A stretch of DNA of 64,000 nt from Tistrella mobilis. Lineage in GTDB: Bacteria; Pseudomonadota; Alphaproteobacteria; Tistrellales; Tistrellaceae. Where the stretch lies: NCBI RefSeq assembly GCF_039634785.1, contig NZ_JBBIAB010000007.1:248001-312000 (forward strand), written 5' to 3'. Both the position numbers and the translations under genes were made by a program. Below the pieces are notes generated by a model that saw nothing but the letters and a program-made list of their open reading frames with translations, was not told the DNA's origin and made no database searches. Shown here one piece after another: positions 1-64,000 of the stretch (position 1 is the stretch's first letter; each line of letters starts with the position of its first letter).

Positions 1-3000
1 GCCGGGCCAGCGCCTCGGCCGGCCCGCGCGACAGCGCCGCGATGCCCTGGAAGGCCGGGCCGTAATTCAGCCCGCGGGCCGCGAAGGCGCCATAGCCACG
101 ATCGGCCACCGCTTCGGTGCAGCGCCCGGCCGCAGCCTCCAGATCCACCGCCTGGGCCGGCAGCGCGCCCTGGGGCTTCAACGTCATCGAGGCATGCAGC
201 GTCCACGGCGCCTCGTCCTCGCCGAGCGGCCGGGAGAGCACCCGGGCGCCACCGCTGGCGGGATCGAGCGCCACCTGCAGCTTCACCGCCCGATCGGCCC
301 CCAGGATCAGGGCCTTCAGGAAGCGCACATCCTCGACCGCCGCCGGCACGGCGCCCATGGCCGCGGTCCAGGCGGCCAGCGCCGCCTCGATGAAACCGGC
401 GCCGGGGAACAGAACCGAGCCGCCGACGGCATGGTCTGCCAGATAGGGCAGCCGCTCCAGATCGATGCGGATCTCGTAGAGCGGCAGGCCGGCGGCGATC
501 CGCCGGCCGATGAAGGGATGGGCGGGCAGGCCGGCGCGGCCGTCCAGGCTCTCCGCCGCCTCCTGCCAGTAGCGCTTGTCCTGCCAGGGATAGGCCGGCA
601 GCCGCACCGGCCGCAGCCGGTCGACGCCCGAGACCGCCTGCCAGTCGACCCGGTGGCCGGCGGCATAGAGCTGGCCCAGATTGCCGAGCAGAACCGCACG
701 CTCTTCCGTCTGGCGGCGGAGCGAATGCGCCGTCATCACCCGCTCGCCCAGCTCGCCCGCCGTGTCGTCGATCGAGGACGAGATGACCGGATGCGGCCCG
801 ACCTCCAGGAAGGTCCGATGGCCGTCGCGGATCAGGCTGCGGATCGCGTCGGCGAAGCGCACCGGCTGGCGGACATTGCGCCACCAATAGGCGGCGTCAT
901 AGGGCAGATCCTCCGCCAGATCGCCGGTGACGGTGGAATAGAGCGGCAGGTCCGCCGCAGCCGGCCGGATCGCGGCGAGCGAGGCTTCCAGATCCTCGCG
1001 CAGCGGATCCATGTGGTGGCTGTGGAAGGGCACGGCCACGGTCAGGAAGCGGTTGAACCGCCCCTCTGCGGCAAGGCCTGCCGCGATCGCCTCCAGCGGT
1101 TCGGCATCGCCCGCGAGCGTCAGGATGCCGGGGCCGTTCATGGCCGCGATCGACACCCGGTCGGCCACGGGCGCGATCCGCTCCAGCGCCTCGGCCTCGG
1201 TCAGGGCCGCCGCCAGCATGCGGCCCTTGCCGCTGGCCCGCTGCTGCACGCGTGAGCGGTGATAGATCACGGTGCAGGCGGTGGCGAGGTCCAGTTGGCC
1301 GGCGACATGGGCGGCGGCCGCCTCGCCGGTCGAATGGCCGACGATGGCCGCGGGGCGGATGCCCCAATGGCTCCAGAGCCGGGCGAGGCCGACCTGAAGG
1401 GCGAAGTTCGACGGCTGCGAGATATAGGTCTCGGCCATCAGGCTCTGCGCCTCGTCGCGGCACATCTCGTCCATCAGCGACCAGGGCGCGCCGGCCGCGC
1501 GCAGATGGGCATCGCATTCCTCGATCGCGGCCCGGAACAGGGGTTCGCGCTCGATCAGCTGGCGGCCCATCGCCCACCATTGCGGGCCCATGCCCGAGAA
1601 GACATAGACCGGGTTGCCGGGTGCGGAACGGGCCCGGCCGCGGCCGGCGATGATGCCGGGGCCGGCCGTGCCGGCGGCGGCATCGCGCAGCCGTTCCGCC
1701 GCCTCGGCATGGTCGGCCGCCACGACCGCCAGCCGGTGGTCGTGCTGGCTGCGCCGGGTGCCCGCCCAGGCGGCGACTTCGGCCAGCGGCCGGTGCGCAG
1801 CCGCCTGGTCGCCATCGGTCAGCGCCTCCGCCAGACGGCGGGCGGCCTCGGCCAGCGCCTCGGCGCTGCGGGCCGAGACCGGGATCAGGACGGGTGCGCC
1901 GGTCCTGTCGGCATCGGGGGCGATGCCAGGCGCCCCTTCGTCCGACAGGGCCGGGCGCACGGCTTCGGCGGGTGCCGCTTCCAGCACCGCATGGGCGTTG
2001 GTGCCGCCGAATCCAAAGGAATTGACGCCCGCGCGGGGCGGATGGCCGTTATCCGGCCAGGGCCGGTCGCTGCTCGCGACCTCGAGCTTCAGCCCGTCGA
2101 AATCGATCTCGGGGTTGGGGCTCTCGAAATTCAGGTTCGATGGCACATGCCGGTGATGAAGGGCGAGCGTCGCCTTGATCAGTCCGGCAATACCCGCCGC
2201 CGCCTCCAGATGGCCGATATTGGTCTTGACCGACCCGACCAGGCAGCGATCGCCATCCGGCCGGCCCTGTGACAGCACGCGGCCGAGCGCGCGGGCCTCG
2301 ATCGGGTCGCCGACCGGCGTGCCGGTGCCATGGGCTTCCATGTATTGCAGCGTGCCGGGCACGATGCCGGCCCGGGCATAGGCGGTCTCCAGCATGCGCG
2401 CCTGGGCATCCTCGCCCGGCACGGTCATGCCGTTGGTATGGCCGTCCTGGTTGACGACCGTGGCCTTGATCACGCCATAGACCGGATCGCCGTCGGCAAG
2501 GGCGGCCGAAAGCGGCTTCAGCACGACGATGCCGGCGCCCTCGCCCCGGGTATAGCCGTTGGCGCGGGCATCGAAGGTCTTGCAGCGGCCATCCGGCGCC
2601 AGCATCGAGGCGCGGCTGAAGCCGATGGTCGGCTCCGGCTTCAGGATCGCATTGACCCCGCCCACGATCGCCGCCCGGCTTTCGCCTGATCGCAGTGACT
2701 GACAGGCGAGGTGGAGGGCCACCAGAGACGAGGAACAGGCGGTGTCGACCGCAACGCTCGGCCCCTTGAGGTTCAAAAGGTACGAGATGCGGTTGGCGGC
2801 GATCGAAAGCGCAAGGCCGGTATTGGTGTGGCCGGAAATCAGCTCGCGATTGGCCATGCCGTGCTGGATTTCGGCATAGTCATAGGCCGCGATGCCGATG
2901 AACACGCCGACATCCGTGCCGTCGATGTCTTCAAGCTTCAGCCCGGCATCGTCGATGGCGTCGACGGCCGATTCGAGCAGCAGGCGCTGCTGGGGGTCCA

Positions 3001-3319
3001 TCAGCTGCGCCTCGCGCGGCGAGATGCCGAAGAAGCCCGGGTCGAAGCGGTCGATGCCGTCCAGGAAACCGCCCATCCGTGTGCCGACGGTGCCGGGACG
3101 GGAGGCCGGATCAGGATGGTGGAACAGGGCCGCATTCCAGCGGTCGGAGGGCACCTCGCGGATGGCATCCACCCGGTTGCGGAGCAGCGACCAGAAGGCC
3201 GCCGGGCTGGAGGCGCCGCCCGGCAGACGGCAGCCGATGCCGATGATGGCGACCGGTTCGGCCACGGAGGAAACCACGGCGGCGGCCTCTGCGGCGGCCA
3301 TATCCTTGGGCGCATTCAT
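1..3319 (-). CDS. Type I polyketide synthase, KS-AT-DH portion (3' end outside window)
   Basis: Modular polyketide synthase; the first 1106 residues are visible and the gene continues beyond base 1. The protein opens directly with a ketosynthase (about residues 15-445) with active Cys195 in DTACSS, then HGTGT and NIGHLE carrying the two catalytic His. An acyltransferase (about 540-850) has Ser663 in GHSTGE and a VPFHS specificity segment, which fits malonyl better than methylmalonyl. A dehydratase begins near 920 with His963 in an intact HxxxGxxxxP motif. No carrier protein precedes the KS, so the starter must arrive from a carrier further along or in trans. The ATG overlaps the ligase stop as ATGA, so translation is coupled. 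Later domains (KR, ACP, release) are not visible; malonyl preference is inferred. Confidence 0.93.
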   Translation of the reverse strand, partial: MNAPKDMAAAEAAAVVSSVAEPVAIIGIGCRLPGGASSPAAFWSLLRNRVDAIREVPSDRWNAALFHHPDPASRPGTVGTRMGGFLDGIDRFDPGFFGISPREAQLMDPQQRLLLESAVDAIDDAGLKLEDIDGTDVGVFIGIAAYDYAEIQHGMANRELISGHTNTGLALSIAANRISYLLNLKGPSVAVDTACSSSLVALHLACQSLRSGESRAAIVGGVNAILKPEPTIGFSRASMLAPDGRCKTFDARANGYTRGEGAGIVVLKPLSAALADGDPVYGVIKATVVNQDGHTNGMTVPGEDAQARMLETAYARAGIVPGTLQYMEAHGTGTPVGDPIEARALGRVLSQGRPDGDRCLVGSVKTNIGHLEAAAGIAGLIKATLALHHRHVPSNLNFESPNPEIDFDGLKLEVASSDRPWPDNGHPPRAGVNSFGFGGTNAHAVLEAAPAEAVRPALSDEGAPGIAPDADRTGAPVLIPVSARSAEALAEAARRLAEALTDGDQAAAHRPLAEVAAWAGTRRSQHDHRLAVVAADHAEAAERLRDAAAGTAGPGIIAGRGRARSAPGNPVYVFSGMGPQWWAMGRQLIEREPLFRAAIEECDAHLRAAGAPWSLMDEMCRDEAQSLMAETYISQPSNFALQVGLARLWSHWGIRPAAIVGHSTGEAAAAHVAGQLDLATACTVIYHRSRVQQRASGKGRMLAAALTEAEALERIAPVADRVSIAAMNGPGILTLAGDAEPLEAIAAGLAAEGRFNRFLTVAVPFHSHHMDPLREDLEASLAAIRPAAADLPLYSTVTGDLAEDLPYDAAYWWRNVRQPVRFADAIRSLIRDGHRTFLEVGPHPVISSSIDDTAGELGERVMTAHSLRRQTEERAVLLGNLGQLYAAGHRVDWQAVSGVDRLRPVRLPAYPWQDKRYWQEAAESLDGRAGLPAHPFIGRRIAAGLPLYEIRIDLERLPYLADHAVGGSVLFPGAGFIEAALAAWTAAMGAVPAAVEDVRFLKALILGADRAVKLQVALDPASGGARVLSRPLGEDEAPWTLHASMTLKPQGALPAQAVDLEAAAGRCTEAVADRGYGAFAARGLNYGPAFQGIAALSRGPAEALAR

Positions 3320-5112
3320 CCGGTGATCCTCCCTGGGGCGGGTGTCGTCTTGTTTTTTGAGGCCGCGGCCTGACGGTCCGCCAGGCGCGCGGCCACGATC
3401 TCGCGGCAGCGGAAGCGCTGAACCTTGCCGCTGGGGGTGCGCGGCACCAGGCCGGCGGCGATCCAATGCGTGCCGATGCCGGTCAGGCCGAAAGCCTCCG
3501 CCAGAGCATCGCGGATGCGCTGGGCGATGGCGGGGCGCGCCTCTTCGGGGCCGAGGCGGGTGTCGAGCAGCAGATGCAGGGTTTCGGTACCGATGGTCTC
3601 GTCGGTAAGACCCACGGCAATGACCGCGGGCGTGATCGCGGCATCGGCCGCGGCTTCGGCCACATCTTCGATCTGGGCGGGGGTGAAATTGCGTCCGCCC
3701 AGGATCAGCAGATCCTTGGCCCGGCCGGTGACATGCAGCCGGCCATCGGCCAGATAGCCCAGATCGCCGGTGCGCAGCCAGCCGTCGGGCCGGGTCAGCC
3801 GGGCGCTTTCGGCCGGATCCTGCCAATAGCCACCGACGGTCGCGGGGCTGGCGACCTCGATCTCGCCGACCCGGCGTTCGGGCAGTTCGGTGCCGTCGGG
3901 CGCGGTGATGCGGATCGCGGCCCCCGGCACGGCCGGCCCCAGGGTGACGGCATGAAGCCGGCGCCCGGCCTCGTCTCCGGCCGGTGCGGCCACCCCTTCG
4001 GCCGCCAGCCGGTCGGCATCGACCGGGTCGGTCACGCAGCCACCCACCGGCGGGATCGCCACCGCCAGCGTCGCCTCGGCCAGGCCATAGACCGGGCGCA
4101 GGGTCTCGGGCGCGAAACCGTGGCTGCCGAAGGCGGCGCTGAAATCCTGCAGGGTGCGGGCATGAACCGGTTCCGCCCCGCACAGCGCCACCCGCCAGGC
4201 CGAGAGGTCCAGCCCGCGCGGCGGGCGCAGCCGGGCCAGGCGCGCGCACATCTGAAAGGCGCTGTTGGGCGCCGGCGACAGCGTACCCTTGTGCCGCGAC
4301 ATCCAGGCCGGCCAGTTCATCGGGTTGCGGACGAATTCGCCGGTATCGGCCAGCACCATCGGCACGCCCCAGCGGAGCGCATAATTGAGCCCGACCAGCC
4401 CCATATCGTGGGAGAGCGGCAGCCACGAGACCAGAACATCGCCGCCCACACCCTCGGGCCCCGGGCAGATCGCCGCCGCGATCTGGGCGAGATTGGCCGA
4501 GAGCCGGTCGTGATGCACCACCGCGAGCTTGGGTGCGCCGGTCGATCCCGATGTCTGCTGAAGATGCGAAATGCCGCGGGGATCGGCGGTCATCGCCGGC
4601 AGGGCTGCGCGCAACCCCGCCGCCAGCAACCGGTCGGCCGCGGCAACCGCCAGACCGGGGGCCTGCGTGTCCAGGCCGTCGAGCGCCCCGGCCGGTTCCG
4701 CCTCGGCAATCAGCAGCCGGGCCCCCGCCCTGCGGGCAATATCGGCCAGATGGGCGCGGGCGGGATCCGGCACCGGCACGGCGGGCGGCGCCACCACCAC
4801 CGGCAGGGCACCGATCGCACCGGCGCCCAGATGCAGCGCCAGGAACAGCCGCGAGGCCGGCAGCGCCAGCACGATACGATCACCGGCCGCGATGCCGGCC
4901 GCCGCCAGAGCCCGGGCGCCGGCGGCGGCGAGCGTCGCAAGATCGCCCCGGGTCAGCACCGCCTCGGCACCACCGCGTTCGATCACGCGCAGGGCGAAGC
5001 CATGGGGCGCGGTCTCGGCCCCACGGGCCACCGCCTCCCAGGTGGTGGCCGCGGGCAACGCGTCATGGAAGCTGCGGAAATGCGGGTCCGCAGGAGAGGT
5101 CGCCATGGTCAT
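3316..5112 (-). CDS. Fatty acyl-AMP ligase (FAAL) loading the adjacent PKS
   Basis: Adenylates a carboxylic acid, probably a fatty acid, and passes it to a carrier protein rather than to CoA. The 598-residue ANL-fold protein has the P-loop QTSGSTGAPK and FAAL-typical stretches WLPLSHDMGL, NSAFQMCARL and YGLAEATL, with the C-terminal lid lysine in PSGKVQRFR. There is no fused carrier domain. I start it at the ATG at 5112, ten bases after a GGAGG; an in-frame GTG at 5121 lies too close to that site. The stop overlaps the PKS start by four bases, which strongly links it to starter-unit activation for that enzyme. An acyl-CoA ligase activity is less likely from these motifs but not excluded. Confidence 0.9.
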   Translation of the reverse strand: MTMATSPADPHFRSFHDALPAATTWEAVARGAETAPHGFALRVIERGGAEAVLTRGDLATLAAAGARALAAAGIAAGDRIVLALPASRLFLALHLGAGAIGALPVVVAPPAVPVPDPARAHLADIARRAGARLLIAEAEPAGALDGLDTQAPGLAVAAADRLLAAGLRAALPAMTADPRGISHLQQTSGSTGAPKLAVVHHDRLSANLAQIAAAICPGPEGVGGDVLVSWLPLSHDMGLVGLNYALRWGVPMVLADTGEFVRNPMNWPAWMSRHKGTLSPAPNSAFQMCARLARLRPPRGLDLSAWRVALCGAEPVHARTLQDFSAAFGSHGFAPETLRPVYGLAEATLAVAIPPVGGCVTDPVDADRLAAEGVAAPAGDEAGRRLHAVTLGPAVPGAAIRITAPDGTELPERRVGEIEVASPATVGGYWQDPAESARLTRPDGWLRTGDLGYLADGRLHVTGRAKDLLILGGRNFTPAQIEDVAEAAADAAITPAVIAVGLTDETIGTETLHLLLDTRLGPEEARPAIAQRIRDALAEAFGLTGIGTHWIAAGLVPRTPSGKVQRFRCREIVAARLADRQAAASKNKTTPAPGRITG

Positions 5113-5132
5113 CTCGGGCACGCCTCCGCGGC

Positions 5133-6668
5133 TCAGCGGGCATAGGCCTTGGCGAAGGCCGGCTCGGCCCCGCGGGCCGACCGGGCCAGCCAGTCACGGG
5201 TGGCACCGTGCCGGGCCTCGAAATCTCCCAGCAGCAGATCCTCTTTCAGCGTGCCCTCGCGGGTGTAGTAGGGCACCTCCAGTTTCTCCAGGAAGCCGAT
5301 ATGGCGTTCCATGCCGCCGCGGCTCTGCGCGACGCTGCGCTGATAGGATTTCAGCCGCATCCGCCGCTGCGGCCGGGTCTCGACCTCGAAGGCGCGTTCG
5401 AAGAACACGTCGTAGCTGTCCAGGATCGACCGCTGCAGGTCGGACGGCCGCATATGGCGCGGGAAGATGCCGACGAAGGAATAGTGCTGATAGGTCGGGA
5501 CCTCCATGATGATCCGGTGATCCTCGATGTCCTGGCGCGCGCCGAACAGCAGGTTCTGGAAGGGATATTCGGCCAGGCACACGAAGGTCGGATGCACGAT
5601 CCGGGCGTCCGCGCACCAGCGGGCGGTGCGGCGGATGGCGCCCTGATCCTGGGCTTCCAGACCGAAGATGATCGCCGAATGGATGTAGACGTCGTTCTCG
5701 GCGAAGCGCCAGAGACGCTCGGTCTGCTCGCTGGCATCGACCTTCTTGTTGAAGGCGCGCAGCACGCCCGGATCTTCGGATTCCACGCCCAGGCAATATT
5801 CGTCGAAGCCCGAGGCCTTCATCTCCAGCACCAGATCCATGTCGTCGGCATGGTTAATCCGGCTCATCGAGATGAATTTATAGGGCCGGTCGCGCACCGC
5901 CTGGGCCACCTGCTGGCAGAAATCGCGCCGGGTGGTGAAGTTGAGATCGGTGACATAGAACCGGGTGCAGCCGGTCTGGGCATGGATGCCGTCCAGCTCG
6001 GCCACGATATCGGGCACGGTCTTGGTCCGGAACCGCCGGCCCAGCAGGCGGATGGCATAGCAGAACGAGCAGTCGAAGGGGCAGCCGCGCGACATCGACA
6101 CCGTCGCCCAGTGCAGCCGCGGCGCCCGCGCCAGCAGTTCCGGGCGGATGGCGGTGGAGACCTTCTCGAACCGCTTCACGTCGGAAATGGCGAGCCGGCC
6201 GTCGTCGCCGATCCAGGCGATGTTCGGAATGTCGTCAATCGGGCCACCGACGCCGCCCACGGCGCGACGGGCGATCAGTTCCAGCGTCGGCAGCTCGCCC
6301 TCGCCGATCACCGCCACATCGGCATATTTCAGCGCCTCGTGCGGGGCGAAAGCCGCATGCGGCCCGCCCATGATCATGAGCGAGTCCTTGCGCCGCCGCC
6401 GGGCGATCGTCTCAAGGGTCGGGATGTTGGACCAGAAATGGGTGGCGAGCGCCGAGACCAGAATGACGTCGTAGCTCTCCAGCGGAAAATCGGCCGGGTT
6501 CTCCCCCCAGAACATCTGGCACATGTCCAGCTGCGCCTCGGGGAGCTGATCGGCGACGAAGGAGGCGACGTAATAGATGCCGTCATTGTAGGTGGTGGCG
6601 AGCGTCGACACATCCGGATAGTCGGGATGGAAGCCGAGCTGAATGGCCAGGATCTTGAGCGCGCTCAT
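5133..6668 (-). CDS. B12-binding-domain radical SAM protein (second of pair)
   Basis: A 511-residue radical SAM enzyme of the cobalamin-binding-domain class. The N-terminal Rossmann-like half (about 1-150) contains MGGPHAAF and GEGE, typical of these B12-domain proteins, but no DxHxxG cobalamin histidine motif is visible. The radical SAM core starts near residue 190 with CPFDCSFC (Cys196, Cys200, Cys203), the ligands of the 4Fe-4S cluster that cleaves S-adenosylmethionine. The stop lies about 20 bases before the FAAL start, so the two are co-transcribed. Related enzymes methylate or rearrange unactivated carbons; the substrate here is unknown, and action on the acyl starter or polyketide is inferred only from context. 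Confidence 0.88.
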   Translation of the reverse strand: MSALKILAIQLGFHPDYPDVSTLATTYNDGIYYVASFVADQLPEAQLDMCQMFWGENPADFPLESYDVILVSALATHFWSNIPTLETIARRRRKDSLMIMGGPHAAFAPHEALKYADVAVIGEGELPTLELIARRAVGGVGGPIDDIPNIAWIGDDGRLAISDVKRFEKVSTAIRPELLARAPRLHWATVSMSRGCPFDCSFCYAIRLLGRRFRTKTVPDIVAELDGIHAQTGCTRFYVTDLNFTTRRDFCQQVAQAVRDRPYKFISMSRINHADDMDLVLEMKASGFDEYCLGVESEDPGVLRAFNKKVDASEQTERLWRFAENDVYIHSAIIFGLEAQDQGAIRRTARWCADARIVHPTFVCLAEYPFQNLLFGARQDIEDHRIIMEVPTYQHYSFVGIFPRHMRPSDLQRSILDSYDVFFERAFEVETRPQRRMRLKSYQRSVAQSRGGMERHIGFLEKLEVPYYTREGTLKEDLLLGDFEARHGATRDWLARSARGAEPAFAKAYAR

Positions 6669-6697
6669 CGGACGGTCCCTCGGACAGGCCCCCCGTC

Positions 6698-6726
6698 GCC
6701 GCCCGCCCTTGCGGCGGGCGGGCGGC
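6698..6726. other. Strong intergenic hairpin between the two radical SAM genes
   Basis: An 11-base perfect stem (6698-6708 with 6716-6726) with a 7-base loop lies in the 114-base gap between two same-strand genes. No T-run follows on the minus strand, so it looks more like a processing or stability element than an intrinsic terminator. Confidence 0.5.
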
Positions 6727-6782
6727 AGACGGATGGTACCGGGCGTTTCGGCAGCAGACGGAACAGGTGATCCGGGCGCCGG

Positions 6783-8132
6783 TCAGCGCTCGGGGGCCGC
6801 GAAGGCGCCGGCGGCCATGCCACCGCCCAGCCGCGACGGCCGGCTGCCGATCGGCAGCTGTCCGCGCTTGGCCGCCATTTCGCGGCGCAGCTTTTCCTTC
6901 ATGTCCTGCTTGATCTTCTGCGCCACGACGCCGGGGTCGTTCACCTTGCGCTGGGCCCAGGCCATCAGGTCGCGGGCCTCTGACGGCGACATCTTCGGGT
7001 GCTTCCAGACCAGGTTGTAGAGGTCGAATTTCGACAGGTCCGGCTCGTTCACCAGATGCTCCATCTGCTTCCACAGCTTGGTGCCGTGGAAGGGCGTGAG
7101 CAGGGTCAGCTGGCAGGCGAACAGCCCCTCATCGGCCAGCTGGGTGATGTCGTATTCCATGTCTTCGATGCTGTCGTCCTGGAAGCCGACCATGAAGGTG
7201 CCGAGGGCACGGCGGCCGTTCTTGATCAGCTCACGGACGGTCGCGCGGACGTTGTAGACGTCGTCGCGCTTCTGGACGTCGGCGATGTTCTTGTCGCGAT
7301 AGCTTTCGATGCCGATGATCGCACCATCCATGCAGCGATCGGTGAGTTCCGAAATCCGGCCGCGCAGCAGATCGGCACGGGTCAGGCAGATCCAGCCGAG
7401 GCCACGCTTGGCCAGCCCGTCGACCACCCGTTCGGCGATGTCGTTCTTCAGGAAGAATGACTCGTCGTAGATGATGACATGGGCGACACTGTTCTCCTTA
7501 TAGGTGTCGAGCGCGTACTCCATGTCCTCCATGAAGATCGCGTCTTCCTTCGGATTGAACACCGGCGTCGAACAGAAGGTGCAGCCGATGTTGCAGCCGC
7601 GCTTGCTGTAGAGATAGCCGACCTTCGAACTCACGCCGCGGAAGCTCGACTCGCCCATCATCGGCGGATGGGTGACGTGCTCCAGCGGCCGCCCGTAGAC
7701 GTATTGATGCAGCACGTATTCGCCCGGTCCCTTGATCAGCCGGTCGAAATGCGGCTGGATTCCGGGCGTGATCGCGCCGTAATTGCCGCCCCAGACCTCT
7801 TTCACCCCGTATTCACGGGCGAGTTTCGCCATCTGGATCGCGACCGGCACAGACCAGGTGTAGAAGCTGATGCCCACCATGTCCCACTGCTCTGAGCCGA
7901 GCGCCTTTTCGTATTCGGCCCAGGTGGGATATTCCAGAACCTCGACATCCGGCACATTGGCCTTCAGGAAGTTCAGACCTGTGGGGGGGCAGGTCACCGA
8001 CAGGCGGTCGGCGAGGTCGTTGGCGCAGGTCCAGGCCATGTAAGTATCGGTGCGATCGTACCAGTTGCCGCCGATACCGTTCATCTCCACCAGCGCCTCC
8101 TTGGGCGCCGTGGTGAGAAGTACCCGTTTCAT
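6783..8132 (-). CDS. B12-binding-domain radical SAM protein (first of pair)
   Basis: First gene of the polyketide operon, 449 residues. Like its neighbour it has an N-terminal cobalamin-domain-like half (about 1-160) and a radical SAM core with CNIGCTFC (Cys180, Cys184, Cys187). The N-terminal half retains the GISFYTWS and VWGGNYGA strands usual for this class but no obvious DxHxxG. The two radical SAM proteins are not close copies, so they probably act on different positions or steps. GGGAGG sits eight bases before the ATG. The 398-base upstream region is AT-rich and holds two palindromes, consistent with a regulated operon promoter. Substrate unknown. Confidence 0.87.
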   Translation of the reverse strand: MKRVLLTTAPKEALVEMNGIGGNWYDRTDTYMAWTCANDLADRLSVTCPPTGLNFLKANVPDVEVLEYPTWAEYEKALGSEQWDMVGISFYTWSVPVAIQMAKLAREYGVKEVWGGNYGAITPGIQPHFDRLIKGPGEYVLHQYVYGRPLEHVTHPPMMGESSFRGVSSKVGYLYSKRGCNIGCTFCSTPVFNPKEDAIFMEDMEYALDTYKENSVAHVIIYDESFFLKNDIAERVVDGLAKRGLGWICLTRADLLRGRISELTDRCMDGAIIGIESYRDKNIADVQKRDDVYNVRATVRELIKNGRRALGTFMVGFQDDSIEDMEYDITQLADEGLFACQLTLLTPFHGTKLWKQMEHLVNEPDLSKFDLYNLVWKHPKMSPSEARDLMAWAQRKVNDPGVVAQKIKQDMKEKLRREMAAKRGQLPIGSRPSRLGGGMAAGAFAAPER

Positions 8133-8360
8133 GGAACATCCTCCCTGGCGGATCTCCGGGCGGGGGCCGGTCGAACCATCTCGGGCGCCTCATGCGTCAG
8201 AGCACGGTTCGGGGGGATACATCCAGCCCCCTTCACGGGGCTGCTGGACTCTGGCACCTCGCTACCATCCGTCTCGTTCTGCAGCACTTCTTATCCATAT
8301 ACGATAGTCGAACGACCACCCTAACGCATCATGATTCTATAATAATCGCGGAACGGTTTA

Positions 8361-8373
8361 GTAACACCGTTAC
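8361..8373. promoter_or_regulatory. Palindrome GTAAC-ACC-GTTAC, candidate operator
   Basis: A perfect inverted repeat with five-base arms and a three-base spacer in the AT-rich divergent promoter region. Operator function is inferred from position and symmetry; the cognate regulator is not evident. Confidence 0.4.
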
Positions 8374-8384
8374 GACATCTGAGT

Positions 8385-8398
8385 GTATGCAGTCATAC
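8385..8398. promoter_or_regulatory. Palindrome GTATG-CAGT-CATAC, candidate operator
   Basis: A second perfect inverted repeat, 11 bases after the first, with five-base arms and a four-base spacer. Two symmetric sites side by side between divergent genes suggest cooperative regulator binding; this is inference. Confidence 0.4.
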
Positions 8399-8530
8399 TC
8401 CGCATGGCGGACGCGGGTTGCCGCAGCATGTCCCGTCCCGCGGCGCCGGGCTAAGCTCTGGCAGGCGCATCGCTGAAAATCATCATGACCAGCCGGCCAG
8501 CTGCGCCGGCCCGGCTGGTGGAGGAACCCC

Positions 8531-9325
8531 ATGTCTGAACTGCTTGAACGCATTGAAAGCGGCGTCGCCTGGCTGACGCTCAACCGGCCGGAACGGCGCA
8601 ATGCCATGTCGCGGCCGATGCTGGCCGCGCTGGTCTCGGCCCTCACCCGGCTTGCCGCCGACGATGATGTGCGGGTGGTGGTGCTGACGGGTGCCGGCGG
8701 CGCCTTCTGCGCCGGGGGCGACGTCAAGCGCATGGCGGAAACCGCCGAGGCCGAAGCCGCGAAGTCGAGCGAGCGCCGGGCCACGGAACTGCGCCAGGTG
8801 ATGGAAGCCTCGCGCTGGCTGCACGAGATGGGCAAGCCGACCATCGCCGCCCTGCCCGGGCCCGCGGCCGGTGCCGGCCTGTCGCTGGCATTGGCCTGCG
8901 ACATGCGCATCGCCGCCCGCACCGCCGTGATGACCACCGCCTTCGCCAAGGTGGCCCTGTCGGGCGATTTCGGTGGCAGCTGGTTCCTGACCCAATTGGT
9001 CGGTCCCGCCAAGGCGCGGGAGCTTTACTTCACCGCCGAGCTGCTCGACATGACCGCGGCCGAGAAGCTGGGCCTGGTCAACCGCGTGGTCGATGCCGAG
9101 GCCCTGGAGGCCGAGACCCGCATGATCGCCGAGACGCTTGCCCGCGGGCCGGCGCTGACCTATGCCGCCATCAAGCGCAATATGAACCTGGCACAGGCCG
9201 GCACGCTGTCGGAGGTGATGGATCTGGAAGCGATCCAGCACACCCGCTGTTCGGAAAGCGCCGACCACCGCGAGGCGGCACAGGCCTTCGTCGAGAAGCG
9301 GGCGCCCCGGTTCATCGGCCGCTGA
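8531..9325 (+). CDS. Enoyl-CoA hydratase/isomerase (crotonase family)
   Basis: A 264-residue crotonase-fold enzyme acting on an acyl-CoA thioester, probably hydration or isomerisation in fatty or aromatic acid breakdown. The oxyanion-hole segments are AFCAGGDVKR (near residue 60) and PGPAAGAGLSLAL (near 115). The second acidic region reads SGDFGGSW, with Asp where classical hydratases carry Glu; this resembles PaaG-type isomerases, so strict enoyl-CoA hydratase activity is uncertain. GGAGG precedes the ATG closely. It diverges from the polyketide operon and could be independent of it. Confidence 0.88.
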   Translation: MSELLERIESGVAWLTLNRPERRNAMSRPMLAALVSALTRLAADDDVRVVVLTGAGGAFCAGGDVKRMAETAEAEAAKSSERRATELRQVMEASRWLHEMGKPTIAALPGPAAGAGLSLALACDMRIAARTAVMTTAFAKVALSGDFGGSWFLTQLVGPAKARELYFTAELLDMTAAEKLGLVNRVVDAEALEAETRMIAETLARGPALTYAAIKRNMNLAQAGTLSEVMDLEAIQHTRCSESADHREAAQAFVEKRAPRFIGR

Positions 9326-9327
9326 CG

Positions 9328-9879
9328 TCAGGCCGGGCGCGTGCCGTCGATCACCAGACGCGCCGCCGCATCCAGATCCGGCGCCCAGAAATCGGGTGCC
9401 GGATCGCACGACCCTGCCGCTGCCTCGTCGCCGATCAGCACGGCCATGGCGCCCACCGCACGGGCAAGGCCCATATCCGACGGCTTATCGCCGAAGACCA
9501 CCGCCCGGACCGGATCGAACCCCAACCGTGCCGCCGCACGCCGCACCATGCCCGGCGACGGCTTGCGGCAGTCGCAGCCCTCGTCGGGCCCGTGGGGGCA
9601 GATCTCGATCGCATCGAAGCGGATGCCGTGCGGCGCCAGAAGATGACACATCCGCTCGTGGATCGCCTCCAGCGCCTCGGGCCGGATCAGACCGCGGGCG
9701 ATGCCCGACTGGTTGGTCACCACCACCAGGCCGAAACCGGCGGTGACAAGCCGCTTCAGACCCGCCAGTGCCCCGGGCAGCAACTCGAACCCGGCCGGAT
9801 CGGCCAGATAGCCGGTGTCGAGATTGATGGTGCCGTCGCGATCGAGCAGGGCATAACGGCGGGGTTGGGTTTCCGGCAT
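9328..9879 (-). CDS. gmhB: D-glycero-D-manno-heptose 1,7-bisphosphate phosphatase (GmhB)
   Basis: HAD-superfamily phosphatase of 183 residues that removes the C7 phosphate in ADP-heptose synthesis for lipopolysaccharide core. The nucleophile motif DRDGT is near residue 13, followed by VVTNQSG and a zinc-knuckle segment CPHGPDEGCDCRKP, diagnostic of GmhB/HisB-N type enzymes; FGDKPSDM is motif IV. The start at 9879 has GGAGA upstream; the frame stays open further upstream but would run antisense to the riboswitch. It ends two bases from the convergent enoyl-CoA hydratase. A histidinol-phosphatase role is possible but less likely. Confidence 0.88.
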   Translation of the reverse strand: MPETQPRRYALLDRDGTINLDTGYLADPAGFELLPGALAGLKRLVTAGFGLVVVTNQSGIARGLIRPEALEAIHERMCHLLAPHGIRFDAIEICPHGPDEGCDCRKPSPGMVRRAAARLGFDPVRAVVFGDKPSDMGLARAVGAMAVLIGDEAAAGSCDPAPDFWAPDLDAAARLVIDGTRPA

Positions 9880-9978
9880 CTGAAGGCGTCTCCGGTGACG
9901 TGATCGGAAGGTGTTGCCGCAAGCGGCAGGGCGCGCGTATGGTGAGGCGGTCTGCGTCCTTCCGCAAGGGGCGCGGGC

Positions 9979-10160
9979 GATACGTTCTCGGGGCGGGGTG
10001 GAAGTCCCCACCGGCGGTAGGCAAGCGGGCCCAGGCCCGGTTGTGAGCCCGCGAGCGCCCGCCAGAGGTTCAGGGCCGATGGGCCCGGCACCGATGGCGG
10101 GGTCAGCAGATCCGGTGCGATGCCGGAGCCGACGGTTACAGTCCGGATGGAAGAGAACGG
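9979..10160 (+). ncRNA. FMN riboswitch (RFN element)
   Basis: The conserved RFN core is plain: it opens with GATACGTTCTCGGGGCGGGG, continues with AAGTCCCCACCGGCGGTA, then AGCCCGCGAGCGC, then GTCAGCAGATCCGGTGCGA, and closes with GACGGTTACAGTCCGGATGG and AGAGAACG pairing back to the start. It lies about 120 bases upstream of ribH on the same strand, so FMN very likely represses ribH expression. Confidence 0.96.
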
Positions 10161-10180
10161 AGAGGCGCGTCCCCGGCGGG

Positions 10181-10217
10181 ACGGGCGGCGGCGCAGTTGT
10201 GTGCCCTGACCGCCCGT
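10181..10217 (+). promoter_or_regulatory. Candidate riboswitch expression platform hairpin
   Basis: An eight-base perfect stem (10181-10188 with 10210-10217) follows the aptamer, and a second short GGGCG/CGCCC stem lies at about 10226-10245. No T-run is present, so either Rho-type or ribosome-site control is possible. The switching partner is not resolved by eye. Confidence 0.4.
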
Positions 10218-10282
10218 ATGGCCAAGGGGCGTTTCCCCGTGCGCCCTGATTCTGGCAAACCGGTATCCCGATGAGGACCGCC

Positions 10283-10819
10283 ATGAATCAGATCAGTCAG
10301 ACGACCCCCACCACGATCCACCAGGACGGCGAGGTCACACCGCGTTTCGCCGTGTTGCGTGCGCGCTGGCATGCCGAGCTGGTCGACCGCGCCGTCGACG
10401 GCTTTGCGGCACGCATGGCCGAACGTGGCATTCCCGCCGACGCCATCGACGTGATCGACCTGCCCGGCGCCTTCGAAATCCCGCTGGAGGCCAAGCGCAT
10501 CGCGGAAGCCGGCCGGCATGTGGCCGTCATCGCGGTGGGCTTCGTGGTCGACGGCGGCATCTACCGCCACGACTTCGTCGCCCGTGCGGTGATCGAGGGG
10601 CTGATGCGCGTCCAGCTCGACACCGGCATGCCGGTGTTCTCGGTGGTGCTGACACCGCATCACTTCCACGAGCATGATGTCCATCAGGCCTTCTTCACCG
10701 GCCATATGACCACCAAAGGGCACGAGGCCGCCGAGGCCTGCCTTGCCACCCCGGCCGTGCGCGACCGGCTGGGCGACCATGCCACCAGGCCAGACGCCAC
10801 CAGGGCCGACGCCGCCTGA
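10283..10819 (+). CDS. ribH: 6,7-dimethyl-8-ribityllumazine synthase, type II (RibH2)
   Basis: Condenses 5-amino-6-ribitylamino-uracil with dihydroxybutanone phosphate to form the riboflavin precursor lumazine. The 178-residue protein matches the RibH2 class of alphaproteobacteria: FVVDGGIYRHDFVA, GLMRVQLDTGMPV, SVVLTPHHFHEH and GHMTTKGHEAAEAC. Classical RibH has a different VIxGxTxHF substrate loop. I use the ATG at 10283, six bases after GAGGA; an ATG at 10271 would overlap that site. It stands alone behind the FMN riboswitch, with no other rib genes nearby, as reported for ribH2 of Brucella-type bacteria. Confidence 0.94.
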   Translation: MNQISQTTPTTIHQDGEVTPRFAVLRARWHAELVDRAVDGFAARMAERGIPADAIDVIDLPGAFEIPLEAKRIAEAGRHVAVIAVGFVVDGGIYRHDFVARAVIEGLMRVQLDTGMPVFSVVLTPHHFHEHDVHQAFFTGHMTTKGHEAAEACLATPAVRDRLGDHATRPDATRADAA

Positions 10820-10825
10820 CCTGCC

Positions 10826-10851
10826 GGCCCGCCCCGGAGACGGGGCGGGCC
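10826..10851 (+). terminator. Hairpin terminator after ribH
   Basis: An 11-base perfect GC stem (10826-10836 with 10841-10851) closes a GAGA tetraloop seven bases after the ribH stop. No T-run follows, so terminator function is likely but not certain. Confidence 0.6.
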
Positions 10852-10875
10852 CCATCGAGCCATTGCGGAGATCCC

Positions 10876-11280
10876 ATGCGCCACATGCCACACCTCCTGC
10901 GCCAGATCGTGCTGGCCGCAGGTGTCGCCACCACCCTCTTCGCCCTGCCGGCCGAAGGTCAGGCCGCCGATCCGGTCTGCTGGGTGGATGTGGACCGCAC
11001 CAACGCGCTCGCCACACGCGGCGCCGCGCAGGATGGCGATTTCGCCGCGGCGGTCCGCAAGCTTCTGGCGCGGACCTGCAAGGCCGGCAATCCCCTGCGC
11101 GGTTATGTTCCCTATGCCGCCAATGCCCCGGCCGGGGCCGCCAAGGCCGACCGGACCTATGCCGCCTATCCCGACTGGACGGCGGCGGGCAATATCGCGG
11201 CCGCAGCCTGCGACATCGACGCGACCATCGCCTTCACCCCCGAAGTGCCGGGCTTCGTCTGCCGCTTCGTCGGTGAGTAG
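10876..11280 (+). CDS. Secreted hypothetical protein
   Basis: A 134-residue protein with a clear Sec signal peptide (hydrophobic stretch after a basic N-terminus, likely cut near GQAA-DP around residue 31). The mature part is small, contains four cysteines (in VCWVD, RTCKAG, AACDID and FVCRF) that could form two disulphides, and has no motif I recognise. It follows the ribH terminator with its own GGAGA site. No function is assigned. Confidence 0.72.
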   Translation: MRHMPHLLRQIVLAAGVATTLFALPAEGQAADPVCWVDVDRTNALATRGAAQDGDFAAAVRKLLARTCKAGNPLRGYVPYAANAPAGAAKADRTYAAYPDWTAAGNIAAAACDIDATIAFTPEVPGFVCRFVGE

Positions 11281-11302
11281 GGGGCAGGAGGAAGAGCAGG
11301 GT

Positions 11303-12568
11303 TCAGACCGGGCGGCCCGGCAGGCGCCAGCCGGCCACGACCGCCACGAGCAGGGCCGCCAGCGCCAGACCGAAAGGCAGCACCGCCCCCACGGCGTACA
11401 GCCCGCCCACGGCCGATCCAGCGGCATAGCCTGCGGTCTGGGCTGAATTCAGCAGGCCGGCACGGGTGCCGCGCAGGCGGGGATCGGCGGTGACGCGAGC
11501 GAAGAGCATCGCCACCACCACCGCCATCCCGGCGCCGGTCAGCATCGCGGACGCGACGAAGGCCCACCACGCCCCGCCCCACCAGCCGAGCGCGATCGAC
11601 AGCGGCAGCAGCATCAGGCTTGCCGCCCAGGCGCGTGCCGCCAGCGCCGGACGGGCGCCGATCCGCGGCAGGACGAGGGTCTGGACCCCCAGCATCACCA
11701 CGGCCGCCGCCGCCATGACGATCGCCACCAGCTGCGAGGCCGCGGGCGCCGCCATGTCGAGCCGGGCCATGGCATGCAGGCCGAACACGAACTGCATCAT
11801 GCCCATGGCGAAGGTGCCGATGCCGACCACCAGGAAAGGCCGCATCATGCCCTCGGCCGCCCGGGGCGGGTGCCCGGCTGCAGCGGCCGCACCGCCGCGC
11901 CCGGCCGCCGCGGCGGCGCCGCCCAGCCCCACCACGACCAGCACGGCCGAGGCGGCACCGATCGCCGACAGCCCCCAGAGCGGCGCCACCGGCCCGACCA
12001 TCAGCAGGGCCAGCGCCACCGCCGGCCCGGCCAGGCGGCCGACGCTCAACCCCGCCGCCAGGGCGCCGGCTGCCGCCAGGCGCCGCTCGGGCCCCGCCAG
12101 ATCCACCGCCCAGGCCTGCCCGACCGGATAAATGGCCGAGCCCGCCACGCCGAAGATCAGCCGCGAGACGATCATCACCCCAAGGCCGGTCCCATGGCTG
12201 ATGCGCCCTGCGGCCAGAAGATCGGCGGCGCCCGCGAACAGGGCATGGGCCAGGGCGGCACCGACCAGCCCCGCCAGCAGCACCGGTCTGCGGCCGAACC
12301 GGTCGCTCAGCCGCCCCCAGAGCGGTGCTCCGACCATGAAAGGCAGCACGCCCAGGGCCACCAGAAGGCCGAGTGTGGCGGCATCGATGCCGGTGGCGGC
12401 GATCAGCCCGGGCACGATGGCGACCTGGATGGCCTGCCCTGCCCCGATCACCGCCACCGCAGCCCCCAGCAGCCGCAGGGCATGGCGTGGAACGGCACCG
12501 GCAGGCGGTGCAGCGACAGCGGGCGTGGAACCGGCGGAGGATGACCCCGGCATGGACGATACCTTCAT
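11303..12568 (-). CDS. Major facilitator superfamily transporter
   Basis: A roughly 420-residue inner-membrane protein with twelve predicted hydrophobic segments and the MFS motif GRLSDRFGRRP between helices 2 and 3, as in drug/proton antiporters. A long Ala/Gly-rich loop divides the two halves. The substrate cannot be read from the sequence. The start is unsettled: ATG at 12568 or ATG at 12553, the latter having AAGG eight bases upstream; the open frame further upstream lacks membrane character and is probably not translated. It is convergent with the small secreted protein. Confidence 0.85.
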   Translation of the reverse strand: MKVSSMPGSSSAGSTPAVAAPPAGAVPRHALRLLGAAVAVIGAGQAIQVAIVPGLIAATGIDAATLGLLVALGVLPFMVGAPLWGRLSDRFGRRPVLLAGLVGAALAHALFAGAADLLAAGRISHGTGLGVMIVSRLIFGVAGSAIYPVGQAWAVDLAGPERRLAAAGALAAGLSVGRLAGPAVALALLMVGPVAPLWGLSAIGAASAVLVVVGLGGAAAAAGRGGAAAAAGHPPRAAEGMMRPFLVVGIGTFAMGMMQFVFGLHAMARLDMAAPAASQLVAIVMAAAAVVMLGVQTLVLPRIGARPALAARAWAASLMLLPLSIALGWWGGAWWAFVASAMLTGAGMAVVVAMLFARVTADPRLRGTRAGLLNSAQTAGYAAGSAVGGLYAVGAVLPFGLALAALLVAVVAGWRLPGRPV

Positions 12569-12792
12569 CACCTGGGGATGACATTCAACCCATGATGAAA
12601 GGAATGCTGAACGCTTTGCGCCTGCCGTGCAATGCCCCTCATGCACGGCGCGTGTTCCCTGTTGATGGATGCAAAGTGTCCGATCCTGGAAAACAACTGG
12701 CGTGCTGCACCGCAACAGGCTAGCGTGCCGGTCACGCGCCTCCACCCAAGAAGAGGCGCCGGCCATGATCGCCAGAGGAGACCGCCGCTACC

Positions 12793-13710
12793 ATGTCCTC
12801 GCCCTCCCTCGCCGCTGCATCGAACCCCGCCGTCGACATCGTCCGGGATCGCGCCGATCTGCGCGGCCGGGTGCTGCGGTGGCGCGCCCAGGGTGCACGC
12901 ATAGCCCTGGTGCCGACCATGGGCGCCCTGCATGACGGCCATCTGAGCCTGATCGACATCGCGCGCGCCCGGGCCGACCGGGTGGTGGTCAGCATCTTCG
13001 TCAACCCCACGCAGTTCGCGCCCGGAGAGGATTTCGACCGCTACCCGCGCGACGAGGCCGGCGATCTGGCCCGGCTGGCGGAACGGGGTGTCGATCTTGC
13101 CTGGATGCCGGCGGTCGGCGACATGTACCGCCCCGATGCCGCCACCACCGTGCATGTCGACCGGCTGACCCAGGGGCTGTGCGGCCCCTGGCGCCCCGGC
13201 CATTTCGACGGCATGGCGACGGTGGTCGCCAAGCTGCTGATCGGCTGCGGGCCGGATGTGGCCGTGTTCGGCGAGAAGGACTGGCAGCAATTGCAGGTGA
13301 TCCGGCGGATGGTGACGGATCTCGACATCCCGGTGGAGATCGTGGGCGCCCCCACCAGCCGCGAGCCATCGGGCCTCGCCCGGTCGTCGCGCAATGTCTA
13401 TCTCGACGCCCGCGAGCGCCCGGCCGCCGAGGCACTGAACGGCGTGCTGCACGAAACCGCCGCGGCCATCCTGGCCGCCGCCGCCGATGACGGTGATGCG
13501 GTCGCAGGCGCCCTCACCCGCGGCCGCGCACGGCTCACCGATCTCGGCTATGGCCGGGTCGAATATCTGGATCTGGTCGATGCCGAAACCCTGGCGCCGC
13601 TGGACCGGGCGCCGGTGCCGGGCCGGCCGGCCCGGCTGCTGGTCGCGGCGCGGCTGGGCAGCACCCGGCTGATCGACAACATTCCAGTCGAGACCCGGAC
13701 AACGGCGTGA
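12793..13710 (+). CDS. panC: Pantothenate synthetase
   Basis: Joins pantoate and beta-alanine with ATP to make pantothenate, the coenzyme A precursor. The 305-residue protein carries the HIGH-like nucleotide motif PTMGALHDGHLSL (about 42-54), the pantoate loop FVNPTQF, FGEKDWQQL and SGLARSSRNVYL. Length is somewhat above the usual 280 residues because of an N-terminal extension. GAGGAG lies about ten bases before the ATG. No panB or panD neighbours are present. Confidence 0.96.
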   Translation: MSSPSLAAASNPAVDIVRDRADLRGRVLRWRAQGARIALVPTMGALHDGHLSLIDIARARADRVVVSIFVNPTQFAPGEDFDRYPRDEAGDLARLAERGVDLAWMPAVGDMYRPDAATTVHVDRLTQGLCGPWRPGHFDGMATVVAKLLIGCGPDVAVFGEKDWQQLQVIRRMVTDLDIPVEIVGAPTSREPSGLARSSRNVYLDARERPAAEALNGVLHETAAAILAAAADDGDAVAGALTRGRARLTDLGYGRVEYLDLVDAETLAPLDRAPVPGRPARLLVAARLGSTRLIDNIPVETRTTA

Positions 13711-13762
13711 CCGATCCGTGTCCCGGCTTGGCCGGCCTGTCGGGCGCCCCACCTGACAGGTC

Positions 13763-14464
13763 ATGCGCCCCGCACGCCTGATCCTGACCGTCCTGATCCT
13801 CGGCCTCGCCGGTGCCGGCCTCGCTCTGGCTGCCGGGCTGGTGCGGCTGCCGGATCGCTGGAACCCTTTCGCCCCGCCGGTCATCGCCGACGCCCCGAAC
13901 CTGCTGACCGGCTGGAAGATCGCCCGGCTGAAGGACGCGCCCGACCAGTGCCTGACGGTGCTTGAGACCGGGTCGCTGGCCTTCACGCCGGTGCCCGACC
14001 GGCAGACGGCCGAAAGCTGCGGCTTCCGGAACGCCGTCCGGGTCGATGGTGCCGAAGATCTGCGCTTCTCGTCGGGCTTTACCGCCAGCTGTCCGCTGAT
14101 GGTCGCCTGGTCGATCTTCGAGCGCCACATTCTGCAACCCGCCGCCCGTCGCCATTTCGCAAGCCCGGTTGCGCGGGTCGAACATCTGGGCACCTATGCC
14201 TGCCGCCCGGTGCGCGGCGGCAGCACCCCCAGCCAGCATGCCACCGCCAATGCGATCGACATCGCCGGCCTGGTGCTCGCCGACGGAACCCGCATCACCC
14301 TGGCGCGCGACTGGTCGGGCGACGACGCCCGCAAGCGCGCCTTCCTGCGCGAGCTGCGTGACGGCGCCTGCGAGGTGTTTCGCGGCGTGCTCGGCCCCGA
14401 CTACAACGCGGCCCATCGCGACCATTTCCATCTGGACATGGGGCGCTGGAGCATCTGTCGCTGA
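13763..14464 (+). CDS. Extensin-like family protein, likely periplasmic peptidase fold
   Basis: A 233-residue protein with an N-terminal membrane anchor or signal peptide and the extensin-like C-terminal domain found in many alphaproteobacteria. The conserved motifs SQHATANAIDI (about 155-165) and HRDHFHLD (about 219-226) resemble the zinc-ligand layout of MepA/VanY-type (LAS) peptidases, so a role in cell-wall trimming is plausible. That activity is inference; the family is mostly uncharacterised. It follows panC by about 50 bases on the same strand. Confidence 0.82.
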   Translation: MRPARLILTVLILGLAGAGLALAAGLVRLPDRWNPFAPPVIADAPNLLTGWKIARLKDAPDQCLTVLETGSLAFTPVPDRQTAESCGFRNAVRVDGAEDLRFSSGFTASCPLMVAWSIFERHILQPAARRHFASPVARVEHLGTYACRPVRGGSTPSQHATANAIDIAGLVLADGTRITLARDWSGDDARKRAFLRELRDGACEVFRGVLGPDYNAAHRDHFHLDMGRWSICR

Positions 14465-14471
14465 CCGGCGC

Positions 14472-15020
14472 TCAGCTGTCGCCGTCGCCCTCGCCGGTTG
14501 CCGCCATCACCCGCGCCAGAAGCGGCCGGTCTTCGGCCCGGGCCAGCGCCATCATGATGGTCGAGAAATCATCGGCATGGCGCGGCCCCGCCGCGCGGAT
14601 CGCGGCCGAAATCACCGCTTCCTGACAGGCAAAGGCGGCCCGCTCCATCCGGATGCCGGCCTCGGTGAGATAGAGCCGCCGCCGCCGCCGGTCGCCGCGA
14701 TCGGTTTCCTGGCGCAACAGCCCGTCATCGAGCAGCCGGTTCAGCACCCGGGCCACGCCCTGCGCCGTGATCCCCAGGATGTCGAGCAGCTCCCCGACCG
14801 TGATCCCCGGCAGCCGGGCCGCGAAATACATCACCCGGTAATGGGCGCGGCCAAGCCCGTGCTCGCGCAGGAAGCTGTCGGCATCGCCGGTGAAGCCGCG
14901 ATGGGCGAAGAAGAACAGCTGCGCGACCCGATGGGCGGCGGCGGTCGCATCCGCCAGATCGCCGAGCGGCGCGCGCTTCGGCAGCTCCGGGATGGACGGG
15001 TCTCGCGGGGTGTCTGACAT
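14472..15020 (-). CDS. MarR-family transcriptional regulator
   Basis: A 182-residue winged-helix regulator: LGRAHYRVMYFAARLPGITVG then ILGITAQGVARVLNRLLDDGL (recognition helix) and the wing RGDRRRRRLYLTEAG. GGAG stands six bases before the ATG at 15020, preferred over an in-frame ATG at 15086 that lies in the promoter. It diverges from an ABC solute receptor and an acyl-CoA ligase, a layout typical of MarR repressors that respond to an aromatic acid or its CoA thioester. A perfect palindrome in the shared promoter is the likely operator. Effector unknown. Confidence 0.9.
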   Translation of the reverse strand: MSDTPRDPSIPELPKRAPLGDLADATAAAHRVAQLFFFAHRGFTGDADSFLREHGLGRAHYRVMYFAARLPGITVGELLDILGITAQGVARVLNRLLDDGLLRQETDRGDRRRRRLYLTEAGIRMERAAFACQEAVISAAIRAAGPRHADDFSTIMMALARAEDRPLLARVMAATGEGDGDS

Positions 15021-15039
15021 CGGGGCTCCGGCTGGCGGC

Positions 15040-15094
15040 TTTGAAACATCCTGCGTCCCGCCGGGGGCCGGGGTCAAGCGAGCCATGTTTCAAA
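15040..15094. promoter_or_regulatory. Long-spaced inverted repeat TTTGAAACAT / ATGTTTCAAA
   Basis: Ten-base arms at 15040-15049 and 15085-15094 are exact reverse complements separated by 35 bases, immediately upstream of the MarR start. They could be a second pair of operator half-sites or the stem of a leader hairpin. Confidence 0.4.
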
Positions 15095-15102
15095 CCAAAT
15101 AG

Positions 15103-15117
15103 CACAATAATATTGTG
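15103..15117. promoter_or_regulatory. Perfect palindrome CACAATA-A-TATTGTG, likely MarR operator
   Basis: Seven-base arms around one central base, in an AT-rich stretch between the MarR gene and the solute receptor gene. Size and symmetry fit a MarR dimer site. Binding is inferred. Confidence 0.6.
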
Positions 15118-15208
15118 TTACTATGATCAGCTGATAGTCTCTCATCCAGAACCGACTGATGCGGCAGGCAAGACCGCAGAGGTCACCGACCCCGGGAGGA
15201 TCCCAAGG

Positions 15209-16438
15209 ATGATCGCGCTCAAGACCCCGCTGACCCGCCTGATGGCCGCGGCGCTGCTCGCCGGTACCGCCGGCCTCGCCCTCGCCGCCCCGGCCATGGC
15301 CGGTGCCGATGGTGCCGTGAAGATCGGCATCCTCAATGACCGCTCCGGCCCCTATTCCGACGCCACCGGCGAAGGTGCGGTGGTCGCGGCCCGCATGGCG
15401 GTGGAAGATTTCGGCGGCAAGGCGCTGGGCAAGCCGGTCGAGGTCGTCTCGGCCGACCACCAGAACAAGGCCGATATCGGCTCGTCGACGGTGAACCGCT
15501 GGCTGGACGTCGAAGGTGTGGACGCCATCTTCGACGTGCCGAATTCGGGCGTGCTGCTGGCGCTGCAGGAAATCGTCCGCAACAAGGACGGCATCCTGGT
15601 CTCCTCGGGCGGCGGCGTGTCGAAGTTCACCGGCGAGGCCTGCTCTCCCTACGGCTTCCAGTGGAGCTACGACACCTATTCGGTCGCCAATGCGCTGGGC
15701 CGCGCCACGGTCGCGGAAGGTGGTGACAACTGGTTCCTGGTCCAGGTCGACTATGCTTTCGGCGAGGCCCTGGCCAGCGATCTGACCAAGGCGATCACCG
15801 AGGCCGGCGGTAAGATCGCGGGTTCGGTCAAGCATCCGCTGAACACGCCGGACTTCTCGTCCTACCTGCTGCAGGCCCAGGGCTCGGGTGCCAACACGGT
15901 GGCGCTGATCAATGCCGGCGGCGACACGGTCAACGCGCTCAAGCAGGCGAAGGAATTCGGCCTCGCCGACTCGGGCCAGAAGATGGTCGCGATGCTGTTC
16001 TTCAACACCGACGTGCTGGCGATCGGCGCCGACGACCTCAAGGGCCTGACCGCGATCAACGGCTATGAGGCGAGCCTGAATGCCGAAACCCAGGCCTTCG
16101 GCGAGCGCTTCGCCAAGCTGCACGGCACCTGGCCGACCTCTCTGCAGATCGGCGTCTATTCGGCGGTGAACCACTATCTGAAGGCGGTCGAGGCCGCCGG
16201 CACCGATGCCCGCGATCAGGTCGCGGCCAAGATGCGCGAGATGCCGGTCGAGGATCTGTTCGTGAAGGACGGCAAGGTCCGCGCCGACGGGCTGATGATC
16301 CACGACATGCTGCTGACCGAGGTGAAGCCGTCGTCGGAGTCGAAGACCCGCGGCGACGTGTTCAAGGTGGTGCGCGCGATTCCGGGCGACGAGGCCTTCC
16401 GCCCGCTCGACAAGGGCGGCTGCCCTCTGGTCAAGTGA
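15209..16438 (+). CDS. ABC transporter substrate-binding protein (Leu/Ile/Val-type fold)
   Basis: A 409-residue periplasmic receptor with a Sec signal peptide (cleavage near PAMAGA, residue 31). The mature start VKIGILNDRSGPYSD, then SADHQNK and YAFGEAL, places it in the type I branched-chain amino-acid/aromatic-acid receptor family. GGGAGG is nine bases upstream of ATG 15209. No permease or ATPase genes follow; an acyl-CoA ligase does, so the ligand is probably a carboxylic acid then activated with CoA. The C-terminus PGDEAFRPLDKGGCPLVK is nearly shared with the receptor at 21994-23226. Confidence 0.9.
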   Translation: MIALKTPLTRLMAAALLAGTAGLALAAPAMAGADGAVKIGILNDRSGPYSDATGEGAVVAARMAVEDFGGKALGKPVEVVSADHQNKADIGSSTVNRWLDVEGVDAIFDVPNSGVLLALQEIVRNKDGILVSSGGGVSKFTGEACSPYGFQWSYDTYSVANALGRATVAEGGDNWFLVQVDYAFGEALASDLTKAITEAGGKIAGSVKHPLNTPDFSSYLLQAQGSGANTVALINAGGDTVNALKQAKEFGLADSGQKMVAMLFFNTDVLAIGADDLKGLTAINGYEASLNAETQAFGERFAKLHGTWPTSLQIGVYSAVNHYLKAVEAAGTDARDQVAAKMREMPVEDLFVKDGKVRADGLMIHDMLLTEVKPSSESKTRGDVFKVVRAIPGDEAFRPLDKGGCPLVK

Positions 16439-16497
16439 TCCCGGTCCTGCAGCAGGAACCAGGCCCACAATAAGAAACCGGGAAGGAACCGCCCCCC

Positions 16498-18063
16498 ATG
16501 CGCATCATCGATTTTTTCGATCGGGGGGCGGCCATCGCTCCCGATCGTGAGGCTCTGGTCTCGGCCGGGCACAGCCTCACCTATACCGAAGCCCGCACCC
16601 TCACCTGCCGCATCGCCGCCGCCCTGGTCGCCCGGGCGGGCGGCGATCCGGCAGCGGTCGGCACCGTCGCGGTCTGGAGCCCAAATCACGCGCTCGCCTT
16701 CGCCTGCCTGCTCGGCGGCGTCAGGGCCGGCGGGGTCTGGGCGCCGATCAATGCCCGTGGCCATGCCGACGACAATATCGACTTTCTCGACACCGCCGAC
16801 TGCCGGACGCTGTTCATCCATTCAAGCTTCGCCGGCTATCTGCCGCGGATCCGCGAGACGGTAACGACGCTCGAAGACGTGATCTGCATCGACGGCCCGC
16901 TCGACGGCGCCCTCTCGCTCGACGATCTGCTGGCCCGGGCGGAGGGGCTGCCGGTCCCGGATCTGCGTCCCGATCCGAACCGCCTGGCCGCCCTTTTCCC
17001 CACCGGCGGCACCACCGGCCGCTCCAAGGCCGTCCGGCTGACCGAGGGGGTGTGGACGGCGCTGATTGCAATCACCCACGCCGCCATGCCGCCGGTCGAC
17101 CGTCCGGTCTATCTGGTCGCCGCCCCGATGACCCATGCCGCCGGCGCCATGGCCTTCCCGGCGCTTGCCGCCGGCGCCCGGGTGGTGATCATCGAGCGCG
17201 CCGATCCGCTGGAGGTGATGGAGGCGATCGATCGCGAGAAGGTCACCGACCTCTTCCTGCCGCCGACCGTGATCTACGGCATGCTCGGCCATCCGCGGCT
17301 GCGCGACTTCGACTACGGCTCGCTCCGCCATTTCATCTATGCCGCCTCGCCCATGGCACCCGACAAGCTGGCCGAGGCGATCAGGGTTTTCGGCCCGGTG
17401 ATGGCCCAGACCTATGGCCAGGCCGAAGCGCCGATGCTCTGCACCTTCCTGTCGCCCGCCGAGCATGCGGCGGCGGCAGCCGATCCCGCCCTCGTCCACC
17501 GCCTCGCCTCCTGCGGCCGCCCGACCCTGCTGACCCGGGTCGAGATCATGGATGACGACGGCAGCGTCCTGCCCCGGGGCGAGCGGGGTGAGATCGTGGT
17601 CCGCGGCGACCTGGTGATGGCCGGCTATCACAAGCGTCCCGAGGCGACGGCAGAGGTCAGCCAGTTCGGCTGGCACCATACCGGCGATGTCGGCTGGATG
17701 GATGCGGACGGTTTCGTCTACATCGTCGACCGCAAGAAGGACATGATCATCACCGGCGGCTTCAACGTCTATTCGGCCGAGGTTGAAAACGTGATCCAGG
17801 GCCATGCCGCCGTGCAGAACTGCGTGGTGATCGGCGTCCCCGACCCGAAATGGGGCGAGGCGGTGACCGCGGTGGTCGAGCCCGTTCCCGGCGCCGACGT
17901 GACGGCGGAAGAGCTGATCGCCCTTTGCCGGTCGAAGCTCGGCCCGGTCAAGACGCCCAAATCGGTGCTGTTCGAAGAGGCCCTGCCGCGCAGCCCGGTT
18001 GGCAAGATCCTGAAACGGGCGGTCCGCGACCGCTTCTGGAGCGGGCGCGACCGGCTGGTCTGA
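16498..18063 (+). CDS. AMP-dependent acyl-CoA synthetase/ligase
   Basis: A 521-residue ANL enzyme that activates a carboxylic acid to its CoA thioester. It has the P-loop FPTGGTTGRSKAV (about 163-175), the YGQAE adenine motif, GWHHTGDVGW, the hinge DRKKDMIITGGFNV and the C-terminal lysine in SPVGKILKR. It is 59 bases behind the receptor gene and shares its likely MarR control. Context favours an aromatic or other exogenous acid, but the substrate pocket cannot be read with confidence. It ends five bases from the convergent kinase gene. Confidence 0.9.
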   Translation: MRIIDFFDRGAAIAPDREALVSAGHSLTYTEARTLTCRIAAALVARAGGDPAAVGTVAVWSPNHALAFACLLGGVRAGGVWAPINARGHADDNIDFLDTADCRTLFIHSSFAGYLPRIRETVTTLEDVICIDGPLDGALSLDDLLARAEGLPVPDLRPDPNRLAALFPTGGTTGRSKAVRLTEGVWTALIAITHAAMPPVDRPVYLVAAPMTHAAGAMAFPALAAGARVVIIERADPLEVMEAIDREKVTDLFLPPTVIYGMLGHPRLRDFDYGSLRHFIYAASPMAPDKLAEAIRVFGPVMAQTYGQAEAPMLCTFLSPAEHAAAAADPALVHRLASCGRPTLLTRVEIMDDDGSVLPRGERGEIVVRGDLVMAGYHKRPEATAEVSQFGWHHTGDVGWMDADGFVYIVDRKKDMIITGGFNVYSAEVENVIQGHAAVQNCVVIGVPDPKWGEAVTAVVEPVPGADVTAEELIALCRSKLGPVKTPKSVLFEEALPRSPVGKILKRAVRDRFWSGRDRLV

Positions 18064-18068
18064 TCCCC

Positions 18069-19514
18069 TCACCGGCGGCGCCGGCCGGTCTCTTCCGCAC
18101 GGGGCAGCGTCACCCGGGCAGCGAGACCGCCCAGTTCCTCGCTCGCGGTCAGTGCGAGCGTGCCGCCATAGATCTCGACCACATCCGAGACGATGGACAG
18201 GCCGAGCCCCGATCCGGGCACCCGCTCGTCCAGCCGCCGGCCGCGCTGCAGGGCCGCCCGGGCCTGATCGGGGGTCAGGCCCGGGCCGTCATCCTCGATC
18301 AGGATCAGGAGCATGTCGCCGCCGGCTGCCGCACCGCTCACCCGGACGCGGCCGGCGGCCCATTTGCAGGCATTCTCCATCAGATTGCCCAGGATCTCTT
18401 CCAGATCCTGACGCTCGCCGCGGAAGTCGAGCTCGCCACGAGGCTCGAGATCCGGGGCCAGATCGACGGCGATGGAAAGCGGCGGGTCGCGGCGGGCGAA
18501 CATCCGCTCCAGACTGCGGGCAATGTCGGCGGCAACCGGCGCGACCGGCGTCCGGGCCCCGATCACCGCGGCATTGGCGGCGGCAGAGGCGCGGGTCAAA
18601 TGACGCTCGACGATCAGCCGCATGGCGTCGATCTGCCGGCGGGCAACCTCGCGCCGGTCCTCGGGCAGATCGGCGATGTCGGCCGCGAGCAGGGTCAGCG
18701 GGGTCTTGAGCCCGTGGGCGAGATTGCCGGCCTGGGCGCGGGCCCGGCGTACCACCTCGGCATCATGGTCGAGCACGCCGTTCATCGCCCGGACCAGCGG
18801 CAGCACCTCGCGCGGGCGCTGTTCATCGAGCCGGGCCGCCCGGCCGGCGCGGATCGCATCCAGATCGCCCGAGAGCCGCCGGAGTGGCGCCAGCCCCCAG
18901 CGCAGCTGAACCAGCGTCAGCAGCGTCGCCACCAGCACCAGCCCGCCCAGCATCAGGATCAGCAAGCGGTCGAAACGCCGGGTCTCCAGCCCGATTTCGG
19001 CCGCATCGGCCGCCACCGCCACCACCAGCGGACCGTCATGATCGGGGAGCGTGATGGTGCGGGCGACCAGACGCAGCGGCACGCCTTCGGTCGGCCCGTC
19101 GACGATCTGACGGACGGCGGCCGGGCCGGAGCCCGGGGTGCCGAAGACATCCAGCGTCTGATCCCAGAGCGAGCGCGAGGCGAGCACGACCTCGTCGGTC
19201 ATGCCTTCCTGGCCGACCTCTTCCACCTGCCAGTACCAGCCCGAAAAGATCTGGTCGAAGCGCGGGTCGCCGAGTCCGCGATCGAGGCCGATGGCGCCGT
19301 TGCGCCCCACCCTGAGTGCGGCGACCAGCGCCCGGTGCAAGGCTTCGAGCCGCTGATCGAACGCCGCCTCGACCGAGCGATGGAAGGCATGGGAGAGCGC
19401 GAACCCGCCGGCGGTGACGGCGATCAGGGTGGAAACCAGGGCCGCCGCGGCCAGGCGGAGCGCGATCGACCCCGCACGGCGGGGCGGGGGTGCGGAGGCG
19501 GGATCCTCGCTCAA
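18069..19514 (-). CDS. Sensor histidine kinase, PhoQ/FeuQ-like
   Basis: A 481-residue membrane kinase: transmembrane helix near 15-45, a periplasmic domain (about 46-180), a second helix near 185-210, HAMP-like linker, H-box GNLAHGLKTPLTLL, N-box NLMENACKWA, and EDDGPGL and GSGLGLSIV ATP motifs. The start is a TTG overlapping the response-regulator stop (TTGA), with GGAGG ten bases upstream. The HGLKTPL form of the H-box, the PepSY protein and the gene order resemble PhoPQ/FeuPQ-type systems of alphaproteobacteria. The signal is unknown. Confidence 0.92.
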   Translation of the reverse strand: MSEDPASAPPPRRAGSIALRLAAAALVSTLIAVTAGGFALSHAFHRSVEAAFDQRLEALHRALVAALRVGRNGAIGLDRGLGDPRFDQIFSGWYWQVEEVGQEGMTDEVVLASRSLWDQTLDVFGTPGSGPAAVRQIVDGPTEGVPLRLVARTITLPDHDGPLVVAVAADAAEIGLETRRFDRLLILMLGGLVLVATLLTLVQLRWGLAPLRRLSGDLDAIRAGRAARLDEQRPREVLPLVRAMNGVLDHDAEVVRRARAQAGNLAHGLKTPLTLLAADIADLPEDRREVARRQIDAMRLIVERHLTRASAAANAAVIGARTPVAPVAADIARSLERMFARRDPPLSIAVDLAPDLEPRGELDFRGERQDLEEILGNLMENACKWAAGRVRVSGAAAGGDMLLILIEDDGPGLTPDQARAALQRGRRLDERVPGSGLGLSIVSDVVEIYGGTLALTASEELGGLAARVTLPRAEETGRRRR

Positions 19515-20176
19515 CTGGCGCCCGCCTCCAGCACCCAGCCGCGGCCGCGCACGGTGCGGATCAGCGGCCGGTCGAGCTTGCGGCGGATGCGGGCGAGCAG
19601 CACGTCGACGACGTTGGAATCCGGATCGGCATCGCGTTCATAGACATGCTCGACGATTTCGCTCCGGCCGACCACCCGGCCCTGATTGTGCATCAGATAG
19701 GCCAGCAGCCGGTATTCCTGGGCGGTGAGATCGAGCCCGGCGCCGTCGATCCGGAAACGGCCGGCGCGGGTGTCGAGCACCAGCGATCCGCAGCGCAGAT
19801 CCGCCGCCGCATGGCCCGAAGCCCGGCGGATCAGGGCATGAAGGCGCAGCACCACCTCGCCCATTTCGAAAGGCTTGGTCATATAGTCGTCGGCACCGGC
19901 ATGGAAGCCGGCCTGTTTTTCCGACCAGCGGCCGCGCGCCGTCAGGATCAGCACCGGCATGTCCAGCCCGTCCTCGCGCCAGCGCTGCAGCACGCTGACC
20001 CCGTTCATGCCCGGCAGGCCCAGATCCAGCACCACCGCATCATAGGTTTCGGTCTGGCCCAGATATTCGGCGAGCGTCCCATCGGCGGCGATGTCGACCG
20101 TGAACCCCGCCTCGACCAGCACCTTCTTCAGCCGGTCGGCAAGCTCGGCATCGTCTTCGGCGAGCAGAATTCTCAT
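19511..20176 (-). CDS. OmpR-family response regulator
   Basis: A 221-residue regulator: receiver domain with acidic AEDDAE, phospho-acceptor Asp in VVLDLGLPGMNG, and DDYMTKPF; then an OmpR-type winged helix (RLLAYLMHNQGRVVGRSEI, VLLARIRRKLD, RGRGWVL). Its ATG overlaps the PepSY-protein stop as ATGA and its stop overlaps the kinase start, making a translationally coupled trio. It probably controls its own operon and the divergent OB-fold/PepSY gene through repeats at 20574-20601. Confidence 0.95.
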   Translation of the reverse strand: MRILLAEDDAELADRLKKVLVEAGFTVDIAADGTLAEYLGQTETYDAVVLDLGLPGMNGVSVLQRWREDGLDMPVLILTARGRWSEKQAGFHAGADDYMTKPFEMGEVVLRLHALIRRASGHAAADLRCGSLVLDTRAGRFRIDGAGLDLTAQEYRLLAYLMHNQGRVVGRSEIVEHVYERDADPDSNVVDVLLARIRRKLDRPLIRTVRGRGWVLEAGAS

Positions 20177-20550
20177 CGGATCCTCGCAGCCTCGATCCCC
20201 CGGCCGGCGACTTCCAGAAAGGCGCCATCCGAGGCCCGGAAGCGGAATTTCAGCACGGTTCCGGCCTCGGTCAACAGGTCGACGACATAGATCATGTCGT
20301 CGTCGTCATCGTCGTCGCGTTCGAGTTCCGCCTCGATCACCCGGCCGCGATAGCGCTCGCCGATCCAGGCGACGATGCGAGAGAGCGGCACCACCCGGCC
20401 TTCGCGCACGGCTTCGCGCAGCGCCCGGCGATCCCCGGGCGGATCGGCAAGGCCCGGCTGCGGGGCGAAAACGGTCAGCGCCACCGGCACGGCAAGGGCC
20501 AGGGCGGTCGAGATGCGGCACAGGTGGCGGTGGAGACGGATTACGCGCAT
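20173..20550 (-). CDS. Periplasmic PepSY-domain protein with poly-Asp loop
   Basis: A 125-residue exported protein (signal peptide to about residue 35) with a PepSY fold ending in YVVDLLTEAGTVLKFRFR and EVAGRGIEAARIR. A run of seven aspartates lies at about residues 79-85, just before the conserved MIYVVDLL strand. It is the first gene of the operon with the two-component system. Proteins like this commonly sit beside PhoPQ-like pairs; a role in presenting a cation or modulating the sensor is inferred. Confidence 0.85.
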   Translation of the reverse strand: MRVIRLHRHLCRISTALALAVPVALTVFAPQPGLADPPGDRRALREAVREGRVVPLSRIVAWIGERYRGRVIEAELERDDDDDDDMIYVVDLLTEAGTVLKFRFRASDGAFLEVAGRGIEAARIR

Positions 20551-20573
20551 GCGCGTGATCCTGCCCGATCTTC

Positions 20574-20601
20574 CATGAACGGTACATGAACGGATCGTTC
20601 A
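20574..20601. promoter_or_regulatory. Phased repeats CATGAACGG (11-base period) plus palindrome, candidate response-regulator box
   Basis: Two exact nine-base repeats start at 20574 and 20585, one helical turn apart, as expected for tandem OmpR-family binding. The second repeat is also half of a perfect palindrome TGAACG-GAT-CGTTCA at 20587-20601. It lies between the operon and the divergent exported protein. Binding is inferred. Confidence 0.5.
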
Positions 20602-20684
20602 GTTTCCGGCGAGGGCCGGGCTGCCATGATGGCTTCATCGAGACGCGCCGGACACGGCGTGTGGAGACGCAGAGGAGTGACGAC

Positions 20685-21530
20685 ATGACCGCCAGGACGA
20701 CGCGACGCCGCCCGATCGCCGCAGCCACCTTCGGGGCCGCGGCACTGGGGCTGATCGCGGCCACCCTGCCCGCCGCACCGGCCCGGGCGCTCGACACGCC
20801 GATCGGCCAGCTGGATCTCTATCGCGAGATCACCATCGCGGGCACCGTCACCGGTGTCTGGGGCAACGACTTCGTGCTCGAGGATCCGAGCGGCAAGGTG
20901 CTGGTCCATGCCGGCCCCCACTGGTACCACGATGTCGGCGTGAAGGAAGGCGACCGGCTGACGGTCACCGGCCGCATCGCCGGCCCGAATTTCGACGCCA
21001 CCACCATCACCTGGGATGACGGCCGCAGCTTCACCGTCCGCCCCGCCGACGGCCCGCCGCCCTGGGGCGGGAAGGAGCGGGAGCGGGGCGATCGCGACCG
21101 GGGCCCGCGCCACGACCGGCCCCATGACGGCCCCGGCCCGCGCCCGGCCGCCGAGCTGGATCTGCGGGTGCTGGGCGAACGGCTGGCGGCGGGCGGCTAT
21201 ACCCGGATCACCGATGTCGATCTCGACCGTCGCCACATTTCGGCCGAGGCCGTCTCTCGCGACGGGCTGCAGGTGGAACTGCATATCGATCCGCGCAGCT
21301 ACGAGGTCATCCGCGAGCGTCGTGACGACGGTGACCGCCGCCCCGACATCGCGCTGGATCTGCCGGCCCTTGCCCGGATGCTCAGCGACCGGGGCTACGC
21401 GACCATCACCGATGTCAGCATCGATGACGGGCTGATCGAGGTCGATGCCGTCGCCCGTGGCAATGAGCGCGTCGAGCTTGAGATCGACCCCCAAACCCTG
21501 AACATCCTGCGCGAGCGCCGCGACGACTGA
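20685..21530 (+). CDS. Exported OB-fold plus PepSY-like repeat protein
   Basis: A 281-residue secreted protein: signal peptide to about residue 35 (APARA-LD), an OB-fold segment (about 40-125, ITIAGTVTGVWGNDFVLEDPSG), a charged Arg/Asp/His/Pro linker (about 130-155), then two homologous PepSY-like modules (RRHISAEAVSRDGLQVELHI and the later LIEVDAVARGNERVELEI). The start at 20685 follows GAGGAG. It diverges from the two-component operon and likely belongs to its regulon. The OB fold resembles stress proteins of the YgiW type; molecular function unknown. Confidence 0.82.
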   Translation: MTARTTRRRPIAAATFGAAALGLIAATLPAAPARALDTPIGQLDLYREITIAGTVTGVWGNDFVLEDPSGKVLVHAGPHWYHDVGVKEGDRLTVTGRIAGPNFDATTITWDDGRSFTVRPADGPPPWGGKERERGDRDRGPRHDRPHDGPGPRPAAELDLRVLGERLAAGGYTRITDVDLDRRHISAEAVSRDGLQVELHIDPRSYEVIRERRDDGDRRPDIALDLPALARMLSDRGYATITDVSIDDGLIEVDAVARGNERVELEIDPQTLNILRERRDD

Positions 21531-21585
21531 TCCGGCGCCCGCAGGCCCCTGCCCCCAGCCAGCCCCTGCCTAAGGAGGCAATCCC

Positions 21586-21987
21586 ATGTCGGACCCACAC
21601 CCTGCCCGTCCGGCATCCCGCCGGCGCCGCCCGGCTGCCGTCGCGATCACCATCGCGGCGGCGGCCCTGCTGCTCGGCGCCTGCGTCCCCCATGAAAGAC
21701 GCAGCTGGGGATATGGCGACCCGCCGCCGCGGGTCTATCATGCACCCCGCTATGGCTATGCCCCGCCGCCACCGCCGCGGGTGATCTATGTGCCCCGGCC
21801 GCCGGTGCGGGTGGTGACGCCGCCGCCGCATCACGGGCCACGGCCAGGGGAGTATCATCACCGCCCCCGGGACCGGGACGACCGCGGCCGCGGCCGCGGC
21901 GATGGTCGCTGGGATGACGACCGGCCCCACCACCGGGATCGTGACCGGGACAGGGATCGCGACGGCTGGGGCCGGGGCCGGTCCTGA
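21586..21987 (+). CDS. Proline- and Arg/Asp-rich lipoprotein
   Basis: A 133-residue protein preceded by a strong AAGGAGG site. The lipobox LLGAC predicts acylation at Cys32. The mature part is low-complexity: a Pro-rich region (YAPPPPPRVIYVPRPP) followed by a C-terminal tail of alternating Arg, Asp and His. It is on the same strand as the OB-fold/PepSY protein. Such tails may bind polyanions or metals, but no function is known. Confidence 0.72.
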   Translation: MSDPHPARPASRRRRPAAVAITIAAAALLLGACVPHERRSWGYGDPPPRVYHAPRYGYAPPPPPRVIYVPRPPVRVVTPPPHHGPRPGEYHHRPRDRDDRGRGRGDGRWDDDRPHHRDRDRDRDRDGWGRGRS

Positions 21988-21993
21988 CCGGCC

Positions 21994-23226
21994 TCAGCCG
22001 GCCGTGCCGCCGGCAACCAGGGGGCACCCACCCTGGTCGAGCGGCCGGAAGGCCTGATCGCCCGGCACCGTGCGGATCAGCTTCAGATAGTCCCAGGGAC
22101 GGGTGGATTCGCCCGGCGCCTTCACCTCCAGCACATAAAGATCATGGACCATGCGGCCGTCGGGCCGGATATGACCGTTCTTCGCGAACATGTCGTTCAC
22201 GGGCGTCGCGCGCATCTGCGCGTTCACCGCATCGGTCGCATCGGTGCCGGCATCCGTCACCGCCTGAAGATAGTGGCGGACCGCCGAATAGGTGCCGGCC
22301 TGGCCCATGGTCGGCATGGCGCCGTGGCGGGCGAAGAACCGCTCCGACCAGGCGCGGGTCTCGTCGTTCAGATCCCAATAAAAGGCCTGGGTCATGATCA
22401 GGCCCTGGGCGGTCTCCAGCCCGATCGCATGGATGTCGGTGATGTGGAGATAGAGCCCGGCGAGCCTGAGGCCCGATGCAGCCAGGCCGAATTCCGCCGC
22501 CTGCTTGATTGCGTTCACCGAATCGGCACCTGCATTGGCAAGGCCGATCATCCGCGCCCCCGACCCCTGCGCCTGAAGCAGGAAGGACGAGAAATCCGAG
22601 GTTCCCTGCGGATGGCGCACACCGCCCAGCACCTTGCCGCCGGCAGCCTCGACGGCAGCTTTCGTGTCGCGCTCCAGCGCGTGGCCGAAGGCGTAATCGG
22701 CGGTGAGGAAATACCACGGACCCTGATCCGCCAGCGGCAGGCCGGTACCGACCGCAAGGCCGTAGGTGTCATAGGTCCAGTGGATGCCGGTGGGCGCGCA
22801 GGCCTTGCCGGTGAAATCCGACGAGCCGCCCGTGGAGGCCAGCACCAGCCGGTTCTTCTGCCGGCCGATCTCCTGCACCGCCAGCAGAACCGACGAGGTC
22901 GGGATGTCGGCGATGACATCGACCTGTTCCTCGTCGATCCAGCGATTGACCAGGGTCACGCCGATATCGGGCTTGTTCTGATGATCGCCCGAGACGATCA
23001 CGATCGGCTTACCCAGGATCGTGCCGCCGAACTCTTCGGCCGCCATTTCAGCGGCAATCACCGAGCCGCGGCCGGCCATGTCGGCATAGATGCCGGACAT
23101 GTCGTTCAGCACACCGATCTTGATCACCCCGTCGGAGATCGCGTCATCCCCGGCGGCCATCGCCGGCACCGCCGCCACCAGCGCGGCCGCCACCGCCGCA
23201 CGCACGCCGAAATTCGCCATGAACAT
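21994..23226 (-). CDS. ABC transporter substrate-binding protein, orphan
   Basis: A 410-residue periplasmic receptor, paralogous to the one at 15209-16438: IKIGVLNDMSGIYADMAG, SGDHQNKPDIG, YAFGHAL and the C-terminal PGDQAFRPLDQGGCPLV. The signal peptide cleaves near AMAAGD. Start choice is soft; ATG 23226 gives the same length as the paralogue, and in-frame ATGs exist at 23220, 23238 and 23277. No permease genes are adjacent, so it must share a transporter encoded elsewhere or serve another role. Its promoter is AT-rich. Confidence 0.88.
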   Translation of the reverse strand: MFMANFGVRAAVAAALVAAVPAMAAGDDAISDGVIKIGVLNDMSGIYADMAGRGSVIAAEMAAEEFGGTILGKPIVIVSGDHQNKPDIGVTLVNRWIDEEQVDVIADIPTSSVLLAVQEIGRQKNRLVLASTGGSSDFTGKACAPTGIHWTYDTYGLAVGTGLPLADQGPWYFLTADYAFGHALERDTKAAVEAAGGKVLGGVRHPQGTSDFSSFLLQAQGSGARMIGLANAGADSVNAIKQAAEFGLAASGLRLAGLYLHITDIHAIGLETAQGLIMTQAFYWDLNDETRAWSERFFARHGAMPTMGQAGTYSAVRHYLQAVTDAGTDATDAVNAQMRATPVNDMFAKNGHIRPDGRMVHDLYVLEVKAPGESTRPWDYLKLIRTVPGDQAFRPLDQGGCPLVAGGTAG

Positions 23227-23280
23227 ATACCCCCGCATGCGTCCGGACCCGCTCCGGAATTCCGCAGGGCGGTTCATACG

Positions 23281-23345
23281 ATTTCACGTCAGGAGACGTC
23301 AAATCAATATTTATTTAACGATTATATAATGTAAATACAGAAACA
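23281..23345 (-). promoter_or_regulatory. AT-rich promoter region of the orphan receptor
   Basis: A sharply AT-rich block with a ten-base palindrome ATTATATAAT at 23321-23330 that supplies a TATAAT hexamer on the minus strand. Also a direct repeat of ACGTC at about 23287 and 23296. I did not find a convincing matching -35 hexamer. Confidence 0.4.
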
Positions 23346-23374
23346 GCTTCATCGTCGGCGGTGCCGGCAGGCCT

Positions 23375-23731
23375 TCACCCGCGGGCGGTATCCTCCCCAC
23401 GCTCCGATGCCGGCAGTGCCGAAATGCTGTCGGGTCCAAGCCGGCTGCCGCAGATGGGGCAGTCCATCAGCGCCAGCGCCTGTTCGATGCGCTCGGGCGT
23501 GGCGCCCTGGCGGACCATCTCGGCGCGCACCTCCGCACGGAAGGCCAGATGCCGGCGCTGTTCGGCCAGCGCGTTCTCCAGCACCGCCCCCGCCGTGCCG
23601 GTCGCCGGCTCTACCGTGAAGGCGGCTGCCGGCCGGCCGGCGGCCAGCATGGCCGCGCCCGCCGCACCGGCGCCGAGCCCTGAGAGAAAACGCCGCCGCC
23701 CCGTGGACGGCTTGTCCGAACGATCGGTCAT
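23375..23731 (-). CDS. Tat-exported small protein with CPICG motif
   Basis: A 118-residue protein with a twin-arginine signal (GRRRFLSGLGAGAAG, then an Ala-rich h-region). The mature part is helical and charged, with CPICGSRL near residue 90 that could bind metal or form a disulphide. Its ATG overlaps the stop of the upstream isocitrate-lyase-family gene as ATGA, so the pair is coupled. No family recognised. Confidence 0.7.
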   Translation of the reverse strand: MTDRSDKPSTGRRRFLSGLGAGAAGAAMLAAGRPAAAFTVEPATGTAGAVLENALAEQRRHLAFRAEVRAEMVRQGATPERIEQALALMDCPICGSRLGPDSISALPASERGEDTARG

Positions 23732-24645
23732 TCTCCGGTCTCCTGATCCGGATGGGGGCGGCTCGCGATCACCCGCGCCGCCTGGTCGAGATAGGCCTGT
23801 TCGCGCGCCCGAAGATCGGGCAGCCCGACCAGCTGGTTGAAGCCGTCGAAATCGAGCATGCGATCCGCAAAAGCCGTGGTGATGCCGTCGCGGCGCAAGG
23901 TCGCGAACAGCTCGCGCGCAGCCCTGGCGACCGCATAGGTCAGGGCCACCGGATGGGTGACCACGGCATAGCCGATCTCCTGAAGCTCGGCCGCGGTCAG
24001 CATCGGGGTCAACCCGCCCTCGATGTTGTTGGCCAGCAGCGGCGCCTGCACCGCCACACAGATCCGGCGCATCTGCTCCACCGTGCGCGGCGCTTCGACG
24101 AAGACCATGTCGGCGCCCAGCTCGCGATAAAGACAGGCGCGGTCGATCGCCGCCTCGATCCCGTCCACGGCAAGCGCATCCGTCCTGGCCATGATCACCA
24201 GATCCGGATCGCGCCGCGCATCCAGCGCCGCCTGCAGCTTGGCGACCATGTCCTCGACCGGCACCACCGCCTTGCCCGCCATGTGGCCGCAGCGCTTGGG
24301 GAAGACCTGATCCTCGATGAACAGCCCGGCGACGCCGGCCTGTTCATAGGCCCGCACCGCCCGCCGGGTGTTGGTGACATTGCCGAAACCGGTGTCGGCA
24401 TCGGCAAAGACCGGCACATCGACCGCATCGCAGATCCGGGCATAGTGGTCGGCCAGTTCACGCATGGACAGCTGCGAGGTGTCGGGCTCGCCGATCAGCG
24501 CCGCCGTCGAGGCATAGCCGCCGCAGGTGACCGCCTCGAAACCGGCCTCGGCGGCGATGCGCGCGGTCAGCGCATCCTGCACACCGGGCATTTCCAGAAT
24601 CTCCGGGGCCTCGACGAGGGCCCGGAAGCGTGAGGTGCGACGCAT
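23728..24645 (-). CDS. Isocitrate lyase/PEP mutase family enzyme
   Basis: A 305-residue TIM-barrel enzyme that cleaves or forms a C-C (or C-P) bond next to a carboxylate. DADTGFGN supplies the Mg-binding acidic residues, and the mobile gate loop reads KRCGHMAGK, as in 2-methylisocitrate and 2,3-dimethylmalate lyases; VTCGGYAS is at the barrel start. Oxaloacetate decarboxylase activity is the main alternative. The Cys in the loop argues against PEP mutase itself. No methylcitrate-cycle neighbours are seen, so the substrate stays open. Confidence 0.87.
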   Translation of the reverse strand: MRRTSRFRALVEAPEILEMPGVQDALTARIAAEAGFEAVTCGGYASTAALIGEPDTSQLSMRELADHYARICDAVDVPVFADADTGFGNVTNTRRAVRAYEQAGVAGLFIEDQVFPKRCGHMAGKAVVPVEDMVAKLQAALDARRDPDLVIMARTDALAVDGIEAAIDRACLYRELGADMVFVEAPRTVEQMRRICVAVQAPLLANNIEGGLTPMLTAAELQEIGYAVVTHPVALTYAVARAARELFATLRRDGITTAFADRMLDFDGFNQLVGLPDLRAREQAYLDQAARVIASRPHPDQETGE

Positions 24646-24747
24646 ATGGGTACCGCCAGTCGGTTCTGTTTCGATGCTCCTTCAACGGTATAGCGCAGGA
24701 GCGCCGGCCCTGCCAGCAATCAGCTTTCGGCGGTCCGCCCTCTGCCG

Positions 24748-25899
24748 TCAGATCCGGCGGAAGCGCAAGGCGTCGCGGCCAAGCTGATCGATCGAGGTGC
24801 AGCCCATCAGCTTCATGTCGCGCTCGATCTCGATCCGCATCAACTCCAGCGCCCGTTCCACCCCGGGCTGACCGGCGGCGGCCAGCGGGAAAAGATAGTA
24901 GCGGCCCAGCCCCACAGCCTTGGCTCCCAATGCCAGGGCCTTCAGCACATGGGTGCCGCGCTGGACGCCGCCATCCATCATCACGTCGATCCGGTCGCCC
25001 ACGGCATCGACGATCTCGGCCAGCTGGTCGAAGCCGGTGCGCGAGCCGTCGAGCTGACGGCCGCCATGGTTGGAGAGCACGATGCCGGTGCAGCCGATCT
25101 CCACCGCCCGCTTCGCATCCTCGACCGACATGATGCCCTTCAGGCAGAACTGCCCGCCCCAGTCCCGAACCATGGCGGCGACATCGTCCCAGGTCATCGA
25201 GGGGTCGAGCATCTCGGTGAAATAGCGGCTGATCGACATGGTGCCGCCACCCATGTCGACATGGGCATCCAGCTGGGGCAGGCGGAAGCGTTCATGGGTG
25301 AAATGTTCGATCGCCCAGCGCGGCTTGATCGCAAACTGCGTGATCCCGGCCAGGTTCAGCCGGAAAGGAATGGCGAAGCCGGTGCGCTTGTCGCGTTCGC
25401 GATTGCCGCCGGTGATGCTGTCGACCGTCAGCATCATCACCTGAACGCCGGCATCGCGGGCCCGCTCCATCATCGCCCGGTTCAGGCCGCGATCCTTGTG
25501 GAAATAGAACTGATAGACCTGCGGGCCGTTTGAGATCCGCCGCGCCTCTTCCAGGCTGACGGTGCCGAGCGACGAGACGCCGAACATGGTGCCGAACTTC
25601 CCCGCCGCGGCGGCCACCGCCCGCTCCCCCTGGTGGTGGAACAGCCGCTGCAAAGCGGTGGGCGAGCAGTAGACCGGCATCGCCAGCTTCTGGCCCATCA
25701 CCGTCACCGACATGTCGACCGCACCCACGCCGCGCAGCACCCGCGGCACCAGGTCGCAGTCGTCGAAGGCGGCGGTGTTGCGGCGCAGCGTCACCTCGTC
25801 ATCGGCGGCGCCGTCGATATAGTCGAAGATCGGCCCCGGCAGGCGACGGCGGGCCATGCGGCGGAAATCGTGGAAATTATGGCAGTCGGCAAGGCGCAT
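24748..25899 (-). CDS. lldD: FMN-dependent alpha-hydroxy acid dehydrogenase (L-lactate dehydrogenase type)
   Basis: A 383-residue TIM-barrel flavoenzyme oxidising an alpha-hydroxy acid, probably L-lactate, to the keto acid. Conserved pieces are FDYIDGAADDE near the start, the FMN-binding YQFYFHKD, and the catalytic LSNHGGRQLDG (His base and Arg carboxylate binder), then DGGVQRGTHVLKALALGA. GGAGA lies just before ATG 25899; the longer open frame upstream is antisense to the regulator. It diverges from a GntR regulator across a perfect operator, as in lld systems. Mandelate or glycolate could also be the substrate. Confidence 0.9.
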   Translation of the reverse strand: MRLADCHNFHDFRRMARRRLPGPIFDYIDGAADDEVTLRRNTAAFDDCDLVPRVLRGVGAVDMSVTVMGQKLAMPVYCSPTALQRLFHHQGERAVAAAAGKFGTMFGVSSLGTVSLEEARRISNGPQVYQFYFHKDRGLNRAMMERARDAGVQVMMLTVDSITGGNRERDKRTGFAIPFRLNLAGITQFAIKPRWAIEHFTHERFRLPQLDAHVDMGGGTMSISRYFTEMLDPSMTWDDVAAMVRDWGGQFCLKGIMSVEDAKRAVEIGCTGIVLSNHGGRQLDGSRTGFDQLAEIVDAVGDRIDVMMDGGVQRGTHVLKALALGAKAVGLGRYYLFPLAAAGQPGVERALELMRIEIERDMKLMGCTSIDQLGRDALRFRRI

Positions 25900-25960
25900 C
25901 ACGCTCTCCGGGGGATGACGGCCGGGCCTGCCGGTCGTATAAGAGAACCAGAACCGACAT

Positions 25961-25983
25961 CTTGGTAAACTCATTTTACCAAG
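25961..25983. promoter_or_regulatory. Perfect inverted repeat CTTGGTAAA-N5-TTTACCAAG, likely GntR operator
   Basis: Nine-base arms separated by CTCAT, located midway between the lactate dehydrogenase-like gene and the divergent GntR/FCD regulator. It contains the TGGT...ACCA core typical of FadR-subfamily sites. Confidence 0.7.
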
Positions 25984-26022
25984 AACGCAATGACAAGAGC
26001 CATGCGCAACAGGACGGACGTG

Positions 26023-26799
26023 ATGGAACAGGACGAGGGCAAGCCGGCCGCCGACGGCGCGGCGGCGCGAACCGCCCGGCAGATCGAGACGCTGATCCTG
26101 GAGGGGGCGCTCAGCCCCGGCGATCCGCTGTTGCCGGAGCGGGAACTGGCCGAGCGGCTGGGCGTCTCTCGCCCGACGCTGCGTCAGGCCCTGAAACTGC
26201 TGGAAAGCCGCGGCCTGATCCTGGCCGATCAGGGGCGACGGCTGGTGGCGCCGCTGGGCCGCGGGCTGACCGATCCGCTGATCGCGCTGATGGCCGATCA
26301 CGGCGAGGTGGTCGACGACTATCTGGAATTCCGCGCCACGGCGGAACGCATGGCCGCGGGCCTGGCGGCACGGCGGGCGAACGACGTGGATCGCGCCCGG
26401 ATCGGCGAGGCCATGGCCGCCATCGACCGGGCCCATGAGGCCGGATCGGAACCGGCCGAGGCCGCGGCCGACGTCGCCCTGCATCTGGCGCTTTACGAGG
26501 CGTCGCACAATCTGGTGCTGATGCAGGTCATGCGCGCCCTGACCGGCCTGCTGCGCCGGGGCGTGATGGACAATCGCGAAACGATGTTCCGCCGGCCCGA
26601 AACCCGCGAGGCGCTGCGCGCCCAGCATCGTGCGATCCACGACGCCGTGCTGGCGGGCGATGCGGCCGCGGCCGAAACCGCGGCAGAGGCCCATATCCGC
26701 TATGTTCATCAGGCGCTGGGCGAGATCGCGGCGGCAGAGGCCCGGCTCGCCACATCGCTGCGCCGGCTGGATGGCGGCGGGATCGCCCGGCGCGGCTGA
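26023..26799 (+). CDS. GntR-family regulator with FCD domain (LldR/PdhR-like)
   Basis: A 258-residue regulator: winged helix (PGDPLLPERELAERLGVSRPTLRQALKLLESRGL) and an all-helical FCD ligand domain with the metal-ligand pattern of Asp and His residues (LHLALYEASHN, HRAIHDAVLAGD, HIRYVHQ). Its position opposite an alpha-hydroxy acid dehydrogenase suggests lactate as ligand. I choose ATG 26023 (AGGA eight bases upstream); in-frame ATGs at 25990 and 26002 are possible. It is convergent with the ArsC-like gene. Confidence 0.9.
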   Translation: MEQDEGKPAADGAAARTARQIETLILEGALSPGDPLLPERELAERLGVSRPTLRQALKLLESRGLILADQGRRLVAPLGRGLTDPLIALMADHGEVVDDYLEFRATAERMAAGLAARRANDVDRARIGEAMAAIDRAHEAGSEPAEAAADVALHLALYEASHNLVLMQVMRALTGLLRRGVMDNRETMFRRPETREALRAQHRAIHDAVLAGDAAAAETAAEAHIRYVHQALGEIAAAEARLATSLRRLDGGGIARRG

Positions 26800-26821
26800 C
26801 GCCACGCCGGGCGATCATGCG

Positions 26822-27340
26822 TCAGGCCGCGGCCGTGTCGCCGATATCGTCGATGCGCTGCTGCAGCGACAGCCGGTCGAGAGCCGCGATCGACAGATTG
26901 GCGAAGATGCCGATCCGGGTGTTGAGCATGCGGAAGGCCTCGGCCACCGCCAGGGCACGCTCGGCATCGCTGCCCTCGACGGCCGAGGGGTCGGGCACGC
27001 CCCAATGGGCGGTCATCGGCTGGCCGGGCCAGGCCGGGCAGGTCTCCCGCGCCTGATCGCAGACCGTGAACACGAAGTCGAAGCGCGGCGCGTCGGGGCC
27101 ACGAAACTCGTCCCAGCTCTTCGAGCGCAGCCCCTCGGTCGGGATGCGCGACCGTTCGAGCAGGGCCAGCGCCAGCGGATCGGGCGCGCCGGCCGGGTGG
27201 CTGCCGGCGCTGTAGGCCCGGAAACGCCCCTTGCCCAGATGGTTGAGCAGGGCTTCGGCCATAATGCTGCGCACGGCATTGCCGGTGCACAGGAACAGCA
27301 CGTTGTGGATGCGGTCAGGAGTGGGTGCCGTGTCGCTCAT
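26822..27340 (-). CDS. Low-molecular-weight phosphatase-fold protein, arsenate reductase-like (ArsC)
   Basis: A 172-residue protein of the LMW tyrosine phosphatase fold. The P-loop reads CTGNAVRS with nucleophile Cys18 and Arg24 (CX5R); thioredoxin-linked arsenate reductases usually have NSARS or NSCRS here. FTVCDQARETCPAWPG supplies the further Cys residues expected for the arsenate reductase redox relay. No arsR, acr3 or arsB is adjacent, so a detoxification role is plausible but unsupported by neighbours. GAGG precedes the ATG at 27340. Confidence 0.82.
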   Translation of the reverse strand: MSDTAPTPDRIHNVLFLCTGNAVRSIMAEALLNHLGKGRFRAYSAGSHPAGAPDPLALALLERSRIPTEGLRSKSWDEFRGPDAPRFDFVFTVCDQARETCPAWPGQPMTAHWGVPDPSAVEGSDAERALAVAEAFRMLNTRIGIFANLSIAALDRLSLQQRIDDIGDTAAA

Positions 27341-27468
27341 CAGAAACCTCGGATCCGCTGGAGCGCGCGGGCCGCAAGGGCCCGCCGGTCCGCCGATCCT
27401 GCCGCCGGGGCCCGGACCGCTCCGTGACCGTCCGGTGACCGCTGGATGAAACTGCAGCGACGTGCCGG

Positions 27469-28293
27469 TCAGTGGTCGACCGCAGCGAGCGTCACGAACC
27501 AATGCGGCGTGCCCTTGACAGGGATCGGCCGTCCCGCGGCATCGGCCGGGAACAGGCTCATCGCCACCCGATCCCGGACATTGCCGCCGATCGCCGCGAT
27601 CGTGCCCGGCCCGACCCTGACCACCAGATCGCAATGCATGCCCCGCGGCCGCGTATCCCAGCCACGGGCGCGGGCATCCAGCACCTCCCGCGCGCGCTGG
27701 TGCCAGTCGTCGAGTTCCGGCCCACCCTCCGACCGGCCGCGATCGGCGCAGAGCAGATCGCCCGGCCGGATCGAGGTCTCGTGCGGATCGGCCGGCACGA
27801 AACGAGCAGTCAGGTCGCCCTGGGCGCCGAGGGCGCGGAAGATCACATGGTCGACATAGTCCAGATGCCGCGAGGCCGGCGGCAGATCGGCCGGGGAGAT
27901 GCCGGCCATGCAGGCGACATAGGAGATGAAGGCCGCCGACCAGGGGGACAGCTCCGGCACGTCGGAGGCGCCCATCTTCAGGCCGTGATCATCCGCCGCC
28001 GCCCGCCAGTAGAGCTGAAGCCGGCCGCGCACCCGGCTGTCGGTCTCGTCCAGGCCCGGCGGGTTCAGCGACGGGGCGCCGCCACGGAAATCGACCACCG
28101 GGCTGCCGAAGGCCCGCCATTCGCCCTCGGCCACATTGACCATCGCCGCAACCATGCCGCCCGGCGGCGGCTCCGCCGCGCAGACCAGAGGTGCCGCCCG
28201 TGGCGCATCGGGCCCCGGAATGCTGCCGCCCCCGCAGGCCGCGAGGACCAGGCTCGCGATCAGCCCGGGCAGGATCCGCAGCCGCCATCCCAT
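27469..28293 (-). CDS. DUF2272-type lipoprotein, likely cell-wall hydrolase fold
   Basis: A 274-residue lipoprotein with lipobox LAAC (Cys20). The mature domain matches the DUF2272 pattern: PWSAAFISYVACMAG, IRPGDLLCAD, HCDLVVRVG and AAIGGNVRDRV, an arrangement reminiscent of CHAP/NlpC-type Cys-His peptidases. It ends the operon with the L,D-transpeptidase just upstream (eight-base gap), which supports a peptidoglycan role. Enzyme activity is inferred from the fold resemblance only. Confidence 0.8.
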   Translation of the reverse strand: MGWRLRILPGLIASLVLAACGGGSIPGPDAPRAAPLVCAAEPPPGGMVAAMVNVAEGEWRAFGSPVVDFRGGAPSLNPPGLDETDSRVRGRLQLYWRAAADDHGLKMGASDVPELSPWSAAFISYVACMAGISPADLPPASRHLDYVDHVIFRALGAQGDLTARFVPADPHETSIRPGDLLCADRGRSEGGPELDDWHQRAREVLDARARGWDTRPRGMHCDLVVRVGPGTIAAIGGNVRDRVAMSLFPADAAGRPIPVKGTPHWFVTLAAVDH

Positions 28294-28301
28294 GGCCGGC
28301 C

Positions 28302-28964
28302 TCAGGCCCGCATGTCGATCGGGAAGGGACGGCGGCCGTTATACGAGATCATCTCGCGGATCTCGTCGATTTCCTGATTGGTGACCGCCAGGCAGCCGAG
28401 CGTCCAGCTGCGGTCGCCGCGGGCATGAATGCTTTCCCACGGGCCGTCGCCGGTGCCGTGCAGGCCGATCGCGCCGCCGAGCTTCAGCCGCCCGCCGACC
28501 GCGGCGGCACGCGCCTTGTCCTCGGCATTCGGATAGCTGATCGGGATGAACCAGCGGAAGCCGTCGAGGGATTCGCGTCCCGGCGGCATCATGTGATAGC
28601 GGCCCTCGGGGGTCAGGGCGTCGCCCTCTTCCCGCTTCGGGCCCGGGCCGCCGCGGCCGATGGCGACCGAATAGCGCTTCACCTCGCGGTCGCCGTCGAA
28701 GAAGACCAGGCTGCGCTCCATCTTGCTCAGCACCGCCCGGGTCGGGAACAGCGGCATGCCCGGCACCGCCTCCTGCGGGGGCAGGGTTTCGGGCATCGGC
28801 GCCGGCTCGATCACCGTCATCTGGCGGGGTGCGCGCGCCTCACAGCCCGCAAGCAGGCCTGTTCCGGCCACGAGCCCGGCCACGCCGAAACGCAGGAAGC
28901 GCCGCCGTCCCGGCGTCGCCGGCCCCTGTGGCACAGAGTGCTTCTGATCCTTCAGATCCGTCAT
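28302..28964 (-). CDS. L,D-transpeptidase (YkuD family), exported by Tat
   Basis: A 220-residue envelope enzyme that makes 3-3 peptidoglycan cross-links or anchors proteins. The N-terminus has a twin-arginine motif (RRRFLRFG) and a lipobox ending at Cys41 (LLAGC), so a Tat-exported lipoprotein is predicted. The YkuD domain spans about 75-220 with His169 in IGLHG and nucleophile Cys191 in SWTLGCLAVTN. ATG 28964 is used; an in-frame ATG at 28994 precedes it. It is followed closely by the DUF2272 lipoprotein. Confidence 0.88.
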   Translation of the reverse strand: MTDLKDQKHSVPQGPATPGRRRFLRFGVAGLVAGTGLLAGCEARAPRQMTVIEPAPMPETLPPQEAVPGMPLFPTRAVLSKMERSLVFFDGDREVKRYSVAIGRGGPGPKREEGDALTPEGRYHMMPPGRESLDGFRWFIPISYPNAEDKARAAAVGGRLKLGGAIGLHGTGDGPWESIHARGDRSWTLGCLAVTNQEIDEIREMISYNGRRPFPIDMRA

Positions 28965-29083
28965 CGGGTTTTCCGTCTGTCCCCTTGGCCCCACAATGGT
29001 TTACGTTGCCACGCGGCAGGGGGCAAGGCCCCAATCGCATGCCGCCGCCCCACGCCTCTTCCGCAGCCGTCGCGAGCCCGCAC

Positions 29084-29524
29084 ATGACCACCTCCCCACC
29101 TCTCCGCCAGCGCGCAGCCGTCACCGACAGCCCCGTCGATCCCGCCACCCTGGAACGGCTGATCGTCGCCTTCTACGATCGTGCCCGCCACGACGAAATG
29201 CTGGCGCCGGTCTTCGCCCGGGTCGCAGATGATGCCTGGCCCGACCACATCGCCCGGGTGGTGGGGTTCTGGCGCTCGGTGCTGTTCCATGACGGCAGCT
29301 ACAGGGGCAATCCGATGCGCACCCATGCGGCGATGCCCGAGCTGACGCCGGATCATTTCCATCGCTGGCTGGCGATCTGGCGCGAGACCGCGATCCGCAC
29401 CTGCCCGCCGGTGGCGGCGATGCTGATGATCGACAAAGCCGAGCGCATGGCCGCGGCGCTGGCCGGCGGCCATCCGACCGCAGGGGCGGCGCGCGACCCC
29501 CAGGACACAGCGGGCCGGACATAA
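29084..29524 (+). CDS. Group III truncated haemoglobin
   Basis: A 146-residue haem protein of the group III (P/trHbP) class: LIVAFYDRARHDEMLAPVFARV, then HIARVVGFWRSVLFHDGSYRGNP, then THAAMPELTPDHFHRWLAIWRETA. The proximal-His region and conserved Trp match the family. Roles proposed for this class include NO or peroxide chemistry at low oxygen. The start is uncertain: ATG 29084, or ATG 29039 with a 15-residue extension; neither has a strong ribosome site. It diverges from the transpeptidase operon. Confidence 0.82.
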   Translation: MTTSPPLRQRAAVTDSPVDPATLERLIVAFYDRARHDEMLAPVFARVADDAWPDHIARVVGFWRSVLFHDGSYRGNPMRTHAAMPELTPDHFHRWLAIWRETAIRTCPPVAAMLMIDKAERMAAALAGGHPTAGAARDPQDTAGRT

Positions 29525-29659
29525 GGATCAAATCGTCGCAGGATCAACGGATTCGGGGTTGGATTGCGCGACATTTCGGCGCATCCTTTGCCCGGCTCTA
29601 GCCGCACCCCGGCCCGGACACTTCGTCCCGGCCCGCGTGCCGATACGGAGATCGCCGAT

Positions 29660-30010
29660 ATGTCCGCCCTGATCGCCGCCGCTTCGCCCGCTCGCACCGC
29701 CACCGCCACCACCGTGACCGCGACCACCATCGCGACCATCACCCTTGGTGCCGCCGTGACCGTGATGACCGTGCAGGCCGCCCGCAATCAGGGTCGCGAC
29801 CGCAATTGGTTTGGCGGCTGGCAGGCCGACCATGCCGATGGAGGCTCCATCTCGCGCCGTCAGTTCGACCTCGACGGTCGCCGCGGCAAAGATGACAAGC
29901 GACCGGGTGGTACCGTGATGCATCCGCAGCACGCTGCCACCCCGACCGCCCGGCATGGCGCCGTCACGCCGCCGGCCTCCGCCCGTTCCGGAGTACCCCG
30001 CGCCGCCTGA
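29660..30010 (+). CDS. Hypothetical small membrane-anchored protein
   Basis: A 116-residue open frame with GGAG nine bases before the ATG. The N-terminus has a Thr/Ala-rich hydrophobic stretch (about 10-42, one likely helix) and the rest is polar and low-complexity. The complementary strand is also open over most of this stretch, so protein-coding status is uncertain. Codon bias does not settle it by eye. Confidence 0.4.
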   Translation: MSALIAAASPARTATATTVTATTIATITLGAAVTVMTVQAARNQGRDRNWFGGWQADHADGGSISRRQFDLDGRRGKDDKRPGGTVMHPQHAATPTARHGAVTPPASARSGVPRAA

Positions 30011-30167
30011 GTGCGGCGGGTTCCGGCCCAAGCTCCCCTTATCCGTCAGTTCAGACCGCCTTCGACCCGGCATCCGCCTGAGGCCGTTGGTTCAGCCATC
30101 CCGTTTCCCTTGATGGAGAGACGGATTGCCGGACCGGCCGCGGATGGTGCGGACAGGCTGGCCGGCC

Positions 30168-30188
30168 CATCATGGTGATCCCATGATG
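30168..30188. promoter_or_regulatory. Inverted repeat CATCATGG-N5-CCATGATG upstream of lysR
   Basis: Perfect eight-base arms around TGATC, about 85 bases before the LysR start, in an otherwise empty 264-base gap (30011-30274). Spacing and T...A symmetry fit a LysR-type autoregulatory site. Binding is inferred. Confidence 0.5.
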
Positions 30189-30274
30189 CGGACCGCACGC
30201 CCCTGACCGCCCCGCGCTGCCCCAGAGGCCCAGCGGATGCCGCCCGGTCGACGCCAGATCCGGAGCGTCCTGCC

Positions 30275-31228
30275 ATGTCACGCCGTCGCCTTCCCCCCCT
30301 GGGTGCCCTGCACGCCTTCGAGGCTGCCGCCCGCCATCAGAGTTTCGCCCGCGCCGCCGAGGAACTGCACCTCACCGACGGCGCCATCAGCCACCGGATC
30401 CGCGATCTGGAAGACCGGCTGGGCATGCGGCTGTTCCGCCGGCTGCACCGCAAGGTGGTGCTGACCGAACACGGGCGGCGGCTCTATGCCACCTCGCGCG
30501 AAATGTTCGACCTGCTGGCCCGCGGGCTGGTGGAGCTGGACGGCCTGCCGGCCGAGCCGGTCCGCATTGCGGCACCCGCGGTGATCGCCACCCGCTGGCT
30601 GCTGCCGCGCATGGACGAGCTCGAGGCCGCCGTGCCCGGGATCGAGCCGCATCTGATGGTGGAAGGCGCCCCCGATGGCGATGCCCCGCCGCCCGACCTG
30701 ATCCTGAGGATCGGGGCCCGGCCACGCGGCAGCGAGCGGGTCGACCGGCTGGCCGGCGACATGCTGGTGCCGGTCGCCGCCCCGGTCTATCTGGCCCGGG
30801 CCGGCCGGCCGGCGGCCCCCGAAGCCCTGCTGCGCTACCGGCTGCTGCGCGGCCCCGAAGATGCCTGGGACCTGTGGTTCCGCAGTGCCGGCATCTCCCG
30901 CGCCGAGCCGCCGCGCGGCCCGGTTCTGGGGGATCACGACCATCTGATCGGCGCCGCCATCGCCGGCCATGGCGTGGCACTGGCGCCGAACCGCATGGTC
31001 GCGACCGACATCGCCGCCGGCCGTCTGGCCCGGCTGTTCGCCACCGCCGTGCCCTGGACCGACGCCTACTGGCTGATCCACGGGGAAAGTGCGGCCGACC
31101 GGCCCGAGATCGAGCGCGTCGCCGCCTGGCTGGAACAGGCGATGACGGCCGATGACGGGTTGCCCGGCCGGTCCACACTGCCGGGCACCGACTTGCGCCG
31201 CATACCCGAGCGGCCTACCGTCGACTGA
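30275..31228 (+). CDS. LysR-family regulator, GcvA-like
   Basis: A 317-residue regulator. The N-terminal helix-turn-helix has the GcvA-subgroup opening [37 protein letters not shown]; the rest is the periplasmic-binding-like effector domain. It lies 40 bases upstream of, and on the same strand as, the nitrile hydratase genes, so it may control them or be co-transcribed with them. GGAG lies nine bases before the ATG. Effector unknown. Confidence 0.9.
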
Positions 31229-31268
31229 ACGGAACCGCGCACGGAAACGACGCCCCAGGGAGGACAGG

Positions 31269-31943
31269 ATGGCAGGCGATCATCATGACCATGCCCATGA
31301 TCACGATCATGATCACGGACATGACGGGCAGGGGTACGCGCATGCGGCCCCACCTTCGCCCATGGCGGCGCGGGTGAAGGCGATCGAGACGCTGGCGGTG
31401 GCCAAGGGGCTGGTCGATCCGGCGGCGCTCGACCTGATCGTCGACACCTATGAAAGCAAGGTCGGGCCGCGCAACGGCGCCCGCGTGGTCGCCCGCGCCT
31501 GGACCGATCCGGCCTACAAGGCCCGGCTGCTGAGCGATGCCACCGCCGCCATCGCCGAGTTCGGCTTCACCGGCCGCCAGGGCGAGGACATGGTGGTGCT
31601 GGAGAACACCGACCGGGTGCACAACATGGTCGTGTGCACGCTGTGCTCCTGCTACCCCTGGACGGTGCTGGGCCTGCCGCCGGTCTGGTACAAATCCGCC
31701 CCCTATCGCTCGCGGGCCGTGCTGGACCCGCGCGGAGTGCTCGCCGAATTCGGCTGCACGATCGGCGACGAGGTCGAGGTCAGGGTCTGGGACAGCACCG
31801 CCGAACTGCGCTATCTGGTCCTGCCGCAGCGCCCCGCCGGCACCGAGGGCTGGGACGAGGATCGGCTGGCGGAGATCGTCACCCGGGATGCGATGATCGG
31901 CGTCACGCGCATCGCCGATCAGACGGCGGAGCCGCGGCCATGA
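31269..31943 (+). CDS. nthA: Nitrile hydratase alpha subunit, cobalt type, His-rich N-terminus
   Basis: Catalytic subunit converting nitriles to amides. The 224-residue protein contains the metal-binding claw VCTLCSC (Cys123, Cys126, Ser127, Cys128); Thr in the second position marks the cobalt form, whereas iron enzymes have CSLCSC. The Tyr-Pro-Trp that follows is conserved. Residues 5-18 alternate His and Asp in an unusual metal-binding-like tail encoded by a repetitive CATGATCA pattern. GGGAGG lies before ATG 31269. Its stop overlaps the beta start (ATGA). Thiocyanate hydrolase is related, but its subunit layout differs. Confidence 0.95.
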
Positions 31944-32614
31944 ACGGGGCACAGGATCTGGGCGGCATGATGGGCTTCGGCCCGATCGGGATCGAGGTGA
32001 ACGAGCCGGTCTTTCATGCCCCCTGGGAAGCGCGCGCGCTGGCGGTCACGCTGGCGGTGGGTTTCCTGGGCCGCTGGTCGATCGACGAGGCACGCCATGC
32101 CCGCGAAAGCCTGCCGCCGCCGGTCTATCTGACCAGCAGCTACTATGAAATCTGGCTGCGCGGGCTTGAAAGGTTGATGGTCCGCCATGGCCTCGCCACC
32201 GACGCTGAATTTGAAACGGGGGTGCCCGATCCGGCGGCCCCGGCCCTGCCGGCCGATCTGAAATCCGCCCCCGATGCCACCCAGGCCGCCGCCATCCTGG
32301 CGCGCGGTGCCAGCGCCCGCCGGGAGGGCAGCGGCCGCCCCGCCCGCTTCAAGGCCGGCGACCGGGTAAAGGTCCGCGATATCAACACGCTGGCCCATAC
32401 CAGGGCGCCGCGCTATGTGCGCGGCCGCGTGGGCACGATCGAGCGCCTGCACGGCGATTTCGTGCTGCCGGATGCCGCCGCCGCCCGCCGCGGCGAGGAT
32501 CCCCAGCCCTGCTATGCCGTGCGCTTCGCCGCCCGCGATCTCTGGGGCGAGACCGCCCATCCCAATGACTGCGTCCACGCCGATCTGTGGGACGACTATC
32601 TGGAGCCGGCATGA
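31940..32614 (+). CDS. nthB: Nitrile hydratase beta subunit
   Basis: A 224-residue partner subunit. It opens with [16 protein letters not shown], typical of beta subunits, continues with [11 protein letters not shown] and [13 protein letters not shown], and ends with the SH3-like domain ([40 protein letters not shown]). Length is normal for the family. Four-base overlaps with both neighbours imply coupled, balanced translation of the alpha-beta-accessory trio. Confidence 0.95.
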
Positions 32615-33006
32615 TGGCGACGGAGCATCAACCCCCCTCAACACCCCGCCCCATCACCGTGGTGCCGGCCGGTGCTGCCCGCCCCGCGGCCACCGGCACG
32701 CCGGATGCCGGCGCCCACGGCATCACCTGCACGCCGCCCACAGCCCGGCCGATGCCGCCCCTGCTGCTGGGCCAGCCGGCCGATGCCGGGGGACCGGTCT
32801 TCCGCGAACCCTGGGAAGCCCAGGCTTTCGCCCTGGTCGTGTCCCTGCACGAGGCCGGCCTGTTCAGCTGGAACGAATGGGCGGCGACCCTGTCGGCGCG
32901 CATCGTGACCGCCCAGCTGGGCGGCGATCCGGATCTCGGCACCACTTATTACCATCACTGGCTGGCGGCGCTGGAAGACATCACCCGCGCCAAGGGCTTG
33001 GCCTGA
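32611..33006 (+). CDS. Nitrile hydratase accessory protein (cobalt insertion/activator)
   Basis: A 131-residue protein resembling the N-terminal half of nitrile hydratase beta: PVFREPWEAQAFALVVSLHEAGLFSWNEWAATLSARI and TYYHHWLAALEDI. Such proteins (P14K/NhlE type) act as self-subunit-swapping chaperones that deliver cobalt to the alpha subunit. A Pro/Ala-rich, probably disordered N-terminal 50 residues is longer than usual. The ATG overlaps the beta stop. Confidence 0.88.
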   Translation: MMATEHQPPSTPRPITVVPAGAARPAATGTPDAGAHGITCTPPTARPMPPLLLGQPADAGGPVFREPWEAQAFALVVSLHEAGLFSWNEWAATLSARIVTAQLGGDPDLGTTYYHHWLAALEDITRAKGLA

Positions 33007-33019
33007 TCCGGCCCACCAT

Positions 33020-33059
33020 CAACCCCCACCATCAACCCATAGAGTTGATGGTGGGGTTG
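33020..33059. terminator. Bidirectional terminator hairpin between nitrile hydratase and kdpE
   Basis: A 16-pair stem with a single bulged C (33020-33036 with 33044-33059) and a seven-base loop lies between convergent operons. A CCACCATCAAC unit is also repeated just upstream at 33012. No long T-run on either side. Confidence 0.7.
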
Positions 33060-33078
33060 ACCCCGCCCGGCCCCGTCT

Positions 33079-33810
33079 TCAGCCTCCCTCCAGCCGGTAG
33101 CCGACGCCGGGTTCGTTGACGATCAGCTTCGGATCGGCGGGGTCGTCGCCCAGCTTCTGGCGCAGATGGCCGACATAGATCCGCAGATAATGGGTGTCGG
33201 CCTCGTGCGCCGGCCCCCAGACCTCGCGCAGCAGCTGGGCATGGGTCATCATCCGGCCGCGATTGCGGGCCAGGATGCGCAGCAGGTCGTATTCCCGCCG
33301 GCTGAGCTTCACCGGCTGACCGTCGAGCGTCACTTCATGGCGGGGCTGATCGATGGTGATCCGGGTGCCGATGCGGATCAGTGCCTCGTCATCAGGCGCG
33401 GCCGGGATCTGCCCCGGCTGGGCCGGTGCGGTGCCGCGCGCCCGCAGCGTCGCCCGGATGCGGGCGGTGAGTTCGGCGATGCCGAAGGGCTTGGTGACGT
33501 AATCATCCGCCCCCCGATCCAGCGCCGCCACCTTGCCGGCCTCGTCGGCCCGCACCGACAGAACCAGAATCGGTACACCCGACCAGTCGCGGATCCGGCC
33601 GATCACCTCGGTGCCGTCGATATCGGGCAGGCCCAGATCCAGCACGATCATCGCCGGCGCCAGGGTCGCCGCGGCCCGGACCGCCTCCTCCCCCGTCGCC
33701 GCCTCGATCACCTCGAAGCCGGCGGCGCCGAGCGCGATCTTGAGAAAGCGGCGGATCTGGGGTTCGTCGTCGACCACCAGAATGCGGGCCGTGTTCATGT
33801 CGACGGGCAT
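33079..33810 (-). CDS. kdpE: Potassium-responsive regulator KdpE
   Basis: A 243-residue OmpR-family response regulator of the kdp operon: receiver with VVDDEPQIRRFL, phospho-Asp in VLDLGLPDIDG and DDYVTKPF; winged helix with KLSRREYDLLRILARNRGRMMTHAQLL and YVGHLRQKLGDDP, ending VGYRLEGG. It follows kdpD by about 20 bases. It would be phosphorylated by KdpD under potassium limitation or osmotic stress and activate the operon. Confidence 0.96.
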   Translation of the reverse strand: MPVDMNTARILVVDDEPQIRRFLKIALGAAGFEVIEAATGEEAVRAAATLAPAMIVLDLGLPDIDGTEVIGRIRDWSGVPILVLSVRADEAGKVAALDRGADDYVTKPFGIAELTARIRATLRARGTAPAQPGQIPAAPDDEALIRIGTRITIDQPRHEVTLDGQPVKLSRREYDLLRILARNRGRMMTHAQLLREVWGPAHEADTHYLRIYVGHLRQKLGDDPADPKLIVNEPGVGYRLEGG

Positions 33811-33831
33811 CGTCTCTCCGATGAGGGGGCG

Positions 33832-36579
<2,748 letters not shown>

Positions 36580-36606
36580 CGGGCTCTCCACGGCGGAGCT
36601 TCAGGC

Positions 36607-37197
36607 TCAGCCTGCCCCGGGGCCGGCCATGGCGTCGAGTGCCATGTTGAGCCGCAGCAGGTTGACCCGCGGCTGGCCGATCAGCCCGGCGACCGGCCGC
36701 TCGACATGGGCAGCCACCAGCGCCGCCAGGGCATCGGGCGCCATCTGCCGGGCCTTCGCCACCCGCGGGATCTGCAGCCGCACCGCGTCGGGCGACAGAT
36801 CCGGGTCGAGCCCCGATCCCGAGGCCGTCACCAGATCGCCCGGGACCGCGCCGCCCGTCCCCGTCTCTGCCCTGACCGCGGCGATGCGGTCGCGGATCTC
36901 TGCCGCCAGCGCGGCCGAGGTCGGCCCGAGATTGGAGGCGCCGGCCGCCGCCGCGTCGTAGTCGACGGCAGAGGGGCGGCCATGGAAATAGCCGGGAGAG
37001 GTGAACGCCTGGCCGACCAGCGCCGAGCCGACCACCCGCCCGGCCGCATCGGTGACCGGGCTGCCCGCCGCCTGCCGGGGCGCGATCGCCCCGGCAAGGC
37101 CGGCCATGGCCAGTGGATAGGCGAGGCCGAGCAGGCCCGAGAACAGCGCGAGCGGCACCACCGCCCGGCGGATGTTGCGCAACATGGGGTGCAGCAT
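36607..37197 (-). CDS. kdpC: Potassium-transporting ATPase subunit KdpC
   Basis: A 196-residue single-span subunit that stabilises the KdpFABC complex. A transmembrane helix lies near 14-36; the periplasmic part has the family signatures YFHGRPSAVDYDAA, GASNLGPT, DLVTASGSGLDPDLSP and IPRVAKAR. GGGAGA lies before ATG 37195-37197. It sits between kdpB and kdpD in the standard order. Confidence 0.95.
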   Translation of the reverse strand: MLHPMLRNIRRAVVPLALFSGLLGLAYPLAMAGLAGAIAPRQAAGSPVTDAAGRVVGSALVGQAFTSPGYFHGRPSAVDYDAAAAGASNLGPTSAALAAEIRDRIAAVRAETGTGGAVPGDLVTASGSGLDPDLSPDAVRLQIPRVAKARQMAPDALAALVAAHVERPVAGLIGQPRVNLLRLNMALDAMAGPGAG

Positions 37198-37214
37198 AAG
37201 ACTGTCTCCCTCGC

Positions 37215-39263
37215 TCAGACCAGACCGAGGCCCGAGACGATCATGTCGATCGCCTTGATGCCGATGAAGGGCGCGATCAGCCCGCCCAGGCCATAGATCA
37301 GCAGGTTCCGGCGCAGCAGGGCCGCGGCCGAGCTGGCCCGCGCCGCAACGCCCTTGAGCGCCAGCGGCACCAGCGCCACGATGATCAGGGCGTTGAAGAT
37401 GACCGCCGAGAGGATCGCGCTTTCGGGGCTTGAGAGCCGCATGATGTCGAGCGCGCCCAGCGCCGGATACACCCCGGCGAACAGCGCCGGGACGATGGCG
37501 AAATACTTCGCCACGTCATTGGCGATCGAGAAGGTGGTGAGGGCACCGCGGCTGACCAGCAGCTGCTTGCCGACCATCACCACCTCGATCAGCTTGGTGG
37601 GGTCGCTGTCGAGATCGATCAGATTGGCCGCCTCCTTGGCGGCCGGCGTGCCCTCGTTCATCGCCACGCCGACATCGGCCTGGGCCAGCGCCGGCGCATC
37701 GTTGGAGCCGTCGCCGCACATCGCGACCATCCGGCCCCTGGCCTGTTCGGCGCGGATCAGCTCCAGCTTGCGTTCGGGCGTGGCCTCGGCCAGCACGTCG
37801 TCGACGCCGGCTTCGGCCGCGATCGCCGCCGCCGTGATCGGGTTGTCGCCGGTGATCATCACCGTGCGGATGCCCATCCGCCGCAGTTCCGAAAAGCGCT
37901 CGCGGATGCCGGGCTTGATCACATCCTTCAGGTGGATGACGCCCAGCGGCCGGTCGTCTTCCGCCACCACCAGCGGCGTGCCGCCGCTGCGCGCGACCTG
38001 ATCGACCAGATGGCCGAGCTGGGGCGGGACGCTGCCCTTGGCCTGTTTCAGGATCGCATCGCCCGCGCCCTTGCGCAGCCGGCGGCCGTCATTCAGGTCC
38101 GCGCCGGAAATCCGGGTCTGGGCGGTGAACGGCACCATGCGCGCCACCTCCGCCGCCCCGGCATGGAAACCGTGGGCCTTGCGCGCCAGGTCGAGGATCG
38201 AGCGGCCCTCGGGCGTTTCGTCGCCAAGGCTGGCGAGCGCCGCAACCTCTGCCAGCCGCGCTTCCCCCACACCGGGCAGGGGCAGGAAGGCATCGGCCAT
38301 GCGGTTGCCGAAGGTGATGGTGCCGGTCTTGTCCAGCAGCAGCACGTCGACATCGCCCGCCGCCTCGACCGCGCGGCCCGACCGGGCCACGACGCCGGCG
38401 CGGATCAACCGGTCCATGCCGGCGATGCCGATGGCCGAGAGCAGACCGCCGATGGTGGTGGGGATGAGTGTGACCAGCAGCGCGATCAGGAAGCCGACCG
38501 GGATCAGCCGGCCCGAGAAGGCCGCGAAGGCTTCGAGGCTGGCCACCACGATCAGGAAGATGAGCGTCAGCGAGACCAGCAGGATGGTGAGCGCGATCTC
38601 GTTCGGCGTCTTGCGCCGCGTCGCGCCCTCGACCAGACCGATCATCCGGTCGAGGAAGCTTTCGCCCGGCCGCTGGGTGACGCGTACCACGATCGCATCC
38701 GACACCACCCGGGTGCCGCCTGTGACCGCCGAGCGGTCGCCGCCGCTTTCGCGGATCACCGGCGCGCTTTCGCCGGTGATGGCGCTTTCGTCGACCGAGG
38801 CGATGCCGGCGACGACCTCGCCATCGGCGGGCACGATGTCGCCCGCCTCGACATAGACCAGATCATCGGGGTCGAGATCGCGGGACGACACCGCGCGCCA
38901 GTCATGGATGCGGGCATCGCCGCGCGGCATGGCAGGCAGCAGCTTTGCCGGCGTCTCGGACTGGGTGGCGCGCAGGCTGTCGGCGCGGGCCCGGCCGCGG
39001 CCCTCGGCCAGCGCCTCGGCGAAATTGCCGAACAGCACCGTCGCCCAAAGCCAGAGGCAGATCTGCGCCAGCACCGCACCATGGGGGCCGCCGCTTGCAA
39101 GATCGATCACGGCCAGGATGGTCGCGACGGCTGCGACCACGGCGGTGGTCAGCATCACCGGATTGCCGGCAAGGGCATGCGGTGCGAGCTTGGTGAAGGC
39201 CTCGCGGGCGGCGCGCGACAGCAGCGCCGGGTCGGCGAGGCGGATGTCCTCGGATGTGCGCAT
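37215..39263 (-). CDS. kdpB: Potassium-transporting P-type ATPase subunit KdpB
   Basis: Energising subunit of KdpFABC, 682 residues. P-type motifs are intact: TGES at 163-166 (the Ser is the known inhibitory phosphorylation site in E. coli), phosphorylated Asp311 in [17 protein letters not shown] nucleotide region, [10 protein letters not shown] and [19 protein letters not shown]. About seven transmembrane helices. It starts 14 bases after the kdpA stop. Confidence 0.96.
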
Positions 39264-39277
39264 GGGAGCGGGTTCCG

Positions 39278-40978
39278 TCAGAACGTCCGGCCGAGGAGCA
39301 TGGACAGATGCTCCGCGACGGGGCCCAGCGCGAGCGCCGGGAAATAGGTGAGACCGCCGATGATCGCGACCGTGCCGATCAGCAGGCCGATGAAGAGCGG
39401 ACCATGGGTCGGCAGGGTGCCGGCAGTGGCCGGGATCTTCTTCTTGGCGGCCAGGCTGCCGGCGATCGCCAGCACCACCACCACCGGCAGATAGCGGCCG
39501 ATCATCATCGCGATGCCGACGGCGATGGCATGGAAGGTCCGGGCGGCGCCGAAGCCCGCGAAAGCCGAGCCGTTATTGCCGGCCGCCGAAGCATAGGCAT
39601 ACAGGATCTCGGACAGGCCATGCGGTCCGGCATCCTGCACGGCGGCACGGCCCGCGGGCAGCACGGCCGAAAGGGCGGCCGGGACCAGCATCGCGACCGC
39701 AAGGCCGATCAGCGCCAGCATCGCCAGCGTCATCTCGCGCGCCTCGATCTTCTTGCCCATGTATTCGGGCGTGCGGCCGACCATCAGCCCGGCGGCGAAA
39801 ACCGCGATCACCGCGAAGATCACCAGCCCGTAAAGCCCGCTGCCGACGCCGCCGAAGATCACCTCGCCCAGCATCATGCCGATCATGGCGACCATGCCGC
39901 CGAGCGGCGTGAAGCTGTCATGCATGGCATTGACCGAGCCATTGGACGCGGCCGTGGTCGCCGCCGCCCAGATGGCGCTGTCGGCGGCCCCGAAGCGAAC
40001 CTCCTTGCCTTCCATATTGGGACCGGCGAGGCCCAGCGCGTGATGGATCGGGTTGCCGGTCGTCTCCGCCCAGACGGTCAGCCCCACAAAGACGGCGAAG
40101 GGGATCAGCATGGCAAGGAACAGCGCCCGACCCTGGCGCGGATCGCCGGCAAGACGGCCGAAAGCGAAGGGCATCGCCGCCGGCAGCGCCAGAATCGCCA
40201 CCACCTCGATCAGGTTCGACCAGGCGGTCGGGTTTTCCAGCGGATGGGCGGAATTGACGCCGTAGAAGCCGCCGCCATTGGTGCCGAGCTGCTTGATCGC
40301 CACCTGCGAGGCCACGGGCCCGAGCGGAATGGCCTGGGCATGACCGTCGAGACCCATGGATGCCAGCGTGCCGGTCATCACCTGCGGCACGCCCTGCAGC
40401 ACCAGAAGGATGGTCACCGCAACCGCCAGCGGCAGCAGCAGGCGCAGCGTGATGCGGGTGACGTCGGTCGTCGGGCAGCCGATGGTCGGCGTCTCGGCGC
40501 GGGCAAAGCCGCGGGCCAGCGCCACCATCACCGCAATGCCGGTGGCCGCCGACAGGAAGTTCTGCACCCCCAGCCCCAAGGCCTGCGAGAAGGAGGACAG
40601 CTGCGCCTCCCCCGAATAGGCCTGCCAGTTGGTGTTGGTGACGAAGCTGATCGCGGTGTTGAAGGCGACCGCCGGATCGAGGGGCGGAATGCCGGCCGGG
40701 TTCCAGGGCAGCACGCCCTGGAGGCGCAGCACCCCATAGAGCAGCAGAAAGCCGGCATAGTTGAAGGCGATCAGCCCCAGCGCATAGCCGAGCCAGCTGC
40801 TTTCACGGCCGGCACGCACGCCCGACAGGCTGAGGATGCCGGCCTCGACCGGCGCAAAGACGCGGCCCAAACGGCCGGAGGAAGACGCGGCGGCGACCGT
40901 CCAGCGGCCGAGCGGCACCGCGATCAGGGCCAGGATCGCGAGATAAAGCGCGATCCGCCCGAAATCCGTCGATGTCAT
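39278..40978 (-). CDS. kdpA: Potassium-binding channel-like subunit KdpA
   Basis: A 566-residue membrane subunit with about ten helices and fourfold selectivity-filter-like repeats; recognisable pieces are [34 protein letters not shown] and [16 protein letters not shown]. It selects and passes potassium to KdpB. It begins about 30 bases after kdpF. Confidence 0.96.
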
Positions 40979-41008
40979 GGGATGGCGGGATCCGTCTCAG
41001 GGGCGGGA

Positions 41009-41125
41009 TCAGCGATCGGGGCGGATCAGAACGGCGGTGAGCCATGCGGCCAGCGCCGCAACGGCCAGGCCGCCCAGAATCAACCCGATCAGATCGACCA
41101 GCCCCGGTTCAGGCAGGGGGGTCAT
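41009..41125 (-). CDS. kdpF: KdpF small membrane subunit
   Basis: A 38-residue single-helix peptide beginning MTPLPEPGLVDLIG and ending AVLIRPDR; the LxRPxR-type end is characteristic of KdpF (commonly LLRPERF). It lies directly before kdpA and its ATG overlaps the stop of the leader peptide as ATGA. KdpF stabilises the complex in the membrane. Identification rests on position, size and the C-terminus. Confidence 0.85.
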   Translation of the reverse strand: MTPLPEPGLVDLIGLILGGLAVAALAAWLTAVLIRPDR

Positions 41126-41202
41126 AGCCGTGCGATCCCGACGGCTGCGAGAGCTGCCAGGCCGAACAGCCCGGATCCCAGCGCCAGCATCAGAATGTCC
41201 AT
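41122..41202 (-). CDS. 26-residue hydrophobic leader peptide upstream of kdpF
   Basis: A tiny open frame beginning MDILMLALGSG and ending VGIARL, essentially one membrane helix. GGAG stands five bases before the ATG at 41202 (a second ATG at 41205 is adjacent). Translationally coupled to kdpF by a four-base overlap. Similar MDxxxxALxxxxF peptides precede kdpF in other genomes as I recall, but are rarely annotated; function unknown. Confidence 0.65.
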   Translation of the reverse strand: MDILMLALGSGLFGLAALAAVGIARL

Positions 41203-41316
41203 CATGGCTCCGATCCTTGATGTGCGGAGCGACCGCAAGAGGACGCTCCCGTCAGGATGGAGTGTCGGCCGGAGGGCCGTAAAATCGCGATGGCGATCCT
41301 GGTCCGACTGCGTAAA

Positions 41317-41331
41317 CGGGGCATAAAAAAG
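41317..41331 (-). promoter_or_regulatory. T-rich/CCCCG element, candidate KdpE box
   Basis: On the minus strand this reads CTTTTTTATGCCCCG, about 115 bases before the leader peptide. It resembles the T-run followed by CACCCCG of the E. coli kdp operator. Binding is inferred from resemblance and position. Confidence 0.4.
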
Positions 41332-41354
41332 TGCCGCAGGGCCGCCGGCCGGTC

Positions 41355-41996
41355 TCAATCCTCCGGCGCGCTCGCCAGGCCGAAATCCCTGAGGCTGGCG
41401 GTGATCGCCGGCACGTGCTGCTCTTCCGGCAGCACATCGCTGCTGGTCCACGAGAACACCAGCACCGTCCAGTCGGTGATGTGCGAATAGCCGTAGACCG
41501 GGCCGGTCGCGTCGACGAAGCGGCCGTCATGGGCGTCGTAGGCGACGGCGGCGAGCTTGACCGTGCCGCGGCGCTCGTCGCGCTTCACCAGCGCCAGTTC
41601 GGGCGTGCTGACATCGCTCATCGGCACGGGAATGTCGATCGCCGGCAGACCGAGCAGCGAGCTTTCGTCATCGATCGACAGCGCGCCCGAACGGATCTCG
41701 ATCACGACATCGGCAAGCGCCCGGTCGGGCATCAGCCGGGCGCCGCGGCGCAGCAGCTGTTCGCGCACGGCCCCGATCGCATACTTGCCGTCGATGGCCT
41801 CGAAATTGGTGGTGTCGAGGAAGACCGGGGCATCCTGCGGCAGGTCCAGGGTCAGTTCCTGCGCCGCCCTGTCGACCGCCGACGACAGCAGCAGCTGCTC
41901 GGTCGCCGTCCTGGACGGCAGGCTCTCGCGCGAGGAGGAACAGGCCGCAAGCGCAAGAGCTGCGAGCAGGGACGCAACGAGGCTGCCGACGCGCAT
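41355..41996 (-). CDS. Conserved lipoprotein
   Basis: A 213-residue lipoprotein with lipobox LALAAC (Cys19). The mature domain begins SRTATEQLLLSSAVDRAAQ and contains VFLDTTNFEAIDGKYA and SGALSIDDESSLLG, a pattern I associate with an uncharacterised proteobacterial lipoprotein family (DUF6655-like; not verified). AAGGA precedes ATG 41996. It is convergent with nothing and upstream of the kdp promoter on the same strand. Function unknown. Confidence 0.8.
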   Translation of the reverse strand: MRVGSLVASLLAALALAACSSSRESLPSRTATEQLLLSSAVDRAAQELTLDLPQDAPVFLDTTNFEAIDGKYAIGAVREQLLRRGARLMPDRALADVVIEIRSGALSIDDESSLLGLPAIDIPVPMSDVSTPELALVKRDERRGTVKLAAVAYDAHDGRFVDATGPVYGYSHITDWTVLVFSWTSSDVLPEEQHVPAITASLRDFGLASAPED

Positions 41997-42127
41997 ACCG
42001 GTCCTTCCGGATGATGGGCTACATGATGCGGAACGACGAGAAACCTCGCCCATCTGCGCATCATCTTCAAGTGTTGCCCATTCGATCGCGTGCGGCTGGC
42101 GCGTCTTTTCACCAATTGATCACGGTG

Positions 42128-42670
42128 TCAGTTCACCGTGCGCGGCAGATCCTCGGCCAGGGCTTCGACCATCTGGCGGACATTGGCCAGATAGGGGTTG
42201 AGCCGGAGCGCGGTTTCGAAGGCGGCGAGTGCCGCGGTGCGATCCCCGCGGCGCATGCAGATCTGGCCGAAGCCGCAGATCGCACCGAAATGGCGGGGTT
42301 CCAGCTCCAGCGCCGTGCGGATGTCCTCCAGGCTCTCCTGGTCGCGTTCCTGCATGTAGTAGAGCGTGGCGCGGCGGTTCCAGGCCTCGGCGAAATCGGG
42401 CCAGCGCAGCACGGTGCGGTCCAGCACGCCTTCCGCCACCACCAGCCGGCCGGCGACCATGGCATCGATCGCCCGCGACAGCGCACGGGTCGCATCCGGG
42501 TCGTGATGCTCGCACCACAGCGCCCAGATCATCGCCTGGATGTCCTCGGGATCACGGTCATCCGTGGGCGTCTGCAAGGCGCGGAACAAGGCGTCCAGGC
42601 GCCGGGACATCACCGGCGACGGTCGTCTTTCGGCCCCGCTCAGGACCAGCTTCAGAACGTCGTTGACCAT
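42128..42670 (-). CDS. Tetratricopeptide-repeat protein
   Basis: A 180-residue cytoplasmic protein with two to three TPR motifs (AEAWNRRATLYYMQERDQES, HFGAICGFGQICMRRGDRTAA, then AFETALRLNPYLANV). Such repeats mediate protein contacts. The N-terminal third (VMSRRLDALFRAL) is helical, not repeat-like. The ribosome site is weak. Partner unknown. Confidence 0.82.
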   Translation of the reverse strand: MVNDVLKLVLSGAERRPSPVMSRRLDALFRALQTPTDDRDPEDIQAMIWALWCEHHDPDATRALSRAIDAMVAGRLVVAEGVLDRTVLRWPDFAEAWNRRATLYYMQERDQESLEDIRTALELEPRHFGAICGFGQICMRRGDRTAALAAFETALRLNPYLANVRQMVEALAEDLPRTVN

Positions 42671-42790
42671 CGTCAGGCATCACCCCGCAAGGCAACGTGA
42701 ACGGGCGGATCCGCACCCCCATCAGAATAGGGCGGATCCCCCGTTCGCGCCACCCCGCCGGAGCGGTGGAGCCGCAGCCGTGACGGCCCG

Positions 42791-44317
42791 TCAGCTGCGG
42801 GTCAGCGTCCGGCGCACGGCATCCTGCCAGCCGCCGTAAAGCCGCTCGCGCTCGGCCTCGGCCATGCCCGGCTCGAAGCGCCGGTCCAGCGCCCAGCCTT
42901 CGGCGAAGACATCCGGCTCGGGGTAGACGCCGGTCGCGAGGCCGGCCAGATAGGCGGCCCCCATCGCGGTGGTCTCGCGCAGCTTCGGCCGGTCGACGGG
43001 GGTTGCCAGCATGTCGGCCAGACGCTGCATCAGCCAGTCGCTGGCGACCATGCCGCCATCGACGCGCAGCACGGTTTCGGAAAACCCGTCCCCCTCCCAG
43101 TCGCCACGCATCGCCTCGACCAGATCGCGGGTCTGATAGGCGACCGAGTCCAGCACCGCGCGCGCAATCTCGCGCGGGCCGGTGGCCCGGGTCAGGCCGA
43201 ACATCGCACCGCGGGCATCGGCATCCCAATGCGGCGCGCCGAGACCGGTGAAGGCCGGCACCAGATAGACGCTCTGCGCCGGATCGGCCTCTGCCGCCAG
43301 CACTTCGGTCTGGGCGGAAGTCTCGATCAGTCCCAGCCCGTCGCGCAGCCACTGCACCGCGGCGCCGGCCACGAAGATCGAGCCTTCCAGCGCATAGCTG
43401 CGCCGGCCGTTCAGCTGCAGCGCGACCGTGGTCAGCAGCCGGTTGCGCGACCGCACCGACTGATTGCCGGTCACCAGCAGGGCGAAGCAGCCGGTGCCAT
43501 AGGTCGCCTTGACCATGCCGGGCCTGAAACAGGCCTGACCGGTGGTCGCCGCCTGCTGATCGCCGGCGACACCACGGATCGGCACCGGCACGCCCAGCAG
43601 GTCGGGCAGGGTTTCACCGAAATCACCGGCGCTGTCGCGCACCTCGGGCAGCATGCCCATCGGCACGCCGAAGACCTTGCAGAGATCCGGGCACCAGGCG
43701 CCGCGATGGATGTCGTAGAGCATGGTGCGCGAGGCGTTGGTCGCATCGGTCGCATGCACCCGGCCGCCGGTCATCCGCCAGATCAGGAAGGCATCGACCG
43801 TGCCGAAGGCGAGTTTGCCCGCCTCTGCCGCCGCCCTGGCACCCGGCACCTTGTCCAGGATCCACGAGGCCTTGGTCGCCGAGAAATAGGGATCGAGCAG
43901 CAGGCCCGAACGGTCGCGGACCAGCTGTTCATGCCCGTCACGCTTCAGATCGCCGCAGATCCGCGCCGTGCGCCGGTCCTGCCAGACGATGGCCGGATGG
44001 ATGGCCCGCCCGGTCTCGCGATCCCAGACCACCGTGGTTTCACGCTGGTTGGTGATGCCGATACCGGCAAGTGCTGCCGCCTCCACACCGGCCTTCGCCA
44101 GCGCACCGCGCATGGTCTCGACGCTGGTCCGCCACAGATCCTCGGCATCATGTTCGACATGGCCGGAGGCGGGGAAGTGCTGGGGAAATTCCTGCTGGTC
44201 GGTCGCGACCACCTGCATGTCCTGGTTGAACAGCATGGCGCGGGTCGATGTGGTTCCCTGGTCGAGCGCCAGGATCAGACCTTCACGGGCAACATCGTCT
44301 TTGCGGTTGGCGGGCAT
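42791..44317 (-). CDS. glpK: Glycerol kinase
   Basis: Phosphorylates glycerol to glycerol-3-phosphate with ATP. The 508-residue FGGY enzyme has [15 protein letters not shown] (phosphate-1), [14 protein letters not shown] (glycerol site), [17 protein letters not shown] and [20 protein letters not shown] lies upstream of ATG 44317. It is downstream of glpD on the same strand with a 179-base gap containing a hairpin, so partial co-transcription is likely. The glycerol facilitator and glpR are not in the window. Confidence 0.97.
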
Positions 44318-44383
44318 GGGGACGGCGATCCTCCTCGGAAGCTGTGCCGGCCATGCGAATGCTCCCCCCGCACGCCCGGCACG

Positions 44384-44404
44384 CCGGGGCTTGGGCCGCC
44401 CCGG
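44384..44404. other. Intergenic hairpin between glpD and glpK
   Basis: A seven-base stem (CCGGGGC with GCCCCGG) and seven-base loop in the 179-base gap. It could attenuate or stabilise the glpD transcript; no T-run on the minus strand. Confidence 0.35.
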
Positions 44405-44496
44405 TCGTTTCAGGCGTCAGTTTGGGCCGGGGGACGGGGCCCCGGCAAGTCCGGTGGTGCCGGTTGCCCGGGCACCGCTCTGCTGCAGCCGCACGC

Positions 44497-46041
44497 TCAC
44501 GCCGCAAGACGCGCCGAGCGGCGGGCCTGCATCCAGGCATCGAGCCGGCGGACACCCGCGGCATCGATCCTGAGACCCAGCTTGGTGCGCCGCCAGAGGA
44601 CATCCTCTGCCGTGCGCGCCCATTCATGATCCATCAGCCAGGCAACCTCGCGGGCATGGAGACCGGCCCCGAAATGCTCGCCCAGCGCCGACGGGTCGGC
44701 CGCCGCATCGCCGATCACGCGATGGACATAGCCGCCATAGGCGCGGGCCAGACGCCGGCGGGTCCGTTCGTCCAGCACGGGATGGCTGAGCGCCAGGCTC
44801 TGCACCAGCGCCTCGACCCCGCCGGCGGGCAGGCGGCCGCCGGGCAGCGGCGCATCGGCGGTCCAGGGGCCGCGCAGCGCCCGGCCGTCGGTGCGTGCCG
44901 GCAGCAGCGGCTCCAGCTTCGCCAGCGTCGCCTCGGCCAGGCGGCGGAAGGTGGTGATCTTGCCGCCGAAGGCACTGATCACCGGCGCCCCCGCGGTATC
45001 CACCGTCAGCACATAGTCGCGGGTCGCTTCCTGCGCCTTGCTCGCCCCGTCGTCATAAAGCGGGCGAACACCGGAATAGGTCCAGACCACCATCTCGGGC
45101 GTGACCGGGCGCCGGAAATAGCCCGAAACCGCCCGGCAGAGATAGTCGACCTCTTCAGGCGTGATCGCGACCCGGCCCGGGTCACCCTTGTGATCGGCAT
45201 CGGTGGTGCCGATCAGGGTGAAGTCACCCTCGTAAGGAATGGCGAAGACGATGCGGTTGTCGGCATTCTGGAAGATATAGGCGCGGTCGTGGTCGAACAG
45301 CCGGGGCACCACGATATGGCTGCCCCGCACCAGACGCACCCGCTCGGGCGTCTTCACCTTCAGCCGGTCGACCAGGGTTTCCGCGACCCAGGGGCCGGCG
45401 GCATTGACCACCGCCCGGGCGCGGATGGTCGAAACCTCCCCCGTCTCCACATCGCGCAGCGACAGCGTCCAGAGATCGGCGCCGCGATCGGCGGCGGTGA
45501 ATTCGGTGCGGGTCAGGATGCGGGCGCCGTTTTCCTGCGCATCGAGCGCGTTCAGCACCACCAGCCGGGCATCGTCGACCCAGGCGTCGGAATATTCGAA
45601 AGCGGTGCGGTAGTCGTCCTTCAGCGGCAGGCCGGCCGCATCCCGCGACAGATCCAGGCGCCGGGTGCCCGGCAGCTTCCGCCGCCCGCCATTGCCGCCG
45701 GCCAGATGATCATAGATGAACAGGCCCAGCCGGATCATCCAGCGCGGCCGCAGGCCCCGATGATGCGGCAGCACGAAGCGCAGCGGCCAGGCGATGTGGG
45801 GCAGCGCATCCAGCAGCACCGCCCGTTCCTGCAGCGCCTCGCGCACCAGCCGGAATTCGCGATGTTCCAGATAGCGCAGCCCGCCATGGATCAGCTTGGT
45901 GCTGGCGGACGAGGTGGCCCCGGCAAGGTCGCCCTTCTCCACCACCACCACATCCAGCCCGCGGCCGGCGGCATCGCGGGCAATGCCGCAGCCATTCACG
46001 CCGCCACCGATCACCGCCAGATCATACACATGCCCGGACAT
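44497..46041 (-). CDS. glpD: Aerobic glycerol-3-phosphate dehydrogenase
   Basis: Membrane-associated FAD enzyme feeding electrons from glycerol-3-phosphate to quinone, yielding dihydroxyacetone phosphate. The 514-residue protein has the FAD motif LAVIGGGVNGCGIARDAAGRG, then SSASTKLIHGGLRYLE, VVNAAGPW and FGGKITTFRRLAE. AGAGGGG is eight bases before the ATG. Upstream 435 bases contain phased repeats that may be a GlpR-type operator. Confidence 0.96.
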   Translation of the reverse strand: MSGHVYDLAVIGGGVNGCGIARDAAGRGLDVVVVEKGDLAGATSSASTKLIHGGLRYLEHREFRLVREALQERAVLLDALPHIAWPLRFVLPHHRGLRPRWMIRLGLFIYDHLAGGNGGRRKLPGTRRLDLSRDAAGLPLKDDYRTAFEYSDAWVDDARLVVLNALDAQENGARILTRTEFTAADRGADLWTLSLRDVETGEVSTIRARAVVNAAGPWVAETLVDRLKVKTPERVRLVRGSHIVVPRLFDHDRAYIFQNADNRIVFAIPYEGDFTLIGTTDADHKGDPGRVAITPEEVDYLCRAVSGYFRRPVTPEMVVWTYSGVRPLYDDGASKAQEATRDYVLTVDTAGAPVISAFGGKITTFRRLAEATLAKLEPLLPARTDGRALRGPWTADAPLPGGRLPAGGVEALVQSLALSHPVLDERTRRRLARAYGGYVHRVIGDAAADPSALGEHFGAGLHAREVAWLMDHEWARTAEDVLWRRTKLGLRIDAAGVRRLDAWMQARRSARLAA

Positions 46042-46476
46042 CGTCGAAGCCCCTCTGCAACCGGTCGGGTCGCCCTGGGCGGGCTGCGGATCACCCGCGC
46101 CGCCCCGTCAAACGAAATATGTTCGCACCGAAGTGAAAGTTCAAACGAAACAGAACGGAAGATCTCCGGGGGCTGCCCTGCACCGCCTGCACATCCCTCC
46201 GGCAAGGGGTCATGCGATCGCCCCCGTTGCAGCCGGGCCGCCTGGCGGGCATAGTGGCGGCCCCTTGATCCCACGATCGGAACCCGCCCCGCCATGGCTC
46301 TGCTCGTCTCGGCCTATCTCGAGAAAATCAGCCGCCGGAAGGTCTGAGGCCCGCACGGCCCGGTTGCCGTGCCAGCACCTCCCGCCGCCCGCCCCCGCCC
46401 GACAGATCGGCGCGGGCGATGATGTCGTGCATCGACAGGCGGCCCCGACCATTCCCGCAGACGGGTTTCGTTTTCC
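46042..46476. other. Divergent glpD/lysE intergenic region
   Basis: No convincing gene. The first 110 bases hold the repeats described at 46108-46150. The rest is GC-rich with no clear signal; a 17-codon open frame at 46293-46346 lacks a ribosome site. Confidence 0.5.
46108..46150 (-). promoter_or_regulatory. Phased direct repeats TCAAACGAAA, candidate GlpR (DeoR-family) site
   Basis: The exact ten-base unit occurs at 46108-46117 and 46141-46150, 33 bases (three helical turns) apart, with ATGTTCG between them. TTTCGTTTGA on the minus strand resembles DeoR/GlpR half-sites. It lies about 70 bases upstream of glpD. Confidence 0.5.
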
Positions 46477-47106
46477 ATGTCGCTTCCCATCGAAACCGCA
46501 CTCGAAGGCTTTGCCCTCGGTGCCGGGCTGATCATTGCGATCGGCGCCCAGAACGCCTTCGTCCTCCGCCAGGGCCTGATCCGCGCCCATGTCCTGCCGA
46601 TCGTCGCCTTTTGCGCCGCCACCGACGCGCTGCTCATCGGCGCCGGTGCCCTCGGCCTCGGCTCGCTGATCGCCGGTCACGAGGTCCTGCTTGGATACGT
46701 GTCGCTCGCGGGCGCGCTCTTCCTTGGCATCTATGGCCTGATGGCCGCCCGCCGCGCCCTGCATCCGGGCCGTCTCCTGCCCTCCGAAGCGGCCCCTGCC
46801 CCGCTTCTCGCGACACTCGGGACCGTTGCGGCGGTCACCCTGCTCAACCCGCATGTCTATCTGGACACGGTCGTCCTGCTGGGCAGCATTTCCGGGCGCC
46901 ACCCGATGCCGGAACGGCTGTGGTTCGTGGGCGGTGCCGCCATTGCCTCGATCGCCTGGTTCGCGGCCCTGGGCTGGGGCGCCCGACTGCTGGTGCCGGT
47001 GTTCCGCCGGCCGGCCGCCTGGCGGGTGCTGGACGGGATCATCGCGCTGGTGATGTGGGCGATCGCCGCCCGGCTGGTCGCAGACGCGGTCACGCTCCTC
47101 GGCTGA
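46477..47106 (+). CDS. LysE/ArgO-family amino-acid exporter
   Basis: A 209-residue inner-membrane protein with about six helices. The family signature GLIIAIGAQNAFVLRQGL is at residues 17-35, and LLNPHVYLDTVVLLG in the middle is typical of ArgO/LysE. It probably exports basic amino acids. There is no adjacent lysG/argP regulator. No good ribosome site precedes the ATG. Confidence 0.9.
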   Translation: MSLPIETALEGFALGAGLIIAIGAQNAFVLRQGLIRAHVLPIVAFCAATDALLIGAGALGLGSLIAGHEVLLGYVSLAGALFLGIYGLMAARRALHPGRLLPSEAAPAPLLATLGTVAAVTLLNPHVYLDTVVLLGSISGRHPMPERLWFVGGAAIASIAWFAALGWGARLLVPVFRRPAAWRVLDGIIALVMWAIAARLVADAVTLLG

Positions 47107-47166
47107 TCTCCGGAACCGGATGCCCTATGCTGGATTGCGGGACGAGCCCCGTCCTGCAACCGGCCC

Positions 47167-47192
47167 TGCCGCCGCCGCATGCGGCGGCGGCA
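47167..47192. terminator. 26-base perfect palindrome after lysE
   Basis: Two 13-base arms (first arm TGCCGCCGCCGCA) with no spacer, 60 bases after the lysE stop and 28 before the dehalogenase start. It probably acts as a terminator or processing hairpin; as a loopless stem it would open to a small loop. Confidence 0.5.
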
Positions 47193-47220
47193 TGAGAAGC
47201 CATTCCGGAGACAACGCCCG

Positions 47221-48138
47221 ATGACCCAGATCCTGCGCACGCCCGATGCGCGCTTCCTGGACCTGCCCGGCTGGTCCTATGTGCCGCATTACCTCGACGA
47301 TCTGCCCGGCTATGAAGGCATCCGCATCGCATATGTCGACGAGCCGGCCGCCGTCGCCGATGCCGGGGCCGACGCGCCGACCTTTCTCTGCCTGCACGGC
47401 CAGCCGAGCTGGAGCTATCTCTATCGCCGCATGATCCCCCAGCTGGTCGCGCGCGGCCGGGTGGTGGCGCCCGATCTGATCGGCTTCGGCCGCTCCGACA
47501 AGCTGACCGACGACCGCGCCTATGGCTTTCTGTTTCACCGCGGCATGCTGGTGGAGCTGATCAAGCGGCTGAACCTCCACAACATCATCCTGGTGGTGCA
47601 GGATTGGGGCGGGCTGCTGGGCCTGACGCTGCCGCCCGAGATGCCGGAACGCTTCCAGGGGCTTCTGGTCATGAACACCGCCCTCGGCACCGGCGACCGG
47701 CCGCTGGGCAAGGGGTTCGAGGCCTGGCGCGATTTCGTCGCCAAGAGCCCGGATTTCTCGATCTCGAAACTTTTCCAGCGCGGCTGTCCGCATCTGACGC
47801 CGGAAGAGGCCGCCGCCTATGACGCCCCCTATCCCGACGACAGCTATCGGGCGGGTGCCCGGGTCTTCCCGTCGCTGGTCCCCGATCATCCGGATGCCGA
47901 AGGGGCGCCGCTGTCGCGTGCCGCCCGCGACTGGTGGCGATCGGACTGGTCGGGCCGGTCGTCGATGGTGATCGGCATGGCCGACCCGGTGCTGGGCAAG
48001 CCGGCGATGACCGCCCTGCAGCAGGTGATCCGGGGCTGCCCGCCGCCGATCGAGGTCGAAGACGGCGGACATTTCGTCCAGGAATGGGCCGATGCCTTCA
48101 TGCCGCAGGCGCTCGACCCGCTCTTCCCTGCAAAGTGA
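47221..48138 (+). CDS. Haloalkane dehalogenase (HLD-I type)
   Basis: Hydrolyses carbon-halogen bonds to alcohol and halide. The 305-residue alpha/beta-hydrolase has HGQPSWSYLYRRM (oxyanion and halide region), nucleophile Asp128 followed by halide-binding Trp129 in VVQDWGGLLGLTLP, the acid Asp255 in GMADPVLG and His284 in GGHFVQE. The acid after beta-strand 7 and overall pattern match DhlA-like enzymes. GGAG precedes ATG 47221. No plasmid or transposon genes are nearby, so it appears chromosomal and native. Substrate range unknown. Confidence 0.92.
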   Translation: MTQILRTPDARFLDLPGWSYVPHYLDDLPGYEGIRIAYVDEPAAVADAGADAPTFLCLHGQPSWSYLYRRMIPQLVARGRVVAPDLIGFGRSDKLTDDRAYGFLFHRGMLVELIKRLNLHNIILVVQDWGGLLGLTLPPEMPERFQGLLVMNTALGTGDRPLGKGFEAWRDFVAKSPDFSISKLFQRGCPHLTPEEAAAYDAPYPDDSYRAGARVFPSLVPDHPDAEGAPLSRAARDWWRSDWSGRSSMVIGMADPVLGKPAMTALQQVIRGCPPPIEVEDGGHFVQEWADAFMPQALDPLFPAK

Positions 48139-48175
48139 CGCCGCCTGTCGCGGCCGGACAAGGGGTGGTTGCCCC

Positions 48176-49585
48176 CTATTCGGCCGCGACCATCGCCCGC
48201 ACCGCCGGGTTCAGATAGGCATCGAAGCAGGTGGCGACGCGCTGCACATCCGGGGTCATGCCCGCCGGCACCGTCAGCCGCCAGCCGTCGCGCACCACCA
48301 CGCCCCGCGCCTCCAGCGGCGCCAGCTGCGCAAAGGCATCGGCAAGCTCTGCAGGGTCGCGGCCCTGCCCGGCGGCGACCGCCGCCACATCGACCGCGTG
48401 GTCGCACATCAGCCGCTCGATCACCGCCCGGCGCAGCAGATCGTCGGCGGTGACGGCGACGCCGCGCACCGTGCCGAGCCGGCCGGCGGCGATCGCCTCG
48501 CGCCAGGCCCGGACATCGGTGGTGTTCTGGACATAGCCGCCCGGCAGGTCGCCGATCGCCGACGGGCCGAAGCCCAGAATGGCGGTCGCCATGTCGGTGG
48601 TATAGCCCTGGAAATTGCGCCGCAGCCGGCCGGCACGCTGGGCCACCGCCAGCGAATCGTCAGGCCGCGCGAAATGGTCGAGCCCGATGCCGGCATAGCC
48701 GGCCGCGATCAGCCGCCGGGCGGCCGCCTCGGCCTGTTCCAGCCGCTCGACCGCGCCGGGCAGGGCCTGCTCGGGCACCAGGCGCTGATGTGGCTTCATG
48801 GTCGGCACATGGGCATAGCCGAACAGCGCCACCCGATCGGGGGCCAGGGTCAGCACCTGATCGACGGTGGCGATCACGCCGTCGACGGTCTGGTGGGGCA
48901 GGCCGTGGACCAGATCGATGTTGATCGCATGGATCCCGCGCGCGCGCAGTTCCTGCACCGCCTGTGCGGTCGCCTCGGCCGGCTGGATGCGGTTGATCGC
49001 CTTCTGAACCTCGGGGTCCAGATCCTGCACGCCCAGGCTCGCCCGGTTGACGCCGGCCGTCGCCCAGGCATCCAGCCGGGCCGGATCCAGGTCGCGCGGA
49101 TCGATCTCCAGCGCGATTTCGGCATCGGTTCCGATGTCGAAGGCGCGGGTCAGGGTCCGGAAGATCAGGTCGATGTCACCCGGCTCCAGGATGGTCGGGC
49201 TGCCGCCGCCGAAATGCAGATGGCTGACCCGGTGCCGCCGGCCCAGCATCTCCGCCACCATCTCGATCTCGGCCACCAGGCTGCGGACATAGGCCTCGAT
49301 GGGTCCGCGCACATTCACCACCCGGGTGTGGCAGCCGCAGAACCAGCACAGCGTGTCGCAGAACGGCACATGGACATAGATCGAAACCGGCTCGTCCGCC
49401 GGCACCGCCCGCATCCAGGCCGCCGCCTGATCCGGCCCGACCGCGGCATCGAACTGCAGGGCGGTGGGATAGCTGGTATAGCGCGGCAGACGCGCGGCCC
49501 GCAGGGCCGTCTGCGTCGCCTCGTCCCCGCGCGGCGCGGCGCGGGATGTCTGCACGGCGGGGCGGAGTTCGACGACGGTTGCCAT
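48176..49585 (-). CDS. hemN: Oxygen-independent coproporphyrinogen III oxidase
   Basis: Radical SAM enzyme decarboxylating coproporphyrinogen III to protoporphyrinogen IX without oxygen. The 469-residue protein has CDTLCWFCGC (Cys76, Cys80, Cys83, Cys85), the CxxxCxxCxC form of genuine HemN, plus HFGGGSPTIL and the preceding TSYPTA. Its promoter holds two FNR-type boxes, consistent with low-oxygen induction. GAGGTG precedes the ATG. Confidence 0.95.
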   Translation of the reverse strand: MATVVELRPAVQTSRAAPRGDEATQTALRAARLPRYTSYPTALQFDAAVGPDQAAAWMRAVPADEPVSIYVHVPFCDTLCWFCGCHTRVVNVRGPIEAYVRSLVAEIEMVAEMLGRRHRVSHLHFGGGSPTILEPGDIDLIFRTLTRAFDIGTDAEIALEIDPRDLDPARLDAWATAGVNRASLGVQDLDPEVQKAINRIQPAEATAQAVQELRARGIHAINIDLVHGLPHQTVDGVIATVDQVLTLAPDRVALFGYAHVPTMKPHQRLVPEQALPGAVERLEQAEAAARRLIAAGYAGIGLDHFARPDDSLAVAQRAGRLRRNFQGYTTDMATAILGFGPSAIGDLPGGYVQNTTDVRAWREAIAAGRLGTVRGVAVTADDLLRRAVIERLMCDHAVDVAAVAAGQGRDPAELADAFAQLAPLEARGVVVRDGWRLTVPAGMTPDVQRVATCFDAYLNPAVRAMVAAE

Positions 49586-49651
49586 GGGCGTTCACCTCTC
49601 CGGGCGTGACCTTGATTGCCATGATCCTGCCCGGACCGCCGCGGGGCTTCC

Positions 49652-49665
49652 TTGCGCAAGATCAA
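49652..49665. promoter_or_regulatory. Weaker FNR-type box (TTGCG-N4-ATCAA)
   Basis: Matches TTGAT-N4-ATCAA at eight of ten positions, 67 bases before the hemN start and 79 bases from the perfect box. Inferred FNR/Anr/FnrL site. Confidence 0.5.
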
Positions 49666-49730
49666 AAACGGCAATTCCAGAACGGGACGCCCGCAGGCGG
49701 CGCGACATCCGGTCGCATCCATGCCGGAGG

Positions 49731-49744
49731 TTGATCCAGATCAA
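49731..49744. promoter_or_regulatory. Perfect FNR box TTGATCCAGATCAA
   Basis: Exact TTGAT-N4-ATCAA in the 304-base divergent region between hemN and ompW. Both gene types are classically controlled by oxygen-sensing FNR proteins. Confidence 0.8.
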
Positions 49745-49889
49745 CGCCCGAAAAAGGACACAGGCGCTTTATGAGGGCCATCGACCGGTGACGTATCGGA
49801 GAGTTCCGGACCACCGGCTGCAGGGCGGGCCGTGCATGACAAGGCCGCCGCAGTCCGGCCGGTGACCGCTGCCAACGAAGGCCAGATCA

Positions 49890-50555
49890 ATGACCACCAC
49901 GCTCAACAAAGCCCCCCGCGCCCTGAAGGCCGCCGGCCTCGCCGCCCTCGTCGCCGCCGGCACTCTTGCCGGCGCTCTTGCCGGTGCGGCCCCCGCCGCC
50001 GCCGAAGAGAAGAGCCCCTGGATGCTGCGTGTCCGCGGTGTGGCCGTGGTCCCCGACGAGGGCGCATCGATCAGCCCGATCGGCGGCGACGTCTCGATCG
50101 ACAATTCGGTCATCCCCGAGCTGGACATCACCTATTTCGCCACCCAGAACATCGCCTTCGAGCTGATCCTGGGCACCACCAAGCATGATGTCCGCGCCAA
50201 GGGCACCTCGGTCGGCGGCGTCGATCTCGGCAGCGTCTGGCTGCTGCCCCCCACCCTGACTGCGCAGTACCACTTCATTCCGGACGGCAAGATCCGTCCC
50301 TATGTCGGCGCCGGCGTGAACTACACCGTGTTCTACAACGAGGACACCCCGGCCGGCATCGACATCGACTATGACAATGGCTTCGGCTTCGCCCTGCAGG
50401 CCGGTGTCGACTTCGCGATCGACGACCACTGGGTGGCCAATATCGATGTGAAGAAGCTGTTCCTGAACACCGACGTCACGATCAACAACTCGATCAAGGC
50501 CGATGTCGACATCGACCCGTGGCTGTTCGGCGTGGGTGTCGGCTACCGGTTCTGA
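49890..50555 (+). CDS. ompW: OmpW-family outer membrane protein
   Basis: A 221-residue eight-stranded outer-membrane barrel. Signal peptide to about residue 38 (APAAA-EE), then SPWMLRVRGVAVVPDE, PELDITYFATQNIAFELILGTT, PYVGAGVNYTVFY and the C-terminal VGVGYRF with terminal Phe for barrel insertion. It likely admits small hydrophobic molecules. Shares an FNR-box promoter with hemN. Confidence 0.94.
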   Translation: MTTTLNKAPRALKAAGLAALVAAGTLAGALAGAAPAAAEEKSPWMLRVRGVAVVPDEGASISPIGGDVSIDNSVIPELDITYFATQNIAFELILGTTKHDVRAKGTSVGGVDLGSVWLLPPTLTAQYHFIPDGKIRPYVGAGVNYTVFYNEDTPAGIDIDYDNGFGFALQAGVDFAIDDHWVANIDVKKLFLNTDVTINNSIKADVDIDPWLFGVGVGYRF

Positions 50556-50582
50556 TCCATCGGCCGGCCACTGCGACGAACC

Positions 50583-50620
50583 GCGTGCGGTCCCGACACT
50601 GCCCTGTCGGGACCGCACGC
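50583..50620 (+). terminator. Terminator after ompW
   Basis: A 16-base perfect stem (50583-50598 with 50605-50620) with loop CTGCCC, 27 bases after the ompW stop. No T-run, but a very stable hairpin. Confidence 0.75.
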
Positions 50621-50915
50621 AGACCCGCCCGACCCGTTCCGCCGGCACAAGGGGATGTGAACCCGGAACGGATCGGTACATCGACCATAATCGCCTCAGG
50701 CGGCTGGTCGATATGTGACGAGCATAAGGCGTCGGTCAGACCGGCGTCTTGCCGTCGCGTGTACAAAAGCTTTCGACCGGGTGACCTGAAAGGCGAAACA
50801 CCGTTCGCGTGTGATGCAATATGCATCATCACGGCGTTTGCCATTGCATGCTCTTTTCTCCACGACATCCAATATGCCGTTGGCACTTGTTCAGGTCGTG
50901 GAGCGCAAAGTCATC
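50621..50915. other. AraC upstream region
   Basis: About 295 bases between the ompW terminator and the chosen AraC start, more AT-rich than its surroundings from about 50680. In-frame ATGs at 50811 and 50874 could extend the AraC protein. No clear operator seen. Confidence 0.4.
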
Positions 50916-51881
50916 ATGGGGGTCCGGATCCTCGACCTGGATTGCCGGTCACTGCCAGGTGTTGAGCGGTGGCGCGAAGCGGTCACCGATATCTATTGCT
51001 CGTTCGACGTCATTCCCGACCGTCAGCCCTTCCATGCCCGGATTGTCGAAAGACGGGTCGGGCCATTGTCGCTGACCAGATTCACCTGCGACGACTGCAC
51101 CGTGATCCGGAGCGAGGCGCACATCCGGCAGGACGAGGTGGCCGGGTTTTCCGTGTCGATACCGGTGTCGGGCCGGATGATCCATTGCCAGGGCGACAGA
51201 TCCGGCTATGTCCGCCCGGGCGAGGCGCTCGTCACCGATCTGTCCCGCCCTTACGGTTTTCGATGCGTCGAGGGCCTGACGAGCGTCTGCGTGAAGATCC
51301 CGCCGGCGGTGACATGTTCGGGCGGCGGTTTCGCGGTCGCACCCGCCGTGACCGACGGGCAGCGTGCCGCAGACCCTGCCCTGCTGCAGGCGGTGACCGC
51401 CATGATCGACGCCCTGCTTGAGGCCCCGAAACCGGTCGACCAGCGACGCGCCGAACACGCCGCCCGGGCCCTGCTTGACCTGATCGCCCTGATGTTCGCA
51501 GCCCCCCCCGCCGCCGCCCCGCCCACCCCGGGGCTGACCGCGCTGCGCCGGCGGGCCGAAGCCCTGATCCGTGCCGAGGCCACCGATCCCGGCCTGACGC
51601 CCCAGGCCGTGGCGGAACGGCTGGGCATCAGCCCCGGCTATCTGCATCGGGCGATGCGCGGCAGCGGCCATACGGTCCAGACGCTGATCCGCGAGACCCG
51701 GATCGCCGCCGGCCTCCACATGCTGATGGATCCGGGGAAGAGCGATCTGACCATCGCCCGGATCGCCTATGAGGCCGGTTTCGCCAGCCATGCCGCCTTC
51801 ACCGACGCCGTCCGCCGCCGCCACGGCCGCACCCCGCGCGAGGTTCGCGATCAGGCGCTGCGCCGTGGCAATCCCGGCTGA
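50916..51881 (+). CDS. AraC-family regulator with NphR/FeaR-like N-terminal domain
   Basis: A roughly 321-residue regulator. The N-terminal cupin-like domain (WREAVTDIYCSFDVIPDRQPFHARIVERRVGPLSL, then FSVSIPVSGRM) resembles the AraC-binding-2 type of aromatic and amine catabolism regulators. The C-terminal DNA-binding domain has LTPQAVAERLGISPGYLHRAM and TIARIAYEAGFASHAAFTDAVRRRHGRTPREVR. The start is unsure: GGAG lies twelve bases before ATG 50916. It is convergent with the HisD paralogue operon. Target unknown. Confidence 0.88.
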   Translation: MGVRILDLDCRSLPGVERWREAVTDIYCSFDVIPDRQPFHARIVERRVGPLSLTRFTCDDCTVIRSEAHIRQDEVAGFSVSIPVSGRMIHCQGDRSGYVRPGEALVTDLSRPYGFRCVEGLTSVCVKIPPAVTCSGGGFAVAPAVTDGQRAADPALLQAVTAMIDALLEAPKPVDQRRAEHAARALLDLIALMFAAPPAAAPPTPGLTALRRRAEALIRAEATDPGLTPQAVAERLGISPGYLHRAMRGSGHTVQTLIRETRIAAGLHMLMDPGKSDLTIARIAYEAGFASHAAFTDAVRRRHGRTPREVRDQALRRGNPG

Positions 51882-51896
51882 ACCGGTCGCCCGCAT

Positions 51897-51936
51897 CGCG
51901 ATCAGCGCTTAAGCCGGACCGCGATCAGCGCTTGAG
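51897..51936. repeat. Tandem duplication of the HisD-paralogue gene end
   Basis: CGCGATCAGCGCTTAAG at 51897-51913 repeats, with one mismatch, at 51920-51936, where it includes the stop codon of the HisD paralogue. Period 23 bases. Confidence 0.7.
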
Positions 51937-53247
51937 CAGCGCGTCACGCACCCCGGAGACCGCCGCGGCATGGGCTTCGAAGCCCTCGTAGCGGGCCAGC
52001 ACGCCGGCATGGCGGGCAAGCTCCGGATAGGCCCGGGCGGTGACATAGCCGACCGAGGACCGCTTCATGTAGTCGAAGACCGACAGCGGCGAGAAGGTGC
52101 GGGCGGCGGCATTGGTCGGCAGCACGGCATTGGGGCCGAGCACGAAATTGCCGAGCGTCACCGGGGTACGGTTGCCGAGCAGAATCTCGCCCGCATTCAC
52201 CAGCCGTCCCAGATGGGCGAAGGGCTCGTCGCCCAGCACTTCCAGATGTTCCGGCGCATAGTCGTTGACGAAGGCATAGGCCGCTTCCAGATCCGGCGCC
52301 AGCACCACGCCGCCGCGCGGACCGGTGAGCACGGTGGTCGAGAAACCGCGACGCTGCTCGCCCATCTTCGCCCAGTAGCCGTCGAGGGCCGCGATCGCAT
52401 CCTCGGCGACCTTGCGGCTGGTGGTGACCAGATAGGCCGAGCTGTCGGGGCCGTGCTCCGCCTCGACCAGCAGGTCGAGCGCCGCCAGCCGCCCATCCGC
52501 CGTATCGTCGGCGAAGATGATCGCCTCGCTCGGCCCGGCGGGGATGCCGGGATCGATCACATCCGACAGCAGGCGCTTGGCCGCCACCACCCAGGGGCTG
52601 CCGGGGCCCACGATCTTCACCGCCTTGCAGACGGTTTCGGTGCCATAGGCCACCGCCGCGACACCCTGGGCGCCACCGCATTTGTAGACGGTCTCGACAC
52701 CGGCGAGCCGTGCCGCAACCAGCGTCGCCGCATCGACCTCGCCATCGGGACCGGGCGGCGTGATGATCGAAATCTCGGGCACGCCCGCCACCACCGCCGG
52801 CACCGTGGTCATCATCACCACGCTCGGGAACGAGCCCTTGCCCCGCGGCACATAGCAGGCGACCGACGGGATCGGCAGGAAGCGGTCACCGGCGAAAGCA
52901 CCGGGGCGCACCTCGTGCAGCCACATCTCTTCGGGCTTCTGGTCCTGATGGAAACGGCGGATGTTGTCGACCGCAAAGCGGATCGCCTCGATCACCTCGG
53001 GCTCGACCTGATCGAAGGCCCGGTCAAAGGCCTCGGGCTCGACCCGGATCCGGGCGGGGTCGACCGGGGCCCTGTCGAAATCGCGGGCGAAGCGGGCGAG
53101 CGCCGCATCGCCTTCGCTGCGCACCGCCTCGATGATCGGCCGGACCTTGTCGAGGAAGGGACCGAGATCGCTTTCGGCACGCTTGAGCAGGTCGGCGCGG
53201 GCGGCGGCGTCGAGGGTCGAGAGGTCGTGGAGGTTGACGGCCGGCAT
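51925..53247 (-). CDS. Histidinol dehydrogenase paralogue with altered zinc ligands
   Basis: A 440-residue member of the HisD family, which oxidises alcohols to acids with NAD. The catalytic pair Glu333-His334 is kept (YAPEHL). Aligned to E. coli HisD, zinc ligand Gln259 becomes Glu262, His262 is kept as His265, Asp360 becomes Asn367 (GNFVLGPNAVLPT for GDYASGTNHVLPT), substrate-site His367 becomes Ala374, and His419 is kept as His426. This argues against histidinol as substrate. It ends an ABC transporter operon, as do catabolic relatives such as sulfopropanediol dehydrogenase HpsN. GAGGAG precedes the ATG. Annotation as hisD would probably be misleading. Confidence 0.85.
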   Translation of the reverse strand: MPAVNLHDLSTLDAAARADLLKRAESDLGPFLDKVRPIIEAVRSEGDAALARFARDFDRAPVDPARIRVEPEAFDRAFDQVEPEVIEAIRFAVDNIRRFHQDQKPEEMWLHEVRPGAFAGDRFLPIPSVACYVPRGKGSFPSVVMMTTVPAVVAGVPEISIITPPGPDGEVDAATLVAARLAGVETVYKCGGAQGVAAVAYGTETVCKAVKIVGPGSPWVVAAKRLLSDVIDPGIPAGPSEAIIFADDTADGRLAALDLLVEAEHGPDSSAYLVTTSRKVAEDAIAALDGYWAKMGEQRRGFSTTVLTGPRGGVVLAPDLEAAYAFVNDYAPEHLEVLGDEPFAHLGRLVNAGEILLGNRTPVTLGNFVLGPNAVLPTNAAARTFSPLSVFDYMKRSSVGYVTARAYPELARHAGVLARYEGFEAHAAAVSGVRDALLKR

Positions 53248-53261
53248 GGCGCAGGACTCCT

Positions 53262-53291
53262 CAGGGACAGAAGGGCGCAGGGACAGAAAGG
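53262..53291. repeat. Short tandem repeat between permease and HisD-paralogue genes
   Basis: CAGGGACAGAAGG (53262-53274) is repeated as CAGGGACAGAAAGG (53278-53291) in the 45-base gap between the two genes. Confidence 0.7.
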
Positions 53292-53292
53292 C

Positions 53293-54105
53293 TCATTTCG
53301 AGCGCAGGAACAGGTCGAGCCCGACCAGCTTGTCGAGAGCCCGGATGGCGAGGGCGGCGACCAGGATATAGACCACCGACACCGCCGCGAGATCCGGCGT
53401 GATCACGCTGCGGATCGAATTGTAGATCTGCACCGGCAGGGTCACGATGCGCGCATCGACCAGCAGCAGGCTGACCAGGAACTCGTTGAAGGCGAGCACG
53501 AACATCAGCAGCGCACCGGTGATCACCCCCGGCATCACCGCCGGCAGGGTGACGGTCAGGAAGGTCTGCACCGGCGGCGCGCCGCAATTGGCCGCCGCAT
53601 TCTCAAGATCGGGGTCGAGCGCGTTCACCGAGGCGCCCACCGCCCAGATCATGAAGGGCAGGTTGATCACCGCACAGGCAAGCCCCACCGGCCAGAGCTG
53701 GCCCAGAATGCCGATCCGCCCGAAGAGCAGCATCATGCCGATGCCCGAGGCGATCAGCGGCACGGTGAAGGGCAGCAGCAGATAGACCTGAAGCGTCCGC
53801 CCGAAGGCGATCCGCCAGCGGGCGAGCGCGATGGCGGCCAGCGTGCCCGCCGGCAGGCTGATCAGCGTGCAGACCACCGCCACCCAGAGCGACCGCCAGA
53901 AAGCCTGACGCAGTTCATAGGCGCCGACCACCTTTTCGTACCATTGCAGCGACAGGCCGTCGGGCGGAAAGGTCACGATATTGCCGGCGGTGAACGAGGC
54001 GCCGAGCACGATCAGGGTCGGCAGGGCCAGGATCAGCAGATCGAAGCCGATCACCGACCAGAGCAGCAGCCGCTTGGAGCGGGGGGTATTGCCGGCAGCG
54101 CTCAT
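53293..54105 (-). CDS. ABC transporter permease, PotC-like
   Basis: A 270-residue inner-membrane permease with about six helices. The EAA-type cytoplasmic loop reads ENAAANCGAPPVQTFLTVTLPAVMPGVITGALLMF, the ATPase contact site of spermidine/putrescine and iron(III)-type importers. Its ATG overlaps the stop of the PotB-like gene as ATGA. The ligand is set by the upstream receptor. Confidence 0.92.
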   Translation of the reverse strand: MSAAGNTPRSKRLLLWSVIGFDLLILALPTLIVLGASFTAGNIVTFPPDGLSLQWYEKVVGAYELRQAFWRSLWVAVVCTLISLPAGTLAAIALARWRIAFGRTLQVYLLLPFTVPLIASGIGMMLLFGRIGILGQLWPVGLACAVINLPFMIWAVGASVNALDPDLENAAANCGAPPVQTFLTVTLPAVMPGVITGALLMFVLAFNEFLVSLLLVDARIVTLPVQIYNSIRSVITPDLAAVSVVYILVAALAIRALDKLVGLDLFLRSK

Positions 54106-55100
54106 GCCCCGCCTCCTTTTGCGGGCGCCCGCCCGCCCATGCCGAGCGTGCCGGCACCGGCGATCGCCAGAATGATGCCGACGATGGTGCTGCCGAGGAA
54201 GGTGAGCACGATGGCGAGCGCCGCCCCGAGCCCGCTGTCCGAAATCCGGAAGAAGGCGTCGTAGATGGCGTTGGCCGCGAAGTCGTTGGTGCCACCGCCC
54301 AGGATATTGGGGATGGCGAAATCGGTGAGGGTCAGCGTGAAGACCACCACCCCGGCCGCGATCAGCCCCGGGCGGGCCATGGGCAGCACCACGGTCGCGA
54401 AGCCCCGCCACCAGTTGGCACCAAGCGAGGACGCCGCCATCTCCACCTCCTCGCCGATCGCGGTGATCGCGGGCGCGATCAGCAGCACGGCGAAGGGCAG
54501 CATGTATTGCACCAGCCCGAACAGGATGGTCTCGTAGGTGTAGATCAGCTTCAGCGGCTCGAAGCCGAGGCCGGTGATTGCGCCGTTCACGATGCCCCTG
54601 GCGCCCAGGATGATCAGCCAGCCATAGGCACGGACCACCTGGCCGATGAAGAAGGGCAGGAACAGGCTGATCAGCAGCACCCGCCGTATCACCGGCGAGG
54701 GCGTGCGCACCATCACATAGGCATAGGGGAAGGCGAGCAGCAGGGTCGCCACGGTGACGATCACCCCCGCCAGCAGGCTGCGCCAGATGACGGTCGCATA
54801 GATCGGCCGGTCGATCAGCTGCGCGTAATTGCCGAGGCTCATCGCCTCGGCCGGCAGGAAGGTCGCCGTGTCGAGCACGTGCAGACTGTCGGACGCCATG
54901 TCGACCAGACCCCAGACCAGCACCGCGACCAGAAGGATGGCGGGGGCAAGGAACAGGGCCGGCACGACCAGCTCGGGCCGTTTCGGGCGGATCAGCCCCA
55001 CGACAGCCTCGGCCGCATCGAGCAGCCGCCAGGACAGCGGATAGGCGCGTTTCGACGGGCGGAGCATGGCGGCGACCGGCATCCTCGGAAGATGTGTCAC
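54102..55100 (-). CDS. ABC transporter permease, PotB-like
   Basis: A 332-residue permease with six to seven helices and EAA loop EMAASSLGANWWRGFATVVLPMARPGLIAAG. It has a longer N-terminus (about 45 residues before the first helix) than the PotC-like partner. It follows the receptor gene after a gap holding strong hairpins and is coupled to the second permease by a four-base overlap. Confidence 0.92.
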   Translation of the reverse strand: MTHLPRMPVAAMLRPSKRAYPLSWRLLDAAEAVVGLIRPKRPELVVPALFLAPAILLVAVLVWGLVDMASDSLHVLDTATFLPAEAMSLGNYAQLIDRPIYATVIWRSLLAGVIVTVATLLLAFPYAYVMVRTPSPVIRRVLLISLFLPFFIGQVVRAYGWLIILGARGIVNGAITGLGFEPLKLIYTYETILFGLVQYMLPFAVLLIAPAITAIGEEVEMAASSLGANWWRGFATVVLPMARPGLIAAGVVVFTLTLTDFAIPNILGGGTNDFAANAIYDAFFRISDSGLGAALAIVLTFLGSTIVGIILAIAGAGTLGMGGRAPAKGGGA

Positions 55101-55105
55101 GGATC

Positions 55106-55135
55106 GGGCGGCACCGGATTGCGCCGGTGCCGCCC
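55106..55135 (-). other. Stabilising hairpin between receptor and permease genes
   Basis: A 12-base perfect stem (55106-55117 with 55124-55135) with loop ATTGCG lies just before the PotB-like start. Hairpins at this position in ABC operons commonly protect the receptor message and raise receptor over permease; inferred here. Confidence 0.6.
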
Positions 55136-55136
55136 C

Positions 55137-55192
55137 CAGGGCGTCAGCCCTGAATGACCCCTAATATTCCGCAGGGCGTCAGCCCTGCATGA
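55137..55192. repeat. Tandem duplication of the receptor gene end, each copy a hairpin
   Basis: A 21-base unit at 55172-55192, containing the receptor stop codon, is repeated at 55137-55157 with one mismatch. Each copy contains the self-complementary CAGGGC-GTCA-GCCCTG, so two hairpins follow the gene. Confidence 0.75.
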
Positions 55193-56306
55193 TTTCCTTG
55201 AAGGTCTGGAACCATTCGCGCTCGTGCTCGACCAGCACCGGGGTCGGCACGCTGATCAGCCGGGCGAAGTCTTCAGGCGTGGTCGGATAGGCCGGGTCGC
55301 CCGCCAGATCGGCCGGCGGCGTCAGGCCGGGCTGGACGCCGGGAAGACCCAGTTTCTCGGTCCAGGCCTGCTGCGCGCCCTTGGAAATGGCGTGGTTCAC
55401 GTACTGCTTGGCCCAGTACAGCTCGCTTTCGGGCAGGCCCTTGGGCACCCAGAGCGCATCGGTATCGACCTTGGCACCCTCTTCCGGCACGGTCCAGTCG
55501 ACCTTGATGCCGTTCTGCTTCGCTTCGCGGGCATTGGAGATGATGGTGCAGGCGACGTCGATCTCGCCCTGCTGGAACCAGTTGGTGAAGTCCGGATCCT
55601 CGCCCAGCAGCGGCTGCTGCGCCTTCAGCTTGCGGATGAACTCCCAGGCCGGCTCCATGTTGGCCGGAATGTCCGACACCTTGCCGCCGCCCGCGACCTG
55701 CGCCGCCGGGTGGAAGCCGATGCCGTCATTGTAGAGCGCGACCCGGCCCTTGAACTTCGGGTCGAGCATCACCGTCCAGCTCTTCGGCGCGCCGTCGGGG
55801 AAGGCTTCGGTCCGATAGGCCAGCACGTAGACATAGGAATAGGTGTTGACGATCGGCCAACCCTCCAGGCCGACCGGCTTCGCCACCGGCAGCAGCTGCG
55901 GCAGGTTGGACAGATCCGACAGATCCTCGGTCACGCCGCGCAACGCCGACTTGGTGGCGTTGGTCGAGGTGTCCCAGTTGACATGGATCGGCGGCACCCG
56001 CTTCTGCGCCACGGCAGCCCAGATCTTGGGCTGGATCTCGTTGTCCTCGGTCAGGTCGTGGCGCACACGGATGCCGGTCGCCTCGGTGAAGCTCTGCGAC
56101 ACGCCCTTGTCCAGCGCCTCGACCCAGACACCGCCCCAGGCGCGGACGATGATCTCGGCCGGCTTGGCCGGCTCGGCGGCAAAGGCCCGGCGGCCCAGAA
56201 CCAGCGCCGGGGTGCCGGTCAGCGCCGCCCCGGCCGCGGCCATCATGCCGCCCTTCAGCACCTGACGGCGGCTGGCGCCGCGCATCGCGTCGTCATGCTT
56301 GGTCAT
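55179..56306 (-). CDS. ABC transporter substrate-binding protein, PotD-like, Tat-exported
   Basis: A 375-residue periplasmic receptor with a twin-arginine signal (SRRQVLKGG, cleavage near AFAAEP). The mature protein is of the polyamine/iron(III) class: IIVRAWGGVWVEALDKGVSQSFTEATG, NTYSYVYVLAYRTEAFPDGAPKSW and DPKFKGRVALYNDG. The acidic residues that grip polyamines in PotD are not obvious, so the ligand may be a different organic solute. ATG 56306 is used; an upstream in-frame start is possible. Confidence 0.9.
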   Translation of the reverse strand: MTKHDDAMRGASRRQVLKGGMMAAAGAALTGTPALVLGRRAFAAEPAKPAEIIVRAWGGVWVEALDKGVSQSFTEATGIRVRHDLTEDNEIQPKIWAAVAQKRVPPIHVNWDTSTNATKSALRGVTEDLSDLSNLPQLLPVAKPVGLEGWPIVNTYSYVYVLAYRTEAFPDGAPKSWTVMLDPKFKGRVALYNDGIGFHPAAQVAGGGKVSDIPANMEPAWEFIRKLKAQQPLLGEDPDFTNWFQQGEIDVACTIISNAREAKQNGIKVDWTVPEEGAKVDTDALWVPKGLPESELYWAKQYVNHAISKGAQQAWTEKLGLPGVQPGLTPPADLAGDPAYPTTPEDFARLISVPTPVLVEHEREWFQTFKEIMQG

Positions 56307-56399
56307 CGCCCTGTTCCCTGTTCTTGCAGGCCGCATGCGGCGGCCGTCCCTGGATCGTGAAGTCTTAGGCTGGGGGTCGTTGTAGGCCGGGGTCATCGC

Positions 56400-57527
<1,128 letters not shown>

Positions 57528-57635
57528 CGATGTTCTGCTCCAGGGAAGGGTTCGGCGGCCAGTCCACCGGATCGTCGGAAAACTGTCAAGATCGCCCGCC
57601 CGGCCTGCCGCAGCATGCGGCACAGGCGGTTTCCG

Positions 57636-59003
57636 TCAGGGGGTGACGGCGTCCAGCATGGTGGAGAGCGGATCGGTGGCGCCGCCCGCAGGCTCCGCCC
57701 CCATGGCGACCGCGATCGCAAGCCCCAGCGCCGAGGCGGCGGGTCCGTGATGGCCGCCATCGGGCCCGGCCCGCAGGTTCATCACCAGGGTCGGGCAGCA
57801 GAACAGCGCCAGCTTCACCACCCGTCGCCAGTCTGCATCAAGCTGCCCGCGTGCCGCCAGGGCCTGCAGCAGCGGCCGCCAGAGCAGATCCCCCTTGGCC
57901 GCCAGAAATGCCCGGCGCAGGGGGCCCGGATCATGATCGTGATCGATGGTGATCCCCCGCCCGTCGGCATCGAGCCGCGCCCGCACGGAGTAGAGCCCCT
58001 CGGCCACCGCCGCGTCATACAGCCAGAAGGGATGGGCGAAGATGTTGTGGAAGGTGGCCTTCACCTCGGCCAGCAGGGCCGGCACATGGGCACCGGCAAA
58101 GGCCGGGTCGAAGAAGACCAGCCGGTCCGCCATGCCGTCCGCCCCGGTTTCGAACCAGACATTGGCATTGTGGGCATCGCCATGGGCCACGACACCCGCC
58201 CCGGCGAAGCGGGACGGCAGCAGCCGCGCGCGGGCCTCGTCGAACAGCGCGCCCAGGCCCCGGTCATAGGTGATGCCGCCCACCGTCCAGCGCAGATCCT
58301 TGAGCTGATGCCAGGACAGGGTCAGATCCGGCGCTTCAGCCCGGCCGCCCAGATGAAAGACGCGGCCCTCGTAGAACCGGGCCATCCGACCACCCGGCCG
58401 CTCCGGCGCGCCGTGATCGATCAGCCGGTCATGGAACAGCCGGTGCAGCGGCTCGGCGGCGGCCTCGTCTGCCGTGATGTCGTGAAGCGTCGCCAGATAG
58501 CGGTCGGCGACCAGCCGGTCGGCATCGGCCTGGGCGGCAATCAGCCGCGCGGCCGCAACCGGCGCCGGCCCGCCGATGCCGGCCGCCTCCGCCTCCACCG
58601 CGCGGGCCAGATCGGCCAGCCGCGGCTGATCGCGCCGGGCATAGATCAGGATCTGCCGGCCGACCGCCCCCGAGGCGACCACCGGCCGGTCGACCGGAAA
58701 TCCGGCCCCGGCCAGCAGCTCGGCGCGGTAGTATTCGCCCACGGTTTCGGCCTCGTCCTCCTCCTGGTGGAACTTGAAGAAGAACGACCGGCCATCGGCT
58801 GCCTCGATGAAGCCGTTGACCGAATTCAGGCTGTAGCCGTCGCGGTTGATGGTCACCCGCGCCGGGGTGAAGTCCGCCACCTCGGCCACCAGGCCTGCAA
58901 TCACCGCCTCGGCCTCAGTGAGGCGGCCGGCGCGGGCCAGATCACGAGCGAGCGCGGTGGGAGCCTGGGCGGTAGAGGACGTGGTGGTGGCGGTCGCAGT
59001 CAT
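57636..59003 (-). CDS. Aminoglycoside phosphotransferase/choline kinase-fold protein
   Basis: A 455-residue protein of the small-molecule kinase fold. FFFKFHQEEDE supplies the ATP-binding Lys and Glu, VVAHGDAHNAN (His274, Asp276, Asn281) is the catalytic loop, and VFFDPAFAG stands where the metal-binding Asp lies. It is longer than typical APH enzymes, with about 130 extra residues at the C-terminus. Heading the ABC/HisD-paralogue operon, it may phosphorylate the imported solute; it is unlikely to be a drug-resistance gene. Substrate unknown. Confidence 0.8.
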   Translation of the reverse strand: MTATATTTSSTAQAPTALARDLARAGRLTEAEAVIAGLVAEVADFTPARVTINRDGYSLNSVNGFIEAADGRSFFFKFHQEEDEAETVGEYYRAELLAGAGFPVDRPVVASGAVGRQILIYARRDQPRLADLARAVEAEAAGIGGPAPVAAARLIAAQADADRLVADRYLATLHDITADEAAAEPLHRLFHDRLIDHGAPERPGGRMARFYEGRVFHLGGRAEAPDLTLSWHQLKDLRWTVGGITYDRGLGALFDEARARLLPSRFAGAGVVAHGDAHNANVWFETGADGMADRLVFFDPAFAGAHVPALLAEVKATFHNIFAHPFWLYDAAVAEGLYSVRARLDADGRGITIDHDHDPGPLRRAFLAAKGDLLWRPLLQALAARGQLDADWRRVVKLALFCCPTLVMNLRAGPDGGHHGPAASALGLAIAVAMGAEPAGGATDPLSTMLDAVTP

Positions 59004-59136
59004 CGGGCAGGCCTCGGGGTCATGGGCGATGCCGGCGATTGCCGCCGGCACGCGATGGAAGGATTGATACCGCATCGCCCGCGTCCGATCATCACCCGAA
59101 CGCCATCCTGTCCTCCAGCCCCCGGGATCGTCTCCC

Positions 59137-59922
59137 ATGTCCGATACGACAGCCGCAGTCCTCTCCCGCTTCTCCCTGGCCGGCCGCAAGGCACTGGTCA
59201 CCGGCGCCAGCCGCGGCATCGGCCGGGCGCTCGCCACGGGCCTCGCCTCAGCCGGGGCGGCAGTGGCTGTCTCCGGCCGCGACGCGGCGGCACTCGAAGG
59301 GGTCATCGCCCGCATCATCGGCGCCGGCGGCCGCGCGGTCGCCGTGCCCTTCGACGTCTCCTCGGTCGAACAGATCCGTGCCGGGGTGGCGCAGGCCGCC
59401 GAAAAGCTCGGCGGGCTCGACATCCTGGTCAACAACGCCGGCATGGAACAGGTCTGCCCCTCGCTGGATGTCGACGAGGCCCTGTGGGACAGGATCCAGG
59501 ACACCAATCTCAAAGGCGCCTTCTTTTGCGCCCAGGCGGCCGCCCGGATCATGAGCGGCGCGGGCGGCGGCGCGATCATCAATCTCTGCTCGCTCACCTC
59601 CGAGGTCGGCGTGCCGACAGCTGCCGCCTATGGTGCCTCCAAGAGCGGCCTTCTGGGCCTGACCCGCACGCTTGCCACCGAATGGGCCGGCCGGGGCATC
59701 CGGGTCAACGGCATCGGCCCCGGCTATTTCCGCACCGACATGACCGAGGTCTTCTTCGAGGACGAGGCCTGGGCCGACCGCATGCGGGCCAGCATCCCGG
59801 CCGGCCGCTTCGGAGAGGTCGACGACCTGGTCGGCGCCGCCATCTTCCTCGCCTCGCCGGCCGCCGCCTATGTCACCGGCACCCTGCTCTATGTCGATGG
59901 CGGCTACATGGCCTCGATCTGA
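59137..59922 (+). CDS. Short-chain dehydrogenase/reductase
   Basis: A 261-residue NAD(P)-dependent oxidoreductase: TGASRGIG cofactor motif, NNAGM, catalytic Ser-Tyr-Lys in LCSLTSEVGVPTAAAYGASKSG, then GPGYFRTDMT and VDGGY at the end. The pattern resembles gluconate 5-dehydrogenase and other polyol SDRs. It diverges from the kinase/ABC/HisD-paralogue operon and may act in the same pathway. It overlaps the molybdoenzyme tail by 19 bases, convergently. Confidence 0.9.
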   Translation: MSDTTAAVLSRFSLAGRKALVTGASRGIGRALATGLASAGAAVAVSGRDAAALEGVIARIIGAGGRAVAVPFDVSSVEQIRAGVAQAAEKLGGLDILVNNAGMEQVCPSLDVDEALWDRIQDTNLKGAFFCAQAAARIMSGAGGGAIINLCSLTSEVGVPTAAAYGASKSGLLGLTRTLATEWAGRGIRVNGIGPGYFRTDMTEVFFEDEAWADRMRASIPAGRFGEVDDLVGAAIFLASPAAAYVTGTLLYVDGGYMASI

Positions 59923-62234
59923 GGGCGGCCACCTCGGACACGCGCATCGCCCACCTCGGCGGCGATCCTGACCGGCACCGATTTGGCTGCCGGCGTCAGG
60001 CTGTCGCGCTCGTGATGAGAGAGCGGCACCAGCACGTTGCATTCGGGGTAATAGGCGGCGAGACAGCCTTTGGGTACGTCATAGGCCAGCAGGGTGAGCC
60101 CGGCCTTGCGGCGGGGGATGCCGTCTTCGGCAACCGTGGTCAGCTCCACCCTTGCCCCCGATACCAGCCCCATCCGGTCGACATCCTCCGGGTTCATCAT
60201 CACCACCATCCGCGAACCGTCGATGCCGCGGAAGCGGTCGCGATAGCCATAGATCGTGGTGTTGAACTGGTCGTTGGACCTGAGCGTGATCAGCCGGAAG
60301 ACGGTGTCGTCGTCATCCGGGTCGAAGCTGGCATTGAGCGCGGCGGGCGTCCGGAAATTGGCCTTGCCGGTCTCGGTGTTCCAGCGCCGGTCGCGTGCCG
60401 CCAGCGGCCGGGCGAAGCCGCCGGGGGTGAACATGCGCGCATTCATGTCGCGGAAGTCTTCGGGGAAGGTTCGGGCGATGGCATCGCGGATGCGGCCGTA
60501 ATCCGCCACCCAGTCATCCCAGGGCACCCGTGCGGCTCCGGAAAGCGTCGCCTTGGCCAGTTCGGCGACGATCCGGATTTCCGACAGCAGATCGGGGCTT
60601 GCCGGCCGCGCCCGCCCGCGCGAGGCATGGATATGGGCGGTCGAATCCTCCATCGTCACCACCTGCGGACCGCCGGCCTGCACATCCTCTTCCAGGCGGC
60701 CCAGACAGGGCAGAAGATAGGTTTCTTCCGCCGTCACCAGATGGCTGCGGTTCAGCCTGGTCGCCACATGCACCGCCAGCTTCAGCCGGCCCCAGGCGGG
60801 TTCCATCCGCGCATGATCGGGCACCGCGCGCAGGAAGTTGCCGCCAAGGCCGATGAAGGCGTCGACGCTGTCCTCCAGCATGGCTTCGCAGGCCTCGACC
60901 GTGGTGAAGCCCTTTTTTCGGGGCGGCGCAAAACCGTACATCTCGCCCAGCCGGTCGATCGGCACCAGTGCGGGGTCGTCGGCGATGCCGACGGTGCGCT
61001 GCCCCTGCACGTTGGAATGGCCGCGCACCGGCAGGATCCCGGTGCCGATGCGGCCGATCTGCCCCCGCATCAGCAGCAGATTGACCAGCATGCCGACACT
61101 GTCGGATCCAAGCCTGTGCTGGGTCAGCCCCATGCCGTAGATCGCAATCGCGCGTTCGGCGCGGGCATAGATGCGGCCGGCATCCTCGATCGCCTCGCGG
61201 CTCAGGCCGGCATTGCGCTCGATCTCGTCCCAGCCGGTCTTGCGGACCATCCGTTCGAAATCCTCGAACCCGTGGCAATGCTCGTCGATGAAAGCCTGGT
61301 CGAGCACGCGCGGCTCCCCCGCTGCCTGCGCGGCATCGTCCAGCGCAAGCAGCGTCTTGGCCATGCCCGTCATGACGGCGATATCGCCCGCGGGCCGCGG
61401 CTGATAATAGCGCGAGGCGAGCCGCGTGGGCCGCCCCGCCAGCATCTGCCCGGGGTTCTGCGGATCGACGAAGGTCAGCCAGCCCCGCTCGCGCATCGGG
61501 TTGAAGACCAGCATCGAGACCCCGCGCTCCGCCGCCCGCTGCAGGGGGTGCAGCATCCGCGGCGCGTTGGATCCGACATTCTGCCCGAAGGCCAGGATGC
61601 AGTCGGTGTGCTCGAAATCATCCAGCTCCACCGTGCCGACCGGCACGCCGATGCTCTTCGGCAGCGCCTTCGAGGTCGTCTCGTGGCACATGTTGGAACT
61701 GTCGGGCAGGTTGTTGGTGCCGTAGATCCGCGCGAAAAGCTGGTACATGTACGAGGCTTCGAGCGAGGCCCGCCCCGAGGCATAGAACACCACCCGGTCG
61801 GGATCGAAGGTCTTCAGCCGGCGACCGATCGCCGCGAAGGCCTCGTCCCACGACACCGGCAGATAGCGGTCGGTTTCGGGGTCGTGGCGCATCGGGCAGG
61901 TCAGCCGCCCCTCGTTCTCCAGGTCGAAATCTTCCCACCCCCGCAACTCTTCCGTGGTGTGGCGGGCAAAGAAATCGGCCGTCGCCCGTTTCGAGGTCAG
62001 CTCCCAGAAGGTCGCCTTGGCGCCGTTCTCGCAAAACTCCGCCGCATGGGGCTCGGCCGGCTTGGCCCAGGCGCAGCTGACGCACATGAAGCCGTCGGGC
62101 TTGTTCTGGCGCGGCAGTTCCCCAAGCGCACTGCCCCAGACCTGCTGACGGCTGGCATGGCGGACAAGCGACTGCATCGACCCCCAGCCGCCCGAAGGTG
62201 CGTCATAGGGGTGATGGCGAAGCGGGCGGGACAT
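59904..62234 (-). CDS. FdhF/YdeP-family molybdopterin oxidoreductase
   Basis: A 776-residue molybdenum enzyme of the YdeP type. CVSCAWAKPAEPHAAEFC (Cys51, Cys54, Cys68) may bind an Fe-S cluster, and Cys183 in SSNMCHETT is the likely molybdenum ligand. Later ALYGMG-like IAIYGMGLTQH, RGHSNVQGQRT and the C-terminal cofactor domain (LRSNDQFNTTIYGYRDRF) fit. GGAGG lies eight bases before ATG 62234. No electron-transfer subunit or FdhD is adjacent; in E. coli, YdeP is linked to acid resistance, and true formate dehydrogenase activity is unproven. Confidence 0.9.
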   Translation of the reverse strand: MSRPLRHHPYDAPSGGWGSMQSLVRHASRQQVWGSALGELPRQNKPDGFMCVSCAWAKPAEPHAAEFCENGAKATFWELTSKRATADFFARHTTEELRGWEDFDLENEGRLTCPMRHDPETDRYLPVSWDEAFAAIGRRLKTFDPDRVVFYASGRASLEASYMYQLFARIYGTNNLPDSSNMCHETTSKALPKSIGVPVGTVELDDFEHTDCILAFGQNVGSNAPRMLHPLQRAAERGVSMLVFNPMRERGWLTFVDPQNPGQMLAGRPTRLASRYYQPRPAGDIAVMTGMAKTLLALDDAAQAAGEPRVLDQAFIDEHCHGFEDFERMVRKTGWDEIERNAGLSREAIEDAGRIYARAERAIAIYGMGLTQHRLGSDSVGMLVNLLLMRGQIGRIGTGILPVRGHSNVQGQRTVGIADDPALVPIDRLGEMYGFAPPRKKGFTTVEACEAMLEDSVDAFIGLGGNFLRAVPDHARMEPAWGRLKLAVHVATRLNRSHLVTAEETYLLPCLGRLEEDVQAGGPQVVTMEDSTAHIHASRGRARPASPDLLSEIRIVAELAKATLSGAARVPWDDWVADYGRIRDAIARTFPEDFRDMNARMFTPGGFARPLAARDRRWNTETGKANFRTPAALNASFDPDDDDTVFRLITLRSNDQFNTTIYGYRDRFRGIDGSRMVVMMNPEDVDRMGLVSGARVELTTVAEDGIPRRKAGLTLLAYDVPKGCLAAYYPECNVLVPLSHHERDSLTPAAKSVPVRIAAEVGDARVRGGRPQIEAM

Positions 62235-62307
62235 GGGCGGAACCTCCATCCGGTTGTCACCCGGCGGTGACCTCTCCGGCGAACCGGTGCCCGCGCCGAT
62301 GGTTCCG

Positions 62308-62958
62308 TCACCCTGCCGGTGCCGCTGGTGCCGCCTTCGGCCCAGGTGCCGCCGCCCGTTCAAGCACCCGGATATGCTGATCGAGCAGGGTGACGGCGCG
62401 GACGCCGTCGCGCGCCTTCAGCGCCTCGAAGATCTGCCGGTGGGCGAGATTGGACCCCGGCCGCCAGCCGGCACTGCGATTGGCCGACAGGATGATCCGT
62501 GCATTGGCCAGTTGCAGATCCTCGATCATCGCGATCAGCCGCGGCATCCGGCAGGGGGCGGCCAGTTCGCGGTGAAAGGCGCGGTTGGCGCGCTCCCATT
62601 CCGCCATGGTCCGGGCCTCGTCGCCCGCGATCAGCGCCCGCTCGATCCGCTCCAGCGCTGCGGCATTCAGCTTCGACACGGCATATTTCAGCGCCAGCAC
62701 CTCCAGCGAGGCCCGGATCTCGGTCATTTCCTGCACCGCGGCCGCATCCAGCGGCGCGACCCGCATGCCGCGCCTGGGCTCCGACACCAGCAGCCCCTGG
62801 GCCTTCAGCATCTGAAAGGCCTCGCGCGCCGGCACATGGCTCGCCTCGAATTCCTCGGCGATTCGGTCCTGCCGCACCGGCATGCCGGGCGCCAGCTCCC
62901 CCGACACGATCCTGTCTCCCAGCACCCGGGCAATGCGTTCTGCGGTGGTCTCGGCCAT
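62308..62958 (-). CDS. bioR: BioR-like GntR/FCD regulator of biotin genes
   Basis: A 216-residue regulator with a GntR winged helix (PVRQDRIAEEFEASHVPAREAFQMLKAQGL) and an FCD domain. It diverges from bioB, and both genes are flanked by copies of TTATCTATGA, one base from the BioR box TTATCTATAA known in alphaproteobacteria. The ATG at 62958 follows AGAGGGG; an ATG at 62970 would overlap the operator. It should repress bioB and itself when biotin is plentiful. Assignment is by context plus box. Confidence 0.87.
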   Translation of the reverse strand: MAETTAERIARVLGDRIVSGELAPGMPVRQDRIAEEFEASHVPAREAFQMLKAQGLLVSEPRRGMRVAPLDAAAVQEMTEIRASLEVLALKYAVSKLNAAALERIERALIAGDEARTMAEWERANRAFHRELAAPCRMPRLIAMIEDLQLANARIILSANRSAGWRPGSNLAHRQIFEALKARDGVRAVTLLDQHIRVLERAAAPGPKAAPAAPAG

Positions 62959-62968
62959 GACCCCTCTC

Positions 62969-62983
62969 ATAGATTATCTATGA
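62969..62983. promoter_or_regulatory. BioR-type box 1 (autoregulatory)
   Basis: Palindrome ATAGAT-T-ATCTAT followed by GA, containing TTATCTATGA, just upstream of the bioR start. Would block bioR transcription or initiation when bound. Confidence 0.75.
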
Positions 62984-63041
62984 TAATAACGGATGCCTCC
63001 GCTGATCCGGTTGATATAGTAATTCCAGAGACGCATCAATA

Positions 63042-63056
63042 ATAGATTATCTATGA
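63042..63056. promoter_or_regulatory. BioR-type box 2 (bioB operator)
   Basis: The same 15-base sequence as box 1, repeated 73 bases away and 54 bases before the bioB start. AT-rich surroundings suggest it overlaps the bioB promoter. Confidence 0.75.
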
Positions 63057-63109
63057 TTTGGCCTTTTAGACGTCCACACCAGTCTTCGGGCCGAATCAAG
63101 GAGGATGCC

Positions 63110-64000
63110 ATGCCCGCCGAAGTCATCCCTGCCCCCGCAACGACCACCCGGAGCCCGGCCCGCTGGACGCACGAGGCCGCATGCGAGATCCACGACATGG
63201 GTTTTGCAGATCTGATGTTCCGGGCCCAATCGGTGCATCGGGCGCATTTCGATCCGAACCGGCTGCAGCTCAGCCGGCTGCTCAACATCAAGACCGGCGG
63301 CTGCCCGGAAGACTGCGGCTATTGCAGCCAGTCGGCGCGCAATGCCGCAGGTCTCAAGGCCGGGCGGCTGATGGCCGTAGAGCAGGTGGTCTGCGAAGCG
63401 CGCAAGGCCCGCGATGGCGGCGCCACCCGCTATTGCATGGGGGCCGCCTGGCGGGGCCCCAAGGATCGCGACATGGACACCCTGGTCGCGATGGTGCAGG
63501 CGGTGAAGGCGCTCGGGCTCGAGACCTGCATGACGCTCGGCATGCTCTCAGACGATCAGGCCGACACCCTCGCCGCCGCCGGGCTCGACTACTACAACCA
63601 CAATCTCGACACCTCTGAGCGCTTCTATCCCGAGATCGTGACCACCCGCAGCTATGCCGACCGGCTGGACACCCTGGCGCGGGTGCGTGCCGCCGGCATC
63701 AGGGTCTGCGCCGGCGGAATTCTGGGCCTGGGGGAAAGCGCGGCCGACCGCATCGACATGATCGTGACGCTCGCCAACCTGCCCGAGCCGCCGGAAAGCG
63801 TGCCGATCAACATGCTGATCCGCATGCCGGGAACGAAGCTCGCCGATGCCGATCCGGTCGACCCGTTCGATTTCGTGCGCAGCATCGCGCTCACCCGGAT
63901 CCTGATGCCGCGATCCCATGTCCGGCTGACGGCGGGGCGCAGCATGATGAGCGACGAGCTTCAGGCGCTGTGCTTCCTGGCCGGGGCCAATTCGATCTTC
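63110..64000 (+). CDS. bioB: Biotin synthase (3' end outside window)
   Basis: Radical SAM enzyme inserting sulphur into dethiobiotin. 297 residues are visible: the SAM-cluster motif [11 protein letters not shown] (Cys65, Cys69, Cys72), [18 protein letters not shown], and LTAGRSMMS containing the Arg ligand of the second cluster. AAGGAGG precedes the ATG. The gene is open at the window edge; the rest of a bio operon probably follows. Confidence 0.97.

Follow-up and report, generated by a model that had tools for sequence, protein, structure and literature searches.

A rare gene set joining two radical SAM enzymes to a predicted fatty acyl-AMP ligase in Tistrella mobilis, a Telmatospirillum and Actinobacteria

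Analysis of a 64,000-nucleotide stretch of the Tistrella mobilis genome (hereafter the window) and of its counterparts in other bacteria revealed a gene set whose conserved core, judged by gene content, is an acyl line consisting of a fatty acyl-AMP ligase (FAAL) and an acyl carrier protein (ACP), together with two radical SAM enzymes, RS1 and RS2. These enzymes, the FAAL, a free ACP, a free ketosynthase (KS) and a hotdog thioesterase were present at all ten loci found, in two phyla. A type I polyketide synthase (PKS) lay inside the operon only in Tistrella and Telmatospirillum (2/10 loci, both Proteobacteria), and thus appears to be an add-on rather than part of the core. The initial annotation had coupled the radical SAM enzymes to a FAAL-PKS line as such; this was not supported, and the PKS was rejected as a member of the conserved core, since eight of the ten operons are devoid of it. 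From the four-gene order that it had described, RS1-RS2-FAAL was retained at 10/10 loci, and the PKS lay in the operon only in Telmatospirillum besides Tistrella. Conservation of the radical SAM genes without the PKS, which the same annotation had named as evidence against its reading, was therefore observed as far as the PKS is concerned, whereas the FAAL stayed with the radical SAM genes throughout. We read the set, with about even confidence, as a small acyl-carrier biosynthetic module in which the FAAL-loaded ACP would present an acyl chain to RS1 and RS2 for functionalisation, followed by hand-on through the KS and thioesterase or the PKS.

Gene layout and distribution

On the minus strand of the Tistrella locus, the genes follow one another in the order RS1, RS2, FAAL, PKS, hotdog thioesterase, ACP and KS. 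Features are listed in window coordinates or, where they lie beyond base 1 of the window, in those of locus L001 (L001 is G000:C7:237001-257000 and the window G000:C7:248001-312000, such that window position p corresponds to L001 position p+11000).

8133..8530, strand (.): intergenic stretch from RS1 to a divergent enoyl-CoA hydratase gene; presumed home of the operon promoter
6783..8132, (-) strand: RS1, radical SAM enzyme, 449 aa; CX3CX2C at C180/C184/C187; N-terminal domain probably B12-type (class B)
5133..6668, (-) strand: RS2, 511 aa, radical SAM enzyme carrying a B12-binding domain; CX3CX2C at C196/C200/C203
3316..5121, (-) strand: FAAL, predicted fatty acyl-AMP ligase, 601 aa
1..3319 (KS-AT-DH part), remainder beyond base 1 to L001:6703 (= window -4297), (-) strand: type I PKS, 2538 aa
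L001:6216-6650, outside the window, (-) strand, as the PKS: hotdog thioesterase
L001:5894-6145, outside the window, (-) strand: free ACP
L001:4506-5876, outside the window, (-) strand: free FabF-like KS

The initial annotation had correctly placed RS1, RS2, FAAL and the PKS start (position 3319) on the minus strand, and the 4-base ATGA overlap that it had noted at the FAAL/PKS junction was borne out. Reading 6.5 kb past base 1, an extension that it had advised, completed the gene set and yielded the remaining PKS domains (cMT-ER-KR-ACP) plus the thioesterase, the free ACP and the free KS. The last three are conserved parts that lay outside the sequence available to that annotation. Intergenic distances along the set from RS1 to KS were 114, 11, -4, 52, 70 and 17 bp, and a pattern scan revealed no minus-strand terminator-like sites between the cluster genes; RS1 to KS may be regarded as a single putative operon. 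A scan for sigma-70 consensus promoters returned none against 1.4 expected, the RS1/hydratase intergenic region being without a match, and Rfam gave 0 matches.

Two sets of neighbouring genes were considered as members and rejected. The tail-collar genes located 3' of the KS are separated from it by a 143-bp gap. Two of these three genes served as queries and had no match in the ten other loci compared, among which the T. mobilis locus stops short of the tail-collar site (T. mobilis does carry tail-collar genes). The divergent enoyl-CoA hydratase gene (window 8531-9325) has hydratase-type counterparts near 4/10 loci, on differing sides or strands and with only ~30% identity to that of Tistrella.

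The ten distinct loci, recovered from a scan of 84,980 species and a plasmid collection, comprised Tistrella, one Telmatospirillum MAG and eight Actinobacteria, in all eight of which the FAAL is followed by the ACP, the free KS and the thioesterase. The module is rare, and the notion of a common module was rejected: RS1 was detected at E<=1e-40 in 3/385 genomes of the class, all Tistrella, at E<=1e-25 in a single genome out of 398 from the phylum (that from which the window comes), and at E<=1e-12 in 1/394 genomes of the class of Actinocrinis, namely Actinocrinis itself. It seems to have been transferred between distantly related bacteria (Proteobacteria and Actinobacteria).

Radical SAM pair, ligase and ketosynthase

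RS1 and RS2 both harbor CX3CX2C and Pfam PF04055 in 10/10 members. Upon profile comparison they aligned over 232 columns with 20% identity (probability 94.6) and are, by sequence, different proteins. In RS2, the B12-binding domain scored above the Pfam curated cut-off (43.4 vs 32.1 bits), and PF02310 preceded the radical SAM domain in 10/10 members. The RS1 protein of the window, in contrast, had no Pfam B12 match even at E<=10, PF02310 being detected in 4/10 RS1 members (the window protein counted among the ten; best E 1.7e-6). The profile matches thus make the B12-domain assignment firm for RS2 and probable for RS1, such that the initial annotation, which had described two non-identical B12-domain radical SAM proteins, was right as to their distinctness and to RS2 and went somewhat too far for RS1.

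Comparison of the RS2 model with solved folds placed CysS first (Z 17.3, rmsd 4.8, 389 aligned), followed by MgmA (Z 17.1), OxsB (16.7), AprD4 (15.9), TsrM (15.2) and TokK (13.7), the matches spanning residues 1 to about 410-467. PF02310 and the modelled fold together argue for RS2 being a B12-type (class B) radical SAM enzyme. The RS1 model was poor (mean pLDDT 56.6); with this low-confidence model, Foldseek ranked MgmA first and AprD4 second, and VIA-align ranked AprD4 first with a Z of only 9.8. AprD4 is related in fold but functions independently of cobalamin. None of the NCBIfam equivalogs, whose cut-offs range from 251 to 775 and which included BchE, HpnJ, HpnR, PhpK, KedN5 and MgmA, was reached by RS1 (0/9 families; best HpnJ, 50 bits) or RS2 (0/18; best BchE, 72 bits). 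Within the ten-locus set, identity to the Tistrella proteins was 71-76% for RS1 and 69-75% for RS2, versus 45-49% for the FAAL, 49-51% for the free KS and 53-60% for the free ACP; the radical SAM enzymes are thus the most constrained part of the cluster.

The best solved relative of the FAAL was 3pbk ('Fatty Acyl-Adenylate Ligase'), and the 13 solved matches at E<=1e-40 included FadD23 and FadD32, the others being variously named by their depositors. Its top NCBIfam model, 'fatty acyl-AMP ligase', scored 335 bits, below the cut-off of 600. The Tistrella PKS has the domains KS-AT-DH-cMT-ER-KR-ACP; that of Telmatospirillum, read as two halves flanking a 10-N assembly gap, shows the same order within the operon, downstream of the FAAL, with 51-52% identity. 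Both are predicted from these domains to be type I reducing PKSs with a C-methyltransferase. A search with the PKS as query found no type I PKS within 10 kb on either side of the module at any of the eight actinobacterial loci. When the search was widened to the whole genomes of seven of the eight actinobacterial carriers (all but S. camelliae), full-length matches among those listed came only from S. olivoreticuli and S. orinoci (39-41% identity), on other contigs or >1 Mb from the module, and partial ones, again among those listed, reached 50% over residues 17-939 (S. macrolidinus, different contig).

The best solved matches of the free KS were of the FabF type (1j3n at E 2.2e-98). Its catalytic Cys and its Lys were present at 10/10 loci. 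The first His, however, was replaced by Gln, and the second by Tyr, at nine of the ten, these positions being the two catalytic histidines by alignment to FabF 1j3n. The Cys-His-His-Lys set of a decarboxylating ketosynthase (FabF) was accordingly incomplete at 9/10 loci. With the Cys kept and both His lost, the free KS is probably a transacylase rather than an elongating enzyme. Both histidines were present in S. olivoreticuli only, where the Cys-His-His motif raises the possibility that the KS may elongate in that strain. The L024 row of the KS tree, at which a long-branch join was warned of, had been chosen by its histidine motif and was for this reason left out as a control for the KS histidines.

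Proposed route and alternatives

In the proposed route, a fatty acid would be converted to acyl-AMP by the FAAL and loaded onto the dedicated free ACP, after which RS1 and RS2, acting as partners, would functionalise the chain at an unactivated carbon while it is attached to the ACP. C-methylation, the reaction most often carried out by the B12-type radical SAM class, is one candidate; the formation of a ring, a desaturation or a C-C coupling are others. The free KS could then transfer the modified acyl chain by thioester exchange without elongation, and the hotdog thioesterase could serve in its release or proof-reading. In Tistrella and Telmatospirillum, the type I PKS with its cMT domain would additionally elongate and reduce the chain and methylate it at the alpha position, steps that the Actinobacteria would do without. 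The probable product is a fatty acid or lipid with a chemical modification. Going by the structure titles, and for CysS also by PMC12846815, both CysS and TokK were solved with pantetheinylated substrates, and action on a carrier-type substrate is thus precedented in the B12-type fold class. Of the radical change to an acyl starter or chain suggested in the initial annotation, radical modification of an acyl chain is still the best reading.

If, as the initial annotation had proposed, the module were a FAAL-primed PKS lipid line, the radical SAM enzymes would act on the starter or on the chain carried by the PKS, by methylation or some other modification. The shared domain order of the two PKSs, their position after the FAAL and the ATGA overlap in Tistrella speak for this possibility, yet most operons keep all else without a PKS and the PKS already has a cMT domain of its own, and we consider it distinctly unlikely. 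RS1 and RS2 might also form a dehydratase, cyclase or dehydrogenase pair (AprD4-/BchE-like chemistry) rather than being methylases, in line with BchE as the best NCBIfam score of RS2 and AprD4 as the best VIA-align match of RS1. Given that every NCBIfam score fell far below its cut-off (481 for BchE), and that four of the six nearest solved B12-type relatives of RS2 are methylases (CysS, MgmA, TsrM and TokK, but not OxsB and AprD4), this appears unlikely.

Flavin-type genes or their fragments adjoin three of the eight actinobacterial loci, an observation for which the acyl-module explanation does not account. On the 41 kb plasmid stretch representing S. camelliae, the module has a gene annotated rosB on one side and one annotated rosC on the other, accompanied by ribA, ribC, ribX and a RibB gene; ten of the genes around it have counterparts in Streptantibioticus rubrisoli with 58-82% identity; and in Actinocrinis, fragments of ribA, BKACE and MT in retained order lie beside a transposase-like ORF ~11 kb from RS1. 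These neighbourhoods would be expected if the product contained a flavin, with a riboflavin derivative as the target of either the radical SAM enzymes or the acyl group, and if the flavin genes had later become separated from the module in most lineages. This scenario is nonetheless quite improbable: the flanking sequences examined from S. orinoci, S. alfalfae, S. macrolidinus, S. cupreus and Telmatospirillum contained no such set, only scattered weak single-domain matches (transporter, ATP-grasp, methyltransferase; 29-35% identity); RosB had no match at E<=1e-10 in seven of the nine other carrier genomes, S. rubrisoli included, its matches in S. alfalfae (38%) and the window's genome (36%) both lying off the module's contig; and a RibH-type lumazine synthase is the sole flavin-type gene near the Tistrella module. 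rosC was found in S. camelliae only, among the available module flanks.

Building on the acyl-carrier module as the preferred reading, we tentatively propose, at somewhat less than even chances, a lipid-tailoring pathway of a new kind, in which two dedicated B12-type radical SAM enzymes would act successively on one fatty acyl-ACP, and the His-less KS would serve as a transacylase, passing the modified chain to an enzyme that releases it, to a PKS or, as regards some of the Actinobacteria, to a partner derived from a flavin. The compact module would have spread between Proteobacteria and Actinobacteria. If true, this would represent an enzymatic route for altering an unactivated carbon of a carrier-bound fatty acid, with two B12-type radical enzymes per pathway. 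The module is small (six genes), is found in cultured Streptomyces and could be transferred whole to a laboratory host, rendering the effect of the paired radical SAM enzymes on acyl chains directly testable. The Cys-Gln-Tyr KS is a second testable oddity, for which the Cys-His-His enzyme of S. olivoreticuli provides a natural control.

Comparison with known systems

In agreement with the initial annotation, which had recognised no described pathway with such a gene set, none was matched in the paper searches made, and the papers returned contained no description of two class B enzymes in a row with a FAAL, an ACP and a KS. RS2 shares with the class B enzymes CysS, TokK, TsrM, MgmA and OxsB the B12-binding domain, the CX3CX2C motif and, along most of the protein, the fold; RS1 and RS2 differ from them in reaching no NCBIfam equivalog cut-off. 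FAAL-primed PKS lipid pathways are known from mycobacteria (FadD32, FadD23, Pks2). The module resembles these in its FAAL-type match and, in the two Proteobacteria, in a FAAL beside a reducing PKS, but departs from them in its radical SAM pair, its free ACP, its free KS without His-His, its PKS-free operons in Actinobacteria and a PKS that brings its own cMT. The free KS belongs to the sequence family of FabF/KAS II and retains its cysteine, while both catalytic His are replaced (Gln, Tyr) at nine of ten loci. Roseoflavin biosynthesis is known from Streptomyces davaonensis; the likeness of the S. camelliae locus to it consists in the rosB- and rosC-annotated genes that flank the module, whereas seven of the nine other carriers have no RosB match (E<=1e-10) and two have one at 36-38%.

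The putative minus-strand operon of Tistrella mobilis

The two radical SAM genes (RS1 and RS2), the fatty acyl-AMP ligase (FAAL) and the polyketide synthase (PKS) described in the initial annotation were all found, in order, on the minus strand. Reading past the first base of the window, as had been proposed, into an overlapping stretch of the same contig (L001, contig positions 237,001-257,000) yielded the remaining PKS domains, cMT-ER-KR-ACP, and a candidate release enzyme, a hotdog thioesterase. The complete PKS thus consists of KS, AT, DH, cMT, ER, KR and ACP domains, with no thioesterase domain detected by Pfam. The genes follow one another in this order:

Minus strand, radical SAM protein RS1, 449 aa
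Minus strand, radical SAM protein RS2, 511 aa
Minus strand, FAAL, 601 aa
Minus strand, PKS, 2538 aa
Minus strand, hotdog thioesterase, 144 aa
Minus strand, ACP, 83 aa
Minus strand, FabF-like ketosynthase (free KS), 456 aa

Successive gaps from RS1 to KS measure 114, 11, -4, 52, 70 and 17 bp. A pattern scan returned no minus-strand terminator-like site between these genes and one inside RS1 (both strands together, 5 sites observed versus 4.8 expected from shuffles). A single operon running from RS1 to KS would be the simplest reading of this arrangement. Directly past the KS gene lie three consecutive phage-tail-collar domain proteins (L001 2660-4362, minus strand).

Distribution and composition of the module

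The window's family and order comprise three genomes of one genus, all of which encode RS1 (3/3) and RS2 (3/3); in T. mobilis KA081020-065, RS1 maps to NC_017956.1:533444. RS1 was found in 3 of 385 genomes of a class sample, every one from the window's genus (E<=1e-40), in 1 of 398 genomes of a phylum sample, namely the window's own (E<=1e-25), and in 1 of 394 of the Actinocrinis class sample, Actinocrinis itself (E<=1e-12). When two RS1 peptide patterns were run against 84,980 species, a scan that demands exact matches and that remote members would therefore escape, 55 stretches were returned. Nine encode an RS1 relative, from T. mobilis, Streptomyces orinoci, S. alfalfae, S. olivoreticuli, S. 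macrolidinus, S. cupreus, Streptantibioticus rubrisoli, Actinocrinis puniceicyclus and a Telmatospirillum MAG. In a plasmid collection, one of 25 matching records exceeded 60% identity, that of S. camelliae, bringing the total to ten distinct loci with Tistrella counted once. Since the radical SAM proteins are 69-77% identical across two phyla and the S. camelliae copy is plasmid-borne, sequence comparison points to spread of the module by horizontal transfer.

Whether the four-gene order is conserved elsewhere received a divided answer. RS1, RS2 and FAAL were present at all ten loci (tblastn with the Tistrella proteins), but a type I PKS is operon-borne at two, Tistrella and Telmatospirillum, where the synthases share 48-52% identity and an identical domain order (the Telmatospirillum gene spans a 10-N assembly gap, its domains being read from two halves). 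The ACP and free KS, in contrast, accompany the core genes in 8/8 Actinobacteria and, once the contig was extended, in Telmatospirillum. A hotdog thioesterase follows KS in 8/8 Actinobacteria, three of which harbor a second copy within 10 kb; that of Telmatospirillum adjoins KS on the opposite strand, and that of Tistrella is set between the PKS and the ACP. Among the matches listed for seven complete actinobacterial genomes (all but S. camelliae), full-length PKS matches (39-41%) came from S. olivoreticuli and S. orinoci only, either on separate contigs or at least 1 Mb distant from the module, and partial ones (up to 50% over residues 17-939) from a different contig of S. macrolidinus. Given these positions, an actinobacterial PKS partner would be at most unlinked; operons without a PKS, served by one elsewhere in the genome, are possible.

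Other neighbors vary. A LysR regulator and an MFS transporter sit beside the module in S. orinoci (L011 18004-20324) and S. macrolidinus (L016 7095-9490), on different sides, with 85% and ~60% identity, respectively. In S. cupreus, an NADPH-FMN reductase/flavodoxin-like gene (L017 8902-9516) lies ~0.5 kb upstream of RS1; its product is a possible electron donor to the radical SAM enzymes.

Radical SAM enzymes and free ketosynthase

The CX3CX2C motif is kept in RS1 (10/10) and RS2 (10/10). Pfam PF02310 was recognized in all ten RS2 proteins and in four of the ten RS1 proteins, the window's not among them, and neither protein came near any NCBIfam equivalog cut-off. AlphaFold models built from nine-row alignments had mean pLDDT values of 70.8 (RS2) and 56.6 (RS1). 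The RS2 model matched B12-type enzymes over most of its length by Foldseek and VIA-align (Z-scores: CysS 17.3, MgmA 17.1, OxsB 16.7, AprD4 15.9, TsrM 15.2, TokK 13.7), versus Z <=12.8 for other radical SAM folds. For RS1, Foldseek ranked MgmA first and AprD4 second, more weakly than for RS2 and from a model whose low pLDDT makes it a poor guide to B12 binding; with the same model, VIA-align gave AprD4 9.8 and TsrM 9.1, other radical SAM folds reaching 8.9. The CysS and TokK structures hold pantetheinylated substrates (structure titles and, for CysS, also PMC12846815). As this class catalyzes methylation, ring contraction, ring formation and thioether formation (PMC13331322), the type of reaction performed by RS1 and RS2 is not readable from family membership.

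In an alignment of the ten free KS proteins, one per locus, the catalytic cysteine (10/10) and lysine (10/10) are invariant, while the first-histidine site holds Gln and the second Tyr in 9/10, the sole exception being S. olivoreticuli (L014 14815-16077), with His at both. At the corresponding sites, the FabF chain 1j3n has the typical histidines, as do two KS paralogues, from T. mobilis and Actinocrinis, picked regardless of motif. Because S. olivoreticuli nests within a five-row clade (support 97/97) of a second KS tree, elsewhere weaker and subject to a long-branch warning, its Cys-His-His looks like a return rather than the ancestral state. Loss of the catalytic histidines is known from non-elongating KS domains of PKSs, and by this analogy we propose that the free KS may act as a transacylase. 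Of the earlier interpretation, an unusual radical modification of the acyl chain stands as the module's likeliest role; the PKS, on which it had also leaned, is an accessory.

Flavin-type neighborhood and relation to known systems

Flavin-type genes accompany the module at the following loci:

S. camelliae plasmid, L009 (NZ_CP115301.1) 1719-31284: cluster around the module
S. rubrisoli, L030 2-14630 with L012 18175-20816: cluster
Actinocrinis, L047 13632-14175: gene fragments

In S. camelliae, genes annotated rosB and rosC flank the module, with ribA, ribC, ribX and a RibB gene alongside. Counterparts of ten of the genes in this stretch (58-82% identity) lie downstream of the S. rubrisoli module: GNAT, two ATP-grasp proteins, MT, BKACE, RibA, an archaeal-type riboflavin synthase, RibB, RibX and a substrate-binding protein. 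The Actinocrinis fragments (RibA, 55% over 71 aa; BKACE, 67% over 30 aa; MT, 41% over 63 aa) keep their order ~11 kb from RS1, next to an ORF transposase-like by its translation. Queries from the S. camelliae stretch, one search with which spanned 510,510 bases of loci plus the window, did not find the set in the flanks covered around the modules of S. orinoci, S. alfalfae, S. macrolidinus, S. cupreus and Telmatospirillum; these gave lone weak matches (29-35%) to single domains of the transporter, ATP-grasp and PKS methyltransferase types. RosB had no match at E<=1e-10 in seven of nine carrier genomes; in the other two, S. alfalfae and the genome of the window, matches of 36-38% were on contigs other than the module's. 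S. olivoreticuli has what looks like an ordinary riboflavin operon ~17-22 kb from RS1, and Tistrella a RibH-type 6,7-dimethyl-8-ribityllumazine synthase gene 2.1 kb from RS1 (window 10271-10819, plus strand; 215 bits versus the 160 cut-off of NCBIfam PRK12419). In at least two loci the module is genuinely linked to flavin genes.

A literature search on radical SAM with FAAL/ACP/PKS and on Tistrella gene clusters, with most subscription papers and MIBiG outside its scope, returned no paper describing this gene set; the terms 'radical SAM' and 'PKS' are absent from the main text of the Tistrella survey PMC9964501. Every part of the module belongs to a known family; what is unusual is how the parts are combined, how tightly that combination is conserved across phyla and how the KS has changed.
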